Shown here in pieces: positions 1 through 64,000 of a stretch of 64,000 bases of DNA; position 1 is the stretch's first letter; each line of letters starts with the position of its first letter. The notes under the pieces are model-generated. The model saw only the letters and a list, made by a program, of their open reading frames with translations, was not told the origin of the DNA and made no database searches. The stretch is from Armatimonadota bacterium (GTDB lineage: Bacteria > Armatimonadota > Fimbriimonadia > Fimbriimonadales > Fimbriimonadaceae). Where the stretch lies: contig JAFLBD010000001.1 in assembly GCA_017303935.1 (NCBI GenBank), positions 496,001 to 560,000 of the forward strand. Reading direction: 5' to 3'. The position numbers were made by a program, and so were the translations under genes.

Positions 1-117
1 AGTGGGATATCTGGTTGGAAAGTTTCGGTTGTGCCGATTCTGTTCGTTTTATCCTCAATTGGATTGCTTTGCCTGTCCATTTATGTCTGGATTCTATATG
101 AGAGGGAACGATCGTAA
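1..117 (+). CDS. C-terminal end of a membrane protein (5' end outside window)
   Basis: The first frame is open from the window edge to a TAA at 115-117. It encodes 38 residues made of one hydrophobic helix (about residues 8-30) and a charged tail ending ERERS. This is the last transmembrane segment and cytoplasmic end of a protein whose body lies upstream. The family cannot be told from this fragment. The next small membrane gene starts 52 bases downstream on the same strand. Confidence 0.5.
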   Translation, partial: SGISGWKVSVVPILFVLSSIGLLCLSIYVWILYERERS

Positions 118-169
118 CCAAATATGCGCCATTCGAAAGAAATGTCGCGTCAGGGAGAAGACACTAAGC

Positions 170-427
170 ATGCAGAAGCAACCGGATTTTGAAGCCATCG
201 AATTGCGCGATAAGTACGAATTGTCAGTCATCGTCGCCAAAGTCGGCATGTTTGCATATGTCATCCACTGGCTCGCCTTGAGTATCGGCGGGATTCCGAG
301 CGCATTGAACGTCGTTCTCTGGAATGTTCTTGTACTAAACTTTCTGTTTGCCCTGTTTCTGATCCCTCCACTAATCTTCCATTGGTTTAGGTGTTCCGGT
401 AAAGCGCGACTACCGTTTTGGGCGTGA
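170..427 (+). CDS. Small membrane protein, possibly cut short by a frameshift
   Basis: 85 residues from the ATG at 170, which follows a purine-rich AGGGAGAAG about ten bases upstream. The N-terminus is charged. Two hydrophobic stretches follow (roughly residues 20-37 and 45-66), and the reading ends in a short polar tail (RCSGKARLPFWA). A third hydrophobic helix with a charged tail continues in another frame to 519, so the annotated end may be an artefact of a one-base change. I do not recognise the family. It may be related in style to the three-helix protein at 3511-3903, but I see no alignable motif. Confidence 0.5.
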   Translation: MQKQPDFEAIELRDKYELSVIVAKVGMFAYVIHWLALSIGGIPSALNVVLWNVLVLNFLFALFLIPPLIFHWFRCSGKARLPFWA

Positions 428-519
428 TTGCGCCATCGTTAGCTTTGGTGATCGTCGCATTATTTTTGTTTCGGTCCGAGCTGATGTCAATGTCGAATAC
501 TTTTAACTTGATGGACTGA
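403..519 (+). pseudogene. Out-of-frame continuation: a third transmembrane segment
   Basis: The frame opened by the TAA at 400-402 has no good start codon. It reads a clean hydrophobic helix (TTVLGVIAPSLALVIVALFL) followed by a basic and polar tail ending at TGA 517-519. This looks like the missing C-terminus of the protein at 170-427, reached by a -1 shift near 400-425. From 520 to 763 I see no gene and no RNA structure worth naming. Confidence 0.3.
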
Positions 520-763
520 CCGGAGCTGCTTCTCGGGCATTAGTGATCGATCTCAACGTCATTGATCGTGTCTCGAAATTTTGCACTCCACTTAGCCTAT
601 GCAGCCGCAAACTCTGTTCAATTGGCATTTGATCCTTGAGCTCCTGCAAGGGGCAGGAAAACACGCCCCAAAACCCCCACAAAAATGACCGCAAAAATAA
701 CAGGGATGCGCGATATTCACGAAAAAGTCATGATAGAAACTGTTTTCGCGGTCAAATATTTCA

Positions 764-844
764 TATAATTGCCTTGGAGGTTTCCGCGTAGTTTTGCGGG
801 AGTGGGCCTCCGGTTTTCTCGGCCTCAGGGCCAGGGATGCATTT
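764..844 (+). promoter_or_regulatory. Promoter -10 and structured leader of the CHRD/PEP-CTERM gene
   Basis: A perfect TATAAT lies at 764-769, with only a weak -35. The roughly 70-nt leader after it can fold: GGAGG at 776-780 pairs with CCTCC at 807-811 and encloses CCGC 784-787 pairing with GCGG 796-799. An AGGGA ribosome binding site sits just before the start at 845. It is not a riboswitch class I recognise. Confidence 0.45.
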
Positions 845-1423
845 ATGAAATTGAAATCTATTCTACTTGTTGCAATGGCAGTGGCTTCGGTGCCCGCATT
901 CGCCCATTTCGAGACGTACTATGGCGTACTTTCTGGAGCAAACGAAGTACCAGCAAACTCCTCACCAGCAACCGGCTGGGCTCGAGTCACGCTCGACCTC
1001 GACCTGTTCACCATGCGCGTCGAAGCCCAATTCTCGGGTTTGACCGGTAACACCACAGCATCGCACATCCACGCCGGCAATGGTCCTGGCACTAATGGTG
1101 GCGTTGTCACTACTTTGCCGTCGTTCCCAGGATTCCCTCTCGGCGTCACCTCGGGAACCTACGACAACACGTTTGATATGGCTCTCGCCAGCAGCTACAA
1201 CCCGACCTACATCGCGAATAACGGCGGTACGGTCTCTACGGCGTTCAACGCGTTCCGATCGAAGTTGCTGCTCGGGCACGCATACTACAACATCCACACC
1301 ACAACCTATGGTGGCGGCGAACTCCGCGCAAATCTGCAGGCAGTTCCAGAGCCAGGAACCATGATCGCTGTCGGTGCTGGCCTTGCCGGTATCGCCGCTC
1401 GCAAGCGACGAAAGAAAGCCTGA
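845..1423 (+). CDS. Secreted CHRD-domain protein with PEP-CTERM sorting tail
   Basis: 192 residues. A signal peptide (MKLKSILLVAMAVASVPAFA) fixes the start at 845. A CHRD domain follows (about residues 24-160), with the family's SGANEVP near its start and the ASHIHAG histidine motif in the middle. The C-terminus has VPEPGT, a hydrophobic helix and a basic RKRRKKA tail, which is the PEP-CTERM signal recognised by exosortase. The protein is therefore expected to be exported, processed and attached at the cell surface or in extracellular polymer. CHRD proteins are mostly of unknown function (chordin-like domain). It is transcribed alone between its own promoter and a strong terminator. Confidence 0.85.
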   Translation: MKLKSILLVAMAVASVPAFAHFETYYGVLSGANEVPANSSPATGWARVTLDLDLFTMRVEAQFSGLTGNTTASHIHAGNGPGTNGGVVTTLPSFPGFPLGVTSGTYDNTFDMALASSYNPTYIANNGGTVSTAFNAFRSKLLLGHAYYNIHTTTYGGGELRANLQAVPEPGTMIAVGAGLAGIAARKRRKKA

Positions 1424-1443
1424 ATCCAGTCTGATTCAAAATC

Positions 1444-1485
1444 ATCTCCCCGCTGTTGATTTCAACAGCGGGGAGATCTTGTTTT
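1444..1485 (+). terminator. Rho-independent terminator of the CHRD gene
   Basis: A perfect 16-bp stem (1444-1459 with 1462-1477, rich in CCCC/GGGG) is followed by CTTGTTTT. It starts 20 bases after the stop codon. Confidence 0.9.
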
Positions 1486-1505
1486 CGCCCTGAATGGCTG
1501 CCGGG

Positions 1506-1511
1506 TAACCT
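1506..1511 (+). promoter_or_regulatory. Candidate -10 (TAACCT) of a leaderless gene
   Basis: TAACCT ends exactly six bases before the ATG at 1518, and no Shine-Dalgarno is present. Transcription would start at or next to the start codon. It matches the pattern seen at other gene heads in this window. Confidence 0.45.
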
Positions 1512-1517
1512 CGGTTC

Positions 1518-1994
1518 ATGACCGACTTTCTGACGACATACCGCCTCACACGCCAGCGCTTCGACGACCTCGTGCGAAGCTTTCCCGAGCAGCATTTCCA
1601 CCACCGAATTGTGGCGGAAACGCTTACGATGGCGGAAATGGCGATGCACGTTGCGGGTGTCGAGATCTACGTGATCACGTCGCTCTTGGTGCGCGAAACC
1701 AATGAATGGGAGAAGCGGATGATCGGCTGCGCGTTCAACGGCGTGGTGAACAACAACCCTTTCCCGTTCAGCGAATCCGAGATGACTCGGGAGTCAATGC
1801 TGAACGCGCTGGATGAAGCGCGCAAACTCACTGAATCGGTGATGAGTTCGGGCGATGACTCGATCCGCCGCCGAGAAATTAAGAGCGTTCTTGGGCCGAT
1901 GATCGATGGTGATGGCGCAATGGCCAGGCTCTGCGCGCACCCGTTCTATCACCAAGGGCAGGGGTATCTGATCTTGCAACTTGTCGCGGGCTAA
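1518..1994 (+). CDS. DinB-like four-helix protein
   Basis: 158 residues. The helical pattern and the spaced histidines (MAMHVAG near residue 44, and CAHPFYHQGQG near residue 140) fit the DinB/YfiT superfamily of putative metal-binding four-helix bundles. In that family three histidines usually coordinate a divalent metal. The family includes thiol S-transferases (mycothiol- or bacillithiol-dependent) and many proteins with no known substrate. There is no signal peptide, so it should be cytoplasmic. It is monocistronic. A second member of the superfamily is encoded at 20646-21113. Confidence 0.6.
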   Translation: MTDFLTTYRLTRQRFDDLVRSFPEQHFHHRIVAETLTMAEMAMHVAGVEIYVITSLLVRETNEWEKRMIGCAFNGVVNNNPFPFSESEMTRESMLNALDEARKLTESVMSSGDDSIRRREIKSVLGPMIDGDGAMARLCAHPFYHQGQGYLILQLVAG

Positions 1995-2131
1995 CAATCC
2001 CAGAGTCAATTACGTTTTTCCTTCTACCGATTACTCATGAGACAAGCCGTTTCATCTAAGTCAGCGGCCCATGGCTGAGATCAATTGCTTAGAAATGCGC
2101 GATGTGCGATCCGAATGATGATTGAGCCGAC

Positions 2132-3346
2132 TCAGACCCTAGAGAAAGTAAACACCCTGGGTTCGTCTCGATCGAATCTTTGTACTTCTAAATGAAGTGA
2201 TTGCTTATCGTCTGTCCATGCCTTGATTGGTACATTCGATATTGGAATGATTAGATCGTTCAGTGGTTCAGGGGTTTTTCCAGGAGCTTGGTGGAGGCAC
2301 CTCCGAAACGCTTCGGTGACCACCTCCAGCTCTTTTGAAAAATAGCTGATTTTGAACTCTGTATCGTCTTCTAGAGGAAGCTCAAGCACTTTCGCTACAA
2401 TCGGATAGGCCAGCAACGAACTCATAATTTTGAAATTCGCATTCGAAATGGCAATGCGTTGTTGTTCGAGAGGAAGCCGAGTCGACCGAACTTTCTCAAC
2501 GACTCCTGCGACTATATCGGCCTTAACATTTCCTTGACTCATGCGCAATTCAGCAACTGCCAATCCGGCTGGAGGAATTTCTGCTTCGCTTTCCGACATA
2601 CCGAACCTTTCATAACCCTTCGGCAATTTTGAAATCTCTATAGATTGGAACATCTCTACAATCTGAAATTGGTAAATAGATTTCCAATTTGGTACTGCAG
2701 TATCCTTCATAGTCTTGATAAGAAACCACTCGTACCTAGGGTCGTTGGTTTGATACGCAGATGCCATGATTTGGTTTACGAGAATGGATGTCATGCTGCT
2801 GTGAACCACGCCGGCGATAACTCCTGGAATATGTTTTAGTTGGAGGATAAGTCGGTCCGCCACTCGAAATCGCGCTAACGCCTGCATGTGGTCGCCATCT
2901 GCGCTTGAAACAAATGCCAGCTTGGACATTACATTCACCCAATTCCGATAAACGGACAATTCTGGGAAAATGACTCCCGCGCCGTCTTCCCAATTGCGTT
3001 CCAGTAGCAAAAAATCGTATTCTGCCAATCGCTCTATTTTTGTTAACTCAGGAGCGTTTGCCTTTTCAAACTCGCGCCACTTTTGAAGGTCGATTTGGCC
3101 TTCAGGTACGGGAGTCAAGAACCGATAGGAATTTCGTCCACGACCCAGAATCTCCTGGTAGAGGGTGGCTCCGTTTTCGTCTTCAGAAACTTGCGGTAAC
3201 GACTGCTTAAATTCGGCCAATGTCGTCGGCAGCCCAATTTGCTTTGCAACGGCAAGATTCTTTTCCAGGTTTGGCTCAGGAATTTCTTCACCCTGGCTCA
3301 CTCCAAGGCATATTGCCAACACCAACGCCAACGATAAGGAATGCAC
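2132..3346 (-). CDS. Secreted protein of unknown function, 404 aa
   Basis: The start is GTG at 3346, because an in-frame TGA lies immediately upstream. It gives a signal peptide (MHSLSLALVLAICLGVSQG) followed by a 385-residue mature domain. The mature part is mostly helical by composition, with no recognisable catalytic motif, no lipobox and no C-terminal sorting tail. I do not recognise the family. The gene stands alone and its base composition is a little AT-richer than the housekeeping genes. It is probably a periplasmic or extracellular lineage-specific protein. Confidence 0.65.
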   Translation of the reverse strand: MHSLSLALVLAICLGVSQGEEIPEPNLEKNLAVAKQIGLPTTLAEFKQSLPQVSEDENGATLYQEILGRGRNSYRFLTPVPEGQIDLQKWREFEKANAPELTKIERLAEYDFLLLERNWEDGAGVIFPELSVYRNWVNVMSKLAFVSSADGDHMQALARFRVADRLILQLKHIPGVIAGVVHSSMTSILVNQIMASAYQTNDPRYEWFLIKTMKDTAVPNWKSIYQFQIVEMFQSIEISKLPKGYERFGMSESEAEIPPAGLAVAELRMSQGNVKADIVAGVVEKVRSTRLPLEQQRIAISNANFKIMSSLLAYPIVAKVLELPLEDDTEFKISYFSKELEVVTEAFRRCLHQAPGKTPEPLNDLIIPISNVPIKAWTDDKQSLHLEVQRFDRDEPRVFTFSRV

Positions 3347-3498
3347 TCAGTCATAATACTTCTAATTGCTGAGGTACAAGCGTGTTATTCTTTTGCCAGC
3401 CTCGAAGTCGAACCTGATCGGCTAATTATTATCGCCAACTGGAGAGTCAAAGTGATCTCCATAGATTAGATACTTCTAGGATAACAAGAACTTCAGCA

Positions 3499-3504
3499 TA
3501 GAAT
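3499..3504 (+). promoter_or_regulatory. Candidate -10 (TAGAAT) of a leaderless gene
   Basis: TAGAAT is followed by exactly six bases and then the ATG at 3511. No ribosome binding site is visible. Confidence 0.5.
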
Positions 3505-3510
3505 ATTCAA

Positions 3511-3903
3511 ATGAGTGTGAAACAGGCCGACTCTGCAGACCTCGATGGAAGCATCGCACAAAGGCGCCTCAAGATGAGCGTTTGGCTCGCCATTTTCGGA
3601 ACCGTCGCAAACTCAATATTCGTGAACTTGTATGTTTGGTCTGCTGTCTGGCGAAGAGAATTATCCACTGAAATAGTGGGGAATCATGGCCCGTGGGCCT
3701 ATACAATCCATGATTCCAGAATGAGCGGCCTGTTCAACCTCAATCTTGTTTGGAGCGTCGCTTGTTTTGTGACGATGACCATTCTGAAGGCACGTTGCAG
3801 GCCCAAAACGGGCGTCGGGTACTTAGTTATCTTTTTCGTTCCAGTGATTCAATTTGTGCTGTGGCTCGTTGGTTATCTTCTGGTCGGGTGGGCCTTCGAT
3901 TAG
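3511..3903 (+). CDS. Three-helix membrane protein, unknown function
   Basis: 130 residues. A polar N-terminus of about 20 residues precedes three hydrophobic helices (roughly 24-46, 73-92 and 100-127), with a charged loop between helices one and two. There are no conserved catalytic residues. It is probably a small inner-membrane protein of the DUF type. It stands alone, behind a TAGAAT hexamer placed for leaderless transcription. Confidence 0.6.
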   Translation: MSVKQADSADLDGSIAQRRLKMSVWLAIFGTVANSIFVNLYVWSAVWRRELSTEIVGNHGPWAYTIHDSRMSGLFNLNLVWSVACFVTMTILKARCRPKTGVGYLVIFFVPVIQFVLWLVGYLLVGWAFD

Positions 3904-4005
3904 CTTCAATATTTGTCAATTAGGTCACTCATCTTGCCAGCTTATCGATCCCAATCAGCAACAAAGAAAAATACTTCACTGCGCAAGTTTAGCAAATGTT
4001 CGAAA

Positions 4006-4044
4006 GATGCACCAGGTAGACAAATAGTCTATTCCTGGTGCATC
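4006..4044 (-). terminator. Terminator hairpin downstream of the second PEP-CTERM gene
   Basis: An 11-bp perfect arm (4006-4016 with 4034-4044) is extended by an inner 5-bp stem TAGAC/GTCTA. On the minus strand it is followed by TTTCG. It begins 26 bases beyond the stop of the gene ending at 4070. Confidence 0.7.
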
Positions 4045-4069
4045 CAATCTCACGCTATGTAGGGGCTGA

Positions 4070-5014
4070 TCAAGCCCGCTTTCGTCGCTTGAATAGAAAT
4101 GCGCCAATTCCAGCCGAGAGGGCGAGGATTGTGCCGGGTTCCGGAGCGACCACCGAGGCCATCGAAACCGGATTTACTAACACATTGCTGCCGAACGAGT
4201 TCAACTCAGCACCGGACATCGAAACTCTAGTGATCAATCCTCGGCTGGTGTTTGTGATGTCCTTACCGGTGTAATAACCTCCAACGTGTCCGCCAGCCGC
4301 GCCAGTGGCACTAGCCAGTGAATTTAGCGTAAACGATGCGAGGAAACTTGTACCGGTGCTACCAATATAAGAACCCCGCCCAATCCCAATAAAGGTGCTA
4401 GTAGTTAAAAACGAGTTGCTCGCAGAAACGGAAATCTGTGCCGGAGCACTTCCGGCGGTGTAAGTGACGGTATTCCCGTTGGCATTAAAAGTACTGTTAT
4501 ATTTGTAAGCGTAACTCGTCCCGGCGCGGACTTGGTGCGTTAGGAACACTCCAAACTCATTCTTTGCGATTCGGTCAATCGAGGTTGCGCCAGGATCAGT
4601 GTAAAGAGTCGATGGCGATAGGAAACCGCTGTAGATCGTCGAACTGTTAGCCGAGCTAATCACGTTTGTTCCGTTTACGAAATAGATATTGGAATTGACC
4701 ATATCGAGTGCAAAGCTTGTTGCACTGACAGTCGCATCGGCGATAAGTTGACCTGAGTTGTAGTCATAAACGAACATTCGGCCGTTGGTGAGAACCCAAG
4801 CTTCGTTGGTGCCCTTCTTGATCTGGATCTCTCGAATGTCGGTATTGAACGCTCCGAACGAACCGAGGTAGACACCAGAGTCTCCGTCGAATCGGTGGAT
4901 TTTTCGAGTGGCGGTTGTAGACGATCCGTTGTCTGCCGCCATAACGAGCTCAAAACTTGCGAATGCGTTGCCACCAACTAGTGCAACTGACGCCAACAAA
5001 ATCAGCTTGGACAT
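4070..5014 (-). CDS. Secreted PEP-CTERM protein with repeat/propeller-like body
   Basis: 314 residues from the ATG at 5014. A signal peptide (MSKLILLASVALVGGNAFAS) comes first. The body is about 265 residues of beta-rich Ser/Thr/Asn-rich sequence containing short repeats of the kind FDGDSGVYLGSFG, as seen in extracellular beta-propeller proteins. The C-terminus is APEPGT, a hydrophobic helix and FKRRKRA, a PEP-CTERM exosortase signal. It is the second such protein in the window, and no exosortase gene is present here. The function is probably surface or matrix related, by analogy only. Confidence 0.75.
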   Translation of the reverse strand: MSKLILLASVALVGGNAFASFELVMAADNGSSTTATRKIHRFDGDSGVYLGSFGAFNTDIREIQIKKGTNEAWVLTNGRMFVYDYNSGQLIADATVSATSFALDMVNSNIYFVNGTNVISSANSSTIYSGFLSPSTLYTDPGATSIDRIAKNEFGVFLTHQVRAGTSYAYKYNSTFNANGNTVTYTAGSAPAQISVSASNSFLTTSTFIGIGRGSYIGSTGTSFLASFTLNSLASATGAAGGHVGGYYTGKDITNTSRGLITRVSMSGAELNSFGSNVLVNPVSMASVVAPEPGTILALSAGIGAFLFKRRKRA

Positions 5015-5020
5015 TCCAAG

Positions 5021-5026
5021 ATTATA
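5021..5026 (-). promoter_or_regulatory. -10 box (TATAAT) of a leaderless PEP-CTERM gene
   Basis: A perfect TATAAT on the minus strand is separated from the ATG at 5014 by exactly six bases. This leaves no room for a 5' UTR or a Shine-Dalgarno sequence. Confidence 0.6.
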
Positions 5027-5053
5027 TGCCAAAGAAGGCGAAAGTGGGAATGT

Positions 5054-5653
5054 TTATTTACGAGTTTCGAGGCAACCTTCATCGCTGAGTGCTCGTTCGA
5101 TTCGATAGTCCGGATAGAGCCAAATCACGCCCACGATACAATACAGCACGATCGAAATCACCGGCTGGAATTGCGAAATTCCGATGGCCATGGTGTACAG
5201 CAAGAGCGAGATTCGCCCCTTAACGTCCTCGCCAATCGCTCTAGCCAGAGCTGAATCACTTTCGTGATGCAAGAGCAGCGTGCGCACCAAAATACTGTAC
5301 GAGATCGCGGCCATCAGCAGGATGAATCCGTACAGGGCAACCGGGCCTTGCTGAATGCCAGTACTGCCCATCCATTGTGTGGCCCATGGCACCAGTGAGA
5401 GCCAAAAGAGCAAGTGCAGATTTGCCCAGAGAGTCCAGCCCCTGACCACCGTTACGGCTTGCAACAGGTGGTGGTGGTTGTTCCAATAAATCCCGACAAA
5501 CACAAAGCTGAGCAAATACGACCAGAACACCCGGCCCACATTCGCGAGGTCTGTCAGTTGCGAGCCAGCCGGTGCACGAAGCTCGAGCACCATGATCGTA
5601 ATGATGATGGCCATCACGCCATCGCTAAATGCTTCGAGTCTGCCTTTGGTCAT
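5054..5653 (-). CDS. TMEM175-family (DUF1211) potassium channel-like membrane protein
   Basis: 199 residues. The N-terminus MTKGRLEAFSDGVMAIIIT carries the hallmark RxxxFSDG motif of bacterial TMEM175 in its first helix, which sets the start at 5653. Six hydrophobic helices follow, and the length matches the family's usual 190-210. Bacterial TMEM175 proteins form tetrameric potassium-permeable channels, and the isoleucine/leucine-lined first helix is the gate. The gene is divergent from the ceramidase-like gene at 5715, with 61 bp between their starts. Confidence 0.8.
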   Translation of the reverse strand: MTKGRLEAFSDGVMAIIITIMVLELRAPAGSQLTDLANVGRVFWSYLLSFVFVGIYWNNHHHLLQAVTVVRGWTLWANLHLLFWLSLVPWATQWMGSTGIQQGPVALYGFILLMAAISYSILVRTLLLHHESDSALARAIGEDVKGRISLLLYTMAIGISQFQPVISIVLYCIVGVIWLYPDYRIERALSDEGCLETRK

Positions 5654-5714
5654 TGCCCGCGAATAGGGACGAAATCTCGAAGCAACGCGCACCTTAATCT
5701 GAGAAAATAGAACC

Positions 5715-6857
5715 ATGATTTTGGCGAGCATGATTTTGGCCAGCCCCACGCCGATCGCTAAGGTGAGCCTTGTTCCGCCCGAGCCTCTGACACTAGGCGG
5801 CTACACGGCTCGTGGCGGCGCCAAATTCGTGCCTGGCGGAGACGAGATATCGGTGCGCGCCTTCAAGCAAGAACGAAGCGTGATCGTCGTCGCCGAGATG
5901 CTCACCATCCCAGAGAGCTTGCTGGACGCGGTACAGGCCAGAGTCGGCCCAAACCTTCGAGTGGTGCTGATCGCGACCCACACTCATTGCGCTCCAGATA
6001 GCCAAAGACTCAATTCCAGGATGACCTTCCCGGTACCAGGGATCGCGACGTTCAATCGGCGCTGGCTCGATTGGACCGCCGATAAAATCGCAACGGCAGT
6101 CAACCAAGCTCCCCCCATGGAGGGGCGATGGCAAATGCAGCAAGCGCGCGTCGGACTTTCTCGACCGCGAAGACAGGGAGGAGTGCCAACGCAAATTGCG
6201 ACCAGATTCTTGCTAAACGGTCAGCCAATCTTGGACATTTTTGCGGCCCATCCCACCCTCTTCGACGAACAGGAACTAAAGTTGCGGGGCGACTGGCCTG
6301 GAGAGTTGATGAACCGCACGAGCGGAATGGCCGTCACAGGCGCGATTGGCGATCTCTCGCCGGTGCCGATATTTCCGAAGCTAGACGGCAAAACGAATTC
6401 GATTACCTTCGCCCGAGAACTCGACACCGCACTATTGAAATCTCGCCGATCCGAGCTTGGAAATCAGCCATTCAAAATCTGGACTCAGACCATCGAACTG
6501 CCGAAAGTCACGCCGCACCCAACTTTTGCGAAGGAGTACAAAGTCACCGATCAGTTGGCCGAATCGGTAGTAGGCAAATTTGCCCCGCCAATTGCTCAGC
6601 TCACGTTCATTAAGATTGGAGAATGGACATTGGTGGGAGTTCCGGGAGAGCCCACCAGCGAAGTCGCTCGAATGATTCGGGGACTACGACCAAAGACCGA
6701 GGTGATCAGCCATGTGAATGGATGGTGCGGGTATATCCTGAGCGCGCCAGATTACGGCCGAGGAGGATACGAAGCAACGCTTGCGTTCAACGGTCCTACG
6801 ATGGCGCAGGCAATAGTAAATGCCGCCCGCAAGGGACTGAAGAACTCACCGAATTGA
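5715..6857 (+). CDS. Neutral/alkaline ceramidase-like protein
   Basis: 380 residues. Motifs resemble the N-terminal domain of neutral ceramidases: a zinc-type histidine cluster ATHTHCAPDS near residue 78, GDWPG near residue 191, and GDLSPVP near residue 209. In that family zinc activates hydrolysis of the ceramide amide bond. The protein lacks the C-terminal immunoglobulin-like domain of full ceramidases (about 650 aa). Many short bacterial relatives have unknown amide or ester substrates. The first ~15 residues are only weakly signal-like, and an alternative ATG lies at 5730. It overlaps convergently with the next gene by 12 bases. Confidence 0.6.
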   Translation: MILASMILASPTPIAKVSLVPPEPLTLGGYTARGGAKFVPGGDEISVRAFKQERSVIVVAEMLTIPESLLDAVQARVGPNLRVVLIATHTHCAPDSQRLNSRMTFPVPGIATFNRRWLDWTADKIATAVNQAPPMEGRWQMQQARVGLSRPRRQGGVPTQIATRFLLNGQPILDIFAAHPTLFDEQELKLRGDWPGELMNRTSGMAVTGAIGDLSPVPIFPKLDGKTNSITFARELDTALLKSRRSELGNQPFKIWTQTIELPKVTPHPTFAKEYKVTDQLAESVVGKFAPPIAQLTFIKIGEWTLVGVPGEPTSEVARMIRGLRPKTEVISHVNGWCGYILSAPDYGRGGYEATLAFNGPTMAQAIVNAARKGLKNSPN

Positions 6858-7367
6858 GGCGAGGTAGGGGTCGTTCGGGAACGCGCTGCTGAGGCCAGCA
6901 ATGACTTCGGCGCGGTTGGCGATGAAGTCTTTTGCAAAAAATGGACGCACGTCTCCACGATCGAAGAAGTACGCCGTATTGGTCTTCAAGTTGATGAGAA
7001 TATCGACTGAGTGCTGATTGCCGACGAACCGGACCGCGTATTGGGCCGATCGTTCCTTGGGAGCCTTGTAAGGTGCGTCGTGCCGGCACATCAGTTTGTC
7101 GCGGGTCGGTACGAACGCGTCACCCCATCCGGTCTGAGCCATTTCCCACTTCTTCACTTCCGTTTCGAATGGCATTCGCTCAACGCTGGCTTTTGAACCA
7201 ACTTTGACCAATCGGCAAAGCTCGATCCTCTTTGGAGCGGAGAGCACGGCTTTTCGCTCTGATTCAAATGAATCATCAATCGGAGAAAGAGGCTTCAGAT
7301 ACGGGTATGCCATCATGCCAACAAGGCTTATTGTTACTGACCAAATTGATCGAATAATGATGACCAT
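6846..7367 (-). CDS. Membrane-anchored protein of unknown function
   Basis: 173 residues from the ATG at 7367, which has GTGGAG upstream as a ribosome binding site. One N-terminal helix (MVIIIRSIWSVTISLVGMMA) is followed by a soluble domain of about 145 residues rich in Lys, Arg and Phe, with no motif I recognise. The same frame upstream encodes another hydrophobic helix (to about 7466, non-ATG starts), so the true protein may have two helices and begin earlier. The soluble domain probably faces the periplasm. Confidence 0.5.
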   Translation of the reverse strand: MVIIIRSIWSVTISLVGMMAYPYLKPLSPIDDSFESERKAVLSAPKRIELCRLVKVGSKASVERMPFETEVKKWEMAQTGWGDAFVPTRDKLMCRHDAPYKAPKERSAQYAVRFVGNQHSVDILINLKTNTAYFFDRGDVRPFFAKDFIANRAEVIAGLSSAFPNDPYLASIR

Positions 7368-7477
7368 CAGCGCTCCACAGAATCTATGCCACAGCCCAAT
7401 CACCACAGAGGCCGTTACAATTGCCAGGTTAAGAAACAAAGGAGAAGGCAACTGAATTGTTACCAAAAGTTTTGCAG

Positions 7478-7909
7478 ATGATGAAGTTTGAAACGCCAAA
7501 TTATCGATCAAGTCGCTGGCATCAGCTGGTCGAACTACGCCGCGAAGTGCTGCGCAAACCACTCGGCCTCGACTTTTCTGTGGAAGATTTAGAGTCTGAA
7601 TCCGACTGTCTTTTCATGTGCGCGGTTCATCAAGATCAAGTGGTCGGGACACTGCAATACCGAATTTTGGATTCAGAGACCGTTAAGATGTGTCAGGTCG
7701 CGGTTCATCCAGACTTGCAGGGGTCGGGTGTTGGAGCAGCCCTTGTGAAGAAGTCCGAGGTGTGGATGCGGAGCTTGGGCTACTCGCAGATCGTTCTTCA
7801 CGCCCGCGAATCCGCCGTGGCGTTTTATCTCAAACTTGGCTACTCACTCGTTGGCGAGCCATTTGTCGAAGTCGGTATCCCACATCGCAAAATGTCCCGA
7901 ACCCTTTGA
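7478..7909 (+). CDS. GNAT-family N-acetyltransferase
   Basis: 143 residues. The acetyl-CoA-binding motif A is clear (VAVHPDLQGSGVGAALV, near residues 73-89), followed by the typical HARESAVAFYLKLGY segment and a final HRKM strand. Length and order match small stand-alone GNAT enzymes, which transfer acetyl from acetyl-CoA to an amine. The substrate cannot be predicted. The start is ATG 7478 (ATG ATG); an upstream TTG at 7457 is also possible. Confidence 0.8.
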   Translation: MMKFETPNYRSSRWHQLVELRREVLRKPLGLDFSVEDLESESDCLFMCAVHQDQVVGTLQYRILDSETVKMCQVAVHPDLQGSGVGAALVKKSEVWMRSLGYSQIVLHARESAVAFYLKLGYSLVGEPFVEVGIPHRKMSRTL

Positions 7910-7927
7910 ATCTGGACTGAATTGGAC

Positions 7928-7933
7928 GATAAT
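7928..7933 (+). promoter_or_regulatory. Candidate -10 (GATAAT) close to a start codon
   Basis: GATAAT is followed by eight bases and then the ATG at 7942. No Shine-Dalgarno is evident. Confidence 0.35.
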
Positions 7934-7941
7934 TAGAGAAT

Positions 7942-8823
7942 ATGGCTCATCAGTACGACGAATTCTTGCGATCCCGCCAGGCTCAAATGGAAAGTCTTGT
8001 GCAAGGAGTATTGGTAGACGATCTAGAAGCGATGGAGAAGTATGAGTCCTCATGCTTCCAGATATTGTCAAGTCTTTCTGAAGATGATGGGGCCAAGTTA
8101 TTTGATAAGTATTGTAAAGTCCGTGGACGGACTATCGCATTAAAGATTCTAAACTTGTGCGAGCAAGTTATTGCCGACTTCGAAACCAGCCAACGGAACC
8201 AAAAAACAATTAAACAGAATCAAGCATCGGCTGGTAAAGGTCGCAAGGCTACTGCAGATCGTCGCCGAAAAGCAGCGGGCGCATTTGCGAGCGTACTGGC
8301 TGCGGATGAACCTGACAATGATCCTGAACTGAATCACATTCGAAAAGTGATAAAGGAAGGCTGTCTCGGACACACAGAACCAATAGATGCTGATTATCTA
8401 AAGAGACTGCATAAACATATCGATAAGACGATTAATCGAGTTCTTGATCCCAAGAAAGTTTCACGAAATTTCAACAGAATTCGAAAGAGAAACGAAAAAA
8501 GAACTCTGATGTATCTACGAACGATCCAAAATGATCAACTTCCAACAGGGTATGTGGAAACGATCGCTTCGGAGATTATGCCGACTCTGTATTTCTTGGC
8601 GTTTCCTGAGGAACCTAAGTTTGCGTCTGAGTTTGAAGAATTTTACATTACTCGGAATAGAAAAACGGAACTTAGATTACTACTTTCTTTCCTCGTTCAT
8701 CGCGGAATATCAAATGAAAAGCTACTAGCATTTTGCGAACGAGAATACAACGCGCCGCCTGTGTCGGAAATTGATCGCGAAAAGACAGAACAAATGATTG
8801 GCCATCTTTTGCTTAAGCCCTAA
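7942..8823 (+). CDS. Unknown 293-aa helical cytoplasmic protein
   Basis: No signal peptide or membrane helix. The sequence is charged and mostly helical, with a very basic middle section (residues ~85-112, many Lys/Arg, possibly contacting nucleic acid) and acidic ends. The family is not recognised. The gene is visibly AT-richer than its neighbours and uses different codons, with AAA and GAA common, which is compatible with horizontal acquisition. Its TAA stop overlaps the stop of the convergent methionine synthase gene by four bases. Confidence 0.55.
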   Translation: MAHQYDEFLRSRQAQMESLVQGVLVDDLEAMEKYESSCFQILSSLSEDDGAKLFDKYCKVRGRTIALKILNLCEQVIADFETSQRNQKTIKQNQASAGKGRKATADRRRKAAGAFASVLAADEPDNDPELNHIRKVIKEGCLGHTEPIDADYLKRLHKHIDKTINRVLDPKKVSRNFNRIRKRNEKRTLMYLRTIQNDQLPTGYVETIASEIMPTLYFLAFPEEPKFASEFEEFYITRNRKTELRLLLSFLVHRGISNEKLLAFCEREYNAPPVSEIDREKTEQMIGHLLLKP

Positions 8824-10757
8824 ACTCCAGCAAACTCACGACGATCGAACACCAGATCGTCGGCAATTTTCCAGATTTCAGGATCAATTCGATTCTCCGG
8901 TTGAATCTTGCTAAAGTGCACAATCGCACTCGTCAATCCAGCCTCTCGGGCGGCATGCAAGAACACGGAATTCAGCACCATCCGCGCCGACGGCTTAAGG
9001 CCAAATGAAATATTTGACACGCCCAGCGTGGTATTCACTCGTGGGTGGCGACGAGTGATCTCGCGGATCGCGTTGCAAGTCTCCACGCCGGCGGTCCTGA
9101 ATTCTTCGTCGCCTGAACCCAAAGTGAAGGTCAAGCAATCGATAAAAACATCATGATCTGGCAAGCCGTACTCGCGGGTCATTGCCAGAAGTCGCTCGGC
9201 AACTTCGACTTTTCGCTCCGAAGTTTTTGCCATTCCGGATTCGTCAATGGTGAGTGCAACGACACCAGCCCCGAACCGGCGAGCCAGTTCTAGCACTTTG
9301 CGGGTCCGGCCCTCACCATCCTCAAAATTGATGGAGTTGATCAATGGTTTCCCAGCGAGGCACTTCAAGGATGCTTCGATCACCGGGACCTCGGTCGAGT
9401 CGATCATGATCGGCACCGTGATTTGGGTGTTGTATCGTTGAAGCAAGGTCGTCATGTCCCGAGTTTCATCCCGTCCAACGTACGCCGTGCAGACGTCGAG
9501 AACGTGCGAGCCTTCCGCTTCTAGCTCTCGGGCGAGTTCGGTCAAACCTTCCCAGTTCTCCGCGGCGAGCATCTCCTTGAACGCGCGGCTTCCATTCGCG
9601 TTTGTCTTCTCGCCGATGATAAGGTAACTCGAATCCTGTTGATACGGCTGGAACTGGTACAGGCTCGAACATCCCACCAACGAAAGTCCACTGGCTCGCT
9701 CATCGCTAGTCAAATCGAAATCGAAGCCAGGATACAGTCCCTGAACTTTCCGCCAATGACAATCTGCGGTGTGAGCTCGGTTGTTGGCAACCTGAGCAAC
9801 CGCACGAATATGATCTGGCGTTGTGCCACAACATCCACCGACAAGTGCCACGCCAAATTCAGAAATGAACCGGTCGTGATGGTGGGCAAGATCTTCGGGT
9901 GAGAGTTTGTAAACCGCTTTTCCGCCTTCCATTACGGGAAGTCCTGCGTTGGGTTGGACCGAAATCGGGCGGGTGCTGTTCTGACAGAGATACCGAATAT
10001 GCGGCGCCATCTCCACAGGACCGGTCGCACAGTTGATGCCAATCGCAACGATCTGTGGGAAGCACTCAAGCATGTTCAACGCCGCACCAATTTCCGATCC
10101 GACGAGCATCGTGCCGGTTTGCTCCATCGTCACTTGGGCGATCAGTGGGAGCTGCTTTCCAGCCTGGTTCATGGCATCAATCGCGCCTACGATGGCTGCC
10201 TTCGCCATCAGCAAATCTTGCAAGGTCTCGATCAAAAGAACGTCAACGCCGCCTTCGATCAATCCCAAATAGGAATCGCGGTAGGTGACATAGATTTCAT
10301 CAAAAGTGGTGTGCCCCAGACTGACCAACTTCGTTCCTGGACCAATCGCCCCCGCGACAAACTTGCCGCTAAATTTGTCAGCTGCGCGACGAGCGACGAT
10401 CGCTGCTTGCTTGCTGAGTTCGTAATCAAGTTCAGGGATGTTGTATTCGGCCAATACGAGGCTACTTACGCCGAACGTGTTTGTTTCAACGACGTCGCTT
10501 CCAGCAGCGAAATACCGTTCGTGGATCGCCTGAATCACATCTGGCCGGGTGAATACAAGTGCTTCGTTGCATCCGTCGTAATTGTTTCCGCTGCGCAGAG
10601 TCGCAATCTCGTTGACGTAGGGCGGATACAACGGATCGGGACGCAGTTCAAAATCGTCCGCAGAAAGCCCAGCGGCGTGGATTTGAGTCCCCATGCCACC
10701 GTCCCAAACCAAGACGCGCTCTTGAAGGGCTAACAGAAAGTCGGAATTGAACTTCAT
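8820..10757 (-). CDS. Short MetH: homocysteine- and folate-binding domains of methionine synthase
   Basis: 645 residues. The N-terminal homocysteine S-methyltransferase domain (about 1-320) has its zinc cysteines at C243 and C309/C310 (GGCCGTTP). The pterin-binding (methyltetrahydrofolate) domain spans about 375-635 (IGEKTNANGSRAF, DVCTAYVGRDE, GVSNISFGL). The protein stops at the end of that domain, so the cobalamin-binding and AdoMet-reactivation domains of full MetH (about 1,200 aa) are absent. Either those domains are encoded elsewhere, or a cobalamin protein is shared. Together with the neighbouring cystathionine genes it would recycle homocysteine to methionine. A TATAAT lies about 15 bases before the start. 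Confidence 0.85.
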   Translation of the reverse strand: MKFNSDFLLALQERVLVWDGGMGTQIHAAGLSADDFELRPDPLYPPYVNEIATLRSGNNYDGCNEALVFTRPDVIQAIHERYFAAGSDVVETNTFGVSSLVLAEYNIPELDYELSKQAAIVARRAADKFSGKFVAGAIGPGTKLVSLGHTTFDEIYVTYRDSYLGLIEGGVDVLLIETLQDLLMAKAAIVGAIDAMNQAGKQLPLIAQVTMEQTGTMLVGSEIGAALNMLECFPQIVAIGINCATGPVEMAPHIRYLCQNSTRPISVQPNAGLPVMEGGKAVYKLSPEDLAHHHDRFISEFGVALVGGCCGTTPDHIRAVAQVANNRAHTADCHWRKVQGLYPGFDFDLTSDERASGLSLVGCSSLYQFQPYQQDSSYLIIGEKTNANGSRAFKEMLAAENWEGLTELARELEAEGSHVLDVCTAYVGRDETRDMTTLLQRYNTQITVPIMIDSTEVPVIEASLKCLAGKPLINSINFEDGEGRTRKVLELARRFGAGVVALTIDESGMAKTSERKVEVAERLLAMTREYGLPDHDVFIDCLTFTLGSGDEEFRTAGVETCNAIREITRRHPRVNTTLGVSNISFGLKPSARMVLNSVFLHAAREAGLTSAIVHFSKIQPENRIDPEIWKIADDLVFDRREFAGV

Positions 10758-10814
10758 CGGATGTACTTATCTATTATAGGCCGCCGCGCGTGGAAACGTT
10801 TCTTGGTTGCAAAG

Positions 10815-10820
10815 TACGCT
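10815..10820 (+). promoter_or_regulatory. Candidate -10 (TACGCT) of leaderless mazG
   Basis: TACGCT ends exactly six bases before the ATG at 10827. The intergenic region is only 69 bp and must also hold the divergent metH promoter. Confidence 0.4.
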
Positions 10821-10826
10821 TAGCGC

Positions 10827-11882
10827 ATGAATTTTGAGTCCCTTGCTGACGCCAAGTCCCGCATCCACGAGCTGAGCTATTTCCAAGTTCTTCCGCTCGA
10901 AGCAGGGTTTTCTGGGACTGCAAGGTTTGATCGGCTGTTTTTGGGGCCTGGAACGAAGCACGACTTGGAGCGTGTTCTCACCGGTTGGCCTGCTGAAGCT
11001 CCGTGCTATTTGTTGGATTCCGGTGCACACCCTGTGTCTGCGAACGATCTACTTGGGCTCGGAGCAAACGAGGGACTTCACCTTCCGGCTCAGCCGAACT
11101 TGGTTCACGAAGGTGGACTCGCGGGGCTGAAGACCGTTGTACACGCCCTGCTCGACCCAGAAACGGGCTGCCCCTGGGATCTCAAACAGACGCATCAATC
11201 CCTCACGAAATACTTGATCGAAGAATCTTATGAGCTGATTGAAGCGATCGAACGCGGGAGCATGGATGACATGCGCGAGGAACTTGGCGATGTGTTGCTA
11301 CAGCCAATCGTGCATGCGGAGATGGCGAGCCGTCGGGGCGAGTTCGATATCGAGCAGATCGCACAGCAACAAGCGGAGAAGTTGGTCCGCCGACATCCAC
11401 ATGTGTTCGGGGACGTGGTGGCTAATGATGCAGAACAAGTGCTGAAGAACTGGGACGCGATCAAGAAAGCAGAAAAGGGTACGCCAAAAGAGACTTCGAT
11501 TCTGGATGGAGTTCCGCGATCCATGCCTGCGCTCAGTCGAGCGCTGTCAATCAGTAAACGTGCAGCGCGCGCTGGCTTTGAATGGCCGGATATCGAGGCG
11601 GTCTTTGAGAAACTCCATGAAGAACTAGCCGAACTTAGCGAGGCAATGGCAGGGAAGGAACCCGCAAAGATTGAGGCAGAACTTGGCGATCTACTGTTCA
11701 CAGTCGTTAATATCGCGCGATGGCTCGAAGTCGATAGCGAAGCAGCCCTTTCGAAAATGCTCCAACGGTTCACATATCGATTCAAGTTTATGGAGCTTTC
11801 CACCGAAAAACCGCTGGATTCACTCTCTGCCGAGGAGTTTGACGCCCTCTGGGTTAAGGCAAAGTTGAGCCTAAACGGGTAA
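10827..11882 (+). CDS. mazG: MazG nucleoside triphosphate pyrophosphohydrolase with N-terminal extension
   Basis: 351 residues. Two MazG helical modules are visible. The first (about 108-215) has EESYELIEAIE and EELGDVLLQ; the second (about 235-345) has EELAELSEAM and AELGDLLFTVVN. These glutamate and aspartate clusters bind the magnesium used to split NTPs into NMP and pyrophosphate, which cleans non-canonical nucleotides from the pool. MazG proteins of this type are usually about 260 aa, so the first ~100 residues are extra. They may be a remnant of the tetrapyrrole-methylase-like domain fused to MazG in some Firmicutes (inference). The gene is divergent from metH and nine bases before the cbs gene. 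Confidence 0.85.
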   Translation: MNFESLADAKSRIHELSYFQVLPLEAGFSGTARFDRLFLGPGTKHDLERVLTGWPAEAPCYLLDSGAHPVSANDLLGLGANEGLHLPAQPNLVHEGGLAGLKTVVHALLDPETGCPWDLKQTHQSLTKYLIEESYELIEAIERGSMDDMREELGDVLLQPIVHAEMASRRGEFDIEQIAQQQAEKLVRRHPHVFGDVVANDAEQVLKNWDAIKKAEKGTPKETSILDGVPRSMPALSRALSISKRAARAGFEWPDIEAVFEKLHEELAELSEAMAGKEPAKIEAELGDLLFTVVNIARWLEVDSEAALSKMLQRFTYRFKFMELSTEKPLDSLSAEEFDALWVKAKLSLNG

Positions 11883-11890
11883 AACGAGGC

Positions 11891-12901
11891 ATGCCCTCCA
11901 ACGACGCAGGCATCTATAACAATATTTTGGAAACCGCCGGAAATACTCCGATGGTACGCATCAATCGCATCGGTTCCGAATATCCGGTTGAAATTTTGGC
12001 CAAAATCGAAATGTTCAATCCGGGCGGGTCGATAAAAGATCGCATCGCCTTTCGAATGATTCGCAAGGCGGAAGAAGCCGGCAAAATCAAACCAGGCGAC
12101 ACTCTGGTCGAGCCGACCAGTGGCAATACTGGAATCGGGCTCGCCTTGGCTGGCGCAGTTCTGGGATACAACGTCGTGATTGTCATGCCTCAAAAGATGA
12201 GCATGGAGAAAGAGGTCACGCTCCGGGCTCTTGGCGCGCAAATCGTGCGCACTCCTACCGGTGAACCACACGAGAGCCCAAATTCGAATTTTGAAGTCGC
12301 CACCAGAATCGCTGAGCGACTCCCAAATGCGTTTATCCTCGACCAGTTTGCAAACGCCGAAAATCCGAAAACGCATTACGAAACGACCGCTGTCGAGATT
12401 CTTGAGCAAACTGGAGGAAAGCTAGACTACTTTGTCGCGGGTTCGGGCACGGGCGGCACGCTTACGGGTTGCTCCAGGAAGCTGAAAGAAGTACTGCCAG
12501 ACGTCAAAGTGATCGGTGCTGATCCCGTGGGTTCGCTGATGGGCGGCGGAGATCTAAACGCGCCGTACTGGGTCGAAGGGATCGGCTATGACTTCATCCC
12601 GGATACGCTGGATCTCAACGAGATCGACGAGTGGGTGAAGGTCAGCGACCATGACACTTTTGTCATGGCGCAACGATTGATCCGAGAAGAGGGAATCCTC
12701 TGCGGTGGATCGTGCGGCACGGTGATGCACGCGGCCATTGAGATCGCCAAAAAGTGCAAAGGCGGCGAAAGAATCGTGGTCGTCCTGCCTGATTCGATTC
12801 GGAACTACTTCTCGAAGTTCTTGTGCGAATCGTGGTTGACGGACCTCGATATTCCGTGCTTGCCTGTCGCGAATCTCGTCGATTGGAATCCCCTGGTCTA
12901 A
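11891..12901 (+). CDS. Cystathionine beta-synthase catalytic core (or cysteine synthase)
   Basis: 336 residues of fold-type II PLP enzyme. The Schiff-base lysine is K49 in NPGGSIKDR, and the substrate loop is SGNTG. The phosphate cup is GSGTGGTLTG. The C-terminal segment VVLPDSIRNYFSKFLCESW is typical of cystathionine beta-synthase rather than CysK, and the regulatory CBS pair is absent. The reaction would be serine plus homocysteine to cystathionine (or O-acetylserine plus sulfide to cysteine). It follows mazG by eight bases, and a gamma-lyase-type gene lies two genes on, so a transsulfuration route is likely. Confidence 0.8.
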   Translation: MPSNDAGIYNNILETAGNTPMVRINRIGSEYPVEILAKIEMFNPGGSIKDRIAFRMIRKAEEAGKIKPGDTLVEPTSGNTGIGLALAGAVLGYNVVIVMPQKMSMEKEVTLRALGAQIVRTPTGEPHESPNSNFEVATRIAERLPNAFILDQFANAENPKTHYETTAVEILEQTGGKLDYFVAGSGTGGTLTGCSRKLKEVLPDVKVIGADPVGSLMGGGDLNAPYWVEGIGYDFIPDTLDLNEIDEWVKVSDHDTFVMAQRLIREEGILCGGSCGTVMHAAIEIAKKCKGGERIVVVLPDSIRNYFSKFLCESWLTDLDIPCLPVANLVDWNPLV

Positions 12902-12904
12902 AAT
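12899..12904 (+). promoter_or_regulatory. Candidate -10 (TAAAAT) inside the cbs stop codon
   Basis: TAAAAT begins at the TAA stop of the upstream gene and ends six bases before the ATG at 12911. The acetyltransferase gene may therefore have its own leaderless transcript. Confidence 0.45.
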
Positions 12905-12910
12905 TAAGAA

Positions 12911-13963
12911 ATGCTCGATATCCGACTGGCCGAAGATGCCAAGTCTATCGCCGATTACAAAGCCGTCTATGAGGAGGTTTGGCGTTCTGGTGAGCCGTTC
13001 GGCGAGGGTGAGCTCGACCCAGGTGACGGATCGCTTCGGTACATTGCCTACCAATCGGGTGAGCGAGTTGCTAGCTTCAAAGTCCATCGATATGCGGTCA
13101 CAGCTGGTTCTGCCGTTCTATGCTGTGCCGGAGTTGCTTCGGTTGCCGTATTACCAGTGCACCGTGGAAGCAAAATCGGTCAGGAATTGATGCGCTGGGC
13201 CGTGCCAGAAATGAAGGCGCAAGGCTTCGAAGTCGCTGCACTGTACGCGTTTCGAGAGTCGTTCTACGAAAAGTTTGGCTACCGAACTGTCGGAATGCGC
13301 TGGAAAGTCAAATGTCCTCTTGACCGGTTTCCAAAGTTGGAATGCTCGCTTCCAGTTCGGCGCATTGATCCATCGCAGCTCGGGCTACTTTACGACTGCT
13401 ATTCCCAGTTCATCAGCAACTTGGATGGTGCGAATGTTCGGTCCCCTAAGGATTGGCAAAACAGGATGGGCAAGCGTCCACCGATGATCTACGCCGCCGG
13501 CGATCCAGTCGAAGCCTATGCCTGGCTTACGCCATCAGGTGAGTTCTGGAGCGACGTGATCCTAGGCGAATTCTGCTGGAGCACTCGGCGAGGATACGAA
13601 TCTCTGTTGGCGTTTGCAAAGACGCTCTGTATCAACCAAAGCGCATTGGTGTGGACCGAACCTACGCAAGGCCCATTTATGAGCCGGTTCTTGGATCAAG
13701 GTGTCGGGCTTGAACTCTATCGACCGGCCATGTACCGAGTGCTTGATGCGCCGGTGGTTCTCGAAAAGCTGGCACCGGATTGTAAATTAACAGAACCGTT
13801 CACCCTCACCGATCCTTTGATCGAAGCCAATAATATCGTTCAGGTAGGTTCAAAATTCAGCATGGATATTGGCGAGTTGACACAGTGCATCTTTGCCGAT
13901 CCGAGCCAATCACAGCCTCAAAAAGTGCCTCAGCGACCCGTGTTTTGCACCGAATTCTTCTAA
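12911..13963 (+). CDS. Eis-like GNAT acetyltransferase
   Basis: 350 residues. The N-terminal GNAT domain has the acetyl-CoA motif VAVLPVHRGSKIGQELM (near residues 76-92) and ALYAFRESFYEKFGY. These arrangements and the length are typical of the Eis/DUF4111-like family, with two GNAT folds and a C-terminal sterol-carrier-like domain. Known members acetylate aminoglycosides or proteins, and most are uncharacterised. It sits between the two cystathionine enzymes, with nine bases to the upstream stop and 14 to the next start. Confidence 0.7.
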   Translation: MLDIRLAEDAKSIADYKAVYEEVWRSGEPFGEGELDPGDGSLRYIAYQSGERVASFKVHRYAVTAGSAVLCCAGVASVAVLPVHRGSKIGQELMRWAVPEMKAQGFEVAALYAFRESFYEKFGYRTVGMRWKVKCPLDRFPKLECSLPVRRIDPSQLGLLYDCYSQFISNLDGANVRSPKDWQNRMGKRPPMIYAAGDPVEAYAWLTPSGEFWSDVILGEFCWSTRRGYESLLAFAKTLCINQSALVWTEPTQGPFMSRFLDQGVGLELYRPAMYRVLDAPVVLEKLAPDCKLTEPFTLTDPLIEANNIVQVGSKFSMDIGELTQCIFADPSQSQPQKVPQRPVFCTEFF

Positions 13964-13977
13964 ATTCTCCCATCACC

Positions 13978-15120
13978 ATGAAGCCAGAAACAACCGCAGT
14001 CCACGCCGGATTCGAATCCGAATCCGCAACAGGCGCCGTGATGCCTCCCGTGTATTTCACGTCGACTTATGCTCAACGTGCTCCGGGGGAGACCACTGGC
14101 TATGAGTATTCTCGAACCGACAACCCGACTCGAACACCCCTGCAAGCGGCTCTCGCTGAACTAGAAGGTGGCAAACACGGACTGGTTTTCGGCTCAGGCT
14201 TGAGCGCGATTGACGCGGTACTCAACACTCTGAAATCAGGGGACCACGTCGTAGCAGGCAATGACCTGTACGGCGGAACCTATCGACTCTTCGAAAAGGT
14301 GGCCAAGAACCGCGGCATCGAATTCAGCTATTCGACCCTGCAATCCGAAGAGGAGTTGCGAAGCCTGATCCGACCGAACACGAAGTGGATTTGGGCCGAA
14401 TCACCCACAAACCCGATGCTTCGACTGGCCGATATCCAAAAAATCGCCAAAGTTGCCCACGAATCAGGGGTGAAGTTGGGAATCGACAACACGTTCATGT
14501 CGCCGATGCTTCAGAACCCATTGTCTCTCGGCGCAGATTTGGTCATGCACTCCATCACGAAATACATCAATGGGCACAGCGATGTCGTCATGGGCGGATT
14601 GGTGACCAACGACGACGACCTCTATCAACAACTGAAGTTCCTTCAGAATTCGGTGGGTGCCGTTCCCGGGCCGATGGATTGCTTCCTTGTTCTGCGCGGA
14701 ATTCGGACGCTCGCTGTGCGCATGAAACAGCACACCGTTGGCGCAATGACCGTCGCCGAGTTCCTTGAAAAGCATCCGAAAGTCGACTCGGTGATCTATC
14801 CAGGTCTTCAATCGCATCCTGACCACGAACTTGCGAAACGGCAAGCTTCAGGGTTTGGCGGGATGATCTCGTTCTACCTAAAAGGTGGGATCGAAGAATC
14901 CAAGACGTTTTTGGGCGCGCTCAAGCTCTTCAAAACGGCGGAATCGTTGGGCGGTGTCGAAAGCCTCATCGAGCATCCAGCGATCATGACCCACGCGAGT
15001 TTGCCCGAAGAGAATCGCAAGCAGTTGGGAATCCTGGACAACTTCATCCGAATCAGTGTTGGCATCGAACACGGAGATGACCTGTGTGCCGATCTCGATC
15101 AAGCCTTGGCCAAGATTTAG
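13978..15120 (+). CDS. Cystathionine gamma-lyase / gamma-synthase family PLP enzyme
   Basis: 380 residues from the ATG at 13978 (MKPETTAVHAGFE, the usual start of the family). It has the Cys/Met-metabolism PLP signature, with the PLP lysine near K195 (HSITKYINGHSD). Also visible are YSRTDNPTR, GLSAID, LYGGTYRLFEK and the C-terminal ESLIEHPAIMTH. Sequence alone cannot separate the gamma-lyase (cystathionine to cysteine), gamma-synthase (homoserine ester plus cysteine) and methionine gamma-lyase roles. The nearby cystathionine beta-synthase core favours gamma-lyase. Its stop overlaps the convergent glycosyltransferase by four bases. Confidence 0.85.
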   Translation: MKPETTAVHAGFESESATGAVMPPVYFTSTYAQRAPGETTGYEYSRTDNPTRTPLQAALAELEGGKHGLVFGSGLSAIDAVLNTLKSGDHVVAGNDLYGGTYRLFEKVAKNRGIEFSYSTLQSEEELRSLIRPNTKWIWAESPTNPMLRLADIQKIAKVAHESGVKLGIDNTFMSPMLQNPLSLGADLVMHSITKYINGHSDVVMGGLVTNDDDLYQQLKFLQNSVGAVPGPMDCFLVLRGIRTLAVRMKQHTVGAMTVAEFLEKHPKVDSVIYPGLQSHPDHELAKRQASGFGGMISFYLKGGIEESKTFLGALKLFKTAESLGGVESLIEHPAIMTHASLPEENRKQLGILDNFIRISVGIEHGDDLCADLDQALAKI

Positions 15121-15857
15121 TCTTTCGCTCGTCCGCGCAGCCTGGCGATCACCCTTCTGAGACGCAAGTGCCAAGGGTCGGGAATCCCACTGTCGCGGAG
15201 CCACTCATCTTGATTCTTGCGTGAGAGCGCGACTTGCTCCGCTCGCCAAGCATCGTATTCTGGCGGATCGTCGTATTTGATGTACTCCGGAACAGCGCCC
15301 TCAACGAAAGCCAAATCCCAGCCCAAAGATTGTGCGCGGCGGCCCCGCCAGGCATCTTCCCAAACTTGATACTTCTCACCTGTGATCGGTTGCGCGCCGA
15401 TCTGTTCGGCAACTTCACGGCGATATGCGAGCAACGCACCGGCGATATGATGCCCACGGTCCACCAGTCGAATGGTCACGCTACCTGACTGTTTTGGCGG
15501 ACTGACCCGCTCCGCTCCGATGATTCGCAAATGCTCCTCGTCATCGCTCACCCAAAGCCCAATCACACCGATTTTCGGCTCAGATTCAAAGACTTTCACA
15601 ACTAAGTCCTGCCAACCCGCACCGGGAACATAGTCGTCGTCCATAGTCACATAGAACTTGGCCTCACTCGGTGGGAGTAGAGAAGCCAGCGCGAAATTCA
15701 ACGCGGCTGGCTTTCCTTCCTTTCCATCGAGAAGGTGATACTCCGTGGGACGAGTAAAGCTGGCTCGGACCCGAGATTGCACTTCATCAAATCCAGTTCG
15801 GGATTGACGAATCGATGGAATGACTACCAAGAACTCAGGCTTCTGCGTGTCCGACAT
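15117..15857 (-). CDS. GT2-like glycosyltransferase
   Basis: 246 residues. The GT-A start LVVIPSIRQSRTGF is followed by a metal-binding MDDDYVPG (near residues 90-97) and a downstream WEDAW acidic motif. It is soluble, with no membrane helix, and ends in a basic tail (RLRRVIARLRGRAKD) that could touch the membrane. Family 2 enzymes move a sugar from a nucleotide donor; donor and acceptor are unknown here. The start overlaps the end of lysS by 23 bases, so the two are probably cotranscribed. Confidence 0.7.
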   Translation of the reverse strand: MSDTQKPEFLVVIPSIRQSRTGFDEVQSRVRASFTRPTEYHLLDGKEGKPAALNFALASLLPPSEAKFYVTMDDDYVPGAGWQDLVVKVFESEPKIGVIGLWVSDDEEHLRIIGAERVSPPKQSGSVTIRLVDRGHHIAGALLAYRREVAEQIGAQPITGEKYQVWEDAWRGRRAQSLGWDLAFVEGAVPEYIKYDDPPEYDAWRAEQVALSRKNQDEWLRDSGIPDPWHLRLRRVIARLRGRAKD

Positions 15858-17394
15858 CAGGCTTCATCATTGGGAATAGCAGTATCTCGCGAATCGCATC
15901 GGCTCCGGTGAGCAGCATCGCCATTCGGTCCATCCCAATCCCACAGCCACCCGTTGGAGGCATTCCTCCTTCAAGCGTGTAGATGTACTCCTCATCCATC
16001 GGGTGAGCTTCGTCATCACCTTTCGCGGACTCGCGAAGCTGCTGCTCGAACCGGGAATACTGATCCAGGGGATCGTTGATTTCGCTAAAGGCGTTACAGA
16101 TCTCACGGCCACGAACATATCCTTCAAACCGCCGCGTAAAACCGGGACGATTAGGATCGTGCTTAGCCAAAGGACTGGTTTCCAGCGGATAACCCACCAC
16201 AAAGGTTGGCTCTTGGAGAGTGGGCTCAATAAACACTTCTAGAAGTTTCTCGATCAGCCCACCGAGTGATCGCTCATTAGCCAAATCGAGACGCTTGCCG
16301 TTAACGGGGTTCATCACTTCTCGTGTTTTGAGTGCTGCCTTCGCAGTCTCAAGTGTCGCGAAGTCTGCGAGCACCATTCCGGTGTGCTTTTCGATCTCTG
16401 ACATCAGGTCAACACGTTTCCAAGTCTTGGCGAAGTCAATCACGTGCTCACCTCCGTCGAAGGCCACCTTGGTATCGCCAAAGACATCCATCGCGACAAA
16501 CTTAAACATGTCCTCGACCGAAGTCATGATGTCTTCTAGGTTGGAATATGCTTCGTAGTACTCGAGCAAGCTGAACTCGGGATTGTGGCGATTCGAAACA
16601 CCTTCGTTGCGAAACACTCGTCCGATTTCGTAAACCTTAGGAATGTCGCCGCAAATGAGTCTCTTGAGATAGAGCTCAAGTGAGATGCGCAGCTTGACAT
16701 CAATCTCGTAAGCGTTATAGCGCGTCAAAAACGGCCGGGCGGCTGCGCCACCGGCCTCCAATTGGAGCACAGGCGTCTCGACTTCAAGATATCCCTTCGA
16801 GTCAAGAAAGCGCCGGACGGAACTCACGATTTTGCAGCGATTGATCAGCATCTGGCGTGCCTCGTGGTTACAAATCAGGTCGAGGTGCCGATGTCGGTAC
16901 CGCATTTCAACATCAGAGAGTCCGTACCATTGCTGACCGTCCTTCTCCTTTCCTAGAGGCAGTACCTGTAGGCACTTGCTCATCGGAATTAGGTCCCGCA
17001 CGTACACGGTGGTCTCGCCAGTTTTGGTGACAAAGAGTTGCCCTTCGACACCGATGTGGTCACCGATATCAAGAAGATTGTAAGCCTCCCAAAGCTTTTC
17101 TCCCAGATCGTCTTTCTTGAAATAGCATTGAATTTTGGAGTCGCCATCGCTGATGTGGGCAAATCCAGCTTTGCCCATCAGTCGGTAACTCACGAGTCGA
17201 CCGGCAACCGTGATTTTCGGACGATCTTCGGTAGGAATTTCTGCGTCCGGAACGAGGGCCGCGTAGGCGTCCAAAGCTTCGGCAGGCGAATGACTGCGAA
17301 CGAACCGCTCGACCGAATATGGGTCCAGCCCGAGGTCGCGGAGTTGTTGCAATTTGCCTAGCCGGAGTTCTCTCAATGAAAGTTCATCTGACAT
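15835..17394 (-). CDS. lysS: Lysyl-tRNA synthetase, class II
   Basis: 519 residues, from the ATG at 17394 (MSDELSLRELRLGKLQQLRDLG, a normal LysS N-terminus). An OB-fold anticodon-binding domain (KITVAGRLVSYRLMGKAGFAHI) is followed by the class II core. Motif 1 is around FLDSKGYLEVETPVL, motif 2 is RVFRNEGVSNRHNPEFSLLEYYEAY, and motif 3 is GCGIGMDRMAMLL. It charges tRNA-Lys in the cytoplasm. It is divergent from the tricorn-like gene, with 64 bp between starts carrying promoter-like TATCCT/TATAGA on its side. Confidence 0.97.
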   Translation of the reverse strand: MSDELSLRELRLGKLQQLRDLGLDPYSVERFVRSHSPAEALDAYAALVPDAEIPTEDRPKITVAGRLVSYRLMGKAGFAHISDGDSKIQCYFKKDDLGEKLWEAYNLLDIGDHIGVEGQLFVTKTGETTVYVRDLIPMSKCLQVLPLGKEKDGQQWYGLSDVEMRYRHRHLDLICNHEARQMLINRCKIVSSVRRFLDSKGYLEVETPVLQLEAGGAAARPFLTRYNAYEIDVKLRISLELYLKRLICGDIPKVYEIGRVFRNEGVSNRHNPEFSLLEYYEAYSNLEDIMTSVEDMFKFVAMDVFGDTKVAFDGGEHVIDFAKTWKRVDLMSEIEKHTGMVLADFATLETAKAALKTREVMNPVNGKRLDLANERSLGGLIEKLLEVFIEPTLQEPTFVVGYPLETSPLAKHDPNRPGFTRRFEGYVRGREICNAFSEINDPLDQYSRFEQQLRESAKGDDEAHPMDEEYIYTLEGGMPPTGGCGIGMDRMAMLLTGADAIREILLFPMMKPDVGHAEA

Positions 17395-17458
17395 GGGAAG
17401 TTCTATAGGATACCGCCCATGCGATTTGATGCCGTTTGTAGCTAAACTGCGATTTAGC

Positions 17459-20400
17459 ATGAATCGGTACAAAACGGCAACAACAACGCTGGCACTTTTT
17501 GCCGCAAGCATCGGCTTGGCACAGGCCCGCCCCATCATCGGAGCTCGGTCTCTGGCGCTCTCTCCAGACGGGACAAAACTCGCCTTCACTTGGCGTGGAG
17601 ACATTTGGGTCGTCAAGTCCGAAGGTGGCAGAGCGGTGCCCATCACCAGCAACATCGAAATGGACGACAACCCGATTTGGTCGCCTGATGGAAATACTAT
17701 CGCCTTTGCCACGAATCGAAATGGCAACTGGGACACGTACCTCGCCGATGTCGATGGCGGTGAAACTCGCCGATTGACTTATTCGAGCTTCTCCGAAGTC
17801 CCTAACGACTGGAGTTCCGATGGAAAATCGCTCGTCATGCGCGCCTGGTTTGACGACAAAGACAACGGAATCTATACGATTGACACCAAGACCGGAAAGT
17901 ACAAGGCTTTATTCCTGGACAATCGTACTGTCGGACTGCCGAAGCTGAACAGCGCACGGGACAAGGTCATTTATGTCCGGCGATACGGCTTCCCATGGAA
18001 CCGGCCCCGCTATTTCGGTTCAGGTAGCGCGGAATTGAACCTGATGGATTTGACCACGGGCAAGCGGTCCGAAGTGAGGACAAACGGCTTCCAAAACCTT
18101 TGGCCGCACTGGAGCAAAGATGGCAACTCTGTTTATGCCATCACCTGCACCGAAGTCACTCCGAGCAGCACGAACGTTTTCAAACAGCCAAAGCAGAACA
18201 CCGATAATGCAGCTCGAACGCCAAACGTGTCGAAGATATCTCTCGATGGGAAGGTCACTCGACTCACTAACTTGGTAGGCGGAGCCGGCGCACGGTTCCT
18301 CTCGGTGGCCGCGAACGGTTCTGCGCTTGCCTACGAAGTGAACGGCAATGTATTCGTGATGCGTGGGGACAAATCTGCTCCAATCGTCATCACCGCTTCC
18401 ATCGACGAAAAGACTACAGCTGAAGAGCGGCTGATCCTCCGTGACGGAGTTTCCACCGCGACCCTCAGCCCGAAAGGTGACCGATTCGTGTTCTCGGTGC
18501 GCCGGGAGCTGTGGAGTGTGCCCACTAAGAAAGGCAAAGGGCCAAACGCAGACGATGCTGAGCAATTGACCGACTGGATTGGCTCAGATGATATTCCGAT
18601 CTGGACACCGGATGACGACACCGTGCTGTTCGCAAGCGATCGAAAGGGCGCCTATCAACTCTTCAAGCTGAATGTGAACTCGAAGGAAGTTACCCAGATG
18701 ACGACCAACACCCACGACATCGGATCATTCAGCCTCACTCCGGATAAGAAATCCCTTGCCTTCGTCATGGCAGGTCCAGAAAAGGGACTCTATACGATTC
18801 CACTCAGCGGCGGGCCGATGAAGCTCATCGTGAAGGAACCGGATGTCAGCGATTACAAGTTCAGCCCAGACATGCGGTATGTGGCGTTCAATCGGACACT
18901 CCTCGGTAGCGGATTCAACCCATGGGAAAACAAACAAAATCTCTGGGTCCGAGAACTCGCCACCGGTAAGGAAGTCAACGTGACCAATCTCGCCGCGAAT
19001 CACGGTTCGCCCGAATGGTCCGCCGACGGCAAGTACCTTTATTTCATCAGCGATCGCGGTTCTGCTGGAGGAAGATTTGCACAAGGCGGTGGCGGAAACA
19101 ACATCTTCGCTTTGCCATTGCAAGCCGAATCTGCACGTCCAACAGAACTTGAACTAAAGTACGAGAAGCCCAAGGAAACTCCAAAATTCGAGTTCGATTT
19201 CAACGATGTCGACTCGCGAATTCGGCGGATTGCATCGGGTCCAGCATCTAACCTCGTATTCGATCCCCAAACCGGAAATCTGCTCTATAACCTCAACGGC
19301 GACATCGCGCTGACGAGCTACGACGGTGAAACCACACGGCCAATCACCGCAGGCGCCGGGATCGGAGGATTCGAGCTTAGCCAAGATGGCAACAATCTGG
19401 TCCTGATTCGTGGCGGATTGCCTGCGACATTGAACTTGCGGCACCCACAATTCCAAGTCACGCAGACCACTTTCCGAGCCGATTGGACACGCGATATCCG
19501 CAAGGAGCGAGAAGCTGCGCTTCAAGAGTTTTGGCGGGTTTACAATTACAACTTCTACGATGCCAATTTCCACGGTCGAAACTGGGCAGAAGTGAAGGAC
19601 CGCTATCTCCCGTTGCTTGACGGCGTTGGTCATCGAAACGAGATGGCGACAGTGCTGAACATGATGGTGGGTGAACTCGAAAGTAGCCACAGCGAAGTCG
19701 GCCCTGCCGCCGGAAATCCAGGTTCCCAGCAGACCGCCAGCCTCGGTTTTTCGAGCGATACGAGCTACGCCGGGCCAGGAATCAAAGTGAAGATGGTTCC
19801 AGAAGGTTCGCCTGCCAAATTCCCTGCCACCCAGATCAAACCGGGCGAAATCGTCACAAAGATAAACGGCAAGGAAGTCAACAATGACCAGAACCTTTGG
19901 AGGTTGTTGAACGATCAAGCTGGACGAGAACTGCGGTTCGAAATCCTTAATCCAGCGGACAAATCAAAGCCTCGCGCGGTCAAGTACCGAGCAATTAGCG
20001 ATGGGCAGTTCGACGGGCTGATTGCGGCCGAAGTGGTCCGCACCAATCGCCGAAAGGTTGATGCCTCAAGCAACGGAAAGGTCGGATATGTCTACATCGC
20101 GGCGATGGGTGGTGGAGATTTCAACACCTTCAACGCCGAAGTCTGGCAGTACATCAACGAGAAGAAAGCGCTGATCATTGACGTGCGTGACAACAACGGT
20201 GGAAACATCGCGGATCAATTGCTCGACATTCTCGAACGGCGTCCACAAATGGTCTACCGAGATCGTGATGGAGTCGTCAAGCTATCCCCAGGGACGTTGG
20301 TGAACATCCCGATCGTCGTGATGATTAACGAGCGGAGCGTTTCGAACGGTGAGATGTTCCCAGCGGCCATGAAGTCCCGAGGATTTGCGACGCTGGTCGG

Positions 20401-20626
20401 TTGGACCACTCCGGGCTACGTGATCTACACCTATGGCGGCGGATTGGTGGATGGAACAAGCATCCGAATCCCTGGCACCGGTGTTTACCGTGTGGATGGA
20501 TCGCCACTAGAAAATAACGGTGAAAAGCCGGATGTTTCGGTGGACTGGAGCCCAGAAGACTACTTCGGCGGCAAAGATCCGCAGCTGGATTCGGCAATCA
20601 AGGTTGCCAAATCTAAAATGAAGTAA
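17459..20626 (+). CDS. Exported tricorn-type protease (S41)
   Basis: 1055 residues. A signal peptide (MNRYKTATTTLALFAASIGLAQA) precedes two TolB/WD40-like propellers: repeats such as LSPDGTKLAF, WSPDGNTIAFA and FSPDMRYVAF up to about residue 590. Then come a tricorn core, a PDZ domain (about 780-850) and an S41 tail-protease domain (about 880-1035). The conserved Ser-His pair of tricorn is at about 742-743 (ELESSHSEV), and the nucleophile is near S962 (VSNGEM). Tricorn proteases degrade peptides made by other proteases. The archaeal and actinobacterial enzymes are cytosolic, so the signal peptide places this one in the periplasm. Confidence 0.85.
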   Translation: MNRYKTATTTLALFAASIGLAQARPIIGARSLALSPDGTKLAFTWRGDIWVVKSEGGRAVPITSNIEMDDNPIWSPDGNTIAFATNRNGNWDTYLADVDGGETRRLTYSSFSEVPNDWSSDGKSLVMRAWFDDKDNGIYTIDTKTGKYKALFLDNRTVGLPKLNSARDKVIYVRRYGFPWNRPRYFGSGSAELNLMDLTTGKRSEVRTNGFQNLWPHWSKDGNSVYAITCTEVTPSSTNVFKQPKQNTDNAARTPNVSKISLDGKVTRLTNLVGGAGARFLSVAANGSALAYEVNGNVFVMRGDKSAPIVITASIDEKTTAEERLILRDGVSTATLSPKGDRFVFSVRRELWSVPTKKGKGPNADDAEQLTDWIGSDDIPIWTPDDDTVLFASDRKGAYQLFKLNVNSKEVTQMTTNTHDIGSFSLTPDKKSLAFVMAGPEKGLYTIPLSGGPMKLIVKEPDVSDYKFSPDMRYVAFNRTLLGSGFNPWENKQNLWVRELATGKEVNVTNLAANHGSPEWSADGKYLYFISDRGSAGGRFAQGGGGNNIFALPLQAESARPTELELKYEKPKETPKFEFDFNDVDSRIRRIASGPASNLVFDPQTGNLLYNLNGDIALTSYDGETTRPITAGAGIGGFELSQDGNNLVLIRGGLPATLNLRHPQFQVTQTTFRADWTRDIRKEREAALQEFWRVYNYNFYDANFHGRNWAEVKDRYLPLLDGVGHRNEMATVLNMMVGELESSHSEVGPAAGNPGSQQTASLGFSSDTSYAGPGIKVKMVPEGSPAKFPATQIKPGEIVTKINGKEVNNDQNLWRLLNDQAGRELRFEILNPADKSKPRAVKYRAISDGQFDGLIAAEVVRTNRRKVDASSNGKVGYVYIAAMGGGDFNTFNAEVWQYINEKKALIIDVRDNNGGNIADQLLDILERRPQMVYRDRDGVVKLSPGTLVNIPIVVMINERSVSNGEMFPAAMKSRGFATLVGWTTPGYVIYTYGGGLVDGTSIRIPGTGVYRVDGSPLENNGEKPDVSVDWSPEDYFGGKDPQLDSAIKVAKSKMK

Positions 20627-20631
20627 TTTGA

Positions 20632-20663
20632 GAATGGGGCACGAGCTATCTCGTGCCCCATTC
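20632..20663. terminator. Shared hairpin between convergent genes
   Basis: A perfect 14-bp stem (20632-20645 with 20650-20663) with a four-base loop lies six bases after the tricorn-like stop. It overlaps the last codons of the convergent DinB gene. No strong T-run is present on either strand, so its efficiency as a terminator is uncertain. Confidence 0.6.
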
Positions 20664-21113
20664 CCATTGCCCGTAAGAAACTTTGTCGTGAAGAGGCGTT
20701 CCAAGTTGCCTCAATGAAAGCTCAACTTGGGCGCGATGGAAGGTCTCGTGCGACACGATGTAACCGAGGAATGCGACCGGATGCGGCTTGAATCCTTTCA
20801 ATCGGCCCGAAGTTAACGCGTTATCCAGCATTGTCTCCATCGCTTTGGCCGAAGCTTCCAAATGCTCGCGGACAACCGACTTCGATTCAACGCCCTCCAA
20901 CTTCGCGAGGCCATCGAGAAGTGCAGGCTCCGCCGATTTTAGCCACATCAGCCGAACATTGTGGATGTGGCAAAAATGTCCGCAGGGCGTCTTTGAGCGT
21001 TCCACCTTCTTCGACCAGGAATCCTCAGCGACTTCGTCTAAGACGTACAGGACGATCCGGTGCTGGATCGCAAGCGTCTCGACAATTTGATTCTGAAAAC
21101 TGTTAGGTTCCAT
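20646..21113 (-). CDS. DinB-like protein (second copy)
   Basis: 155 residues from MEPNSF (21113); an upstream ATG at 21155 is an alternative. The helical bundle pattern has histidines at HFCHIHNVRL and, near the C-terminus, at SHETFHRAQVEL. The HETxHRAQ element is the strongest DinB-superfamily signature and supplies two of the three metal-binding histidines. Substrate unknown; cytoplasmic. It is divergent from trigger factor. Confidence 0.75.
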   Translation of the reverse strand: MEPNSFQNQIVETLAIQHRIVLYVLDEVAEDSWSKKVERSKTPCGHFCHIHNVRLMWLKSAEPALLDGLAKLEGVESKSVVREHLEASAKAMETMLDNALTSGRLKGFKPHPVAFLGYIVSHETFHRAQVELSLRQLGTPLHDKVSYGQWEWGTR

Positions 21114-21216
21114 CTTGAATTCAACCTGCGCGTATCGGGTACCCTGAAAGGTCATTGTGCGTAGGGTTTTGCTCTTCGCGCAAAACGGTTTTACCTAAAC
21201 AAAGAACGCTTTCACT

Positions 21217-22515
21217 ATGTCCACGACGATGCAAATTCAACGCGAGGAACTGAATCCTTGCACCATTAAGCTGAGCGTCGCTTGCACCAAAGAGCAAGTG
21301 AGCGGCGGCTTCGATAAGGCTTACAAGAAGTTTGCCAAGCAGATTCGAGTTCCTGGTTTCCGACCGGGTCACGCACCCAAGAACGTGGTATCGAAATTTG
21401 TCGATCCAAACGACTTGATGAACGCTGCAGCCGAAGAGATTGTCCGAAAGGCGATGAATGAAGCGCTCAAAGAGGAGTCCATCAAGCCTCACGACTCACC
21501 TGCCGTTGAACTCACAGTGTTGAGCGAAGAAGAATCCAAGTGCGAGTTCACCGCCAAGATTCCTTTGGAACCAAAGGTCGAACTCGGTAGCTACAAGGGT
21601 GTGGTGGTCAAGCGACCAAAGATCGAAGTGACTGATGAAGAAGTCACCACCCAACTTGACGAATTGCGAAAGCGCGCTGGTAAGCGCGAGGCAGTAACCG
21701 ACCGTGGCATCCACGAGGGTGACATTGCTGTCGTCAACATCAAGGTTGAAGGCGAAGATGGCGACGGACGAAACTTCATGTCCATCGCAGGTCAAACCTT
21801 TAAGCAACTCGACGAAGCGATCACCGGCATGCAAGTCGAAGAGATCAAAAAGGTCGAATTGAGCTTTCCGAAGACGTTCCAAGAAAAGGAATGGGCCGGC
21901 AAGAAGAAGAAGGCGCAGATCACCATCCGAAGCGTGAGCTCGGTCGCCATGCCAGAACTCGACGACGAATTCGCGAAGAAAGCGGGCAAGGAGCTGAAGG
22001 CGAAGGACCTCGCTGAATTGAAGGACAAGCTGAAAGAGAACATCTTGGAAGCCAAGAAGGCGATGAGCCAAGAGTTCACCAACGAGGCGATCCTTGAAGA
22101 ATTGATGAAGTCCAGCACCGTCCACGTGCCAGACACCATGTGGGAAGCCGTCGCCAATCAACGCCTTCGCGAAGAAGCTCAAAAGGCTGCACAAGAAGGC
22201 AAGAAGTTGGAAGACGTTGCCAAGGAAAGCGGCATGGAATTCGAAGAGTTCGTGTCGAACTGGCAGAATGAAGCCAAGGTCCAGGTGCAACGTGCCGTGA
22301 TCGCAAACACGATCTTCAAGACCGAGGGCATGAAGCTCACGAACCAAGACATGAACGATTCGTTGGTCGAAATGGCGCAGGAATACGGCGTGCATCCGGC
22401 TCAAATCATCGACTTCATGCGAAAGAACAAGAACTTCACCGAATTGGAAGTCCGAACGGTTTACAAGAAAGTGATGACGTTCTTGAACGAGAACGCCAAG
22501 ATCGAAGAAGTCTGA
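21217..22515 (+). CDS. tig: Trigger factor chaperone
   Basis: 432 residues. The N-terminal ribosome-binding domain carries the GFRPGHAPK signature (about residues 47-55) that docks on protein L23 at the exit tunnel. The FKBP-like prolyl isomerase domain follows (about 155-240), then the helical C-terminal arms. It binds nascent chains cotranslationally. The length equals the family norm (430-450). There is no Shine-Dalgarno, and a small hairpin (21166-21186) lies about 30 bases before the start. It is monocistronic and closed by a strong terminator. Confidence 0.97.
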   Translation: MSTTMQIQREELNPCTIKLSVACTKEQVSGGFDKAYKKFAKQIRVPGFRPGHAPKNVVSKFVDPNDLMNAAAEEIVRKAMNEALKEESIKPHDSPAVELTVLSEEESKCEFTAKIPLEPKVELGSYKGVVVKRPKIEVTDEEVTTQLDELRKRAGKREAVTDRGIHEGDIAVVNIKVEGEDGDGRNFMSIAGQTFKQLDEAITGMQVEEIKKVELSFPKTFQEKEWAGKKKKAQITIRSVSSVAMPELDDEFAKKAGKELKAKDLAELKDKLKENILEAKKAMSQEFTNEAILEELMKSSTVHVPDTMWEAVANQRLREEAQKAAQEGKKLEDVAKESGMEFEEFVSNWQNEAKVQVQRAVIANTIFKTEGMKLTNQDMNDSLVEMAQEYGVHPAQIIDFMRKNKNFTELEVRTVYKKVMTFLNENAKIEEV

Positions 22516-22532
22516 TTCTTCATTTGTTCAGA

Positions 22533-22567
22533 AATAGCCCTGGTGAGCATTCGCCAGGGCTATTTTG
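22533..22567 (+). terminator. Rho-independent terminator of tig
   Basis: An 11-bp perfect stem (22533-22543 with 22554-22564) is followed by TTGTTT. It starts 17 bases after the stop. Confidence 0.9.
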
Positions 22568-22594
22568 TTTCAGCCGATCCACGCGCAAACATCG

Positions 22595-22600
22595 TAGAAT
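22595..22600 (+). promoter_or_regulatory. Candidate -10 (TAGAAT) before ubiX
   Basis: TAGAAT is followed by nine bases and then the ATG at 22610. No Shine-Dalgarno is visible. Confidence 0.45.
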
Positions 22601-22609
22601 CTAGGACAG

Positions 22610-23209
22610 ATGAGCACAGGGAGATTGGTGGTTGCGGTAACCGGCGCCAGTGGGGCAATTTACGCCCAGCGCTTGATCCGGCATGCCTGCCGGCATTACA
22701 AGGAAGTGTATTTGACTCTCAGCGAGCAGGCGATTCAGGTAGCCGCCACTGAACTGGGCCTGAAGATCGATCGCAACAACTTTGATCCCCAAGCATGGAT
22801 CGGCGAACCCGCGCCAAACCTCCGGTTGTTAGAAGAAAAGAACTACTTCACACCTCCCGCGAGCGGCAGCTTTCGGCATGACGGCATGGTTATTGTGCCT
22901 TGCAGTATGGGAACGATTGGCCGGATTGCCAACGGTATCAGCAACGATTTGACGACAAGGGCTGCTGATGTCTGCCTCAAAGAAGGTCGCAAGCTAATCG
23001 TCGTTCCTCGCGAAATGCCGTTCAATTTGATCATGCTCCGTAACCTGACCCAACTTGCTGAGGCTGGAGCAACAATCTTGCCAGCTTGCCCGGCCTGGTA
23101 CACCAATCCGACTTCGCTAGAAGACCTCGCGGACACGGTGGTCTCGAGAATTTTGCAAAATCTTGGTGTCGAACACGCATTGCAAAAAGAATGGATGGTA
23201 AGCGAATGA
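22610..23209 (+). CDS. ubiX: Flavin prenyltransferase UbiX
   Basis: 199 residues. The FMN-binding start VAVTGASGAIYAQRL, the central CSMGTIGRIANGISNDL and the PREMPFN segment are all UbiX/Pad1 signatures. The enzyme prenylates FMN using dimethylallyl phosphate to make the cofactor of UbiD-type decarboxylases, used in quinone synthesis or aromatic acid decarboxylation. No ubiD is in the window. The next gene starts within its stop codon (ATGA), so the two are translationally coupled. Confidence 0.93.
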   Translation: MSTGRLVVAVTGASGAIYAQRLIRHACRHYKEVYLTLSEQAIQVAATELGLKIDRNNFDPQAWIGEPAPNLRLLEEKNYFTPPASGSFRHDGMVIVPCSMGTIGRIANGISNDLTTRAADVCLKEGRKLIVVPREMPFNLIMLRNLTQLAEAGATILPACPAWYTNPTSLEDLADTVVSRILQNLGVEHALQKEWMVSE

Positions 23210-24099
23210 GCGGTCGTGTGGTCATTGCTGGAGGTAGCGGATTCATTGGCCGCGCACTTTCCGATGCCTTGATCGAGGCTGGATTTACTACCGCAATCCT
23301 GAGCCGCCGCGGAGCTGGAGCACTGCAGTGGGATGGCGCAACTCCGGGTGTTTGGGTCACTCAGTTGAACGGCGCTGTGGGTGTCATCAATCTGACCGGC
23401 GAGCCGATTGCCACCAAATGGACTCATCAAAAGCAGCAGGAGATCATCAATAGCCGGGTCAATTCGACGAACGCAATTGGGAACGCGATCTTGGCCGTCG
23501 AGAAACCTCCGAAAGTCTGGATCAACGGTAGCGCGGTCGGATTCTACGGTGATCGTGGCGATGAAATCCTCACGGAAGATTCTGCTCCTGGTGCAATGGA
23601 CAATTTTCTCGTCAGCACGTGCGTCGCATGGGAAGAAGCCCAGTCTAAGTTCGAAACTCCGAATACGAGACAATGCTGTTTGAGAACAGGCGTCGTTCTT
23701 GGCAAGGACGGCGGGGCGTTTCCAGAACTCAAAAAGCTTGCCAACCTCTTTCTGGGCGGTAAGGCGGGATCGGGCAACCAATACATGCCTTGGATACACC
23801 TCGAAGACATCGTTGGTTTGTTCCTTTTTGCTTTGAAGAACGAACTCACTGGCCCAATCAATGGCACCGCGCCAGAGCCGGTCACCAATGAGAAGTTTAT
23901 GTCCACCTTACGAGAATCGGTTGGAAAGAAGTTTGGTTTGAACGCGCCAGTTTTTAGCATGCGATTGGCATCGGCGCTGGGGGCAACCGACCCCGATGTC
24001 ATCCTCTGCAGCCAACGCGCAATTCCGAAAAAGGCAATGGACGCTGGGTACGAGTTTAGATTTCCAACTCTTGCGGCCGCCATCGAAGACCTGCGCTAA
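23206..24099 (+). CDS. TIGR01777-type epimerase/dehydrogenase (YfcH/SDR39U1-like)
   Basis: 297 residues from the ATG at 23206, which overlaps the ubiX stop. The atypical SDR Rossmann motif VVIAGGSGFIGRAL comes first. The SDR39U1-type elements follow: NLTGEPIATKWT, INGSAVGFYGDRGDE, GVVLGKDGGAF and the MPWIHLEDIVGL segment. The family binds NADP and its substrate is unknown. Bacterial members are often linked to cell-division phenotypes (SulA-like naming). It is probably cytoplasmic. Confidence 0.85.
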   Translation: MSGRVVIAGGSGFIGRALSDALIEAGFTTAILSRRGAGALQWDGATPGVWVTQLNGAVGVINLTGEPIATKWTHQKQQEIINSRVNSTNAIGNAILAVEKPPKVWINGSAVGFYGDRGDEILTEDSAPGAMDNFLVSTCVAWEEAQSKFETPNTRQCCLRTGVVLGKDGGAFPELKKLANLFLGGKAGSGNQYMPWIHLEDIVGLFLFALKNELTGPINGTAPEPVTNEKFMSTLRESVGKKFGLNAPVFSMRLASALGATDPDVILCSQRAIPKKAMDAGYEFRFPTLAAAIEDLR

Positions 24100-24120
24100 A
24101 GAATCAGCCAAAATGGGGCA

Positions 24121-24867
24121 GTGAGTACCAAGCGCGTTTTAGTAACCGGTGCCAGCAAAGGGATCGGTCGAGCCATTGCCATCGAATTGGCAAAACAGGG
24201 TTGGAAGGTGGCCATCCATTACGGACAGGACCGAGCCGGAGCCGAATCCGTCCGGTCGGAAATCGGCGATGCCTCATCCGGGCTGTACGGCGCCGACCTG
24301 AGTCAAGGACCAAAAACGGCCGCCGAACTGGTTTCCAGAGTGGAATCCGATGGCCCACTAACCGCCATTGTCAACAACGCCGGTGTCTATTTGCCGCTCG
24401 ACTTCACAGGTTCAGGCGATGAAGTCTTCGAAGCGAATTACGCCAAAACATTTGCCGTCAACTTTGATTCGCCGTTGCGCATCATTCGCGAAGGAACGAA
24501 GCGATTTGCAACACGAGGCGGCGGGAAGATCGTCAACGTCGCTAGCCGAGTCGGCTTCCGAGGGGAATCGGGCGCCGCGCTCTATTCCGCATCAAAGAGC
24601 GCTTTGATCAACGTAACTCGGGCACTTGCGGTGGAGCTCGCTCCAAAGAACATCCAACTTTTCGCGATCGCGCCGGGCTGGGTCGAAACAGCGATGGCAC
24701 GAGAAGGGATGGAGTCCCGGTTGCCACAGATTCTAAAGGATATTCCACTCGGGCGAATGGCAACTCCAGAAGATTGCGCCGCCGCCACCGCATTCTTGTT
24801 GAGTGATGGTGCGAGTTATCTCAGCGGAATCACTATCGATATCAACGGAGCGAGTTACTTCCACTAA
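24121..24867 (+). CDS. Short-chain dehydrogenase/reductase, FabG-like
   Basis: 248 residues from a GTG start. Classical SDR motifs are present: TGASKGIGRAI for NAD(P), NNAG, the catalytic serine around VASRVGF, the YSASK Tyr/Lys pair, and PGWVETAM. The length is standard. It resembles 3-oxoacyl-ACP reductases and sugar alcohol dehydrogenases; the true substrate is not deducible. A CAAAAT hexamer lies six bases before the GTG. Confidence 0.85.
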   Translation: MSTKRVLVTGASKGIGRAIAIELAKQGWKVAIHYGQDRAGAESVRSEIGDASSGLYGADLSQGPKTAAELVSRVESDGPLTAIVNNAGVYLPLDFTGSGDEVFEANYAKTFAVNFDSPLRIIREGTKRFATRGGGKIVNVASRVGFRGESGAALYSASKSALINVTRALAVELAPKNIQLFAIAPGWVETAMAREGMESRLPQILKDIPLGRMATPEDCAAATAFLLSDGASYLSGITIDINGASYFH

Positions 24868-24892
24868 TTCAAACGTCAACATTCTGAATTCC

Positions 24893-26029
24893 ATGGTTTC
24901 TCTTGCCTTTGCCCTGGCGTCGCTTTGCTCGGCGCCGATTCAGCCCAAAGCTCTGGTCACTCTCCCAAATGGGGCGAGAATCTACTCGGAGTATGTGGCG
25001 AACGCCCGGAACTGTTCTGTTCAACTTTGGGTGTCTTCCGCAGGCACCGAGGAGCGTCCAGAGACCAATGGTTGGCGTCACTTGCTGGAGCACTGCCTGG
25101 GCAGCGGAGAAGGCGGCTCAACCGATATCGAACTCGAAAAGCAGGGGCTGATGATGCTCGCCGAAACCTCGCGCGATGCGATGATGTTTCGTATCGATTG
25201 CCCTCCTGCAAAGGTCGATCGCGCCATCGAATTCGTTGTTGCAACCTCAAACCCAGTCCGAATCACACCTGAATGGCTCGCCATAGAGCGTCAGTCGATA
25301 ATCAACGAGGAATCGCTTCTGCCAAGCTACAGAAGGTTTAGCCGAACAGCTTGGGGAAGAATCTTAGGCCCAGCGTCACCGGACCCGTTCGGCGAACCGG
25401 AGTCCATTTCAGCGGCGACCCCTGCAGACATTCAGTCGATTCAGCAGAAGATGTATTGCGGGCCGAATATCGCGCTGGTTATCACCGGTCCGATTGACCC
25501 AACGCAGGTCTCCGAAACTGCTCGGGTGATTGTTGACCGTGCCAAGCTCCCGAGCACAAGCGCAGCGACGATGCCTGGTGCAAAAGTCGACTCGCTTTAT
25601 CTCCCGGTGGGGGTTGCTGGATCGGCGTTGGCGTGCCGGTTACCGAGCATTGATGATCGGCAATGCCTCGCATTAGTCGCCGCTGGACTCGGAATCCAAT
25701 CCGCCGTTCCTGGCACACAAATCGTCTTCACGCCTTCTTCCCGAGCCGGTGTCATCACGCTCACCAGCAAGTCGCCAGGGATTCAAGAACAGGTGATCAA
25801 AGTCGGCGATTTTGACTTGTCGTTCGGGATCGACCTCATTCAATCCTGGGTTCAAGGGATTCGGCGCAACCCGGCCGCCCTGGCTTCATTCCGCGGATCA
25901 CTCCTATGCCGTGGCTCGAATGTCACCCTGGAAGCGATCGAAAAGGGAGCGCAAACTCTCACGATTACCGATCTGCAATCGGCAAAACAGAGGTTGCAAA
26001 CCGGCGTGGTGATCGGAGGACTCAATTGA
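24893..26029 (+). CDS. M16-family zinc peptidase, exported
   Basis: 378 residues. The start at MVSLAFALASLCSA gives a short signal peptide. The inverted zinc motif HxxEH is intact (HLLEHCLG, near residues 63-67), and the downstream zinc ligand lies in IINEESLLPSY (near 137). This matches one half (about 400 aa) of a pitrilysin-type protease. M16 enzymes degrade peptides or mature proteins. The next gene, an M16-like protein without the zinc site, overlaps it by four bases. Such pairs act as catalytic and non-catalytic subunits of a heterodimer. Confidence 0.8.
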   Translation: MVSLAFALASLCSAPIQPKALVTLPNGARIYSEYVANARNCSVQLWVSSAGTEERPETNGWRHLLEHCLGSGEGGSTDIELEKQGLMMLAETSRDAMMFRIDCPPAKVDRAIEFVVATSNPVRITPEWLAIERQSIINEESLLPSYRRFSRTAWGRILGPASPDPFGEPESISAATPADIQSIQQKMYCGPNIALVITGPIDPTQVSETARVIVDRAKLPSTSAATMPGAKVDSLYLPVGVAGSALACRLPSIDDRQCLALVAAGLGIQSAVPGTQIVFTPSSRAGVITLTSKSPGIQEQVIKVGDFDLSFGIDLIQSWVQGIRRNPAALASFRGSLLCRGSNVTLEAIEKGAQTLTITDLQSAKQRLQTGVVIGGLN

Positions 26030-27183
26030 GAGTCCTTTTGAGTGCCATTGCGCTGGGTCTCGCTGCGCAAGGGATGTCGCAAACCTACTGCGAATCCGCG
26101 ATCACCGACCGCCCAAATGTCACCGTGTTGTTGCGTGCACCCCAGCCGATGAACAATCGCGAGCTCGGCGCGTGGCAGATTTTCGCGCAAGGCGTCTTTG
26201 ATCTGAGCGCAGATTTCACTCGGCGGGAGTTCTTTACTTACGGCGCTCAAGGAGGAATTCCTCCGCGTGTTTGGTGGACCAACGACTTCATCAGCGTCCA
26301 GTTTTGGCTCCCAGCTGGAGGCGAGAATCTATGCGCGCGGCTCGCCGATGCCGTTCTACGCGAGCATCGCATCGACGAGGAAGTTCTGCCGAAACTCCGC
26401 GCCAATGTCAGCGGCTTCGCTAAGGATGATTGGACAGCCGCACTTTACACGGCGCGCGGCGATGTTTCGGTCGATTCTGCATTCTTGAACAGGTTCTTCC
26501 AACGGGCTTTGCGGCCTGAAAACACGACGATCTCGGCGGACCCAAAGACGATCGAGTTGATTCGCAATCGCCTCAACGGTTGGCAAGTCCCAAGAGTCCA
26601 GCAAGATTTGAGAGCGGGGCCAAAGAACCGATTCTCTTCTCCCGAAACAGCGAACATCACAGCGGCAATTGGCAAACCGTTTTTGCCGACAGCGAACAAC
26701 GGCCCGAGCATGCTCGCTGCGGTTGCTCTGGGCGCAGGGAAGTCGAGCACCGTCTATCAAGTCTGCCGAGTTCAACAGCAATGGAGCTATCGCCAAGAGT
26801 TTTTCCTCTGGCCAACGGTCACCGGATGGCAACCTAGATTGCTGCTAGGCGGCTCGCTCTCTTCGCCGGCGATTCCAGAAATCAAATCGAAGCTAAAAGA
26901 GGCAGTGGGCAAGTGGCAGCTGAGCGATCTCGAACGCGCTCGAAACCTCGTCTCTGCTTCGATGGAAGGTGGAATTCCGATTCATCCGTTCTGGTGTTCC
27001 TCGGTCGGTCCGTTCAACGGGACTGACGAACAGCGAGCGGACTGGTCCGCACTGATGGCAACTTGGGGCGTCCGATCGGCGGCACCAGAGGACGTCGACA
27101 TCAACGCCAAGACGACAAACCTCCAAGAACTGAAATCTGCGGCGGAAGCGCTGATCGATCAGCTTCAACCTGAAATCAGATAG
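26026..27183 (+). CDS. Non-catalytic M16-like partner protein, exported
   Basis: 385 residues from a TTG start at 26026. The start is supported by GGAGGA six bases upstream, by a TTGA overlap with the previous stop, and by the resulting signal peptide (LRVLLSAIALGLAAQGMSQ). No HxxEH motif is present. Length, position and weak pattern similarity suggest the inactive half of an M16 pair, as in mitochondrial processing peptidase or sphingomonad pairs (inference). It overlaps the convergent pepE end by 19 bases. Confidence 0.6.
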   Translation: MRVLLSAIALGLAAQGMSQTYCESAITDRPNVTVLLRAPQPMNNRELGAWQIFAQGVFDLSADFTRREFFTYGAQGGIPPRVWWTNDFISVQFWLPAGGENLCARLADAVLREHRIDEEVLPKLRANVSGFAKDDWTAALYTARGDVSVDSAFLNRFFQRALRPENTTISADPKTIELIRNRLNGWQVPRVQQDLRAGPKNRFSSPETANITAAIGKPFLPTANNGPSMLAAVALGAGKSSTVYQVCRVQQQWSYRQEFFLWPTVTGWQPRLLLGGSLSSPAIPEIKSKLKEAVGKWQLSDLERARNLVSASMEGGIPIHPFWCSSVGPFNGTDEQRADWSALMATWGVRSAAPEDVDINAKTTNLQELKSAAEALIDQLQPEIR

Positions 27184-27872
27184 CTGACATCTGAGTTCGG
27201 GCTAACCGGCGAAGGGTCCTTGCCAGATTCAAAGACGATCGCATCGCGCGTGCCTAGCAGGTTTGCGCCAGATCCGGAAACCTGAATGAGATTTCCTTCT
27301 GGAAGTCCAACCACGGTGCGGGTTGGATTGGCGATGAGGAATTCGGCAATGCGGTCGTTGCGAGATTCCCCGCCGTGATTTGGCACCCTCTCGTTGGTGT
27401 AGTGCGGGTTGATTTGAAACGGCACTAGATTCAGCATCTCAAATGTTGGCGGTTGCACAATCGGCATGTCGTTGGTCGTGCAAAGCGTTGGGCAAGCCGC
27501 GTTTGCACCGGCACTCCAACCGAGATATGGCTTCCCGGAACGCACCGCTTCCCGAATAACGGGCACCAGTCCGCTCGCGTGCAGATTGGAGCAGAGATTG
27601 AATGTGTTTCCACCACCGACAAAAATCGCGTCGGCACTCATGGCGAGGTCGATCGGATCGGAAGTCGCATGCACAGACTCCACAAGATGAATTGGGAAGG
27701 CTCCTGCTACGTACTCCAGATAGTCGTCCCAGCTCAGCGTCACTCCAGCAAATGGCACGAGCGCAATCGTCTTGACTTGCGCAACCCAACTGGACGCGAA
27801 GAAATCTTGTGCCCAGGCAAACGGCTCACCGCCCGGCATTCTGGAATTGCTAAGTAGCATGAGTTCAGGCAT
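27165..27872 (-). CDS. pepE: Peptidase E (alpha-aspartyl dipeptidase, S51)
   Basis: 235 residues from the ATG at 27872. S51 features: LLSNSRMPGG at the start, FVGGGNTFNL, the nucleophile elbow GWSAGANAA, and a catalytic histidine in INPHYTN. The enzyme hydrolyses dipeptides with N-terminal aspartate in the cytoplasm. The length equals that of E. coli PepE (229). TAGACT lies ten bases before the start. It is divergent from pilT. Confidence 0.93.
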   Translation of the reverse strand: MPELMLLSNSRMPGGEPFAWAQDFFASSWVAQVKTIALVPFAGVTLSWDDYLEYVAGAFPIHLVESVHATSDPIDLAMSADAIFVGGGNTFNLCSNLHASGLVPVIREAVRSGKPYLGWSAGANAACPTLCTTNDMPIVQPPTFEMLNLVPFQINPHYTNERVPNHGGESRNDRIAEFLIANPTRTVVGLPEGNLIQVSGSGANLLGTRDAIVFESGKDPSPVSPNSDVSYLISG

Positions 27873-27951
27873 GATTTTCTTTAGTCTATCCAACTAGAAA
27901 TAAAGGAGTTTGTTCGGTCGATAACGAACTCAGTCGTCAGAGAGCGAAACT

Positions 27952-29046
27952 ATGAGCCTTTCGATCGACGACCTTCTGAGAGAAGTCATCAAGCATGACG
28001 CCAGTGACCTGCATATCAAGGCGAACAATCCGCCGATGATGCGAATTCAAGGCGACTTGCATCGCACGAATCATGAGGCGTTGTCCGCAGACGCAACTTA
28101 CAATCTGCTGATCAGCATCCTGACTCCAGAGCGCAAAGAGAAGCTAGACGACTTCAAGGAACTTGATCTCAGCTACTACGTCGAGGGTCTCGCAAGATTT
28201 CGCGTCAATATGTTCTGGCAACGCGGCAAAATCGGCGCCGTCTTCCGAGTCATCCCGTACAAGATCCGTACGATCGAGGAGCTTGGATTGCCGCCAGTCA
28301 CCAAGAAGCTCTCGTTGCTACCCCGAGGATTGATCCTTGTCACCGGCCCCACGGGTTCAGGCAAATCGACAAGCCTGGCGGCGATGATCAACCACATCAA
28401 CGAGAATTCGCTGGCGCACATCATGACCATCGAGGACCCGATTGAATATGTGCATCAAGACAAGAAGGCGATGATCAACCAGCGAGAGCTCGGCACCGAC
28501 ACGCACAGTTTCGCTGATGCACTCAAGCACGTCATGCGTCAAAACCCGGACGTGATTCTGGTCGGCGAAATGCGTGACTTGGAAACGATCCAACTCGCGA
28601 TCACCGCTGCTGAAACAGGGCACTTGGTATTCAGCACCTTGCATACCGTAGACGCCGCCCAAACAATCGATCGTGTGGTGGACGTGTTCCCACCAGAACA
28701 ACAGGAACAGGTGCGCACTCAGCTGAGCGTGACCCTCCAAGCGGTGGTGTCGCAATCACTGTTGCCGCTCAGAAGCAACAAAGGTCGGGTCGCCGCATTC
28801 GAAGTGATGGTGGCCACGCCTGCGATTCGAACCATGATTCGCGACGGCAAAACTCACCAAATATTTAAAGACATCCAAACCGGAGGCGAACTCGGAATGC
28901 AAACTCTCGATGGGCACCTCTTCTGGCTACTCAAAAATGGCCACATCGACTATGAACACGCATTGAGCAAATGCTCGAATGTCAGCGAGTTTGAAGCTCG
29001 CGCGATTCGAGACGGACTGGCGGAGGCAACCCATGCAACGCATTGA
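27952..29046 (+). CDS. pilT: PilT-like twitching ATPase (copy 1)
   Basis: 364 residues. The N-terminal PAS-like PilT domain (DASDLHIKANNPPMMRIQG) is followed by the RecA-like motor. Walker A is GPTGSGKS at 132-139. The Asp box and Walker B are around DPDVILVGEMRDLETI, and AIRTMIR lies near the C-terminus. It is a hexameric motor that retracts type IV pili. An AGAGAG ribosome binding site is present. Fourteen bases overlap the second pilT. Confidence 0.93.
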   Translation: MSLSIDDLLREVIKHDASDLHIKANNPPMMRIQGDLHRTNHEALSADATYNLLISILTPERKEKLDDFKELDLSYYVEGLARFRVNMFWQRGKIGAVFRVIPYKIRTIEELGLPPVTKKLSLLPRGLILVTGPTGSGKSTSLAAMINHINENSLAHIMTIEDPIEYVHQDKKAMINQRELGTDTHSFADALKHVMRQNPDVILVGEMRDLETIQLAITAAETGHLVFSTLHTVDAAQTIDRVVDVFPPEQQEQVRTQLSVTLQAVVSQSLLPLRSNKGRVAAFEVMVATPAIRTMIRDGKTHQIFKDIQTGGELGMQTLDGHLFWLLKNGHIDYEHALSKCSNVSEFEARAIRDGLAEATHATH

Positions 29047-30196
29047 AGGAATGCTCACCCGGTGCGTCGAGATGGGAGGCTCTGACCTCCACTTCAAGAC
29101 AGACACTGGCAAGGTTTATGTTCGCGTTTTGGGTGAGTTGCGCGCGCTCGAAGATGTGCCGCATTTCAGCGACGCGGAATTTCGAGATGAGCTGAAGCAA
29201 CTCCTCAAGCCTGAGCAGATCGCTCGAATGGAAAGAGATCTTGAACTGGACTTTGCCCATGAAATAGTTGGCGTCAGTCGTTTCCGAGGCAACCTGTATC
29301 AGCAGCGAAACCACCTGCAAGCTGCCTTCCGCGTGATTCCTTATCGCATCGCGTCGATGGAAGAACTGAATCTCCCAGAAGCGTGTTACGACTTTATCAC
29401 TCGTCCGCGCGGATTAGTGTTGGTGACCGGCCCAGCGGGAAGCGGTAAATCTACGTCGCTCGCTGCGATGATCGACCGGATCAATAAGACGCGTCACGAT
29501 CATATCGTCACAGTGGAAGACCCGATCGAGTTTGTACACGACGATCACATGGCCTTGATCAACCAACGGGAATTGGATAATGATACGCTGAGCTTCTCAA
29601 ACGCGCTCAAGTATGTGTTGCGCCAAGACCCGGACGTGATTCTGGTCGGCGAAATGCGTGACCTTGAGACAATCCATCTCGCGATCACGGCTGCTGAAAC
29701 GGGGCACTTGGTCTTTGCCACGTTGCATACCGTGGACGCAGTGCAAACCGTGGACCGTATCGTAGACGTGTTCCCGACTTATCAACAGCAACAGATTCGA
29801 ATGCAGCTCTCGGTGAACCTATTGGGTGTGGTGAGCCAGTCCTTGGTCAAGCGCAAAGACGGCAAAGGTCGGGCTGCCGCCTTTGAAGTCCTTGTGGCGA
29901 CAGCGGCTGTGCGCAACAACATTCGCGAAAACAAGACTCACCAGCTGGCATCGATGATCCAAACCGGGCATAAGCAGAAGATGCAAACCCTGGACCAAGC
30001 GCTGATTCACTTGGTAGAGCAAGGTGTGATCGAAATCGAGGACGCCAGAAATAAAGCCAAAGACCGGTTTGAGTTCGAACGCTTGATGCAATTTACAAAA
30101 CAGAATCAGCAAGCCGTTGGCCACGCAACCCAAGTTGTTGGACCGACGGTGAACCAAGGAATTCCACCAGTAGCGAAGCCGCCTGGAACGCCTTAA
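29033..30196 (+). CDS. PilT-like ATPase (copy 2; PilT or PilU role)
   Basis: 387 residues from the ATG at 29033. Architecture matches copy 1: GSDLHFKTDTGKVYVRV, Walker A GPAGSGKS at 133-140 and a complete Walker B (DPDVILVGEMRDLETI). The C-terminus is longer and ends in a Pro/Gly/Val-rich tail (TQVVGPTVNQGIPPVAKPPG). The two genes are obvious paralogues, with closely similar motor domains even at DNA level (for example around 28545-28620 and 29630-29705). Copy 2 may act like PilU, an accessory retraction motor. No pilin or pilB is nearby. Confidence 0.9.
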   Translation: MQRIEGMLTRCVEMGGSDLHFKTDTGKVYVRVLGELRALEDVPHFSDAEFRDELKQLLKPEQIARMERDLELDFAHEIVGVSRFRGNLYQQRNHLQAAFRVIPYRIASMEELNLPEACYDFITRPRGLVLVTGPAGSGKSTSLAAMIDRINKTRHDHIVTVEDPIEFVHDDHMALINQRELDNDTLSFSNALKYVLRQDPDVILVGEMRDLETIHLAITAAETGHLVFATLHTVDAVQTVDRIVDVFPTYQQQQIRMQLSVNLLGVVSQSLVKRKDGKGRAAAFEVLVATAAVRNNIRENKTHQLASMIQTGHKQKMQTLDQALIHLVEQGVIEIEDARNKAKDRFEFERLMQFTKQNQQAVGHATQVVGPTVNQGIPPVAKPPGTP

Positions 30197-30208
30197 TAAA
30201 GATCAGGC

Positions 30209-30237
30209 TTGACTTTTGAATGTGATGGGGGTATTCT
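30209..30237 (+). promoter_or_regulatory. Promoter of the ribosomal-protein operon
   Basis: A -35 TTGACT at 30209-30214 and a -10 TATTCT at 30232-30237 are separated by 17 bp. It lies 13 bases after the second pilT stop and about 250 bases before rplC. It is the best sigma-70-type promoter in the window. Confidence 0.75.
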
Positions 30238-30494
30238 CCCCCATTGCGTGAGAACTTAGGTTCGAAACGAAGCGGCTTCGAGTCGCGATAGACGCCGACC
30301 CAGAGTGCTTTTTGGTAGCTAGCCAAAAAGAGACGCCGAAAGGTTGAGACTGGGCAACGGCATCGGAAGTCTGTCGCTGGCGCGTGAAGCTGCGAAACAG
30401 CAATCTCATGTTGAGAGTCTGAACGAGCAATGCCTATTTGGCAGTGCTCCGAACGCTTGCGGTGTGACTTGCTAGAGGAGAAAAAACGACAAGT
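30238..30494 (+). ncRNA. Structured 5' leader RNA of the rplC operon
   Basis: About 250 nt without an ORF. Helices I can draw: 30308-30315 with 30323-30330 (8 bp, 7-nt loop), enclosed by CCCAG 30299-30303 pairing with CTGGG 30350-30354. A competing pairing is AGACT 30347-30351 with AGTCT 30368-30372. Next come TCTCA 30404-30408 with TGAGA 30412-30416, and a strong final hairpin 30425-30434 with 30440-30449. The final 45 bases hold AGAGGAG and the rplC start. By analogy with the E. coli S10 leader it could mediate feedback by a ribosomal protein, but it is not a leader family I recognise. Confidence 0.5.
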
Positions 30495-31124
30495 ATGCTA
30501 CCGGGAATTCTCGGAACGAAAGTGGGAATGACGCACATCTATGACGCAGATGGGCGCATGATCCCTGTTACGGTTGTCGAAGCCGGTCCAGTTTGGGTGA
30601 CTCAAATCAAAACCCAAGAAACGGACGGTTATTCGGCAGTCCAAATTGGTTTTGGCGTCGCTCGGGAAAAGGATCTAACCTTCCCGAAATTTGGTCACCT
30701 GAAGAAGGCTGGCCTCACCCACAACGTCAAGCGGATGAAAGAGTTCCGCATGGATGACGTGAGCGCTTTTGCTACCGGACAAGAAATTGCTTCTGGCGAA
30801 GTTTTCGCTGAAGGCGATGAAGTTGTTGTCACCGGTACCAGCAAGGGCCGCGGCTTCCAGGGTGGTGTGAAGCGATACGGTTTTGCTGGTCAGCACATGA
30901 CCCACGGTTACATGACCCACCGACGACCATTGTCGAGCGGTGCAACGGGTCCGCAACGAGTTTTCAAGGGAACTCGAAAGCCAGGTCAGATGGGTAACGT
31001 CACCGTTTCCCAGAAGGGCTTGAAGATCGTTGGTGTGGACGCAGAGCGAAACTTGATCCTGATTGATGGAAGTATCCCCGGTCCTAATGGTGGCGAAGTT
31101 TTGGTCACCAAGGTGGTGAAGTAA
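30495..31124 (+). CDS. rplC: Large subunit ribosomal protein L3 (uL3)
   Basis: 209 residues. The start GILGTKVGMTHIYD and the central GTSKGRGFQGGVKRYGF loop are uL3 hallmarks; the latter contains the extension reaching the peptidyl-transferase centre. It binds 23S rRNA early in 50S assembly. The length is normal. It is the first gene of the operon here: S10 (rpsJ), which usually precedes it, is absent. Confidence 0.98.
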   Translation: MLPGILGTKVGMTHIYDADGRMIPVTVVEAGPVWVTQIKTQETDGYSAVQIGFGVAREKDLTFPKFGHLKKAGLTHNVKRMKEFRMDDVSAFATGQEIASGEVFAEGDEVVVTGTSKGRGFQGGVKRYGFAGQHMTHGYMTHRRPLSSGATGPQRVFKGTRKPGQMGNVTVSQKGLKIVGVDAERNLILIDGSIPGPNGGEVLVTKVVK

Positions 31125-31127
31125 GCC

Positions 31128-31976
31128 ATGGCAACACTAGACGTAAAAGATTTGAAGGGTAAGGCTGTAGGAAAGGTCGAACTCGGCGCGATTGCAAAGG
31201 CAGAGCCTCTCGCTCATCTGTTGCACAAGGCCGTGGTGACCGAAGAAGCCAACAGTCGACAAGGAACCCAAAAGACCAAGACTCGAAGCGAAGTCCGTGG
31301 CGGTGGCCGAAAGCCTTATAAGCAAAAGAAAACCGGTAACGCACGACAAGGTTCGACTCGATCGCCGCACTATGCTCACGGCGGTATGGCGCTGGCTATC
31401 ATGCCGCGCGATTACACCAAGGGCTTCAACAAGAAGGAGCGACGGGCTGCACTCTTGGGCGCGATGAACGCTCAAGTCACTGCTGGCAACGTGATCGCTG
31501 TAGACAAGATCGTCTTCACCGCACCAAAGACCAAGGATGCTGCAAAGTTCCTGGAATCGGTTGGCGTGGCAGACGCTCGCCGAGTGCTGGTGATCACAAA
31601 CACGTTCGACGAAGTCACTTTCAAGTGCTTCCGCAACCTTCCAAACGTTGAGGTGCGAACCGCACCGAGCACCGAAGAAGGCGCGAAGACGAACACCTTC
31701 AGTACCCGCGATGTTTTGGTCGCCCACAAGATTGTGATTGCCAAGGACGCTTTGGCTGCCGTTGAATCCGTTTGGGGTTCGGCTGCCGAGAAAGCTCCAA
31801 AGGCAGAAAAGCCTGCTAAGGAAGCTAAGCCGAAAGCCGTTAAAGCAGAAGCAAAGCCGAAAGCAGAGAAGCCTGTAAAGGCAGCCGCCGCTAAGCCAAA
31901 GGCCGAAAAGCCTGCCGCTAAGCCAGCTGCAAAGGCAAAGGCACCTGCAAAGAAGAAGGAGGCCGATAACGCATGA
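31128..31976 (+). CDS. rplD: Ribosomal protein L4 (uL4) with long Lys/Ala tail
   Basis: 282 residues against a usual 200-210. The core (to about 218) has the tunnel loop TRSEVRGGGRKPYKQKKTGNARQGSTRSPHY and the C-terminal LVAHKIVIAKDAL. The remaining ~63 residues are a low-complexity Lys/Ala/Pro tail built of KAEKP/KPKA units. uL4 lines the exit tunnel and, in enterobacteria, represses its own operon. The tail is unusual and strongly basic. Confidence 0.96.
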   Translation: MATLDVKDLKGKAVGKVELGAIAKAEPLAHLLHKAVVTEEANSRQGTQKTKTRSEVRGGGRKPYKQKKTGNARQGSTRSPHYAHGGMALAIMPRDYTKGFNKKERRAALLGAMNAQVTAGNVIAVDKIVFTAPKTKDAAKFLESVGVADARRVLVITNTFDEVTFKCFRNLPNVEVRTAPSTEEGAKTNTFSTRDVLVAHKIVIAKDALAAVESVWGSAAEKAPKAEKPAKEAKPKAVKAEAKPKAEKPVKAAAAKPKAEKPAAKPAAKAKAPAKKKEADNA

Positions 31977-32320
31977 AAAGCCCATACGATATCATCATCC
32001 GCCCACACATCACTGAAAAGTCGGTAGCCATGAGCTACGGCAAAGAGTTCGTGGCCGATGAGAAGAACGTTCGAACTTACACCTTTGTTGTCGCAAAGAC
32101 TGCAAACAAGTTCGAAATCAAGCAAGCCATTGAAGCGATGTACAACGCGGACAAGAAGGACAAGGATTCCAGCCGAATCGAAGTCTCCAGCGTTCGCACG
32201 ATCAGCATGAAGGGCAAGATGCGACGAGTCGGTCAAAAGAGCCGAGGTCCGCGCCCTGATTGGAAGAAGGCGATCATTACCCTCGCTCCTGGTCAGCAAT
32301 TGGAGGATTACGGAGTCTAA
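31973..32320 (+). CDS. rplW: Ribosomal protein L23 (uL23)
   Basis: 115 residues. DIIIRPHITEKS and the YTFVVAKTANKFEIKQAIEAMY segment are the uL23 fold, and the C-terminus KMRRVGQKSRGPRPDWKKAIITL contacts 23S rRNA. It sits at the tunnel exit and docks trigger factor. It overlaps rplD by four bases (ATGA). Confidence 0.97.
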   Translation: MKSPYDIIIRPHITEKSVAMSYGKEFVADEKNVRTYTFVVAKTANKFEIKQAIEAMYNADKKDKDSSRIEVSSVRTISMKGKMRRVGQKSRGPRPDWKKAIITLAPGQQLEDYGV

Positions 32321-32323
32321 ACC

Positions 32324-33157
32324 ATGCCAGTACGACGATTAAAACCAACTTCACCGGGCCGACGGCACATGATTGCGTCGACCTACGAAGAAATCACAAA
32401 GAAGAAGCCGGAAAAGAGCCTGACCGTTGCATTGCCAAAGAGTGGCGGTTGCAACAACAAGGGTCGCCGAACGAGCTTTAACAAGGCTGGCGGTAACAAG
32501 CGACGCTACCGAATCATCGACTTTAAGCGACAAAAAGATACGCTTGAAGCAACCGTGATCGGTATCGAATACGATCCGAATCGAACCTGCCGAATCGCAT
32601 TGCTGGAATACAGCGATGGCGAAAAGCGATACATCTTGGCTCCAAAGGGCTTGGTTGATGGCATGAAGGTCATCAGCGGTGAAGGCGCAGACATCCTCCC
32701 AGGACACTGCCTTGAACTACGAAACATCCCTCTTGGTACTTTGGTTCACAACGTTGAATTCCAGCCTCAAAAGGGTGGCCAAATGGTCCGCTCCGCCGGT
32801 GCTTCCGCACAGGTGATGGCAAAGGAAGGCAACTATGTGACCCTCCGATTGCCATCGGGCGAAATGCGAATGGTCCACTACACTTGCCGAGCAACGGTCG
32901 GTGAAGTCGGCAACGCAGAGCACGAGAACGAGCAGATCGGCAAGGCCGGTAAGAACCGAGGACTTGGCCGAAAGCCACACGTCCGTGGTGTTGTCAAATC
33001 CCCTCGAGACCATCCCCATGGTGGTGGTGAAGCGAAGTCTCCTGTTGGCCGAAAGAAAGGCCCAGTGGACCGATGGGGCAACAAGGCACTCGGTCGAAGG
33101 ACTCGCAAGAACAAGCGAACCGATCCGTTCATTGTTCGACGCCGATACAAGAGTTAA
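32324..33157 (+). CDS. rplB: Ribosomal protein L2 (uL2)
   Basis: 277 residues, the usual length. Recognisable segments are [40 protein letters not shown]-like text, and the catalytically important [17 protein letters not shown] with its conserved histidine. It is needed for subunit joining and peptidyl transfer. About three-quarters of its arginines use CGA (hand count 23 of 31). It is followed by a strong hairpin. Confidence 0.98.
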
Positions 33158-33164
33158 GACAATC

Positions 33165-33196
33165 GTCCTGGGCTGGACAGCTGCTCAGCCCAGGAC
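33165..33196 (+). other. Intra-operon hairpin between rplB and rpsS
   Basis: An 11-bp perfect GC-rich stem (33165-33175 with 33186-33196) with a ten-base loop. No T-run follows, so a complete terminator is unlikely. An attenuator, RNA processing site or mRNA stabiliser would fit. Confidence 0.6.
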
Positions 33197-33247
33197 ACTA
33201 CTACAGAATTTGCAATTACAACGCTAAGAGAAACAGAAACCTAATCT

Positions 33248-33535
33248 ATGGCACGAAGTATTAAAAAAGGGTTCTTTGTAGACGACCACCTGATGAAGAA
33301 GGTCGACGCAATGAACGCGTCTGGTGATAAAGGAATGATCAAAACCTGGTCGCGACGTTCCACCATCACTCCAGACATGATTGGTCTCACCATTGCGGTC
33401 CACGATGGCCGCAAGCATGTCCCTGTCTTTGTGACAGAAAACATGATTGGACACAAGCTGGGAGAATTCGCTCCGACACGCACCTACAAGGGTCACGGCG
33501 GTTCGCTTCCAGATCGGGGGACTCGCCTACGATAG
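33248..33535 (+). CDS. rpsS: Ribosomal protein S19 (uS19)
   Basis: 95 residues. [19 protein letters not shown], the [27 protein letters not shown] core and [16 protein letters not shown] are all standard uS19. It sits in the 30S head near S13. It is separated from rplB by 90 bases and from rplV by 88, each gap holding a hairpin. Confidence 0.97.
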
Positions 33536-33541
33536 GTTCAA

Positions 33542-33610
33542 AACTAGCTTCAACACGGGTCGCGCGGGTATCCTTTCGGGTTGCGCCCCGGCTCCAATCG
33601 TTGGCTAGTT
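33542..33610 (+). ncRNA. Long structured element between rpsS and rplV
   Basis: AACTAGC 33542-33548 plus CAAC 33551-33554 pair with GTTG 33600-33603 plus GCTAGTT 33604-33610, an 11-bp closing stem with a TT bulge. Inside, CGGG and GCGC pair with GCGC and CCCG around a small loop. It ends just before the AGAGGAAA ribosome binding site of rplV, so folding could affect rplV translation. Confidence 0.5.
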
Positions 33611-33623
33611 AGAGGAAAAATTC

Positions 33624-34145
33624 ATGGAAGTACGAGCAGTCGCTAAATATGTAAAGGTTCAACCTCGAAAGGTTCGAATCGTAGCGGACGTGGTCAAGGG
33701 TCAGCCAGCTATTTTGGCCGCCGCCAAGCTGCGGTTCCATCCTAGTAAGGGTGCCCGAAGCCTGCGAAAGGTCTTGGTCAGCGCGATCGCGAATGCGGCC
33801 GAAAACAACGGAATCAGCGCCGATGCACTGCGCATCCGGTCGATCGCCGTTGACGAAGGGCCAAAGCAAAAGCGAATCACCCAAAAGGCTATGGGCCGCG
33901 GTGCGCGCATCGAAAAGAAGACCAGCCACATCACGGTTGTCTTGGAAGACTACGAGCCAAAAACGGTTTCTGCTGGCTCATCCACCAAGGCTAAGCCACG
34001 ACCAAAGTTTGCTGCACCAAAGAAGGCCAAGGCAGCTAAGGCAGAAAAGGTAGAAGAGGCGCCAGTAGCAGAAGCTGTTGAGGAAGCCCCAGCTGCTGAA
34101 TCTGCTCCAGAGGCCGAAGCACCACAGGGAGAAGCCACAGAGTAA
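33624..34145 (+). CDS. rplV: Ribosomal protein L22 (uL22) with acidic tail
   Basis: 173 residues against a usual 110-115. The core begins [24 protein letters not shown] and ends at THITVVLED-like [13 protein letters not shown]. The last ~60 residues start basic ([18 protein letters not shown]) and end as a run of Glu/Ala/Pro (EEAP repeats). The uL22 hairpin lines the exit tunnel opposite uL4, which also has an added tail here. Its stop and the rpsC start share one base (TAATG). Confidence 0.96.
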
Positions 34146-34873
34146 TGGGTCAAAAAATTCATCCAATTGGTTTCCGAATCGGCGTCATCCGCAAAGCGGA
34201 CAGCAATTGGTTCGCCGACAAGAAGCAATACAAGACTTATCTCAAGTCTGACCGCGATATCCGAAAGGAGATTCAAAAGCGGTTTGGCCTGGGTCTTATC
34301 AGCCGAATCGAAATCGAACGAGCTGCCAACCGGATCAAGATCAACATCTTCACCAGTCGGCCAGGCGCGATCATCGGCCGAGGCGGTAAGGGAATTGACG
34401 ATCTTAGCAACGAACTGAACCGAAGAGTGCGATCTGAAGACCCAACACTCGTCGTTCAAGTCAACGTTACTGAAGTTCGACAACCAGAGCTCGATGCTCA
34501 ACTGGTCGCAGAAAACGTCGCTGTTCAACTCGAAAAGCGCGTTTCGCACCGACGAGCAATGCGGCAAGCCATGACCCGAGCCGTCCGAATGAATGGCCGC
34601 GGTATGAAGATCATGGTCAGCGGACGATTGAACGGTGCTGAAATCGCTCGAACCGAAATGGACAAGGTCGGAAAGGTGCCATTGCACACTCTCCGAGCCG
34701 ACATCGACTACGGAACCGCGACCGCAACGACCCTTTATGGTTCGATCGGTATCAAGGTCTGGGTCTATAAGGGTGAAGTCCTCCCAGAACGACAGCGCGC
34801 TGCTGAAGCTCGCCGCCGAGAAATGGAATCTTTGAAACCAAAAGCAGAGGTGACTGAAAATGTTAATGCCTAA
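34145..34873 (+). CDS. rpsC: Ribosomal protein S3 (uS3)
   Basis: 242 residues. [16 protein letters not shown] start, the KH-domain [44 protein letters not shown], and IKVWVYKGE near the C-terminus. It forms the mRNA entry channel with S4 and S5 (helicase). It overlaps rplV by one base and rplP by 14. Confidence 0.98.
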
Positions 34874-35384
34874 GCGCGTCAAGTACCGAAAGCAACATCG
34901 TGGACGAATGCGCGGACAAGCCGTGCGCGGTAACACCATCGCATTTGGCGAATACGCTCTGGTCGCAATGGAACCGGCATGGATCACCAGCCGACAAATT
35001 GAAGCCGCTCGTATTGCTATGACCCGTCACATCAAGCGTGGTGGACAAGTCTGGATCCGAGTGTTCCCAGACAAGCCGTTCACCAAAAAGCCGCTTGAGC
35101 AACGAATGGGTAAAGGTAAGGCACCGGTCGAAGGATGGGTGTGCGTCGTTAAGCCTGGTCGAGTCATGTTTGAAATGGCTGGCCCCGCTGAAGAAGTCGC
35201 AAAGGAAGCTATGCGATTGGCAATGCACAAAATGCCGATTGACTGCAAATTCGTAGTCAAATCCAAGATCAAGGCTGCCGACGGAAGTGTTGATGCAGAA
35301 GCCGGAGTGGCAATGACCGCTGGTACCACACCAGAAGTCGTAGCTCCGACAGAAGAGGTCGTTGAGGCGACCAACGAAGAGTAA
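34860..35384 (+). CDS. rplP: Ribosomal protein L16 (uL16) with acidic tail
   Basis: 174 residues against a usual ~137. [19 protein letters not shown] start, [26 protein letters not shown], and the [22 protein letters not shown] loop near the A site. After about residue 138 there is an acidic Val/Glu/Thr/Ala tail ending [10 protein letters not shown]. It is required for late 50S maturation. The rpmC start shares its last base. Confidence 0.96.
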
Positions 35385-35593
35385 TGAAAGAACTGAAGCC
35401 ATCCGAATTACGCGAAAAGAGCGTGCCAGAGCTGGAAGAGCTCGTGGCCAAGGAGAAAGCAGCCCTCTATAAGGCGCGACGCGATCTCGTTTTTCGCCAG
35501 ATGACCGATACCGCAAGCCTCATGGCTCGGCGGCACAACATCGCGCGCATCTTGACGATCATCTCGGAAAAGAAGCGCGGAGGAACTAACTAA
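35384..35593 (+). CDS. rpmC: Ribosomal protein L29 (uL29)
   Basis: 69 residues, two-helix protein. [37 protein letters not shown] and the final [18 protein letters not shown] are standard. It lies at the tunnel exit next to L23. It is coupled by TAATG junctions on both sides. Confidence 0.95.
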
Positions 35594-35904
35594 TGGCGAA
35601 GAAAGACGAAAAGAAGGCGCAGGTCGAAGCGACCGTCGAACCACGCGGTCGTCGAAAGACCCGTATCGGCGTTGTCACCAGCACCAAGATGGAAAGGACG
35701 GTGGTCATTAAGATCGTTCGTCGTGTCCAACACCCGCTGTATGGCAAGACCGTTCTTCGAACTGAGAAGTTCAAGGCGCACGTCGACGAGTCGATCCTCT
35801 CCGGCCCAATTGATGAAGGCGATACCGTGGAAATCATGGAATCACGCCCACTCAGCCGAGAGAAGAACTGGCGCGTCATTCGCATCATCGAAAAGGTGAA
35901 GTAA
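35593..35904 (+). CDS. rpsQ: Ribosomal protein S17 (uS17)
   Basis: 103 residues. After a charged ~18-residue N-terminal extension the OB fold is clear: RKTRIGVVTSTKMERTVVIKIVRRVQHPLYGKTV, then EGDTVEIMESRPLSREKNWRV. It binds 16S rRNA early in 30S assembly. Its start overlaps the rpmC stop by one base; an 83-base gap with a hairpin follows. Confidence 0.96.
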   Translation: MAKKDEKKAQVEATVEPRGRRKTRIGVVTSTKMERTVVIKIVRRVQHPLYGKTVLRTEKFKAHVDESILSGPIDEGDTVEIMESRPLSREKNWRVIRIIEKVK

Positions 35905-35926
35905 ACACCTCGATCAACATTTTTGG

Positions 35927-35951
35927 CTGGGATTCCATGATGGAAACCCAG
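35927..35951 (+). other. Intra-operon hairpin between rpsQ and rplN
   Basis: CTGGG and TTCCA (35927-35937) pair with TGGAA and CCCAG (35941-35951), with a three-base loop and one A-A mismatch. No T-run follows. The rplN ribosome binding site AAGGAG follows about 20 bases later. Confidence 0.55.
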
Positions 35952-35987
35952 TCAGCATAACTGGAAAATAAGTAAGGAGTATTAGCA

Positions 35988-36359
35988 ATGATTCAGCAAT
36001 TTTCTAGGCTGAAGGTTGCCGACAACAGCGGCGCACGAGAAGTCATGTGTATTCGAGTGCTCAAGGGGTCGCAACCGAGATATGGTGGAGTAGGCGATGT
36101 CATCGTGGCATCGGTTAAGTCCGCCACGCCAAACATGCCCATCAAGAAGGGTGATGTCATCAAGGCCGTGATCGTTCGATCAAAGAAGGCTATCCGTCGC
36201 GCAGACGGCAGCACACTTCGATTCGACGAGAACGCCTGCGTCGTCATCAACCCAGCCAACCTCGAACCACGCGGTACACGTATCTTCGGCCCCGTCGCTC
36301 GCGAACTTCGCGATTCGAACTTCATGAAGATCGTCTCCCTCGCACCGGAGGTGCTCTAA
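35988..36359 (+). CDS. rplN: Ribosomal protein L14 (uL14)
   Basis: 123 residues, the usual length. [25 protein letters not shown] and [29 protein letters not shown] are diagnostic. It forms intersubunit bridge B8 and is the docking site of RsfS. A good AAGGAG ribosome binding site precedes it. Confidence 0.98.
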
Positions 36360-36363
36360 ATCC

Positions 36364-36801
36364 ATGCCAACTTTCGCTGAACTCAAAGCGGCTACCAAGC
36401 CTGTAAAGCTCAAGATCCGAAAGGGTGATCAAGTCATGATCATCGCTGGCAAAGACAAGGGCCAAACCGGAACCGTCGTTGCTGTCAGCCCAAAGGAAAT
36501 GAAAGTGCTCGTCGCACAGCCAGATCCAGAGAATGACGGTCAATGGTTGCCGCTCAACGCGCAAACCAAGCACTACAAGGCAAAGCGACAAGGCGAGCGA
36601 TCGGTACGATTCAAGAAGCCTGGCCCAATCCATATCAGCAACGTCATGGTGCTTGATCCAGAAACTGGCAAGCCAACCCGAGTGGGTCGACGTGTTGAAA
36701 AGGACAAGCTCGTTCGGTATGCCAAGAAGTCAAACAAGACCATCAAGGATACGGTGGATGCCGATCTCGTGGCTCGACGCGAACAGGAGAAGAAGGCCTA
36801 A
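36364..36801 (+). CDS. rplX: Ribosomal protein L24 (uL24), somewhat long
   Basis: 145 residues against a usual 100-110. The KOW motif is clear (KIRKGDQVMIIAGKDKGQTGTVVAV, residues ~17-41), followed by an insertion around DPENDGQWLPL, then PIHISNVMVLDPETGKPTRVG. A lysine-rich C-terminal extension ends KTIKDTVDADLVARREQEKKA. It is an assembly-initiator protein at the tunnel exit. Confidence 0.95.
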   Translation: MPTFAELKAATKPVKLKIRKGDQVMIIAGKDKGQTGTVVAVSPKEMKVLVAQPDPENDGQWLPLNAQTKHYKAKRQGERSVRFKKPGPIHISNVMVLDPETGKPTRVGRRVEKDKLVRYAKKSNKTIKDTVDADLVARREQEKKA

Positions 36802-36830
36802 GCCCATTCACGGCTAGGTAGGAGAATTCT

Positions 36831-37412
36831 ATGGCACGAAAAGAAAAAGAACTTGCACAAAGTGGCAAGCTGCCCGCTCCGCGACTTCGAGCGCAGTACA
36901 AGGACAAAGTGATGCCAAAGCTCATGGAGAAGTTTGGCTACAGCTCTGTTATGCAGGCACCAAAGATCGAGAAGATCGTCATCAATATGGGCGTTAAGGC
37001 GACCGATGACAAGCACCTCGAGAACTGCGTCCGCGACATGACCATCATCAGCGGTCAAAAGCCGGTGGTCACGACTGCACGAAAGGCTGTTTCGAACTTT
37101 AAGCTTCGAGAAGCGATGAAGATTGGATGCAAGGTCACCCTTCGAGGCGACCGCGCTCTGCACTTCTTCGACAAGCTCGCCACGGTGGTTCTGCCACGAA
37201 TCCGCGACTTCCAGGGTCTCAATCCGAACAGCTTTGACGGTCGAGGCAATTACGGCCTCGGTCTGAAGGAGCAGCTCGTTTTCCCTGAGATTTCGTACGA
37301 TTCATTCGACCGAATTCGAGGAATGGACATCGTGATTTGCACCACTGCAAAGAACGACGAAGAAGCCCGGTTCTTGCTAAAGGAACTTGGTCTCCCACTC
37401 CGCGAGAAGTAA
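36831..37412 (+). CDS. rplE: Ribosomal protein L5 (uL5); last gene of the operon
   Basis: 193 residues. An N-terminal basic extension of ~15 residues precedes [38 protein letters not shown]. The P-site loop [34 protein letters not shown] and the final [26 protein letters not shown] are typical. It binds 5S rRNA and P-site tRNA. It is followed by a terminator instead of the usual rpsN/rpsH/rplF, so the cluster is broken here. Confidence 0.97.
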
Positions 37413-37440
37413 GAACACACTTCACTCTAATACTCCGATA

Positions 37441-37477
37441 AAGCCCCGCAGGATTTTCCTGTGGGGCTTTTCTTTTA
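37441..37477 (+). terminator. Rho-independent terminator of the ribosomal operon
   Basis: A 13-bp stem with one G-T pair (37441-37453 with 37457-37469) is followed by TCTTTT. It lies 28 bases after the rplE stop. Confidence 0.92.
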
Positions 37478-37503
37478 GCAACTATACAGGCGCACTTGGC
37501 AAC

Positions 37504-37534
37504 AAAAAAATCCCCCAGCCCGAAGGCTGAGGGA
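37504..37534 (-). terminator. Terminator of the large lipoprotein gene
   Basis: On the minus strand a 10-bp stem (37525-37534 with 37511-37520, one wobble) closes a stable TTCG tetraloop and is followed by seven T. It is placed tail-to-tail with the ribosomal operon terminator. Confidence 0.92.
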
Positions 37535-37557
37535 TCATCGCTCTCACCTAATGGTGA

Positions 37558-39537
37558 TTACGGGGTGGTGATGTCCAGATTTCGAGTGATGTCGAAGGTC
37601 TGGGTTGCGCCACCAGCAGTTCCTGTCCAGGATCCGCTTACTCGCATCGAAGCAGTCATTGTGCCCGAAGCGGTAGGAGTGATCACGTAGGTCAGGTTGT
37701 TCAATGGCGGGAAGTTGATGTTGCCTGCACCGCTAGAAAGGATGGTTCCAGTCTTGGTGGAGTAGGTCAATTCAGATCCCGAGATTGCGTGGCCGAACGA
37801 GTCGCTGAAGCTCACTGTCACCGTTTGGCCAGTACCTGCAGTACCAGTCAGACCGGTCGAAGTTGGCGATGGGCTGACAAGCATCTTCGCTGGAACGCCA
37901 TAGACATCTACTGTCAAGGTGTTCGAGGTGACCGAGCCAGAAGTTGCAGTTACCGTGAATTGGCCTGCGTTGGAACCAGCTGTGATTGAAGCGGTTAGAC
38001 CAGTAGGTCCGGAGAATCCGGCGTTGCTTTGAGATCGAACGCTAGTGTCATCAGCATTACCTGCAGTGAACGGAAGCGTTGGGCCGGCTCCGTCTGGATC
38101 GGCTGGAACGTTGTTCAGTGTCCACGAGTTGATCGTTGGAATGGTTACGCTCTGAGCATCGACGTCTTGTGCGTCGGTAACTCGGAACTGACCCGAGCCA
38201 GAGCTTGGGCTGGTTGTTCCTGTATCCATTCGCGAAACGCCTGCGATAGTCAAGCTGTTCAGCGGACGAGTGATCGTCACCTTCTTTGTACCATTGATAT
38301 TCGTACCAGCAAGAACGTCAACCTTCACGCCGTCGGCATACTTGATGTTCAACGAATTAAATGCGGAGTTTCCAGCTGCTGGAGTTGGAGTATTGAAGGT
38401 GGCGGAGAAGTTGCCTGCGCCGTCGGTCGTTGCCGATGGCGAAGTCAGGATCGTGCCAGCTGCTGCCGATGGGTATGTACCACCAGAGAAAACTGCCGAC
38501 CCGGTTGCTCGTGCATCTCGAACTTTCCAAGTGATCGTCTGGTTTGGTACCGCAATTCCTCGACCGTTGTTCAATACACCTGCGATCGCTGCTGTGTTAG
38601 CGCCACCAGAGACTGGCCAAACCAGAGTGGCTGGGTCAGATGGAGCGGAGAACACTGCGGCGAAGTTTGCGGTGTTACCGTAGCTGTAAACGGTGCTGTA
38701 GTTGACGGTCATTCCTGGAGCGTCAGGCGACGAGAAGGTCAGGTCAACCTGTGCACCTTCTACACCACCGCCAGCAACGGCAATCTTGCTCGAAGCAAAG
38801 CTCACAGCAGTTGCAGTTGGTCCGGATGGCGATGCATCAGCAACGCTAAAGGTTGTGCCAGGGATCAGGACGCCGTTTGCATCATAGAGAAGCACTGCGA
38901 CATCGTATTGATCGCCAGCCGAGCTCGAAGGGCAAAGTCCTGCGTCACCCGATGCACTGCCGATGATGTCGCCAGGAGCGCCAAATCGGAAGTTCTCGTC
39001 GGAGCCGTAGAATGAGCTTGGGTCCTTGATCAGAACCTTCATCGAAGCAGGTGCGCCTGGAGTGTAGGTACCTGGAGCGTTGTAGCTCAATGCAAGTACG
39101 GTGTTAGCCGTGCCTGCCATCGAGAAGGATGGAGACGAGCCATCGATCTTGTTTTCGCCAGAAAGTTGCAAGCCGCTGAACGAGAGCGAGCAGGTAGGAG
39201 TTCCCGAAGAAATCGAGGTGACATTAGCCACAATCGCGTTGCCGCTGGCCATGTTGAAAGCCTCGCTATCCGCATCTCGAGTGATCGTTCCGTCAGCCAC
39301 CGAGAGAGTGACAGTACCGGCGGTTGGTGCCGCGTACCCGCTTGGAGCGGTCGAAGAAGGAACAACGATCACGGTTGGTGTTGTGTTAGGAACCGTATTT
39401 TGTCGAACGTAAACGTACCCTGCGACGACTCGTGTAGCTGTATTGCCGACAGGAGCCGCATCGCTGCTACCGCCACAACCAACCATCACAGAACCGGTCG
39501 CGACAGCGACGCTACTCAATAAAAATATTCTGCGCAT
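37558..39537 (-). CDS. Large Ig-like/beta-rich lipoprotein
   Basis: 659 residues from the ATG at 39537, supported by CGGAG upstream. The lipoprotein signal peptide MRRIFLLSSVAVATGSVMVG ends at lipidated Cys21, followed by GGSSDAA. The rest is Gly/Ser/Thr/Ala-rich beta-structured sequence, in blocks resembling bacterial Ig-like (Big) domains, with no enzyme motif. It is probably anchored in the outer membrane facing outward, as a surface or adhesion-type protein (inference). It is monocistronic, with its own terminator. Confidence 0.75.
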   Translation of the reverse strand: MRRIFLLSSVAVATGSVMVGCGGSSDAAPVGNTATRVVAGYVYVRQNTVPNTTPTVIVVPSSTAPSGYAAPTAGTVTLSVADGTITRDADSEAFNMASGNAIVANVTSISSGTPTCSLSFSGLQLSGENKIDGSSPSFSMAGTANTVLALSYNAPGTYTPGAPASMKVLIKDPSSFYGSDENFRFGAPGDIIGSASGDAGLCPSSSAGDQYDVAVLLYDANGVLIPGTTFSVADASPSGPTATAVSFASSKIAVAGGGVEGAQVDLTFSSPDAPGMTVNYSTVYSYGNTANFAAVFSAPSDPATLVWPVSGGANTAAIAGVLNNGRGIAVPNQTITWKVRDARATGSAVFSGGTYPSAAAGTILTSPSATTDGAGNFSATFNTPTPAAGNSAFNSLNIKYADGVKVDVLAGTNINGTKKVTITRPLNSLTIAGVSRMDTGTTSPSSGSGQFRVTDAQDVDAQSVTIPTINSWTLNNVPADPDGAGPTLPFTAGNADDTSVRSQSNAGFSGPTGLTASITAGSNAGQFTVTATSGSVTSNTLTVDVYGVPAKMLVSPSPTSTGLTGTAGTGQTVTVSFSDSFGHAISGSELTYSTKTGTILSSGAGNINFPPLNNLTYVITPTASGTMTASMRVSGSWTGTAGGATQTFDITRNLDITTP

Positions 39538-39660
39538 TTTAATTTCTCCGAGAAGTGCTCCGCTCTGGCTTTCCATCTTGGACAGCACAAAACAAAGCGA
39601 CGAACACTAGACCCAGTATACAAGGATTACCCCAGTATTCTTATGAGGAATTTACCTCAA

Positions 39661-39711
39661 TTGAACCTAGGCTAGTGGTCACTATGATTCAAGACGCAGC
39701 ACTAGGTTCAA
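39661..39711. repeat. 10-bp perfect inverted repeat between divergent/upstream regions
   Basis: TTGAACCTAG at 39661-39670 and its exact complement at 39702-39711 flank 31 bases. It lies between the lipoprotein promoter region and the marC stop (39736). It could be a weak terminator of marC on the minus strand or a protein-binding site. The same half-site occurs in the pstS upstream region. Confidence 0.4.
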
Positions 39712-39735
39712 ACGCACCAGAGTTGTACGGGGATT

Positions 39736-40347
39736 TTAGCCTCGAAAGCCGTTCACAACTGAGGTCAATCCGTTCAGGATGAACTGAACTCCGATCACTG
39801 CTGTCAGCAAGGTCATGACGGAACTCAATGCATGCTCGCCAGCCTTCCCGAGCATTCGAATGACTCGTGGCGAGGCTGCCAGAATGACGAATGTTGAACC
39901 TGCCAGTCCGAGAATCGCCACCAACAGTGCCATTTGTTCTGTGTGATGCTGGGCTTGGCCCGCCAAAACCATGACGCTCGAAAGCGCGCCTGCGCCAGCG
40001 AGCAACGGAATCCCGATTGGTACGATTGCGACATCACCACCACTCTGCTGAACCTCTTCGTCCTTAGCGCCATTCATCGTGCGGAGCGAACTTAGCAACA
40101 AGATCAGCCCGCCAACGATTTGAAAGGCAGGAACAGTGATCCCGAAGAATGCGAAGATCGCGCGGCCAGCGACGCTGAACAGCACCAGTGCAATGAGGGT
40201 CACCAACGAGGCTCTCAAAGCAATTTGTCGTCTTCGATCAGCTTCGCTAGCGGTGATGGCAACAAAAATCGGCGCAGCCGACAGTGGGTTCACCATCGCA
40301 AAGAGCGTGCTAAACGCCAGAATGCCGAACTCAAGAGGAAATTTCAT
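39736..40347 (-). CDS. MarC-family integral membrane protein
   Basis: 203 residues with six hydrophobic helices. Family features: FAMVNPLSAAPIFVA in the first helix, GGLILLLSSLRTMNG, the VPIGIPLLAGAGALSS motif and a final VIGVQFILNGL. MarC/UPF0056 proteins have been suspected of amino-acid or small-molecule export, but their function is not established. It overlaps the upstream lrp-type regulator by 17 bases, so the regulator probably controls it. Lrp regulators often sit beside amino-acid exporters. Confidence 0.88.
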   Translation of the reverse strand: MKFPLEFGILAFSTLFAMVNPLSAAPIFVAITASEADRRRQIALRASLVTLIALVLFSVAGRAIFAFFGITVPAFQIVGGLILLLSSLRTMNGAKDEEVQQSGGDVAIVPIGIPLLAGAGALSSVMVLAGQAQHHTEQMALLVAILGLAGSTFVILAASPRVIRMLGKAGEHALSSVMTLLTAVIGVQFILNGLTSVVNGFRG

Positions 40348-40822
40348 CGAGAATTCCCCCTCCGGATGGGATCGGAATGTGCGTCGTGGACTTGGCGCTT
40401 GAAAGCACGAATGTGGTGTTTAACCGCTGCACTCCATCGAGGTTCGAAAGCTCTTCAAGCAAAAACTTCTCGTAGGCTCGAGTGCTTGGCGCAACAATCT
40501 TGAGGAGGTAGTCCTCATTTCCAGCGATATGGTGCACTTCCACCACGTTTTTGAACTGACAGACTCGATCCAAGAACTCACGAGATTCCTTCGATCCGTG
40601 AGATTTCATGATCACCGCAACGAATACCGTCACGTCCATTCCGATGCTCTCGCGATCGATCAAGGCGGTGTAACCCGTGATGAAGCCTTGTGCTTCGAGC
40701 TTGTTCACCCGGGCAAGCGTTGGCGCAGGAGTCAAGCCGATTTTCTGCGCGAGTTCGACATTGGTCATCCGACCATCTGCCTGAAGCGCTTCCAAAATTT
40801 TCCTATCCATTTCGTCCAACAT
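40331..40822 (-). CDS. Lrp/AsnC-family transcriptional regulator
   Basis: 163 residues. The N-terminal AsnC-type helix-turn-helix (LDEMDRKILEALQADGRMTNVELAQKIGLTPAPTLARV, to about residue 50) is followed by the RAM ligand domain (about 65-140; FVAVIMKSHG, VEVHHIAGNEDYLLKI). Such regulators sense amino acids as octamers or dimers. Cotranscription with marC suggests control of amino-acid export or detoxification. The promoter is a perfect TATAAT six bases before the ATG, giving a leaderless transcript. Confidence 0.92.
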   Translation of the reverse strand: MLDEMDRKILEALQADGRMTNVELAQKIGLTPAPTLARVNKLEAQGFITGYTALIDRESIGMDVTVFVAVIMKSHGSKESREFLDRVCQFKNVVEVHHIAGNEDYLLKIVAPSTRAYEKFLLEELSNLDGVQRLNTTFVLSSAKSTTHIPIPSGGGILDEISS

Positions 40823-40828
40823 ATTGAT

Positions 40829-40834
40829 ATTATA
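40829..40834 (-). promoter_or_regulatory. -10 box (TATAAT) of leaderless lrp-marC
   Basis: A perfect TATAAT on the minus strand is followed by exactly six bases and then the ATG at 40822. Confidence 0.65.
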
Positions 40835-40892
40835 TGCTGTTGGATGACGAAATATCAGCTAAAAATTGCGGATTGGGACTATTGTCCGATAT

Positions 40893-41465
40893 TTACACTG
40901 GCTTTTTGCTTCTCAGACGATCCGAATATTCTTTGCGAAATTTGGCGACTTTTGGTGCAATTACCGCACTGCAATAGCCGGCGTTCATTGTTATCTTTTG
41001 CAGTGCGCCCGCATTTTCAAATCTTTCAAAGTAGTTCAAATGCTCCGGTTCCGCAACAAAAAACTCCGAAAGTGGCTCAAGCGTGGTGACGATGGGCTGA
41101 TCAAAGATCGCTTCACGAGTGAGTTCGTTGATGACTTCTATGGCGAGCTGCTTGTCGGCGTCGTTGGCATAGAAAATTGCTGATCGGTACTGAGTGCCGA
41201 CGTCTCCGCCTTGACGATTGAGGGAAGTTGGGTCGTGAGTGACAAAGAAGATTCGCAATAGATCGGCGCGCGATACGACAGTTGGGTCGAATTCGATGCG
41301 GACACCTTCTGCGTGTCCCGTAGTCCCAGAGCAAACTTGCTTATAAGTCGGGTTCGGAAGGCTACCACCGGTGTAGCCGCTCTCGACCTTGTGAACGCCA
41401 TTCAACTCAACAAAAATCGCCTCAGTGCACCAAAAGCATCCCGCGGCGACAACCAACGTTTCCAT
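40893..41465 (-). CDS. msrA: Peptide methionine sulfoxide reductase A
   Basis: 190 residues from METLVVAAGCFWCTEA at 41465. The catalytic GCFWC motif has its cysteine at residue 10. VESGYTGG, YKQVCSGTTGHAEGVRIEFDP and HDPTSLNRQGGDVGTQYRS are all MsrA signatures. It reduces S-methionine sulfoxide in proteins using thioredoxin. The later cysteine in MNAGYCSA is a likely resolving residue. The gene lies 25 bases downstream of the coiled-coil membrane gene. Confidence 0.96.
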   Translation of the reverse strand: METLVVAAGCFWCTEAIFVELNGVHKVESGYTGGSLPNPTYKQVCSGTTGHAEGVRIEFDPTVVSRADLLRIFFVTHDPTSLNRQGGDVGTQYRSAIFYANDADKQLAIEVINELTREAIFDQPIVTTLEPLSEFFVAEPEHLNYFERFENAGALQKITMNAGYCSAVIAPKVAKFRKEYSDRLRSKKPV

Positions 41466-41490
41466 GGCAGGTTCTACGCTGAGATTAGAA

Positions 41491-41853
41491 CTAATTACGG
41501 CGGGCGGATTTGCGATTCGCCAAGAATCCGCGGAGGAGGGTGAGGCCGAATAGAACCATGGATGCCGCTTCAGCCTTACCCGTAAACGCCGAAACGAGCG
41601 AATTGACATTGGTCGCGACGCCGGACGCCTCGCCGCCCACCTTGGTCGTGACTTTATGGACTTCGGTCACAAGGCCTTCCACCTTCTCAGACACTTTCTC
41701 GACCTTAGCAGAGAGTAACCGGATTTGCGCGTTCAGGGAGTTGACCGCTGCCATTAGCTTGATCAACAGCGCAATGAGCACCAAAAAGCACAGCGTGCCG
41801 AGCACAAAGAAAATGCCGGAAACGACGTACCACCACTCAGGAGCATGTTCCAT
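41491..41853 (-). CDS. Membrane-anchored coiled-coil protein (DUF948-like)
   Basis: 120 residues from the ATG at 41853; an upstream TTG at 41865 is possible. One N-terminal transmembrane helix (about 8-31) is followed by a heptad-like coiled coil (about 35-85: LNAQIRLLSAKVEKVSEKVEGLVTEVHKVTTKV). A short hydrophobic segment and a basic tail close it. The arrangement resembles DUF948 general-stress proteins. Function unknown. It sits between the DUF5695-like gene and msrA, all on the minus strand. Confidence 0.6.
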   Translation of the reverse strand: MEHAPEWWYVVSGIFFVLGTLCFLVLIALLIKLMAAVNSLNAQIRLLSAKVEKVSEKVEGLVTEVHKVTTKVGGEASGVATNVNSLVSAFTGKAEAASMVLFGLTLLRGFLANRKSARRN

Positions 41854-41877
41854 TACTGATTCCAAATTACCCGGAGT

Positions 41878-44466
41878 CTAAATCGATCCGCCGACAAACG
41901 TCTGAACTGAACTCGGCGGCAGCACCGCTGATAACTTGTATTCGCCTTCTTTTGCTTGGACAGAATTGCCACCCCAATCGAGTGTCGATCCCCATAGCCC
42001 CCGAACGGTGAGCTGAATGGCGATTGACTTATCGGCTGGGTTTTCGATGGTGAGCTTGAACCAAGACTTTTGAATGTCAAGTTCAAGTTCAAGAATTTTG
42101 CCAAAACTCGCTTCAAACTCGGCGCCGATCTGCCGCAATACCACCCGCCGGCCGACACCGTCCCACGGTTGCACTTTGTAGCTATTCTCATCCGATTGGA
42201 AGTGGCACCCAAAAGTGAATACGCCTTCTTTTCCGGCTGGCAAAACGTATGCGCCTACTTCCTGAATGTAGTGGTAGTAGCCAATCCCGGAAGTTCCAGT
42301 GTAGGGGTTGTATCCAAAATGCTTGCTGCTAGGATCAGGGCAGTAGCACATGCTCGCAGCGCCATCGCCGCGAACAAGAGCCCACGGACCCAGCATCCCG
42401 CCAAAGGCAATTCGCATATAGACATCAGGAAGAGCAAGGTAGTCCCGATCTAGTCCGTGGAAGAAGCTCAGCGCGTTCGGTATGTTGGTGTGTCCAAGGC
42501 AAGTTTCCCCTCGGTCGATCAGAGCATTCTTCCAAGTTATGTCGGTCCCGTCCCAACTCCTCTTGTCGCTGCCGTACCACCACCAGCTTGGTGCCAATGA
42601 GCGCGCCGCAAACGAACACCGGAGGGTCCGTTCCATATGTTCGTCATCGTCCAGCACAAGGCCGGCAGTGTAAACCGCTTCAAATCCGCTTGTATCCAGC
42701 ACCGATTCCCCAGCATAGGGGTATTGAAGTTTGACCATCTCACTGGCCTTCTGTGTGACGTGCTGCTCGAGCTTCAGGAACAGGTTGTCCATTCCTTCTT
42801 CGGTCAAGTCTTCGAGGATTCGGTAGACCCGCGGATATCCCAAAATTCCGACAGAATGGATGTAGTTTCTCCATCCAAACTGGAACATTGCGAGTGCAGT
42901 CTCGGCTGCACGAATCAAATATTTTTCAGGGCGATGCTTGGTATCACCCGATGCCTTTGCGATTTGGTAGAGCGTGTGATGCAGCGCAAACACGGGCGGG
43001 TAAGTCATTGGACGACCAAAGTAGCTTGCGAGCTTTCCGTTTTCCGCTAGCACGCTACCGACAGACATATCGCCCGGATTTTGTACTACTTTGAGCAAGA
43101 ATTCATCTACATAGGCGTCTAGAATCTTGATTTCTTCGGATGATGGATAAAGTGAATTCTTCGCCGCCAAAAAGAGCGCATCGCTGACGGAACACTCGAT
43201 TGCAGAAGTACCTTTCGAGTACTCATCGAAGTTCGTATATGCCTCCCCGGAGTTTGTTTGGATCTGCACGATCGCGTGATTCAGGGGAGAAGACCCGTCG
43301 CGGCAAACTTGGTTTTGGACGATGTAATCCGCCCTTCGTTTGATGAGTTTGTCGATCGGCTCCGTGAACATCAAATGAACGTGACTATGCCGCCCAAAGC
43401 TATCCTCGAACGTCACTCTTGCGCGGCCAGGCTCCTTCGGTTTGACGAAGCAAAAGCCGCCTTCCTCATCTTCATCAGTTTGGATTTCGGCATCCCGGCT
43501 GACAAACCAACGCTTTGGAACTGCACCCTGCACTTCAACCGCGATTCCAACATCCGCCGGAGCCACCGCGCTGGGGAGAACACGGATCGCCGGTCGTCCG
43601 AGTGCGGTCATGGCCAGATTCACGCCGTCCTCGCGATCTCTTTCGGTCGGCACAAAGAGCACCTTAAAGGTTCGCCGGTCACCCGGTTCCAAGATCAAAC
43701 TGGTGTGGTCGTTCCACCATCGGGGCCAACCTTCACGCTCGACGGTCGCGCGGCTGTAGGCATAGACGACAGGAATGCCTTCCCATTGATGAGGCGTGGT
43801 TAGGCTGCTCGGAATCGAGGAGCAGAATTCCCATCCTCGATCATCTCCAGGGCAAACAAGGAGTCCTGGCGGCTCGCTCGTCATCCGCTGAGCATAGACA
43901 TAGCTCGCGGCGCCTCCGATATATTTGTGTACATATAGGCGCGAATTCCATAACTTTTTGAGCTGCTCGTCGTTCCAGCCGAATCCGTCATAGAAATTGT
44001 TCAGCGCCAGCGGAAATCCAAGTTCGCCGATTTCAACTGATATTTTCCCGCGGTTCCGAACCTCAATTTCCCAGACAACTTGAGGAATTGGTCCGCTTTG
44101 TTCATAGAACTTTCCGGTGACCTGGATATCGCTGATCAATGGAAAATCGTATTCAAAAGTTAAAGGAATCGCGCTAAAGGTGTCTTCATCGTCACTTGGG
44201 AGGGAAGTGTTAGAGGCACTGTTACGACTAAAAACCCAATGGTCCTCTGGCCCGGTTCTTACCCCCAACAAGATTGTCCCTGGAAGCAAGTCTTCAGATG
44301 TTTCTTCGCCAAATGGAATTGGCGGGAGAATGAACTGGAACTCCTCCCCTTCCTCCGGTAGCACGGGGTCTGCCGCCCAAAGCTGACTGATCCGGCCGCT
44401 CTGACCAAACTCCATCGAGATAAGGCTGCCGGAGAGTTCGGACCGGTCGTCGGAGAAGTCTTCCAT
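41878..44466 (-). CDS. Large DUF5695-like protein, probable glycoside-related
   Basis: 862 residues, no signal peptide or lipobox. The N-terminal ~400 residues are beta-rich, like a sugar-binding or sandwich domain. The second half is helical with aromatic and acidic motifs typical of alpha/alpha-toroid glycosidases: PYAGESVLDTSGFEAVYTAG, WWWYGSDKRSWDG, GHTNIPNALSFF, RIAFGGMLGPWALVRGDGAASM. It resembles the DUF5695 family from memory; the substrate is unknown. The protein seems to remain in the cytoplasm. TAAACT lies nine bases before the start. Confidence 0.55.
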   Translation of the reverse strand: MEDFSDDRSELSGSLISMEFGQSGRISQLWAADPVLPEEGEEFQFILPPIPFGEETSEDLLPGTILLGVRTGPEDHWVFSRNSASNTSLPSDDEDTFSAIPLTFEYDFPLISDIQVTGKFYEQSGPIPQVVWEIEVRNRGKISVEIGELGFPLALNNFYDGFGWNDEQLKKLWNSRLYVHKYIGGAASYVYAQRMTSEPPGLLVCPGDDRGWEFCSSIPSSLTTPHQWEGIPVVYAYSRATVEREGWPRWWNDHTSLILEPGDRRTFKVLFVPTERDREDGVNLAMTALGRPAIRVLPSAVAPADVGIAVEVQGAVPKRWFVSRDAEIQTDEDEEGGFCFVKPKEPGRARVTFEDSFGRHSHVHLMFTEPIDKLIKRRADYIVQNQVCRDGSSPLNHAIVQIQTNSGEAYTNFDEYSKGTSAIECSVSDALFLAAKNSLYPSSEEIKILDAYVDEFLLKVVQNPGDMSVGSVLAENGKLASYFGRPMTYPPVFALHHTLYQIAKASGDTKHRPEKYLIRAAETALAMFQFGWRNYIHSVGILGYPRVYRILEDLTEEGMDNLFLKLEQHVTQKASEMVKLQYPYAGESVLDTSGFEAVYTAGLVLDDDEHMERTLRCSFAARSLAPSWWWYGSDKRSWDGTDITWKNALIDRGETCLGHTNIPNALSFFHGLDRDYLALPDVYMRIAFGGMLGPWALVRGDGAASMCYCPDPSSKHFGYNPYTGTSGIGYYHYIQEVGAYVLPAGKEGVFTFGCHFQSDENSYKVQPWDGVGRRVVLRQIGAEFEASFGKILELELDIQKSWFKLTIENPADKSIAIQLTVRGLWGSTLDWGGNSVQAKEGEYKLSAVLPPSSVQTFVGGSI

Positions 44467-44475
44467 TGTGGACAG

Positions 44476-44481
44476 AGTTTA
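44476..44481 (-). promoter_or_regulatory. Candidate -10 (TAAACT) before the DUF5695-like gene
   Basis: On the minus strand TAAACT is followed by nine bases and then the ATG at 44466. No Shine-Dalgarno is visible. Confidence 0.4.
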
Positions 44482-44507
44482 CACGCGGAATCTGATCGCG
44501 CAAGGGG

Positions 44508-44690
44508 TCAGCGTGCTTTCTTCAACAAAGTGAATGCCGCGTAAAATTCGAGTGCGGCAAAAATCCCGAGCAGCAATGCCAAATGCCTGCGCCCGGCATC
44601 AGTTGTGAGCATGAGCCCGTACGAGGCAGTGACGATGCCAAACAGCATCAAAGCTTGCCCTAAAAACACACGAACATTTCCGACTTTCAT
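44508..44690 (-). CDS. Tiny two-helix membrane protein (60 aa)
   Basis: 60 residues: a short basic N-terminus, two hydrophobic helices (about 8-28 and 36-56) and a KKAR tail. Its ATG overlaps the stop of the upstream 59-aa gene (ATGA). That gene in turn overlaps ispG, so all three form one coupled unit. Function unknown. Confidence 0.55.
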   Translation of the reverse strand: MKVGNVRVFLGQALMLFGIVTASYGLMLTTDAGRRHLALLLGIFAALEFYAAFTLLKKAR

Positions 44691-44866
44691 CGCATCACCC
44701 TCGTTGTGAAATAGGCTCCGATCAACATGTCCATGATGCCCACAGCAACAAGGAACTGACCCATCATTTGCTGCTGATTCATCAATAACACGACACCGAC
44801 GATGGCGAAAATCAGCCCAATCACCATCAACGCGAGAATCGCGACCGGACTCATGCCAGTTCTCAT
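44687..44866 (-). CDS. Tiny two-helix membrane protein (59 aa)
   Basis: 59 residues from the ATG at 44866, which overlaps the ispG stop (ATGA). A methionine at position 5 is an alternative start. Helix one (about 7-29), a QQQMMGQ turn and helix two (about 36-54) end in TTRVMR. It resembles the 60-aa protein that follows in size and topology, and the two could be partners or diverged duplicates. No family recognised. Confidence 0.55.
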
Positions 44867-46158
44867 TGAAGCACCTTGATCGGGGTTTGGGTCGTCTCCG
44901 AAGTTGGCTCAGTCCAAATCCCGTCCGCCTTGAGCAATGCGATCAATTCGGCAACACCGTTTTCTTGAGGGATGCCGTGCTTGACCGGCTCGCGCTTTCG
45001 ATAGAGGGTGATCTTGCCTCCAGCCGCGCCAACATAGCCGTAGTCTGCATCAGCCATTTCTCCAGGCCCGTTGACAATGCAGCCCATCACAGCGATATCC
45101 AAACCGACCAGGTGTTTGGTGGCTTCCCGAACTTCGCGAAGCACAGTAGGAAGGTTGAATTTCGTCCGTCCGCAACTGGGGCAAGCGATGTACTCGACCT
45201 TGGTCTTTCGAAGTCCAAGGGATTGCAAAATGTCGTAGCAGACCGGAATTTCCGCGACTGGATCTTCACTCAGGGATACGCGAATCGTGTCCCCGATCCC
45301 CTCCATAAGTAGCGTTGCGATCCCCGCAGTGGACTTGATTCGAGCGTAGTCGCCATCACCTGCTTCGGTCACTCCGAGGTGAATCGGATAATCCATGCCC
45401 TCCTCGTCGAGCCGGGCCGCCAGAATTCGATTTGCCGCCACCATTACAGGAACCCTGCTGGCCTTGACCGAGATATTGAGATTTTCGTATCCGTGCTTGC
45501 GGCAGAGCTTGAGATACTCCATGGCGCTTTCAACCATGCCAGCCGGAGTGTCGCCGTAAGTCACCAGGATCCGTTCGGACAATGAACCGTGGTTCGTGCC
45601 AATCCGCATGGCGATGTCGCGCTTCTTGCAGGCTTCAATCACGGGGACGAGAGATTCTTCAATTGCATCAATCTCATCGCGCCATTCCGCATCCGAATAG
45701 GCGAGTTCTGCACGAAGCTCATCGACACCCTTTTCTTCTGCTCGGCCGCGAAGGTCCAGGCTCTCTGCGCCAACAGCAGAAGATCGGCTGCCATGGCGTT
45801 TGAATACGAAAAGTCCAGGATTGAGCCGCACTTCATCCACGTATTTGGCGGCTTCCACGGCGATATCAGATCCTTGATGGTGGACATCCGCTGTCAGTGG
45901 AACGGCTTTGTATTGTTCGCGAACTTTGGCAGAAATCTCGCCCAGGCAAGCGGCCTCGCCCAAGGTAGGGGTGGTAACTCGAACGAGTTCGCAACCGACT
46001 TTGTGCAACGCGATGATCTCTTCGACGCAGGCTTCGATGTTGCGGGTCTCTTCCGTGATCATCGACTGCACCAAGATGGGGTGGTCGCCGCCCATCCAGA
46101 CGTCACCCACCCGGACTGCGCGGGTTTTACGGCGGGGAAAACTGCCAGTGAAACTCAT
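44863..46158 (-). CDS. ispG: 4-hydroxy-3-methylbut-2-enyl diphosphate synthase
   Basis: 431 residues. The N-terminal TIM barrel begins [22 protein letters not shown], with [15 protein letters not shown] and [10 protein letters not shown]. The C-terminal iron-sulfur domain has the 4Fe-4S cysteines C326 and C329 (ACPSCGR) and C360 ([20 protein letters not shown]). It performs the penultimate step of the MEP isoprenoid pathway, reducing MEcPP to HMBPP. The insertion after RLNPGLF (about 40 residues before IEESLVPVI) is of the longer type seen in some phyla. It is followed by two coupled micro-membrane genes. Confidence 0.97.
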
Positions 46159-46232
46159 GAGACTTCTGGGAGTGTACTACGAACAGAATCAACCACTCAT
46201 TCCCAGCCTGTCACAGCGGAATCCAGAGATTG

Positions 46233-46260
46233 TTAACACGATCTTAATAATCTCTTAACA
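46233..46260 (+). promoter_or_regulatory. Pho box: three TTAACA-type repeats upstream of pstS
   Basis: TTAACA at 46233-46238, TTAATA at 46244-46249 and TTAACA at 46255-46260 are each separated by exactly five bases (11-bp phase). This is the spacing and sequence bound by PhoP/PhoB-type response regulators. It lies 101 bases before the pstS start and upstream of a candidate promoter (TTGGAA, then TACGCT after 18 bp). Phosphate-starvation induction is the natural reading. Confidence 0.75.
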
Positions 46261-46276
46261 GGTTCAATTTGAACCT
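46260..46276. repeat. 17-bp palindrome next to the Pho box
   Basis: AGGTTCAA at 46260-46267 and TTGAACCT at 46269-46276 form a perfect palindrome around one base, starting at the last base of the Pho box. It could be an additional operator. No T-run follows. Confidence 0.45.
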
Positions 46277-46360
46277 AAACGGGCGAATTTTGGAGTCTTG
46301 GAACCGGGAATCTGCCCTAGGTACGCTAGTCTGTGACGGACTACGTCAGGAAAGCTAAAA

Positions 46361-47404
46361 ATGAACAAGTGGTTTTTTCCAGTGCTGGTCAGCTTTGCGG
46401 TTACTCTAGCGGGTATCTCGGGTTGCAGTAGCACGACTACGACATCAACGACTTCGACCGACGAGAAAGACGGCAAGCCAGCCGCGACATCTGCGCTGAA
46501 GGGTGCGATCAAAATTGATGGCTCCAGCACGGTGTACAAGATCACGGCATCGGTCGCCGAGAAGTTCATGGACGCCAATCCAGATGTGGATGTGACCGTT
46601 GCGGTCAGCGGTACCGGCGGCGGATTCAAGAAGTTCATCGCCAAAGAAACGGACATTTCGAACGCTTCTAGGACAATCGAAGAAGATGAAATCGCCGACG
46701 CAAAGACTGCGGGTGTGGAATACGTCGAAGTTCCGATCGGATACGACGGATTGACCCTGGTCGTCAACAAGCAAAACGACTGGGTTGATCACTTGACCAC
46801 AGCAGAACTCAAGAAGATTTTTGAAGAAGGATCAACCGTTAAGACTTGGAAGGACATCCGAGCGACATGGCCTGCCGAGCCGATCAAGCTCTATTCGCCA
46901 GGCACAGACTCCGGCACATTCGACTTCTTCACAGAAGTCATCACTGGAAAGAAAGGCAATATGCGTAAGGATGCCAGCTTCAGCGAAGATGACAACCAAC
47001 TCGCAAAGGGTGTTGGCGGAGACAAGGGCGGCCTCGGATTCTTTGGAATCGCTTACTACGAAGCCAATATGGATACTTTGAAGGCTGTTCCAATTGATGC
47101 TGGTTCTGGTCCAGTCGAACCAAACTTCGACAACGTGCTTTCGCTGAAATATCAGCCGCTCAGCCGCCCAGAATTCATCTACATCAGCAAGACTGCTTTC
47201 GACCGACCAGAAGTCAAGGCGTTCGCCGAATTCTACATCGGAGCCGAAGGCCAAGCTACGGTGAAGGAAAGCGGTTATGTACCGTTTAAGTCGGAAACCT
47301 ACACTCGAATCCAAAAGATGTTTGCTGATGGCAAAACCGGATCGCACTTCCAAGGAATGCGCGGCAAGCCAGTCGAAGATGTCTTGACAGCAGCCGGATA
47401 TTAA
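46361..47404 (+). CDS. pstS: Phosphate ABC transporter substrate-binding lipoprotein
   Basis: 347 residues. The lipoprotein signal MNKWFFPVLVSFAVTLAGISG ends at Cys22; a Ser/Thr linker follows. The PBP-like_2 domain has phosphate-contact motifs IDGSSTVYKI, SGTGGGFKKF, ISNASR and SPGTDSGTFDFF. It captures orthophosphate outside the inner membrane and feeds PstCA. AGGAAAG precedes the start. The gene is 18 bases before pstC. Confidence 0.95.
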   Translation: MNKWFFPVLVSFAVTLAGISGCSSTTTTSTTSTDEKDGKPAATSALKGAIKIDGSSTVYKITASVAEKFMDANPDVDVTVAVSGTGGGFKKFIAKETDISNASRTIEEDEIADAKTAGVEYVEVPIGYDGLTLVVNKQNDWVDHLTTAELKKIFEEGSTVKTWKDIRATWPAEPIKLYSPGTDSGTFDFFTEVITGKKGNMRKDASFSEDDNQLAKGVGGDKGGLGFFGIAYYEANMDTLKAVPIDAGSGPVEPNFDNVLSLKYQPLSRPEFIYISKTAFDRPEVKAFAEFYIGAEGQATVKESGYVPFKSETYTRIQKMFADGKTGSHFQGMRGKPVEDVLTAAGY

Positions 47405-47422
47405 TTCGGTCAAAATCGAACC

Positions 47423-48355
47423 ATGATTAGCCAGCAGGCGAAAGGCAAGTCGATTTCGCGGACCCGCTCTAACCGGGCGATCCGCGAGTCGTTCCTTTCC
47501 CTGCTGTGCCTTTTTGCCACCCTAGTTTCGGTGCTGACGACGGTAGGAATTGTTGTCGCACTGGCCTACGAAACGATCCAGTTCTTCACCCATGTTTCGT
47601 TCAGAGAATTCGTCACCGCCAAAGAGTGGACTCCGAATTTCCAGAATCCGCAGTACGGAATTTGGGCACTTCTGAACGGCACTTTAATGATCGCACTTGG
47701 CGCAAGCCTGATCGCATTACCAGCGGGTTTGGCGATCGCTATCTATCTCTCGGAATACGCAAAGCCAGGCGTCAAGGCTCTGATCAAGCCCGCGCTTGAA
47801 CTCCTCGCCGGAATTCCGACCGTCGTTTACGGCTATTTCGGTCTTGCGGTGGTCACACCGTTTCTAAAGTCGATCAACCCAGCGTTTGAAACCTACAATG
47901 CCTTGTCAGGTGCTGTCGTGGTCGGAATCATGATCCTGCCACTCGTCGCTTCGTTGAGCGAGGACGCGCTCTCGAACGTTCCGTCTCGACTGCGAGAAGC
48001 CGCCTACGGATTGGGCGCGACCAAGGCCGAGGTCTCGACGACCGTGCTTCTTAAAGCGGGCTCAAGCGGAATCGTCGCGAGCTTCATTCTTGCAATCAGC
48101 CGGGCGATCGGCGAAACGATGGCCGTGACTCTCGCAGCAGGTCAGAACCCAACCGTAGCGTTCGATTTTTCCCGTGCGATCGGCACGATGACCGCGTACA
48201 TCGTCAGCGTCAGTTCGGGCGACGTGCCACGCTCCGGCCCAAGATATGAGTCGCTTTTCGCGGTGGGCATGACGTTGTTCTTGATTACCCTGGCCAGCAA
48301 CATTGCCTCCCAGGCAATCGTGAGGAGGATTCGCAAACACGATGTCGGTCAATAG
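47423..48355 (+). CDS. pstC: Phosphate ABC transporter permease PstC
   Basis: 310 residues with six helices. The binding-protein-dependent transport signature is EAAYGLGATKAEVSTTVLLKAGSSGIVAS; GIPTVVYGYFGL and SRAIGETMAV are PstC-type. It forms the membrane channel with PstA. A CAAAAT hexamer is six bases before the ATG. Its end overlaps pstA by 14 bases. Confidence 0.95.
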   Translation: MISQQAKGKSISRTRSNRAIRESFLSLLCLFATLVSVLTTVGIVVALAYETIQFFTHVSFREFVTAKEWTPNFQNPQYGIWALLNGTLMIALGASLIALPAGLAIAIYLSEYAKPGVKALIKPALELLAGIPTVVYGYFGLAVVTPFLKSINPAFETYNALSGAVVVGIMILPLVASLSEDALSNVPSRLREAAYGLGATKAEVSTTVLLKAGSSGIVASFILAISRAIGETMAVTLAAGQNPTVAFDFSRAIGTMTAYIVSVSSGDVPRSGPRYESLFAVGMTLFLITLASNIASQAIVRRIRKHDVGQ

Positions 48356-49211
48356 TGGCTACGCCGTTCCGCAAGCCCGAAAGGTCAAGAATCTGATCTT
48401 TGCTGGGTTGTGTTTGGTGAGCGTGATGATGGGGGTCATCATCCTCTTCATCGTGCTGTACGGTGCGATGCACACTGGAATCACCCGGGTTTCTCCGGAC
48501 TTTTTGGTGAAGCCGCCGAGCATGTCTAACCCCGACAAAGCGGGCGTCGGCCCTGCGCTTTGGGGATCGCTCTGGATCGTGGCACTGACACTGTTGTTTT
48601 CGGTGCCATTTGGGATCGCTGCAGCAATCTACCTAGAAGAGCTCACTCGCCCGAGCAAGTTCAAGAACTTTGTATTGGCCAACATCTCCAACCTGGCGGG
48701 CGTGCCATCGATCATCTACGGAATCTTGGGTTTGGCGGTATTTGTTCGCTGGCTCGGCATGGGGAATTCGATTCTGGCGGCGTCTCTCACCATGAGCTTG
48801 TTGGTCCTCCCAACAGTGATTTTGGTCACGCAAGAATCGCTGAGAATGGTCCCGCGGGCATACCGAGAAGCTTCACTAGCACTGGGCGCAACAAAGTGGC
48901 AAACACTATTCCGCCAAATTTTGCCCAACGCATTTCCAACCATTCTCACTGGCATCATCTTTTCCGCTTCGCGAGCCATTGGGGAAACCGCACCATTGAT
49001 CGTCGTGGGTGCGGTGGCATTTATCCGCAGAGCTCCGCAGGACTTGAGCAGTAGCTTCACCGTCATGCCGCTTCAGATCTATAACTGGTCCAAAGAGCCG
49101 ACTGCAGATTTCCAGCGAAACGCATCAGCAGCAATCGTGGTCCTGCTGGTCTCGCTGCTGACGCTCAATTTGATCGCAATCGTGCTCCGAAATAAGTACC
49201 GAAAGGTCTAA
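48342..49211 (+). CDS. pstA: Phosphate ABC transporter permease PstA
   Basis: 289 residues, six helices. The signature loop EASLALGATKWQTLFRQILPNAFP contacts the ATPase; GVPSIIYGILGLAVFV and SRAIGETAPLIVVGA are PstA-type. The usual next genes, pstB and phoU, do not follow; rsh does, after 95 bases. The ATPase must be encoded elsewhere. Confidence 0.95.
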   Translation: MSVNSGYAVPQARKVKNLIFAGLCLVSVMMGVIILFIVLYGAMHTGITRVSPDFLVKPPSMSNPDKAGVGPALWGSLWIVALTLLFSVPFGIAAAIYLEELTRPSKFKNFVLANISNLAGVPSIIYGILGLAVFVRWLGMGNSILAASLTMSLLVLPTVILVTQESLRMVPRAYREASLALGATKWQTLFRQILPNAFPTILTGIIFSASRAIGETAPLIVVGAVAFIRRAPQDLSSSFTVMPLQIYNWSKEPTADFQRNASAAIVVLLVSLLTLNLIAIVLRNKYRKV

Positions 49212-49306
49212 AACCCCCTATCAAGTTCGCGCGTTTTGCCGTAAGATAGAAGTTCTCCTGCACAATTTTCACCGGCGAGAATGGCAAGGAGGCCCACCTT
49301 TCGCCC

Positions 49307-51517
49307 ATGTCAGCACCGTTCGAAATCCCGCATACCTGGGAGGAGCCCGAGGACCTGCATGCGTTTCTAGAAAAGATTCGCGAGCAGCAGCCGGATGCCA
49401 ATTTGCGCAAGATTAGGTACGCGTATTACCTGGCAGAACAGGCACACAGCGGACAAACTCGCCTAACCGGCGAACCGTACATCACCCATCCCCTGGCCGT
49501 CGCGGACATCCTCGCAGATCTCAAAATGGATGAGGACTCGATCTGCGCTGCGCTGCTCCATGACACTCTTGAGGACAATATAGACTTCTCGCCTGAAAAG
49601 ATCAAAATTCCGTTTGGAGAAGAAGTCCTGAACCTCGTCGAAGGGGTCACGAAACTAAAATTCAAAGCACCGGACGGCACCACAGAACGCCAGCGGAAGA
49701 TGGCCGAAACGCATCGTGCTGCGGAAAGTCTCCGCAAGATGTTGTTGGCGATGGCCAAAGATATCCGTGTGATGGTGATCAAACTCGCGGATCGCCTCCA
49801 CAACATGCGCACGCTCGATGGTCAACCGCAAGATAAGCGCATCCGCATCAGCAGCGAAACCCTCGATATCTACGCGCCCCTCGCGGCCCGGCTCGGAATC
49901 TGGCAGATGAAATGGCAGCTTGAAGATCTGGCCTTCAAGTACCTTCATCCCCATGAATACGCGGAGATTCAGCAGCTAGTCGCAAAGACTCGCACCGAGC
50001 GCGAAGAAGAGCTGCGTGAAGCGATCATCACCGTCAAAGAAGCGCTTATCAGCCGCGGCGTTAAGGTCGTCGAAGTCCAAGGTCGACCGAAGCACCTCTA
50101 CAGCATTTTCAACAAAATCGTTAAGTACGGGTTCAAGTTCGAGGAGATTCTCGACCTCATCGCAATGCGGATCGTGGTGAACGACAAGGCCGATTGCTAT
50201 GTGGCATTCGGCATCGTCAACGAACTTTGGACTCCGATGATGCAGCACTTTGCAGACTACATCGCCCGGCCAAAATCGAACGGCTACCAGAGCCTGCACA
50301 TCAAGGTCATCGGACCACGAGGCGAGCCGCTCGAGATTCAAATTCGCACGAAGGCAATGCACGAAATCGCCGAGATGGGTGTGGCCGCGCATTATGCGTA
50401 CAAGGAGGGCAAAGCCGGAGGAGATCAAGGCTTTAGTCAGCTTCGTCAGCAGCTCTTTGACTGGAGTACAGACACTCGCACGTCTTCCGACTTCTTGCGG
50501 AACCTTAGCTCCGAGGTGTTTAGCGAGCAAGTTTTCGTTTTCACTCCGAAAGGGGACGTTGTGGACCTGCCGGCAAACTCGACTCCGGTTGATTTTGCTT
50601 TTCGCGTACACACTAACCTTGGCCTGCGGCTGATTGGCAGCAAAGTCAACGGTGTGATCGCGCCCCTGAGCCACCGTTTGCAGAACGGCGATGTGGTCGA
50701 ACTCATCACTCGCAACAACGCAACGCCGTCGATGGACTGGTTGGAATTTGTTCAGTCCGCTAGCGCAAAGAGCAAACTTCGAGGCTATTTCAGGTCCCAA
50801 CTCCGCGAAGTGAGCGTAGCCCGAGGTAGAGAAGCGCTCGAGCGTGAACTCCGGAGCATCGGCATCGACCCGAAAGCAGTGCTTGGTGAACCGCTCAATA
50901 TCGTCTCTGCGCAGATCAAAGATTGCAAAAACGGAGAAGATGTCTTCGCAAAAATTGGTGAGGGCCTGGCATCTGTTCAGAACGTGGTCACTAAACTCCG
51001 CGGCACGATTCCAAAAACCCCAACAAGCCATGTCCAGAAGTCTCGCGAGACAGGTGCGATGCACGTTGCTGGAGGGCTGGACAAGATCAGCATGCGGCGC
51101 GCGAAATGTTGCGACCCTGTTCCTGGAGAAGATGTCGTCGGTTACGTCACGCGTGGTCGGGGGGTGATGATCCACCGCACGGTGTGCTCAAACGCGCTCA
51201 ATTATTCGCATACGGAAGCCGAGCGAATGATTCCGATGGTGTGGGAATCGGACGGCGAAAACGTGTACCGAGTGAACTTGCGCATTATCACGCTTGAGCG
51301 CACGGGACTTCTCGCCGAAGTTAGCATGTTGATGAGCGAATCCAAAGCGAACATTGTGGGTCTTCATGTTAAGCCGCTCAAGAACGGCACTTTTGAATGG
51401 GATGTTTCGATTGAAGTCCGCGATCTCGATCACCTCAACGCGACGATGAACAAAGTTGCGGGACTTCAGGACGTTTTCGGCATTTTGCGAGTTCACGGTC
51501 GGACGGGTGCAAAATGA
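49307..51517 (+). CDS. rsh: Bifunctional (p)ppGpp synthetase/hydrolase (RelA/SpoT homologue)
   Basis: 736 residues. The HD hydrolase domain keeps its metal ligands (H61 in ITHPL, H85-D86 in LLHDTLED, D162 in LADRLHNMRTL). The synthetase domain (about 245-360) has the ILDLIAMRIVV and PKSNGYQSLHIKV motifs. TGS (VFVFTPKGDVVDLPANSTPVDFAFRVH), the Cys-containing RRAKCCDPVPGEDVVGY segment and a C-terminal ACT domain follow. It makes and degrades the stringent-response alarmone. It follows pstA and overlaps dtd by four bases, a common rsh-dtd pairing. Confidence 0.95.
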   Translation: MSAPFEIPHTWEEPEDLHAFLEKIREQQPDANLRKIRYAYYLAEQAHSGQTRLTGEPYITHPLAVADILADLKMDEDSICAALLHDTLEDNIDFSPEKIKIPFGEEVLNLVEGVTKLKFKAPDGTTERQRKMAETHRAAESLRKMLLAMAKDIRVMVIKLADRLHNMRTLDGQPQDKRIRISSETLDIYAPLAARLGIWQMKWQLEDLAFKYLHPHEYAEIQQLVAKTRTEREEELREAIITVKEALISRGVKVVEVQGRPKHLYSIFNKIVKYGFKFEEILDLIAMRIVVNDKADCYVAFGIVNELWTPMMQHFADYIARPKSNGYQSLHIKVIGPRGEPLEIQIRTKAMHEIAEMGVAAHYAYKEGKAGGDQGFSQLRQQLFDWSTDTRTSSDFLRNLSSEVFSEQVFVFTPKGDVVDLPANSTPVDFAFRVHTNLGLRLIGSKVNGVIAPLSHRLQNGDVVELITRNNATPSMDWLEFVQSASAKSKLRGYFRSQLREVSVARGREALERELRSIGIDPKAVLGEPLNIVSAQIKDCKNGEDVFAKIGEGLASVQNVVTKLRGTIPKTPTSHVQKSRETGAMHVAGGLDKISMRRAKCCDPVPGEDVVGYVTRGRGVMIHRTVCSNALNYSHTEAERMIPMVWESDGENVYRVNLRIITLERTGLLAEVSMLMSESKANIVGLHVKPLKNGTFEWDVSIEVRDLDHLNATMNKVAGLQDVFGILRVHGRTGAK

Positions 51518-51966
51518 GAGCCATCGTTACGCGCGTTCTACAGGCGCAGGTCTCGGTATCTGGTGAAGTCATCGGGCGGTGTGGCACAGGCCTGCTACTC
51601 CTGGTCGGGGTGCATCAATCCGACACTGCTGAGAATACATCAAAGCTCGCGCATCGGATCGCCAACATTCGGATCTTCAACGACTTCGACGGAAAGATGA
51701 ACCTGTCACTCGGCGATTTGCCAGTGACCGACGAATCCCAAATCCTCGCGGTGAGCAACTTCACGGTTTATGGCGAAACTTCCAAGAATCGACGCCCGAG
51801 CTTTACAGAGTCGGCAAAGTACGATTACGGGAAAGAGCTCTTCGAGAAGTTCGTCGAGGAGCTAATGGCAGTCCACAAATTGAAGGTAGAGACCGGTGAG
51901 TTCGGCGCCGATATGCAGGTCAGCAGCATCAATGACGGCCCGGTCACGGTCATCGTTGAGGGTTAG
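51514..51966 (+). CDS. dtd: D-aminoacyl-tRNA deacylase
   Basis: 150 residues, the standard length. MRAIVTRVLQAQVSV start, the VSNFTVYGETSKNRRPSFTESA segment and the Gly-Pro NDGPVTVIV at the C-terminus that forms the chiral-proofreading site. It removes D-amino acids (and glycine from tRNA-Ala) from tRNA. It is translationally coupled to rsh (ATGA). Confidence 0.95.
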   Translation: MRAIVTRVLQAQVSVSGEVIGRCGTGLLLLVGVHQSDTAENTSKLAHRIANIRIFNDFDGKMNLSLGDLPVTDESQILAVSNFTVYGETSKNRRPSFTESAKYDYGKELFEKFVEELMAVHKLKVETGEFGADMQVSSINDGPVTVIVEG

Positions 51967-51970
51967 AAAG

Positions 51971-51976
51971 TAAACT
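51971..51976 (+). promoter_or_regulatory. Candidate -10 (TAAACT) before gatB
   Basis: TAAACT is followed by eight bases and then the ATG at 51985. It begins five bases after the dtd stop. Confidence 0.45.
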
Positions 51977-51984
51977 GGAATTTC

Positions 51985-53448
51985 ATGTCGAATTACGTGC
52001 TGAGTGTGGGGTTAGAGGTTCATGCCGAATTGGAAACAAAGTCCAAAATGTTCTGCCGTTGCGCGGTGGCGTTTGGCGGGGAGCCCAATACGCGCGTTTG
52101 CCCGGTGTGTCTAGGCATGCCTGGTGCGCTTCCAGTGCCCAACCGAGAAGCCGTACTAATGGTTCTTCGCACGGCACTTGCGCTCAACTGCACCATCGCG
52201 AAAGATTCAATTTTCCATCGCAAAAACTACTTCTATCCAGACCTTTCAAAGGGTTATCAGATCAGCCAGTACGGCGATACAAACCCGATTGGTTACAACG
52301 GCTACCTCGATATTCCTTCAGCTGGCGGCTCCAAACGAATCAAGATTCGGCGGGTTCACCTCGAAGAAGACACTGGAAAACTCATGCACATTCCGGGTTC
52401 GGGTAGCGGCATTGATTACAATCGATCCGGAGTACCGCTAATGGAAATCGTCACCGATTTCCCGCCCGATGTTGACAACGCAGATGATGCCAAAGAGTAT
52501 TTGGTTCAGTTGCGTCAGTTGCTCATTTTCTTGGGAGTTTGTAACGGCAAGATGGCCGAAGGCAGCATGCGCTGCGAGCCAAACATCAGCGTCCGATTGG
52601 AAGGCGCGGAAAAGTTCGGAACCAAGACTGAACTCAAGAATCTGAACAGCTTCCGCAGCGTTCAACTTGGCGTGGAATTTGAGCGACGTCGCCAGATTGC
52701 CGTGATCGAACAAGGTGGGCAAGTGCTCCAAGAGACTCGCGGCTGGAATGAAGGCAGCGAAGCGAGCTACGTCATGCGAATTAAGGAAAGCGAAAACGAC
52801 TATCGCTATTTCCCCGATCCAGACCTGGTCCCGATGCACTTCAGCGACGAACTGATCGAAGAAGAGCGACGAAACCTGCCGGAGCTCCCTCTTGCTAAGC
52901 AGCAGCGATATCAGGCTGAGTTCGAACTTTCAGCATACGATGCTGGAGTTTTGGTTGCAGAAAAAGAGTGGGCCGAGTATTTCGAAACTTGCGTCAGGCT
53001 CGGCGGCGAGCCAAAGGCCGTTTGCAATTGGATGAATGGCGAGTTTGCTCGGATGCTGAATGAATCTGGACAAACCGTAAATCCGCATAGCGATCGAGAA
53101 AAATCGAAGGTCACACCAGAGATGATTTTGGAGCTGATCGGGCTGATTCAGAAAGGCACCATCAGCGGCAACATCGGTAAGCAAGTTTTTGTCGAAATGT
53201 TTGAAAAAGGTAGCAAGCCTGGTGATGTCGTGCAAGCCATGGGCTTGACTCAGATCAGCGATGATGGAGCGATTGAGAAGATTGTTCGAGAAGTCATCGC
53301 CGAAAATGCAGCAGTTGTCGAGAAATTTAAGGCCGGACAAGAGAACGTTTTCGGCTTTTTAGTGGGTCAATCTATGAAAAAGACCCAGGGAAGAGCAAAT
53401 CCGCAGATGGTTCAGGAGATAATGCGGAATGTACTAGGAGAGCAATGA
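51985..53448 (+). CDS. gatB: Asp/Glu-tRNA amidotransferase subunit B
   Basis: 487 residues. The N-terminal kinase-like cradle starts [20 protein letters not shown], with the zinc cysteines CRC and [18 protein letters not shown], the VHLEEDTGK motif and [10 protein letters not shown] follow, and then the helical and YqeY-like tail domains. With GatA and GatC it amidates Glu-tRNA-Gln or Asp-tRNA-Asn. Those subunits are not in the window, so the complex is encoded in separate places. It overlaps the next gene by four bases. Confidence 0.97.
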
Positions 53449-54005
53449 AAAATTGGTTATTTGGGATAGCTCTCGGACTGACGCTGGTGGCGACCGCCAG
53501 TGCGCAGTCTGCAGATGAGAGGGAACAGGACATCATGTTCGCTGCTCACGACGCCATGTCGGAGCAGGTTGATGTGTGGTTTCACGGCACCGATTTCCCT
53601 CGGTGTATCCAATTGCTGTATTTTCAGTACGAGATTGATCAGCACGACTACGAACTCGCAACGAACCTAGGTTGGTTGCTCGAAAGCACCGATCGCCACA
53701 ACGAAGCGCTTGCGATCTATATTCGCTATCGAAAGGACAACTTAACTGATCCGGACGCTGCACTTCCTGAGGCCCAGTACTATTTCATGCGAAAGGCGTA
53801 CGCCAAGGTTCCACCGTTGGTGGAGCCCGCATTAGCCAAGAATCCGCACCCAAACATGTACAGAATTCTGGCCCACAGCTATGAAAAGATGGGCATGCTG
53901 GGCGATTGCTTGAGAATTTGGAACAAGTACTTAGCATTGAATCCATCGGATCTCGCAGCCAAAAAGAATCGCGACCGCGTAAAGCAAAAACTCGAAGCAG
54001 CCTAA
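53445..54005 (+). CDS. Exported TPR-repeat protein
   Basis: 186 residues. A signal peptide ([21 protein letters not shown]) precedes TPR-like helical pairs ([29 protein letters not shown] and [31 protein letters not shown]). The last is a clear TPR with the [11 protein letters not shown] ending. It is probably a periplasmic scaffold. The ATGA overlap with gatB is probably only genome compaction. Confidence 0.7.
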
Positions 54006-54030
54006 TGCTCCCTTCAGAGTTGGGCGCATA

Positions 54031-54300
54031 ATGCCTTCCGTACTTACGATTCGTGTCCAGCCGAGAGCATCCAGCAATCGTCTGTCTTGGAACGGCGAAC
54101 TGCTCAAGGTGTACACAACAAGCCCGCCCGTCGACGGCGAGGCGAACGACGCCGTAATTCACGCGATAAGCAAGGCTTTTCACATCCCAAAATCGTCAAT
54201 CCAGATAGACGCAGGGCACAAATCTCGCGACAAGCGGTTGCTCCTGGAATCTATTGAGCCGGATGCGTTGTTGCTGATTCTGAGTTCGCTGAGTGAATAG
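54031..54300 (+). CDS. DUF167/YggU-family protein
   Basis: 89 residues. LTIRVQPRASSNRL, the VYTTSPPVDGEANDAVIHAISKAFHIPKSSIQI core and SRDKRLLLE are the DUF167 fold (small alpha/beta). Function unestablished. The length is normal. It is six bases before the next gene. Confidence 0.88.
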   Translation: MPSVLTIRVQPRASSNRLSWNGELLKVYTTSPPVDGEANDAVIHAISKAFHIPKSSIQIDAGHKSRDKRLLLESIEPDALLLILSSLSE

Positions 54301-54306
54301 ACCGAC

Positions 54307-54882
54307 ATGGTAGACGAAGTACATATCGCCATTATCGGCGTGGGAAACCTGGAGGTTGGCCCACCGCTGATGGCCACGATTGCCCAGTACTTCGGCGAAC
54401 GACCCCTGGCGATTCGGCTCTATGACCCAAACCATGAGATTGCCGAGCTGATCGGGCTCTTGGCAAAAGCGCTCTTCAATGTCACCGATTCGGTACACAT
54501 CCTCGGAGTTTTTGAAGATTATTGCGAGGCATTGGCTGGCGCGCACGGAGTCATTTTCTGCCCAGACTATCCAGGGGAAGAGTTGTGGACCAAGCACCAC
54601 CCCGATTTCCCCGAGAAGAAGGGTTTTGCCGATGCGGTTCTGAGTCAGGCAAACGACGCAGTGAGCGTGATCAACTTGACGGACGATTACGATGACATGC
54701 GAATGCGAGAATGGGGACCGTGGCCCGGATTCTTGGAAGAGGACGCTCTAGACGAGATGCCGCACCAGATTTTGCGCTGGATTCATGACGATGATTCGCC
54801 TCATGAACTGCTAGATGCCAACAAAATTTCACCTTTTCGCGAATGGATCGAAGAAATCTGTGTCAATTTGGCATCGGACTAA
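54307..54882 (+). CDS. Rossmann-like protein of unknown function
   Basis: 191 residues. The start VHIAIIGVGNLEVGPPLMATIAQY fits a nucleotide-binding beta-alpha-beta turn like that of GH4 or malate dehydrogenase N-terminal domains, with a following acidic YDPN after strand two. It then diverges, ending in a very acidic region (DDYDDMRM, EEDALDE) and a short helical tail. It has no catalytic domain behind the Rossmann part, so it may be a truncated or repurposed dehydrogenase-like protein. Confidence 0.5.
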   Translation: MVDEVHIAIIGVGNLEVGPPLMATIAQYFGERPLAIRLYDPNHEIAELIGLLAKALFNVTDSVHILGVFEDYCEALAGAHGVIFCPDYPGEELWTKHHPDFPEKKGFADAVLSQANDAVSVINLTDDYDDMRMREWGPWPGFLEEDALDEMPHQILRWIHDDDSPHELLDANKISPFREWIEEICVNLASD

Positions 54883-54884
54883 CG

Positions 54885-54890
54885 TATAGT
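54885..54890 (+). promoter_or_regulatory. Candidate -10 (TATAGT) before the YHS lipoprotein
   Basis: TATAGT is followed by eight bases and then the ATG at 54899. No ribosome binding site is visible. Confidence 0.45.
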
Positions 54891-54898
54891 CTAACGTC

Positions 54899-55225
54899 AT
54901 GAAGCGTGGACTACTCCTCGTTGCGGCCATCGCCGCGATTTTTGTTGCTGGTTGTGACTCGAGCACTCCACCATCTGAAAAAGGTGGTGCAGGCGGAGCA
55001 GGTGGCCGAAGTGCTGCCCCAACCGATATCAAAGTAGCCTCCGACGGCGTCGTTCGCGACGCCGCCGGAAAGGCCTACTGTGTCGTGATGCACCAACCAG
55101 TGGTTGGCGACGAGAAGGAATATCCGTTTGCCGAGAAGGATGGTGTCAAGTACATCTTCTGCTGCCAATCATGCCCAGGCATGTTCAAGAAGGATCCTTC
55201 AAAGTACGCGATCGCCAAGAACTAA
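54899..55225 (+). CDS. YHS-domain lipoprotein
   Basis: 108 residues. The signal peptide MKRGLLLVAAIAAIFVAG ends at lipidated Cys19. A Gly-rich linker follows, then a YHS-like domain (about 60-105): YCVVMHQPVV, FAEKDGVKYIFCCQSCPGMFKKDP, with cysteines placed as in metal-binding YHS/TRASH domains. It probably binds a soft metal (copper or other) at the outer or inner membrane surface. It ends six bases from the convergent upp stop. Confidence 0.75.
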   Translation: MKRGLLLVAAIAAIFVAGCDSSTPPSEKGGAGGAGGRSAAPTDIKVASDGVVRDAAGKAYCVVMHQPVVGDEKEYPFAEKDGVKYIFCCQSCPGMFKKDPSKYAIAKN

Positions 55226-55231
55226 CTGGCG

Positions 55232-55852
55232 CTACATCGTTCCATACAATCGGTCGCCAAAATCTCCAAGGCCCGGAACGATGTATTTCATGATATTCAA
55301 CTCGCGGTCCAACGCCGCCGTATAAACTTCCACCTCTGGATGGTCGTTCTGGAGAGTTTCCACTCCGTCCGGGGCTGAAATCACGCTCACCATCACAATT
55401 TTGTCCGCGCCGGATTCCTTGAGCAGCGTTATCGCTTGGGATGCGCTGCCACCGGTCGCCAGCATCGGGTCGAGGCATAGTGTGAATTTTCCTTTGAGCA
55501 CCGGAAGCTTGCAGTAGTAACTGTGTGCAACGGCTGTCCGCTCGTTTCGCTCAAGGCCGATATAGCCGACCGCGACGTCCGGGAAAATCTCCAAAGCGGG
55601 TTCGAGCATGCTAAGCCCCGCCCGAAGTACCGGAACGACGGCCAAACCTTGACCAAGGCTGGCATCGGTCATTTCTTCAAGCGGTGTCCGCACCTTTCGC
55701 TCGGTCAGTTTCATCGACCGAGTCGCTTCCAAAATCAAAATTGTACTGAGCGTCCTCGCCGCAATTCGGAATCTTTGAGGCTCACATTCCACATCGCGAA
55801 GGGTGGTGAGAAGGTGCCTAGCAAGCGGATGATCCACGACGTGAAGTGCCAT
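55232..55852 (-). CDS. upp: Uracil phosphoribosyltransferase
   Basis: 206 residues from MALHVVDHPLARHLLTTLRD at 55852. It has VPVLRAGLSMLEPAL, GYIGLERNE, the PRPP-binding DPMLATGGSASQAI and the C-terminal uracil site YIVPGLGDFGDRLYGT. It salvages uracil to UMP with PRPP. It is divergent from glmU with an 86-bp gap. Confidence 0.96.
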   Translation of the reverse strand: MALHVVDHPLARHLLTTLRDVECEPQRFRIAARTLSTILILEATRSMKLTERKVRTPLEEMTDASLGQGLAVVPVLRAGLSMLEPALEIFPDVAVGYIGLERNERTAVAHSYYCKLPVLKGKFTLCLDPMLATGGSASQAITLLKESGADKIVMVSVISAPDGVETLQNDHPEVEVYTAALDRELNIMKYIVPGLGDFGDRLYGTM

Positions 55853-55938
55853 AGAATCATTGTGACAAGATTCGGGCAATTTTAGCCATTTGGAGAAATG
55901 CCGAGTTCGCCATTTCGGGTAACTTACAGGCGCACTCT

Positions 55939-57318
55939 ATGGCGCTGGCTGGCATCATCATGGCGGCGGGGCAAGGTACCCGCATGAAGTCCGAAACCCC
56001 AAAGGTTTTGCACCTGGTTTGCGGGCTTCCGATGGTGGAGCACGTGGGCCGAGCGATGCAAAAAGCAGGGGTAAATCGGCCCGTCGTGATCGTGGGTCAT
56101 GGCGCAGAAAAGGTCAAAGAATCGCTGGATTCTCATACCTACGCATTCGCCACGCAATCCGAACAACTCGGAACCGGGCATGCGGTCCTCATGGCCAAAG
56201 AAGCGCTGGCTTCGTATGAAGGATGCGTCCTTGTCGCCCCTGGCGACACACCGCTGTTGGATGGCGAGGCGCTTTCGTCGCTGGTAGCAAAGCACAGAGA
56301 AACCGGCGCATTGTGCACGGTTGCCGCCTTTCGCCTGTCCGATCCAACAGGTTACGGCCGGGTGATCACCGACGCGATGGGGCGCCCTCTTAGAATCGTC
56401 GAGCAGAAAGATTGCAGCACCGAAGAAGCCAAGGTGAACTTGGTTAATTCAAGCGTTTATTGTTTTGACTCGAAGACGCTTTTTGCGCTCTTGCCAAGAT
56501 TGGGCACAGCGAACGCTCAGGGCGAGTACTACCTTACCGATGTACTCAGCGAAATCGTCAAGATGGGGGGGGTGATAGCCGTTGTTGAGTATTCCGATCC
56601 CGACCTTTTTATGGGCGTCAATGACCGATGGAGCCTTGCTCAAGCGGGAAAAATCTTCCAGACCAGAATCCTCCGCCACCACGCTTTGAATGGCGTGACC
56701 ATCGTTGACCCGAGCACGACTTTTATCGAAGCCGATGTGAAGATCGGACAAGATACCGTGATTGAGCCGATGACCTCGCTCGCAGGTGCCACAACGATCG
56801 GTGCCAATTGCGTGATCGGGCCGCAAACCAAGATTCAATCGAGTCAGATCGGTGACAATGTCGAAGTGCTCATGAGTTATTTGAAGGCGGCTTCGATGGC
56901 GGACGGCAGCCGATGCGGACCGTTTGCACACCTCCGACCTGGCGCGCAGCTCGGCGAACGAGTAAAAATTGGCAACTTTGTCGAGGTGAAGAAGAGCATC
57001 ATTGGCGATGGCGCACAAGTCAACCATCTCTCATACATCGGCGATGCGACAATCGGCACAAAAACGAATATCGGTGCCGGAACCATCACCTGCAATTACG
57101 ACGGCTTTAGAAAGCACGAAACGACTATCGGCTCTTATTGCTTCGTCGGCTCAAATTCTACATTGGTCGCTCCGGTAACACTCCAGGATGGGGTGTTCAT
57201 TGCGGCTGGAAGTGTCATAACGAAGGATGTGAGCGCAGATGCGCTCGCACTGGGGCGAGCACAACAAGTGGAGAAAACAGAATGGGCCAAGCGGTGGCGG
57301 GAGAAAAATCAATCTTGA
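55939..57318 (+). CDS. glmU: Bifunctional UDP-GlcNAc pyrophosphorylase / GlcN-1-P acetyltransferase
   Basis: 459 residues. The N-terminal pyrophosphorylase has IIMAAGQGTRMKSETPKVL and QLGTGHAV. The C-terminal left-handed beta-helix of hexapeptide repeats includes AHLRPGAQLGERVKIGNFVEVKKS and the CNYDGFRKHETTIGSYCFVGSNS region. It makes UDP-GlcNAc for the cell wall and lipid A. TAACTT lies 13 bases before the ATG. It heads an operon with prs and probably the DUF6754 cluster. Confidence 0.97.
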   Translation: MALAGIIMAAGQGTRMKSETPKVLHLVCGLPMVEHVGRAMQKAGVNRPVVIVGHGAEKVKESLDSHTYAFATQSEQLGTGHAVLMAKEALASYEGCVLVAPGDTPLLDGEALSSLVAKHRETGALCTVAAFRLSDPTGYGRVITDAMGRPLRIVEQKDCSTEEAKVNLVNSSVYCFDSKTLFALLPRLGTANAQGEYYLTDVLSEIVKMGGVIAVVEYSDPDLFMGVNDRWSLAQAGKIFQTRILRHHALNGVTIVDPSTTFIEADVKIGQDTVIEPMTSLAGATTIGANCVIGPQTKIQSSQIGDNVEVLMSYLKAASMADGSRCGPFAHLRPGAQLGERVKIGNFVEVKKSIIGDGAQVNHLSYIGDATIGTKTNIGAGTITCNYDGFRKHETTIGSYCFVGSNSTLVAPVTLQDGVFIAAGSVITKDVSADALALGRAQQVEKTEWAKRWREKNQS

Positions 57319-57341
57319 ATGAGCCGGCTGATTTAAGCGGG

Positions 57342-58286
57342 ATGAAACTGTTTGTGGGCAACGCAAACCCGGAACTCGGGCAGCGCGTAGCCGACTACCT
57401 CGGCATCGATGTCGGTGCGATGACCATCACCCAGTTCAGTGATGGTGAAATTCGCGTGATGATCGAAGAAAGTGCCCGCGGGAACGACGTCTTCATTCTT
57501 CAACCGACCTGCGAACCAGCAAACGACAATTTGATGGAGTTGCTGATCATGCTGGATGCCTTCCGGCGCGCAAGTGCAAGTCGCATCACTGTTGTCATGC
57601 CGTACTACGGCTATGCTCGGCAAGATAAGAAAATCAAGCCGCGCGAGCCGATCACAGCGAGGCTTTGCGCGGATCTGATCACCCAAGCAGGCGCGATGCG
57701 AGTCGTCGCGGTGGACCTCCACGCCGAGCAAATTCAAGGATTCTTCGATATCCCGGTGGATCACCTCTACGCTGGCCCGATCCTTGGCGAATTTTTGATT
57801 AACGAAGGATTCGCCAACGACGAAAACACGGTCGTGGTGTCCCCTGATGTGGGCGGCGTGCCGCGAGCCAGGAGCCTTGCTGAAATGCTCAAGGCGAGCC
57901 TGGCAATCATTGCAAAGCGGCGTCCGGAACCTAACAAGGTGGATATCGTGGAGATTATCGGTGATGTCAGTGGCAAGCGTTGCGTGATGATTGACGACAT
58001 GATCGACACCGGAGGCAGTGTGATTCATGGTGCAGAGGCACTCATGAAGCGCGGGGCCACCGAGGTTGTCGTGTGTGCCACTCATGCCGTGTTTAGCGGA
58101 AACGCCAGCCAGAGACTACAGGACAGCGTCGTAAACCGCGTTGTGGTGACAGACACGCTGCCGATTTCCAAGCAAAGGATGTTCCCTAAGCTGACGATCT
58201 TGCCGTGCGCACCACTTTTGGGTGAGGCAATTCGGCGAATTCACATGAATGAGTCGGTGAGCACGCTGTTCAAGCAGTGGAGATAA
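57342..58286 (+). CDS. prs: Ribose-phosphate pyrophosphokinase
   Basis: 314 residues from MKLFVGNANPELGQRVADYLG. Alternative starts are TTG 57315, which overlaps the glmU stop as TTGA, and ATG 57282. Prs features: FSDGEIRVMIEESARGNDVF, the ATP site MPYYGYARQDKKIKPREPI, and the PRPP loop CVMIDDMIDTGGSV. It makes PRPP from ribose 5-phosphate and ATP, supplying enzymes such as Upp and PyrE, which are both encoded nearby. It overlaps the next gene by ten bases. Confidence 0.94.
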   Translation: MKLFVGNANPELGQRVADYLGIDVGAMTITQFSDGEIRVMIEESARGNDVFILQPTCEPANDNLMELLIMLDAFRRASASRITVVMPYYGYARQDKKIKPREPITARLCADLITQAGAMRVVAVDLHAEQIQGFFDIPVDHLYAGPILGEFLINEGFANDENTVVVSPDVGGVPRARSLAEMLKASLAIIAKRRPEPNKVDIVEIIGDVSGKRCVMIDDMIDTGGSVIHGAEALMKRGATEVVVCATHAVFSGNASQRLQDSVVNRVVVTDTLPISKQRMFPKLTILPCAPLLGEAIRRIHMNESVSTLFKQWR

Positions 58287-58780
58287 CCGAGGAAATCAGG
58301 TGGTCGGTCCGACTCGGGGATTCTGATCCAAGAAAGCGGTACATCGTGCTCTTGGTAGCATGCTTTGCCGGAATTGTTGGATCGATTATTCCCGGACTCG
58401 GATTCATCTACGGCCTCATCGGGTTTGCACTCGTGATTGTGAGCAGCGCAGAGCTGTTCTTTCCAATCCACTATGCGGTGACAAACAAAAAGATTGAGAG
58501 CCGATGTTTGCTGTCTATTTCGTCCATGGAGTGGACGCAAATCAAGCGAACTTTTGAGGACTCGGATGGCGTAAAGCTATCACCATTCGAGAAATCGCAC
58601 CGAATGGAACCATTTCGCGGGGTTTATATTCGTTTTGCCAACAATCGAGAGCTGGTTTTGGCTAAAATTCGCGAACAACTAGACGATGTCAAGAGAACTC
58701 TGGAAGGAGGAACTGACGGAGGAGGAAGTGGTCACGTTGACGACGAAAATCGCTCACGAGATCACGAAGCGGCGCCTTGA
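58277..58780 (+). CDS. Membrane protein with bacterial PH-like domain (DUF6754 cluster gene 1)
   Basis: 167 residues from GTG 58277. A polar start (EITEEIRWSVRLGDSDPRKR) precedes two hydrophobic helices (about 22-61), then a beta-rich domain resembling bacterial PH domains (PIHYAVTNKKIESRCLLSISSMEWTQIKRTF). A KLSPFEKSHRMEPFRGVYIRF strand motif follows. The last ~25 residues (Gly/Asp/His-rich) lie over the next gene's start and look unconstrained. Possibly a lipid- or protein-binding membrane adaptor. Confidence 0.6.
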   Translation: MEITEEIRWSVRLGDSDPRKRYIVLLVACFAGIVGSIIPGLGFIYGLIGFALVIVSSAELFFPIHYAVTNKKIESRCLLSISSMEWTQIKRTFEDSDGVKLSPFEKSHRMEPFRGVYIRFANNRELVLAKIREQLDDVKRTLEGGTDGGGSGHVDDENRSRDHEAAP

Positions 58781-59015
58781 AGTGCCCGCCATCCTTGCTC
58801 TGGAGATGCAGAAGCCGGTCGCGAATGTGACCGCGCACTTTGCGTTGGCAACGATTGGATTTGTCGCGCCCTTTATTGGGTTCGATCTTTTCAACGACCT
58901 GACACGTCTGCTTGCTAAACGGGATAATATCGAACGCCTGCTCACGGAGATTGAGAAACAAGCTGCGGAGAGGGATCGATCACCGAAGTCGCTCGGAGAG
59001 GAGATGACAAGTTAA
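58686..59015 (+). CDS. Small helical protein (DUF6754 cluster gene 2)
   Basis: 109 residues from ATG 58686. A GTG at 58728 preceded by GGAGG at five bases is a strong alternative and gives 95 residues. The sequence EEVVTLTTKIAHEITKRRLEVPAILALEMQKPVANV is amphipathic; a moderately hydrophobic helix (LATIGFVAPFIGFDLF) and a charged helix (RDNIERLLTEIEKQAAER) follow. No known fold assigned. It overlaps gene 1 by 95 bases and abuts gene 3. Confidence 0.6.
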   Translation: MSRELWKEELTEEEVVTLTTKIAHEITKRRLEVPAILALEMQKPVANVTAHFALATIGFVAPFIGFDLFNDLTRLLAKRDNIERLLTEIEKQAAERDRSPKSLGEEMTS

Positions 59016-59999
59016 ATGCAATATTACGATACAGGTTGGATAAGCATCGTGTTCACCATCATGTTGGTGGGCTTTGTGCTCTATAACATCCAGCGCGCGA
59101 AGAAGACGAGCGGTAGCTTGTACATTCGCCGAATTCCCGGATTGAACGCAATCGACGAGGCAATTGGCCGCGCAACAGAAATGGGCCGCCCAGTTCTGAT
59201 GGTTCCCGGCCTCGGCCCGCTCAACGCGGTTTCGATTCAAGCGCTCAACATTTTTGCTCACGTCACTGGAACTGCCGCGAGATTCGGAACACCGATCCGA
59301 TTGTGCTGCGGAAACGCTCCGGTCTACACGGTTGCTCAAGAAATTATCAGCGACGTGTACACCCGCGAAGGTTATCCTGACCGGTTCCATTCGGATTCGG
59401 TGCAGTTCCTTTCGGACCGCCAATTTGCATTCGCGACCGCTGTTTCTGGAATGATTCACCGCGAAAAGGTCGCAGCCGCGTTCTTACTTGGTGAGTTCTT
59501 TGCAGAATCTCTAATCTTTGCCGAAACCGCGAACAGCGTTGGAGCGATTCAGGTTGCTGGATCGGTGCAGAACACCCAAACACCATTCTTTATTGCCGCC
59601 TGCGACTACGTTTTGATTTCCGACGAATTCTACGCCGCGTCGGCGTACTTGAGCCGAGAACCGGTGCTGGTCGGATCGCTCGTTGGCCAAGACTGGATCA
59701 AGGTAGCGATGATGGCGTCAGTTGTTCTAGGTTCGGCGATGAACTCATTCGAACTCAGCGCTGTAAAGCAAAAAGAGGAAAAGGTCGTTGAGATGGTTCC
59801 TCTTAAGGTCGATCCAGGGATGTCTGCTGGCACCGCGCGAAAGGAAACGGTGACTCAGCTGACTGAGCCTCGAACAAAGAGAGCTGATGAATTGACCACG
59901 TACAGGATTTTCACTCCTGAAGCTCCACCAAAGCCAACGCGCCAAGAGCGACCACCGAAGGAAGAGGAAGCAGCACCAGCTGAAGGAGGTAGCGTTTAA
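59016..59999 (+). CDS. DUF6754-type membrane-anchored protein (cluster gene 3)
   Basis: 327 residues. One N-terminal helix (about 8-25) is followed by IRRIPGLNAIDEAIGRATEMGRPVLMVPGLGPLNAVSIQAL, which I recognise as the DUF6754 pattern. The domain continues as alpha/beta with AVSGMIHREKVAAAFLLGEFFAESLIFAETANSVGAIQVAGS and DYVLISDEFYAASAYLS. A disordered acidic/proline-rich C-tail ends RQERPPKEEEAAPAEGGSV. No catalytic residues are evident. Its stop overlaps gene 4 (TAATG). Confidence 0.7.
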   Translation: MQYYDTGWISIVFTIMLVGFVLYNIQRAKKTSGSLYIRRIPGLNAIDEAIGRATEMGRPVLMVPGLGPLNAVSIQALNIFAHVTGTAARFGTPIRLCCGNAPVYTVAQEIISDVYTREGYPDRFHSDSVQFLSDRQFAFATAVSGMIHREKVAAAFLLGEFFAESLIFAETANSVGAIQVAGSVQNTQTPFFIAACDYVLISDEFYAASAYLSREPVLVGSLVGQDWIKVAMMASVVLGSAMNSFELSAVKQKEEKVVEMVPLKVDPGMSAGTARKETVTQLTEPRTKRADELTTYRIFTPEAPPKPTRQERPPKEEEAAPAEGGSV

Positions 60000-60907
60000 T
60001 GTTGAATTTCTTGATGCAAGCTGAACCACCTGCCGGCATCTTTTTGCCAGCCGAGTCGCAACAGCTAAAGATAGCGGTCCTGGTCACTCTCTTAGTTGGA
60101 TTTGCAGTTATGGTCGGCTTGATGTACGCGCCGTACCGGCTACGACGACCGATTGTCGTTGCAGCAACCTTCCTGTCCGGTTTCTTCTGGATTTTGGTCT
60201 GGTTGTTCCCGGCCCCCGTCGAACTCGGCCCGAACGAAATCCCACGCAACGCGATGGAGAATTTCGGTATGCGGCTCGCCGATGGAATTCCGGTCGTGAG
60301 CAATATTTCTCAAACGCTCAACGCGTTGCTCTTAGGATTAGGTGTTTTCTCAGTCCTCAGAATGCACACGACTAGGCTCGTCAAGCAACAGAAAGACTGG
60401 GTATTCAGCGTTGTCCTTCTGGTCGCCATGTTCTCCATGGTCACCGTGGGTTACATGAACTACAACGAAGTTCTGCGCAATCCAGACCTCGCCGATCCAA
60501 ACAAGTGGGGAAGAACTCAATTTGCGACGGACTTCCTGTTTGATGGCATGCTCCAAGCGATGGACGCAGCAATGTTCTCGATCATTGCGTTCTTCATCCT
60601 GGTTGCCGCCTATCGCGCATTCCGCATTCGCTCAATCGAATCGACGGTGCTACTCGGCACCGCACTGATCGTGATGCTTTCGCTCATGGGGGCAGTTGAA
60701 TTTGCCTCGACCAACATGATCAACGGTATCACTGGTGGTGATCCTGGGCACTTCCTGAACAACTTTGCACTCGCAAACATTCGGGCTTGGATTCAGACAA
60801 ACATTCAAGGTCCCGGCATCCGCGCTCTCGAATGGGGCATTGGAATCGGTGCGCTCTCGATGGGACTTCGACTTTGGCTGAGCCTTGAAAAGGGTGGTGG
60901 AAACTGA
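59999..60907 (+). CDS. Polytopic membrane protein (DUF6754 cluster gene 4)
   Basis: 302 residues with about seven hydrophobic helices: near 22-42, 52-70, 103-120, 134-152, 180-200, 214-234 and 275-293. The loop between helices two and three contains PAPVELGPNEIPRNAM. A Trp/Asn-rich loop (DLADPNKWGRTQ) lies between four and five. No transporter or enzyme signature. It abuts its neighbours with one-base overlaps on both sides (TAATG, TGATG). Confidence 0.65.
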   Translation: MLNFLMQAEPPAGIFLPAESQQLKIAVLVTLLVGFAVMVGLMYAPYRLRRPIVVAATFLSGFFWILVWLFPAPVELGPNEIPRNAMENFGMRLADGIPVVSNISQTLNALLLGLGVFSVLRMHTTRLVKQQKDWVFSVVLLVAMFSMVTVGYMNYNEVLRNPDLADPNKWGRTQFATDFLFDGMLQAMDAAMFSIIAFFILVAAYRAFRIRSIESTVLLGTALIVMLSLMGAVEFASTNMINGITGGDPGHFLNNFALANIRAWIQTNIQGPGIRALEWGIGIGALSMGLRLWLSLEKGGGN

Positions 60908-61863
60908 TGATCTACAAACTGATGAATATCAACCGGTTTGTGATGTACCTCTTGTTGGTCATCGCCATCGGCCTTCCATTGTTGTTCCTCAAGATTGAGG
61001 TGCCGACGATCACAGCTTCGAATACTGAAGATCTGTACATCGCTTACAACAAGTTGCCCGAAGGTTCAACTGTCTTCTTGGAATCAGACTGGACCGTTTC
61101 TACACGTGGTGAGAACGCCGGTCAACTCGAAGCTCTGCTCAAGCTGCTTCGGTTGCGAAACGTCAAATTCGTGCTCTATTCCTGCTCGGATGCTCAGGCT
61201 CCTCAAGTGGCAAGAAACACGATCACCAACGTCAATAAGCAGCTTGTTGCGGCCGGTCTTGAACCGTTCAAGCCGTGGGAAGACTATGTGGACGTTGGAT
61301 TCTATCCCGACATCGAAGCGCTTTACAATGCGATCAAGAGCAACCCACGTAACGCGTTCACCGGGAAGACGGCAAACAACCCGGCGACCCGTCAAATGGA
61401 GGATGTTTACAAGTCGCCTGTGCTCAAGGACATCCGAAAGGTAGAAGACATCGCGATGGTGATCAACATTTCGGCGAGTGGAACACTGAAGTACATCGTT
61501 CAACGAATTGGATCGAAAACGAAGATTGGTTCGATGGTGACCGGTGTGATGGGGCCAGAAGCGATGAACTACTACGCTGCTAAGCAGATTGCTGGACTTT
61601 CAGTCGGTTTGCGCGGTGTGGTGGAACTCGAAACGATGATGGCCAAGGGCGTCAACTACTCAGATGGAGACAAGGAGCCTTTCGTTAAGGCGGAACAGCT
61701 CAATGGCAAGATCGAACCAATCGATCCAAAGCTTGAGCCGTTCGGTCGTGGCATGAGGTACTTTGCTTCGCTCCACGCTGCGCTCTTTCTGCTGATCCTT
61801 GCAGTTGTGCTCGGAAACATCGGGCTCTACCTGCAAAAGCGACAAAACAAAGGGGCTAACTAA
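60907..61863 (+). CDS. Two-anchor protein with large extracytoplasmic domain (DUF6754 cluster gene 5)
   Basis: 318 residues. An N-terminal helix (about 11-30) and a C-terminal helix (about 290-308) bracket a ~255-residue alpha/beta domain. It holds LPEGSTVFLESDWTVST, KFVLYSCSDAQAPQVAR, DYVDVGFYPDIEALYNAI, KDIRKVEDIAMVINISASGTLKYIVQ and MGPEAMNYYAAKQIAGLSVGLRGVVELE. The alternation of strands and helices suggests a Rossmann-like domain without a nucleotide motif. The side of the membrane is uncertain. It starts within the stop of gene 4. Confidence 0.65.
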   Translation: MIYKLMNINRFVMYLLLVIAIGLPLLFLKIEVPTITASNTEDLYIAYNKLPEGSTVFLESDWTVSTRGENAGQLEALLKLLRLRNVKFVLYSCSDAQAPQVARNTITNVNKQLVAAGLEPFKPWEDYVDVGFYPDIEALYNAIKSNPRNAFTGKTANNPATRQMEDVYKSPVLKDIRKVEDIAMVINISASGTLKYIVQRIGSKTKIGSMVTGVMGPEAMNYYAAKQIAGLSVGLRGVVELETMMAKGVNYSDGDKEPFVKAEQLNGKIEPIDPKLEPFGRGMRYFASLHAALFLLILAVVLGNIGLYLQKRQNKGAN

Positions 61864-61868
61864 CAGCC

Positions 61869-62765
61869 ATGTCATTTGAATTCGGAAAACTTCTCATTGG
61901 GGTTCTCTTAACCCTTGGTTTGTACAGTGTTCTGTACCGTGAAAACAAGTTCTACCGGATGGTGGAGCATATCTATATCGGTCTCGCGGTCGGATTTGCT
62001 ATGGTCGCCTTGTGGACGGAAACTCTGGAAGCAAGCTTCTGGAAGCCGCTCATGGGGACTCCTGCCAAAGACGGTGCGCCGGGTGTACCAGGGTTCTTCC
62101 TGTACGCTCTGTTGATTCCTGTTGGCATCATGGGTTACATGGTGTTCAGCAAGAAGCATAACTGGATGAGCCGAATCCCGATTGGAATCATTCTTGGCTT
62201 CTCGGGTGGACAACAACTCCAGGTGTTCTGGGGCGAGTACGGCCCGCAAATCCAAGATTCGATGCGGCCAGTTCTGCCGACTACTACAAGTTCGTTCTTC
62301 GTTCCAAACGGTATTCAGCTATCGCAGAATTCGATCAATGAAATTGCGACTGGAACAGGGGTGCCTGCTCAGTTTGTGAGCACGATTGCGCAGAACGCAC
62401 AACTGAAACAGTCGGACATCATCGCACTGGCACAAAACAACGGGCTGACGGTGGACCAAGTTAAGGGAGTCATTGCCGCAGTGCTTGGCAAGATCAACAG
62501 TGAGATCTATTTCTCGCAGGCGATCAACAACGTGATCTACTTGGTCACGCTTCTTTCGGTGCTCAGCTACTTCCTCTTCAGCTTCAAGCAAGAAGGGAAA
62601 CTCATCAGCGGCTTCACGCGGCTGGGGCGCTGGCTAATCATGGTTGGCTTCGGTGCCATCTTTGGCAGCACGGTCATGACGCGGTTCGCGCTACTCATCG
62701 ACCGGTTGCAGTTTGTTCTCGTAGAATTCCTGAGAGACGGAATCCCAACCCTTTTCAGTCGCTAA
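61869..62765 (+). CDS. Polytopic membrane protein (DUF6754 cluster gene 6)
   Basis: 298 residues. Helices lie near 7-22, 33-50, 75-93 and 101-118. A Gln/Ser/Asn-rich ~90-residue soluble segment follows (LSQNSINEIATGTGVPAQFVSTIAQNAQLKQSDIIALAQNNGLTV), then helices near 215-240 and 254-275. No recognisable transport motif. It starts six bases after gene 5 and closes the cluster before a terminator. Confidence 0.65.
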   Translation: MSFEFGKLLIGVLLTLGLYSVLYRENKFYRMVEHIYIGLAVGFAMVALWTETLEASFWKPLMGTPAKDGAPGVPGFFLYALLIPVGIMGYMVFSKKHNWMSRIPIGIILGFSGGQQLQVFWGEYGPQIQDSMRPVLPTTTSSFFVPNGIQLSQNSINEIATGTGVPAQFVSTIAQNAQLKQSDIIALAQNNGLTVDQVKGVIAAVLGKINSEIYFSQAINNVIYLVTLLSVLSYFLFSFKQEGKLISGFTRLGRWLIMVGFGAIFGSTVMTRFALLIDRLQFVLVEFLRDGIPTLFSR

Positions 62766-62784
62766 TCTAGCCTCAGAAAAGAAC

Positions 62785-62818
62785 CGAATCCCCGCGCCGT
62801 TTTGGTCGCGGGGATTCG
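62785..62818 (+). terminator. Terminator after the DUF6754 cluster
   Basis: A 12-bp perfect stem (62785-62796 with 62807-62818), GC-rich, with a ten-base loop, is followed by TCTTT. It lies 20 bases after the last cluster gene. Confidence 0.85.
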
Positions 62819-62825
62819 TCTTTGG

Positions 62826-62831
62826 TATGGT
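62826..62831 (+). promoter_or_regulatory. Candidate -10 (TATGGT) before recO
   Basis: TATGGT is followed by nine bases and then the ATG at 62841. No Shine-Dalgarno is visible. Confidence 0.4.
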
Positions 62832-62840
62832 CACCGAAAC

Positions 62841-63581
62841 ATGAGCGAATCCAACATCACTGGCATCGTACTACGGCGCTGGGATGCGGGTGAATCGGAC
62901 CGAAAGTTGAGCCTGCTCACCGAGGAGCACGGCCGGATGGAGGTGATTGCGAAAGGAGCCCGCAAGGGCAATTCGCGGTTGTCTGGGGTCACGGAGCCCC
63001 TGTCGGTTTGCTCGTTCGCGATTGCGGCAGGCAAGCATCGCTCATTCATCACACAGGCGCAGCCGCTGACTTCTTTTCCAGGACTGAGGACCGATTACAC
63101 CCGGTTAACCATGGCGATGAGCTTTGTCGAGTTGCTCCATGCCTTCGCACAGATCGATCAGGTCAACGCCGAGCTCTTCCAGCATGCCTGGATTGCACTA
63201 AAGGCACTAGAACTCCATGTGAAGCCGCTTGTCGCGCTGCTGTGGTCTGAACTCATTTTCATGAGCATCGAAGGGATTCTCCCGAGTTTTGATCACTGCG
63301 TCTTGGATGGACATCGACTCGTCGAGAATCCGGCATGGATTTCGGCGATGGCCGGTGGGCATATCGACTCGGCGCACTCCAACGAGTTCTCTGACAGACA
63401 ATTGGTTGACGCGGAGATATTGATCGGGCTGGCAAAGCTTTCCAAACTAGACCGCCCGCCATTGGCATTCAAAGCCGCATTAGCGTCGTTTGGCGTGCTC
63501 AGTGCGTTTTGGTACCATCACGCCCACAAAAACCTCCCGGCTCGCGAGGCACTGGCGCATCACCTCACGGAGTTGCAGTAA
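62841..63581 (+). CDS. recO: DNA repair protein RecO
   Basis: 246 residues from the ATG at 62841. The N-terminal OB fold begins TGIVLRRWDAGESDRKLSLLTEEHGRMEVIAKGARKGNSRLSGV; the helical domain follows with YTRLTMAMSFVELLHAF. The usual four-cysteine zinc site is missing, and only one cysteine remains (SFDHCVLDG near residue 154). RecO loads RecA on SSB-coated DNA with RecR. It overlaps the convergent pyrE end by 17 bases. Confidence 0.9.
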   Translation: MSESNITGIVLRRWDAGESDRKLSLLTEEHGRMEVIAKGARKGNSRLSGVTEPLSVCSFAIAAGKHRSFITQAQPLTSFPGLRTDYTRLTMAMSFVELLHAFAQIDQVNAELFQHAWIALKALELHVKPLVALLWSELIFMSIEGILPSFDHCVLDGHRLVENPAWISAMAGGHIDSAHSNEFSDRQLVDAEILIGLAKLSKLDRPPLAFKAALASFGVLSAFWYHHAHKNLPAREALAHHLTELQ

Positions 63582-64000
63582 CTCGCGTGCCCGGCTTTGT
63601 GATTGGAATCTGGGCCAAGCTCTCCGGGACTTCATTCGGCGCGTAGCTGACCGCTTCCACATGGAACGAGGCAAAGAGTGGAGCACCGAAATCGATAGGT
63701 TTTGGCGCCCTGGAAATGAGAACTCCAACACCCTCAATCGTAGCGCCTTGCCCGCGCAGGGTTTCGATCACTTCGAAAATACTGGTTCCGGTAGTGAGGA
63801 CATCATCGACCACTAGGACTTTTGTGCCGGGCTCGAGAGTTTTGCCTCGCCGGAGCACCTTCTTGCCGTTTTCGGTTTCGACATAGATCGCGTCCAGTCC
63901 CATCAAGCGTGCCACCTCAAAAGCGATGATGATCCCACCCGTCGTTGGGCCAGCGACGTGTGTGATCCCTTTTCCTGAGAAATGATCCGCGATCGCCTGG
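63565..64000 (-). CDS. pyrE: Orotate phosphoribosyltransferase (partial, 5' end outside window)
   Basis: The frame stays open to the window edge. Visible are ITHVAGPTTGGIIIAFEVARLMGLDAIYVETENGKKVLRRG, the PRPP-binding VLVVDDVLTTGTSIFEVIETLR and a ~50-residue C-terminus. The residues are in the order and spacing of PyrE. It converts orotate and PRPP to OMP in pyrimidine synthesis. About 145 residues are present; some 30-60 N-terminal residues lie beyond 64000. Confidence 0.93.
   Translation of the reverse strand, partial: QAIADHFSGKGITHVAGPTTGGIIIAFEVARLMGLDAIYVETENGKKVLRRGKTLEPGTKVLVVDDVLTTGTSIFEVIETLRGQGATIEGVGVLISRAPKPIDFGAPLFASFHVEAVSYAPNEVPESLAQIPITKPGTRVTATP

Follow-up and report, generated by a model that had tools for sequence, protein, structure and literature searches.

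Several described systems resemble parts of the locus analysed here. GlmL/MutL (PF13941, NF040745, TIGR01319), the glutamate mutase accessory ATPase, shares the ASKHA fold family and conserved nucleotide motifs with an ATPase discussed below. Where the context of GlmL relatives is known, they act in the cytosol for B12 mutases and not at membranes, an observation that stands against a role for this family in a membrane module. DUF6754 (PF20539) is a family named only as being of unknown function, and its definition does not extend to the conserved partners reported here. The type IV pilus and type II secretion platforms (PilM-N-O-P, GspL) combine an actin-like ATPase with inner-membrane proteins that carry folded domains; the likeness is one of analogy only, and no sequence relation to the module is seen. 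Searches of the open-access literature (subscription journals not covered) returned no papers on DUF6754, PF20539 or PF13941, nothing relevant on GlmL, and no paper describing the module, which also has no close relative in PDB or Pfam.

The locus lies in a window (the whole 64,000-nucleotide stretch of DNA that was analysed) from an Armatimonadota bacterium. Its six genes, g1 to g6, may represent, in the form that the window lineage carries, a seven-protein membrane module that is widespread and undescribed, the core of which would consist of g2, a GlmL/MutL-like ASKHA ATPase, a protein termed B, and g3(DUF6754)-g4-g5-g6. Taken jointly with the mechanism and the glycan use proposed below, this reading remains tentative, and we judge it slightly more apt to fail than to hold.

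The gene block

A sequence-only reading had called six tightly packed ORFs at 58277-62765, and all six are present there on the + strand:

g1, 58277-58780, + strand: two-TM protein with a weakly supported, C-terminal bPH-like part; probable Armatimonadota-type accessory subunit
g2, 58686-59015, + strand: helical protein of ~100 aa; proposed core subunit
g3, 59016-59999, + strand: DUF6754 protein; TM, alpha/beta domain (predicted cytoplasmic), TM, with an added Pro-rich tail
g4, 59999-60907, + strand: polytopic protein (5-7 TM); family without a Pfam model
g5, 60907-61863, + strand: TM, alpha/beta Rossmannoid domain (predicted extracytoplasmic), TM; family without a Pfam model
g6, 61869-62765, + strand: polytopic protein (about 5 TM); family without a Pfam model; ~70-aa insert in the window lineage
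Hairpin, 62785-62818, + strand: terminator-like structure closing the operon; 12-bp perfect stem, weak T-tract

A 10-bp overlap joins the start of g1 to the prs stop, and g2 overlaps g1 by 95 bp; homologues of g2 share its start position, which supports that start. g3 abuts g2, 1-bp overlaps join g4 to g3 and g5 to g4, and 5 bp separate g5 from g6. The perfect 12-bp inverted repeat (62785-62796/62807-62818) lies between g6 and recO, and the hairpin has a folding energy of -27 kcal/mol (z = -4.4 versus shuffles). Thus, the closing terminator that had been claimed holds as a strong hairpin, though its T-tract (GTCTTTGG) is poor.

Gene order and spread across phyla

Conservation of gene order is shown by computation. 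In a comparison of 80 loci, g3-g4-g5-g6 are adjacent and in order in 72, across ~12 labelled phyla, with a median gap of 7 bp. The eight loci without this intact order comprise five at a contig edge, one with a split g5, and two true exceptions (L078 and L122). Two or three g3-g6 cassettes are present in nine, and tandem copies differ in their g3 ectodomains. Within Armatimonadota, DUF6754 is found in 220 of 251 sampled genomes, and most sampled families contain the complete g1-g6 set. The plasmids searched yielded no DUF6754 and no B, only distant true GlmL.

Co-occurrence beyond close relatives, the absence of which would have refuted the sequence-only reading, is therefore observed in ~12 labelled phyla. 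The claim of a conserved membrane machine with similar partners in other phyla holds for conservation; a physical complex is only inferred. A fixed stoichiometry of all six genes does not hold, because g1 is found mainly in Armatimonadota, and g1 is a lineage add-on rather than part of the seven-protein core.

In the window's family the block is preceded by glmU-prs, and one alternative is a lineage-specific operon of the ordinary kind, in which the membrane genes are unrelated to one another and merely accompany that pair. However, the block is conserved in ~12 labelled phyla without glmU-prs, and this alternative is all but excluded. Since only the window's own family shows the glmU-prs arrangement in our sample and other genes flank the block elsewhere (aroK-aroB in Poribacteria, trxB-like and serA-like genes in others), this context is uninformative about general function, and the proposed functional link to glmU-prs fails. 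Flanks were surveyed by clustering and reading, and not all flanking genes were annotated; no further cross-phylum neighbours of the module were found, the recurring flanks being mostly phylum-specific. No substrate-pathway, division, pilus, mutase or B12 genes are repeatedly found next to the module in different phyla.

A GlmL-like ATPase and protein B

Outside the window lineage, g2 neighbours genes for a GlmL/MutL-like ASKHA ATPase and for the barrel-sandwich/KOW protein B; in most other phyla it lies directly upstream of the ATPase gene. In Nitrospira, Zixibacteria, a Latescibacterota locus and deep Armatimonadota, GlmL and B are located between g2 and g3, while at one locus (L188) g3-g4-g5-g6-GlmL-B is contiguous. 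Fusions of GlmL and B into single-ORF proteins are shown in six genomes. The window's genome encodes both proteins about 250 kb away from the block. Thus, the claim that the six genes form one unit holds only in part: the unit is larger, and the ATPase and B, encoded elsewhere in the genome, belong to it.

Computation likewise shows that g3 is inherited together with GlmL and B. DUF6754, GlmL and B are jointly absent from 20 genomes of the phylum, and their co-occurrence there gives Fisher values of 2e-17 to 1e-25 (lineages not independent). Of 61 Nitrospirota genomes, 8 have DUF6754, and precisely those 8 have B; in 32 genomes of other groups GlmL is found in 32, B in 31, and g2 in 31, where it mostly adjoins GlmL. 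A link to the outer membrane or to secretins was considered and rejected: because the module-lacking genomes examined retain Omp85 and, in all but one case, secretin, the role of the module is not tied to the outer membrane or to a type II/IV machine.

The ATPase is 55-59% identical across phyla, with invariant ATP-binding motifs (DCGSTTTK and DIGGATTD), and carries a C-terminal extension of ~115 aa. The protein from the window's genome matches PF13941 at 425.5 bits (gathering score 27 bits; E 3e-127), but against the GlmL models NF040745 and TIGR01319 it falls far below the equivalog threshold (223 versus 475 bits) and below the subfamily threshold (175 versus 204 bits). Compared with true GlmL, the module ATPase is only ~26-31% identical, and its genetic partners are membrane proteins, not mutases. 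Unlike the methylaspartate mutase GlmL, which is encoded beside glmS/glmE, it has as neighbours g2, B or unrelated genes, with no family common across phyla.

Protein B contains a weak RnfC_N/Biotin_lipoyl-like barrel-sandwich stretch (RnfC_N, 20.2 bits, below the 25.6 cut-off), and a PDB sequence search with it gave only sub-threshold matches (KOW of SPT5). A redox or radical-enzyme activation complex, in which a GlmL-like activase and an RnfC-like B feed a membrane electron-transfer unit, can be envisaged from this match and from the GlmL family's service as an accessory of B12 mutases. However, conserved Cys columns are lacking in g2, g4, g5, g6 and B, with a single one in g3, leaving no Fe-S site of the usual kind; other Rnf subunits are not seen in the module, mutase/B12 genes do not recur beside it, and the ATPase stays below the GlmL equivalog cut-offs. 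This explanation is unlikely.

Membrane subunits and the proposed complex

Window g3 is a nearly full-length member of DUF6754 (302.7 bits, E 2.2e-90; gathering score 27 bits), and no Pfam or NCBIfam family is above cut-off for g1, g2, g4, g5 or g6. The claim that the block carries no known transporter, enzyme or secretion signature holds as regards transporters for g4 and g6, and only g3 has a Pfam match. Membrane anchors are shown by hydropathy of the window proteins, with 2 TM in g1, 2 in g5, 5 each in g4 and g6, and, in g3, TM1 plus a second anchor with a weak score. The seven helices earlier assigned to g4 are not excluded at the threshold used, and the PH-like assignment of g1 has weak support only: a bPH_6 profile matches 3 of 12 family members (best E 0.0014), window g1 not among them. 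The topology of g3 and g5 is predicted from charge bias (68 g3 and 112 g5 proteins). Most g3 relatives outside the phylum contain an Fn3 domain, predicted to face outward, that is absent from window g3.

PDB sequence searches gave no relatives for g1, g2, g4, g6 or the own-genome GlmL, noise for g5, and the Fn3 part as the sole match for g3. The g3 fold search, its query not confined to the DUF6754 alpha/beta domain, was swamped by Fn3. That for g5 pointed only to a generic Rossmannoid, the top score (Z 8.5; 3.5 A across 148 residues) being equalled by many SDRs. Paralogy was rejected for g3 and g5, which share helix/strand order without profile support or detectable sequence homology, and no support was found for it between g4 and g6.

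One possible alternative is a new type of transporter that uses ATP to move an ion, a cofactor or a small molecule: g4/g6 would be the permease, the ASKHA protein would be the motor, and g5 would bind the substrate outside as a permanently attached domain. The two polytopic proteins, the cytosolic ATPase and the outward-facing Rossmannoid of g5 would suit it, and periplasmic ribose-binding protein is among the best structural neighbours of g5, at a Z of 7.8 that does not exceed background. However, no Pfam transporter family was found among 48 g4 and 49 g6 members, only scattered matches of 1-3 members (best E 8e-5), nor any in PDB, so that the other proposed refutation, assignment to a characterised transporter family, is not borne out. 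Recurring substrate-pathway genes are also lacking, and ASKHA proteins are not known to serve as transporter motors. A structural or cytoskeletal envelope scaffold, in which g2 and the membrane core would anchor an ASKHA protein acting like FtsA/PilM/MreB and Fn3 would lie outside, is unlikely. The ASKHA fold is common to actin-like proteins, and the outward Fn3 and the varying g3 ectodomains of tandem copies favour a scaffold; yet the ATPase matches GlmL/MutL, not FtsA/PilM, and no division or pilus genes recur nearby.

The reading we prefer is that the seven proteins form one physical complex. This is inferred; there is no direct evidence of assembly, ATPase activity or substrate. In such a complex g4 and g6 would make up the membrane body, the alpha/beta domain of g3 would face the cytoplasm, that of g5 would lie outside, and the Fn3 that g3 carries in most lineages other than Armatimonadota would lie outside as well. 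g2 and B would dock the cytosolic ATPase, whose binding and hydrolysis of ATP would drive a conformational cycle through the inner membrane. The cycle may serve to export, assemble or remodel a polymer outside the cell or in the periplasm, probably a glycan, although function is unproven. Glycan handling is a possible but weak inference, resting on sub-threshold carbohydrate-type matches in two lineages (a g4 insert in L039 and a g6 insert in L058) and on Fn3, which is not sugar-specific. A bolder reading seems to us as apt to be right as wrong: a GlmL-type ASKHA ATPase would power a transmembrane complex of four subunits that exposes domains on either side of the membrane, an undescribed architecture that occurs in nearly all Armatimonadota and in about a dozen phyla.

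Conserved multi-gene membrane modules of unassigned function are rare. With its spread over ~12 phyla and its retention in almost every Armatimonadota genome, this one must have a basic role. The constant ATPase partner, the fusion-backed B and the seven-gene core turn an anonymous DUF into a testable complex, for which Nitrospira and cultivable Armatimonadota (e.g. Fimbriimonas) are suitable organisms. If the proposal is true, it would give a new role to the GlmL family, whose one function known to date is to assist B12 enzymes.

A conserved block of membrane-protein genes

The six genes that a sequence-only reading had proposed to encode a conserved DUF6754 membrane complex are all present as ORFs in the window (G000:C1:496001-560000; genome size 2.56 Mb), and that part of the proposal held:

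58277-58780, + strand: g1
58686-59015, + strand: g2, a helical protein of ~100 aa
59016-59999, + strand: g3, the DUF6754 protein (Pfam E 2e-90)
59999-60907, + strand: g4, a polytopic protein
60907-61863, + strand: g5, an alpha/beta domain between two transmembrane helices (TMs)
61869-62765, + strand: g6, a polytopic protein
62785-62818: hairpin between g6 and recO (12-bp perfect stem, -27 kcal/mol, z -4.4)

Spacing within the block never exceeds +5 bp, and there are overlaps of 10 bp (prs/g1), 95 bp (g1/g2), and 1 bp (two further cases). The 95-bp overlap is likely to be genuine, because homologues of g2 begin at the same point. Only g3 belongs to a Pfam family, and an NCBIfam search of all six proteins returned no families.

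DUF6754 is present in 220 of 251 sampled Armatimonadota genomes; 14 control genomes all lack it. Profiles built on the six window genes were used to search neighbourhoods of ~13 kb from some 35 genomes, covering most families of the phylum. Most retain the order g1-g2-g3-g4-g5-g6; about 3 kb separate g1-g2 from the downstream g3 in deep families. Among these neighbourhoods, glmU-prs precedes the block in the window's own family only.

Beyond the phylum, a DUF6754 alignment used in a single scan of a species-level genome collection retrieved at least 576 confirmed relatives, and the best 80 were used for locus analysis. Their labels, taken from record titles without a tree check, are Armatimonadota/Zipacnadia/WS1, WOR-3/Stahlbacteria/TA06, Poribacteria, Nitrospira(e), Latescibacterota, Cloacimonadota, Edwardsbacteria, Zixibacteria, Fermentibacterota-type (Sabulitectum, Aegiribacteria), Coatesbacteria, Mcinerneyibacteriota, and one Planctomycetota MAG. 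Consecutive, same-strand g3-g4-g5-g6 is found in 72 of the 80 loci (83 such cassettes, median gap 7 bp). The other eight comprise five contig edges, one split g5, and two genuine exceptions, WOR-3 loci in which g3 is apparently alone with no g4-g6 downstream (L078:7947-9026 and L122:7974-9074). Nine loci hold two or three cassettes (L094, L131, L144, L105, L110, L112, L114, L118, L130), arranged head-to-tail except in L118, where they are opposed; these suggest paralogous complexes with differing g3 ectodomains. Within Nitrospirota DUF6754 occurs in only 8 of 61 genomes, and the module is therefore patchy in that group. Twelve Nitrospira-type loci have, downstream of the module, a ~420-aa gene whose family is unidentified (L103:11650-12921, + strand), a phylum-specific neighbour.

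Two partner proteins and co-inheritance

Two genes separate g2 from g3 in Nitrospira, Zixibacteria, one Latescibacterota locus, and deep Armatimonadota. One encodes a GlmL/MutL-type ASKHA protein of ~600 aa (GlmL-like; PF13941, E about 1e-125), the other B, a ~375-aa protein that contains an RnfC_N/Biotin_lipoyl-like stretch scoring below threshold and has a KOW-like part at its C-terminus. The window's genome encodes both ~250 kb downstream of the block:

C1:805679-807538, + strand: GlmL-like
C1:810724-811845, - strand: B

The two genes adjoin each other in several Armatimonadota, and g3-g4-g5-g6-GlmL-B is contiguous in L188. The GlmL-like protein of the window's genome is 55-59% identical to all other sampled sequences, and its nucleotide motifs (DCGSTTTK, DIGGATTD, GSGG.LSH) are invariant or almost so across the sample. 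It scores 223 bits against the 475-bit GlmL equivalog cut-off and is not GlmL proper.

Six genomes (Cloacimonadota, Sabulitectum/Fermentibacterota, Aegiribacteria) encode GlmL and B fused in one reading frame, as a protein of 920-970 aa. Stand-alone fusions are:

L182:7233-10130
L183:5786-8545
L184:6158-8908
L185:6557-9334
L186:5799-8693

Such fusion is a classical sign that both parts work together, with the caveat that these are paralogues apart from the module: the same genomes also carry the usual separate pair, and the fusion's neighbours are unrelated.

Among the 251 phylum genomes, DUF6754 is absent from 31, GlmL from 25 (weak matches far below family level were scored as missing), and B from 22; all three are missing in 20. 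Fisher p values are 2e-17 (DUF6754-GlmL), 1e-19 (DUF6754-B), and 1e-25 (GlmL-B); these values exaggerate the significance, since genomes share losses through common descent. The losses are nevertheless spread over several separate families (f1-g15, f8, f11, f13, f16, f26, and others). B is kept without DUF6754 in 11 genomes, eight of them <90% complete and three (G023, G055, G106) fragmented assemblies. Nitrospirota provide an independent replicate, with DUF6754 and B in the identical 8/61 genomes, an exact match. In other groups (32 genomes) GlmL is found in 32, and B and g2 each in 31; g2 is always single copy and usually directly upstream of GlmL. The results show that g2, GlmL-like, B, and g3-g6 form a co-inherited seven-gene module, in which an intact ATP-binding protein accompanies a membrane core of four proteins whose domains lie on both sides.

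Protein anatomy and possible function

In relatives from other phyla, and in the deep families of Armatimonadota, g3 begins with an Fn3-like domain (profile matches to titin and fibronectin), followed by one TM, the DUF6754 alpha/beta domain, and another TM. The predicted structure (pLDDT 93) places Fn3 at residues ~11-114, with a fold-search Z of about 13. Charge bias over 68 proteins predicts a cytoplasmic alpha/beta domain and an outside Fn3. Window g3, like that of most other Armatimonadota families, lacks Fn3 and has an extra Pro-rich tail; in some Cloacimonadota and Mcinerneyibacteriota g3 reaches ~950-1160 aa. The g5 alpha/beta domain, flanked by two TMs, is predicted to lie outside (charge bias over 112 proteins). 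Its model (pLDDT 87) is a generic Rossmannoid without a stand-out match in a PDB fold search. The g3 and g5 domains share a similar helix/strand order, but profile comparison detected no homology between them; common origin is therefore only a possibility.

The polytopic g4 and g6 are conserved and fall outside any family. Several carry insertions. In L060 g4 (4373-5725, - strand), the first two TM helices are separated by a long insert that resembles a coiled coil, with a weak T2SSM match (E 0.04). L039 g4 (4269-5879, - strand) has a ~300-aa outward insert resembling a five-bladed glycosidase-type propeller, with concordant sub-threshold matches (GH32N 0.09, mannobiose phosphorylase 0.08); g5, g6, g1, and g2 were not detected at that locus. 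A jelly-roll-like outward domain is inserted in g6 of L058 (2564-3643, - strand) and L059 (3055-4287, - strand); the L058 insert matches PF09092 Lyase_N, the N-terminal domain of polysaccharide lyases, below cut-off (E 2e-4).

A search of the open-access literature found no paper naming DUF6754, PF20539, or PF13941, and a PDB search by sequence found no related solved structure save for Fn3 and, sub-threshold, KOW. Calling the module undescribed is provisional, since its function is untested and subscription literature was not covered.

We infer that the module very likely forms one complex. A redox/activase complex is disfavoured, as conserved Cys pairs are absent from the core membrane proteins and B, and mutase neighbours are also absent. 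A small-solute transporter and an actin-like scaffold are further rivals. In the one-complex reading, ATP cycling in the ASKHA protein would drive a conformational change through the membrane core, an inference from the fold family that could as easily prove wrong as right. More tentatively, given the outward Fn3 and the sub-threshold L039 g4 and L058 g6 insert matches, a weak basis, the module may act on extracellular glycan.
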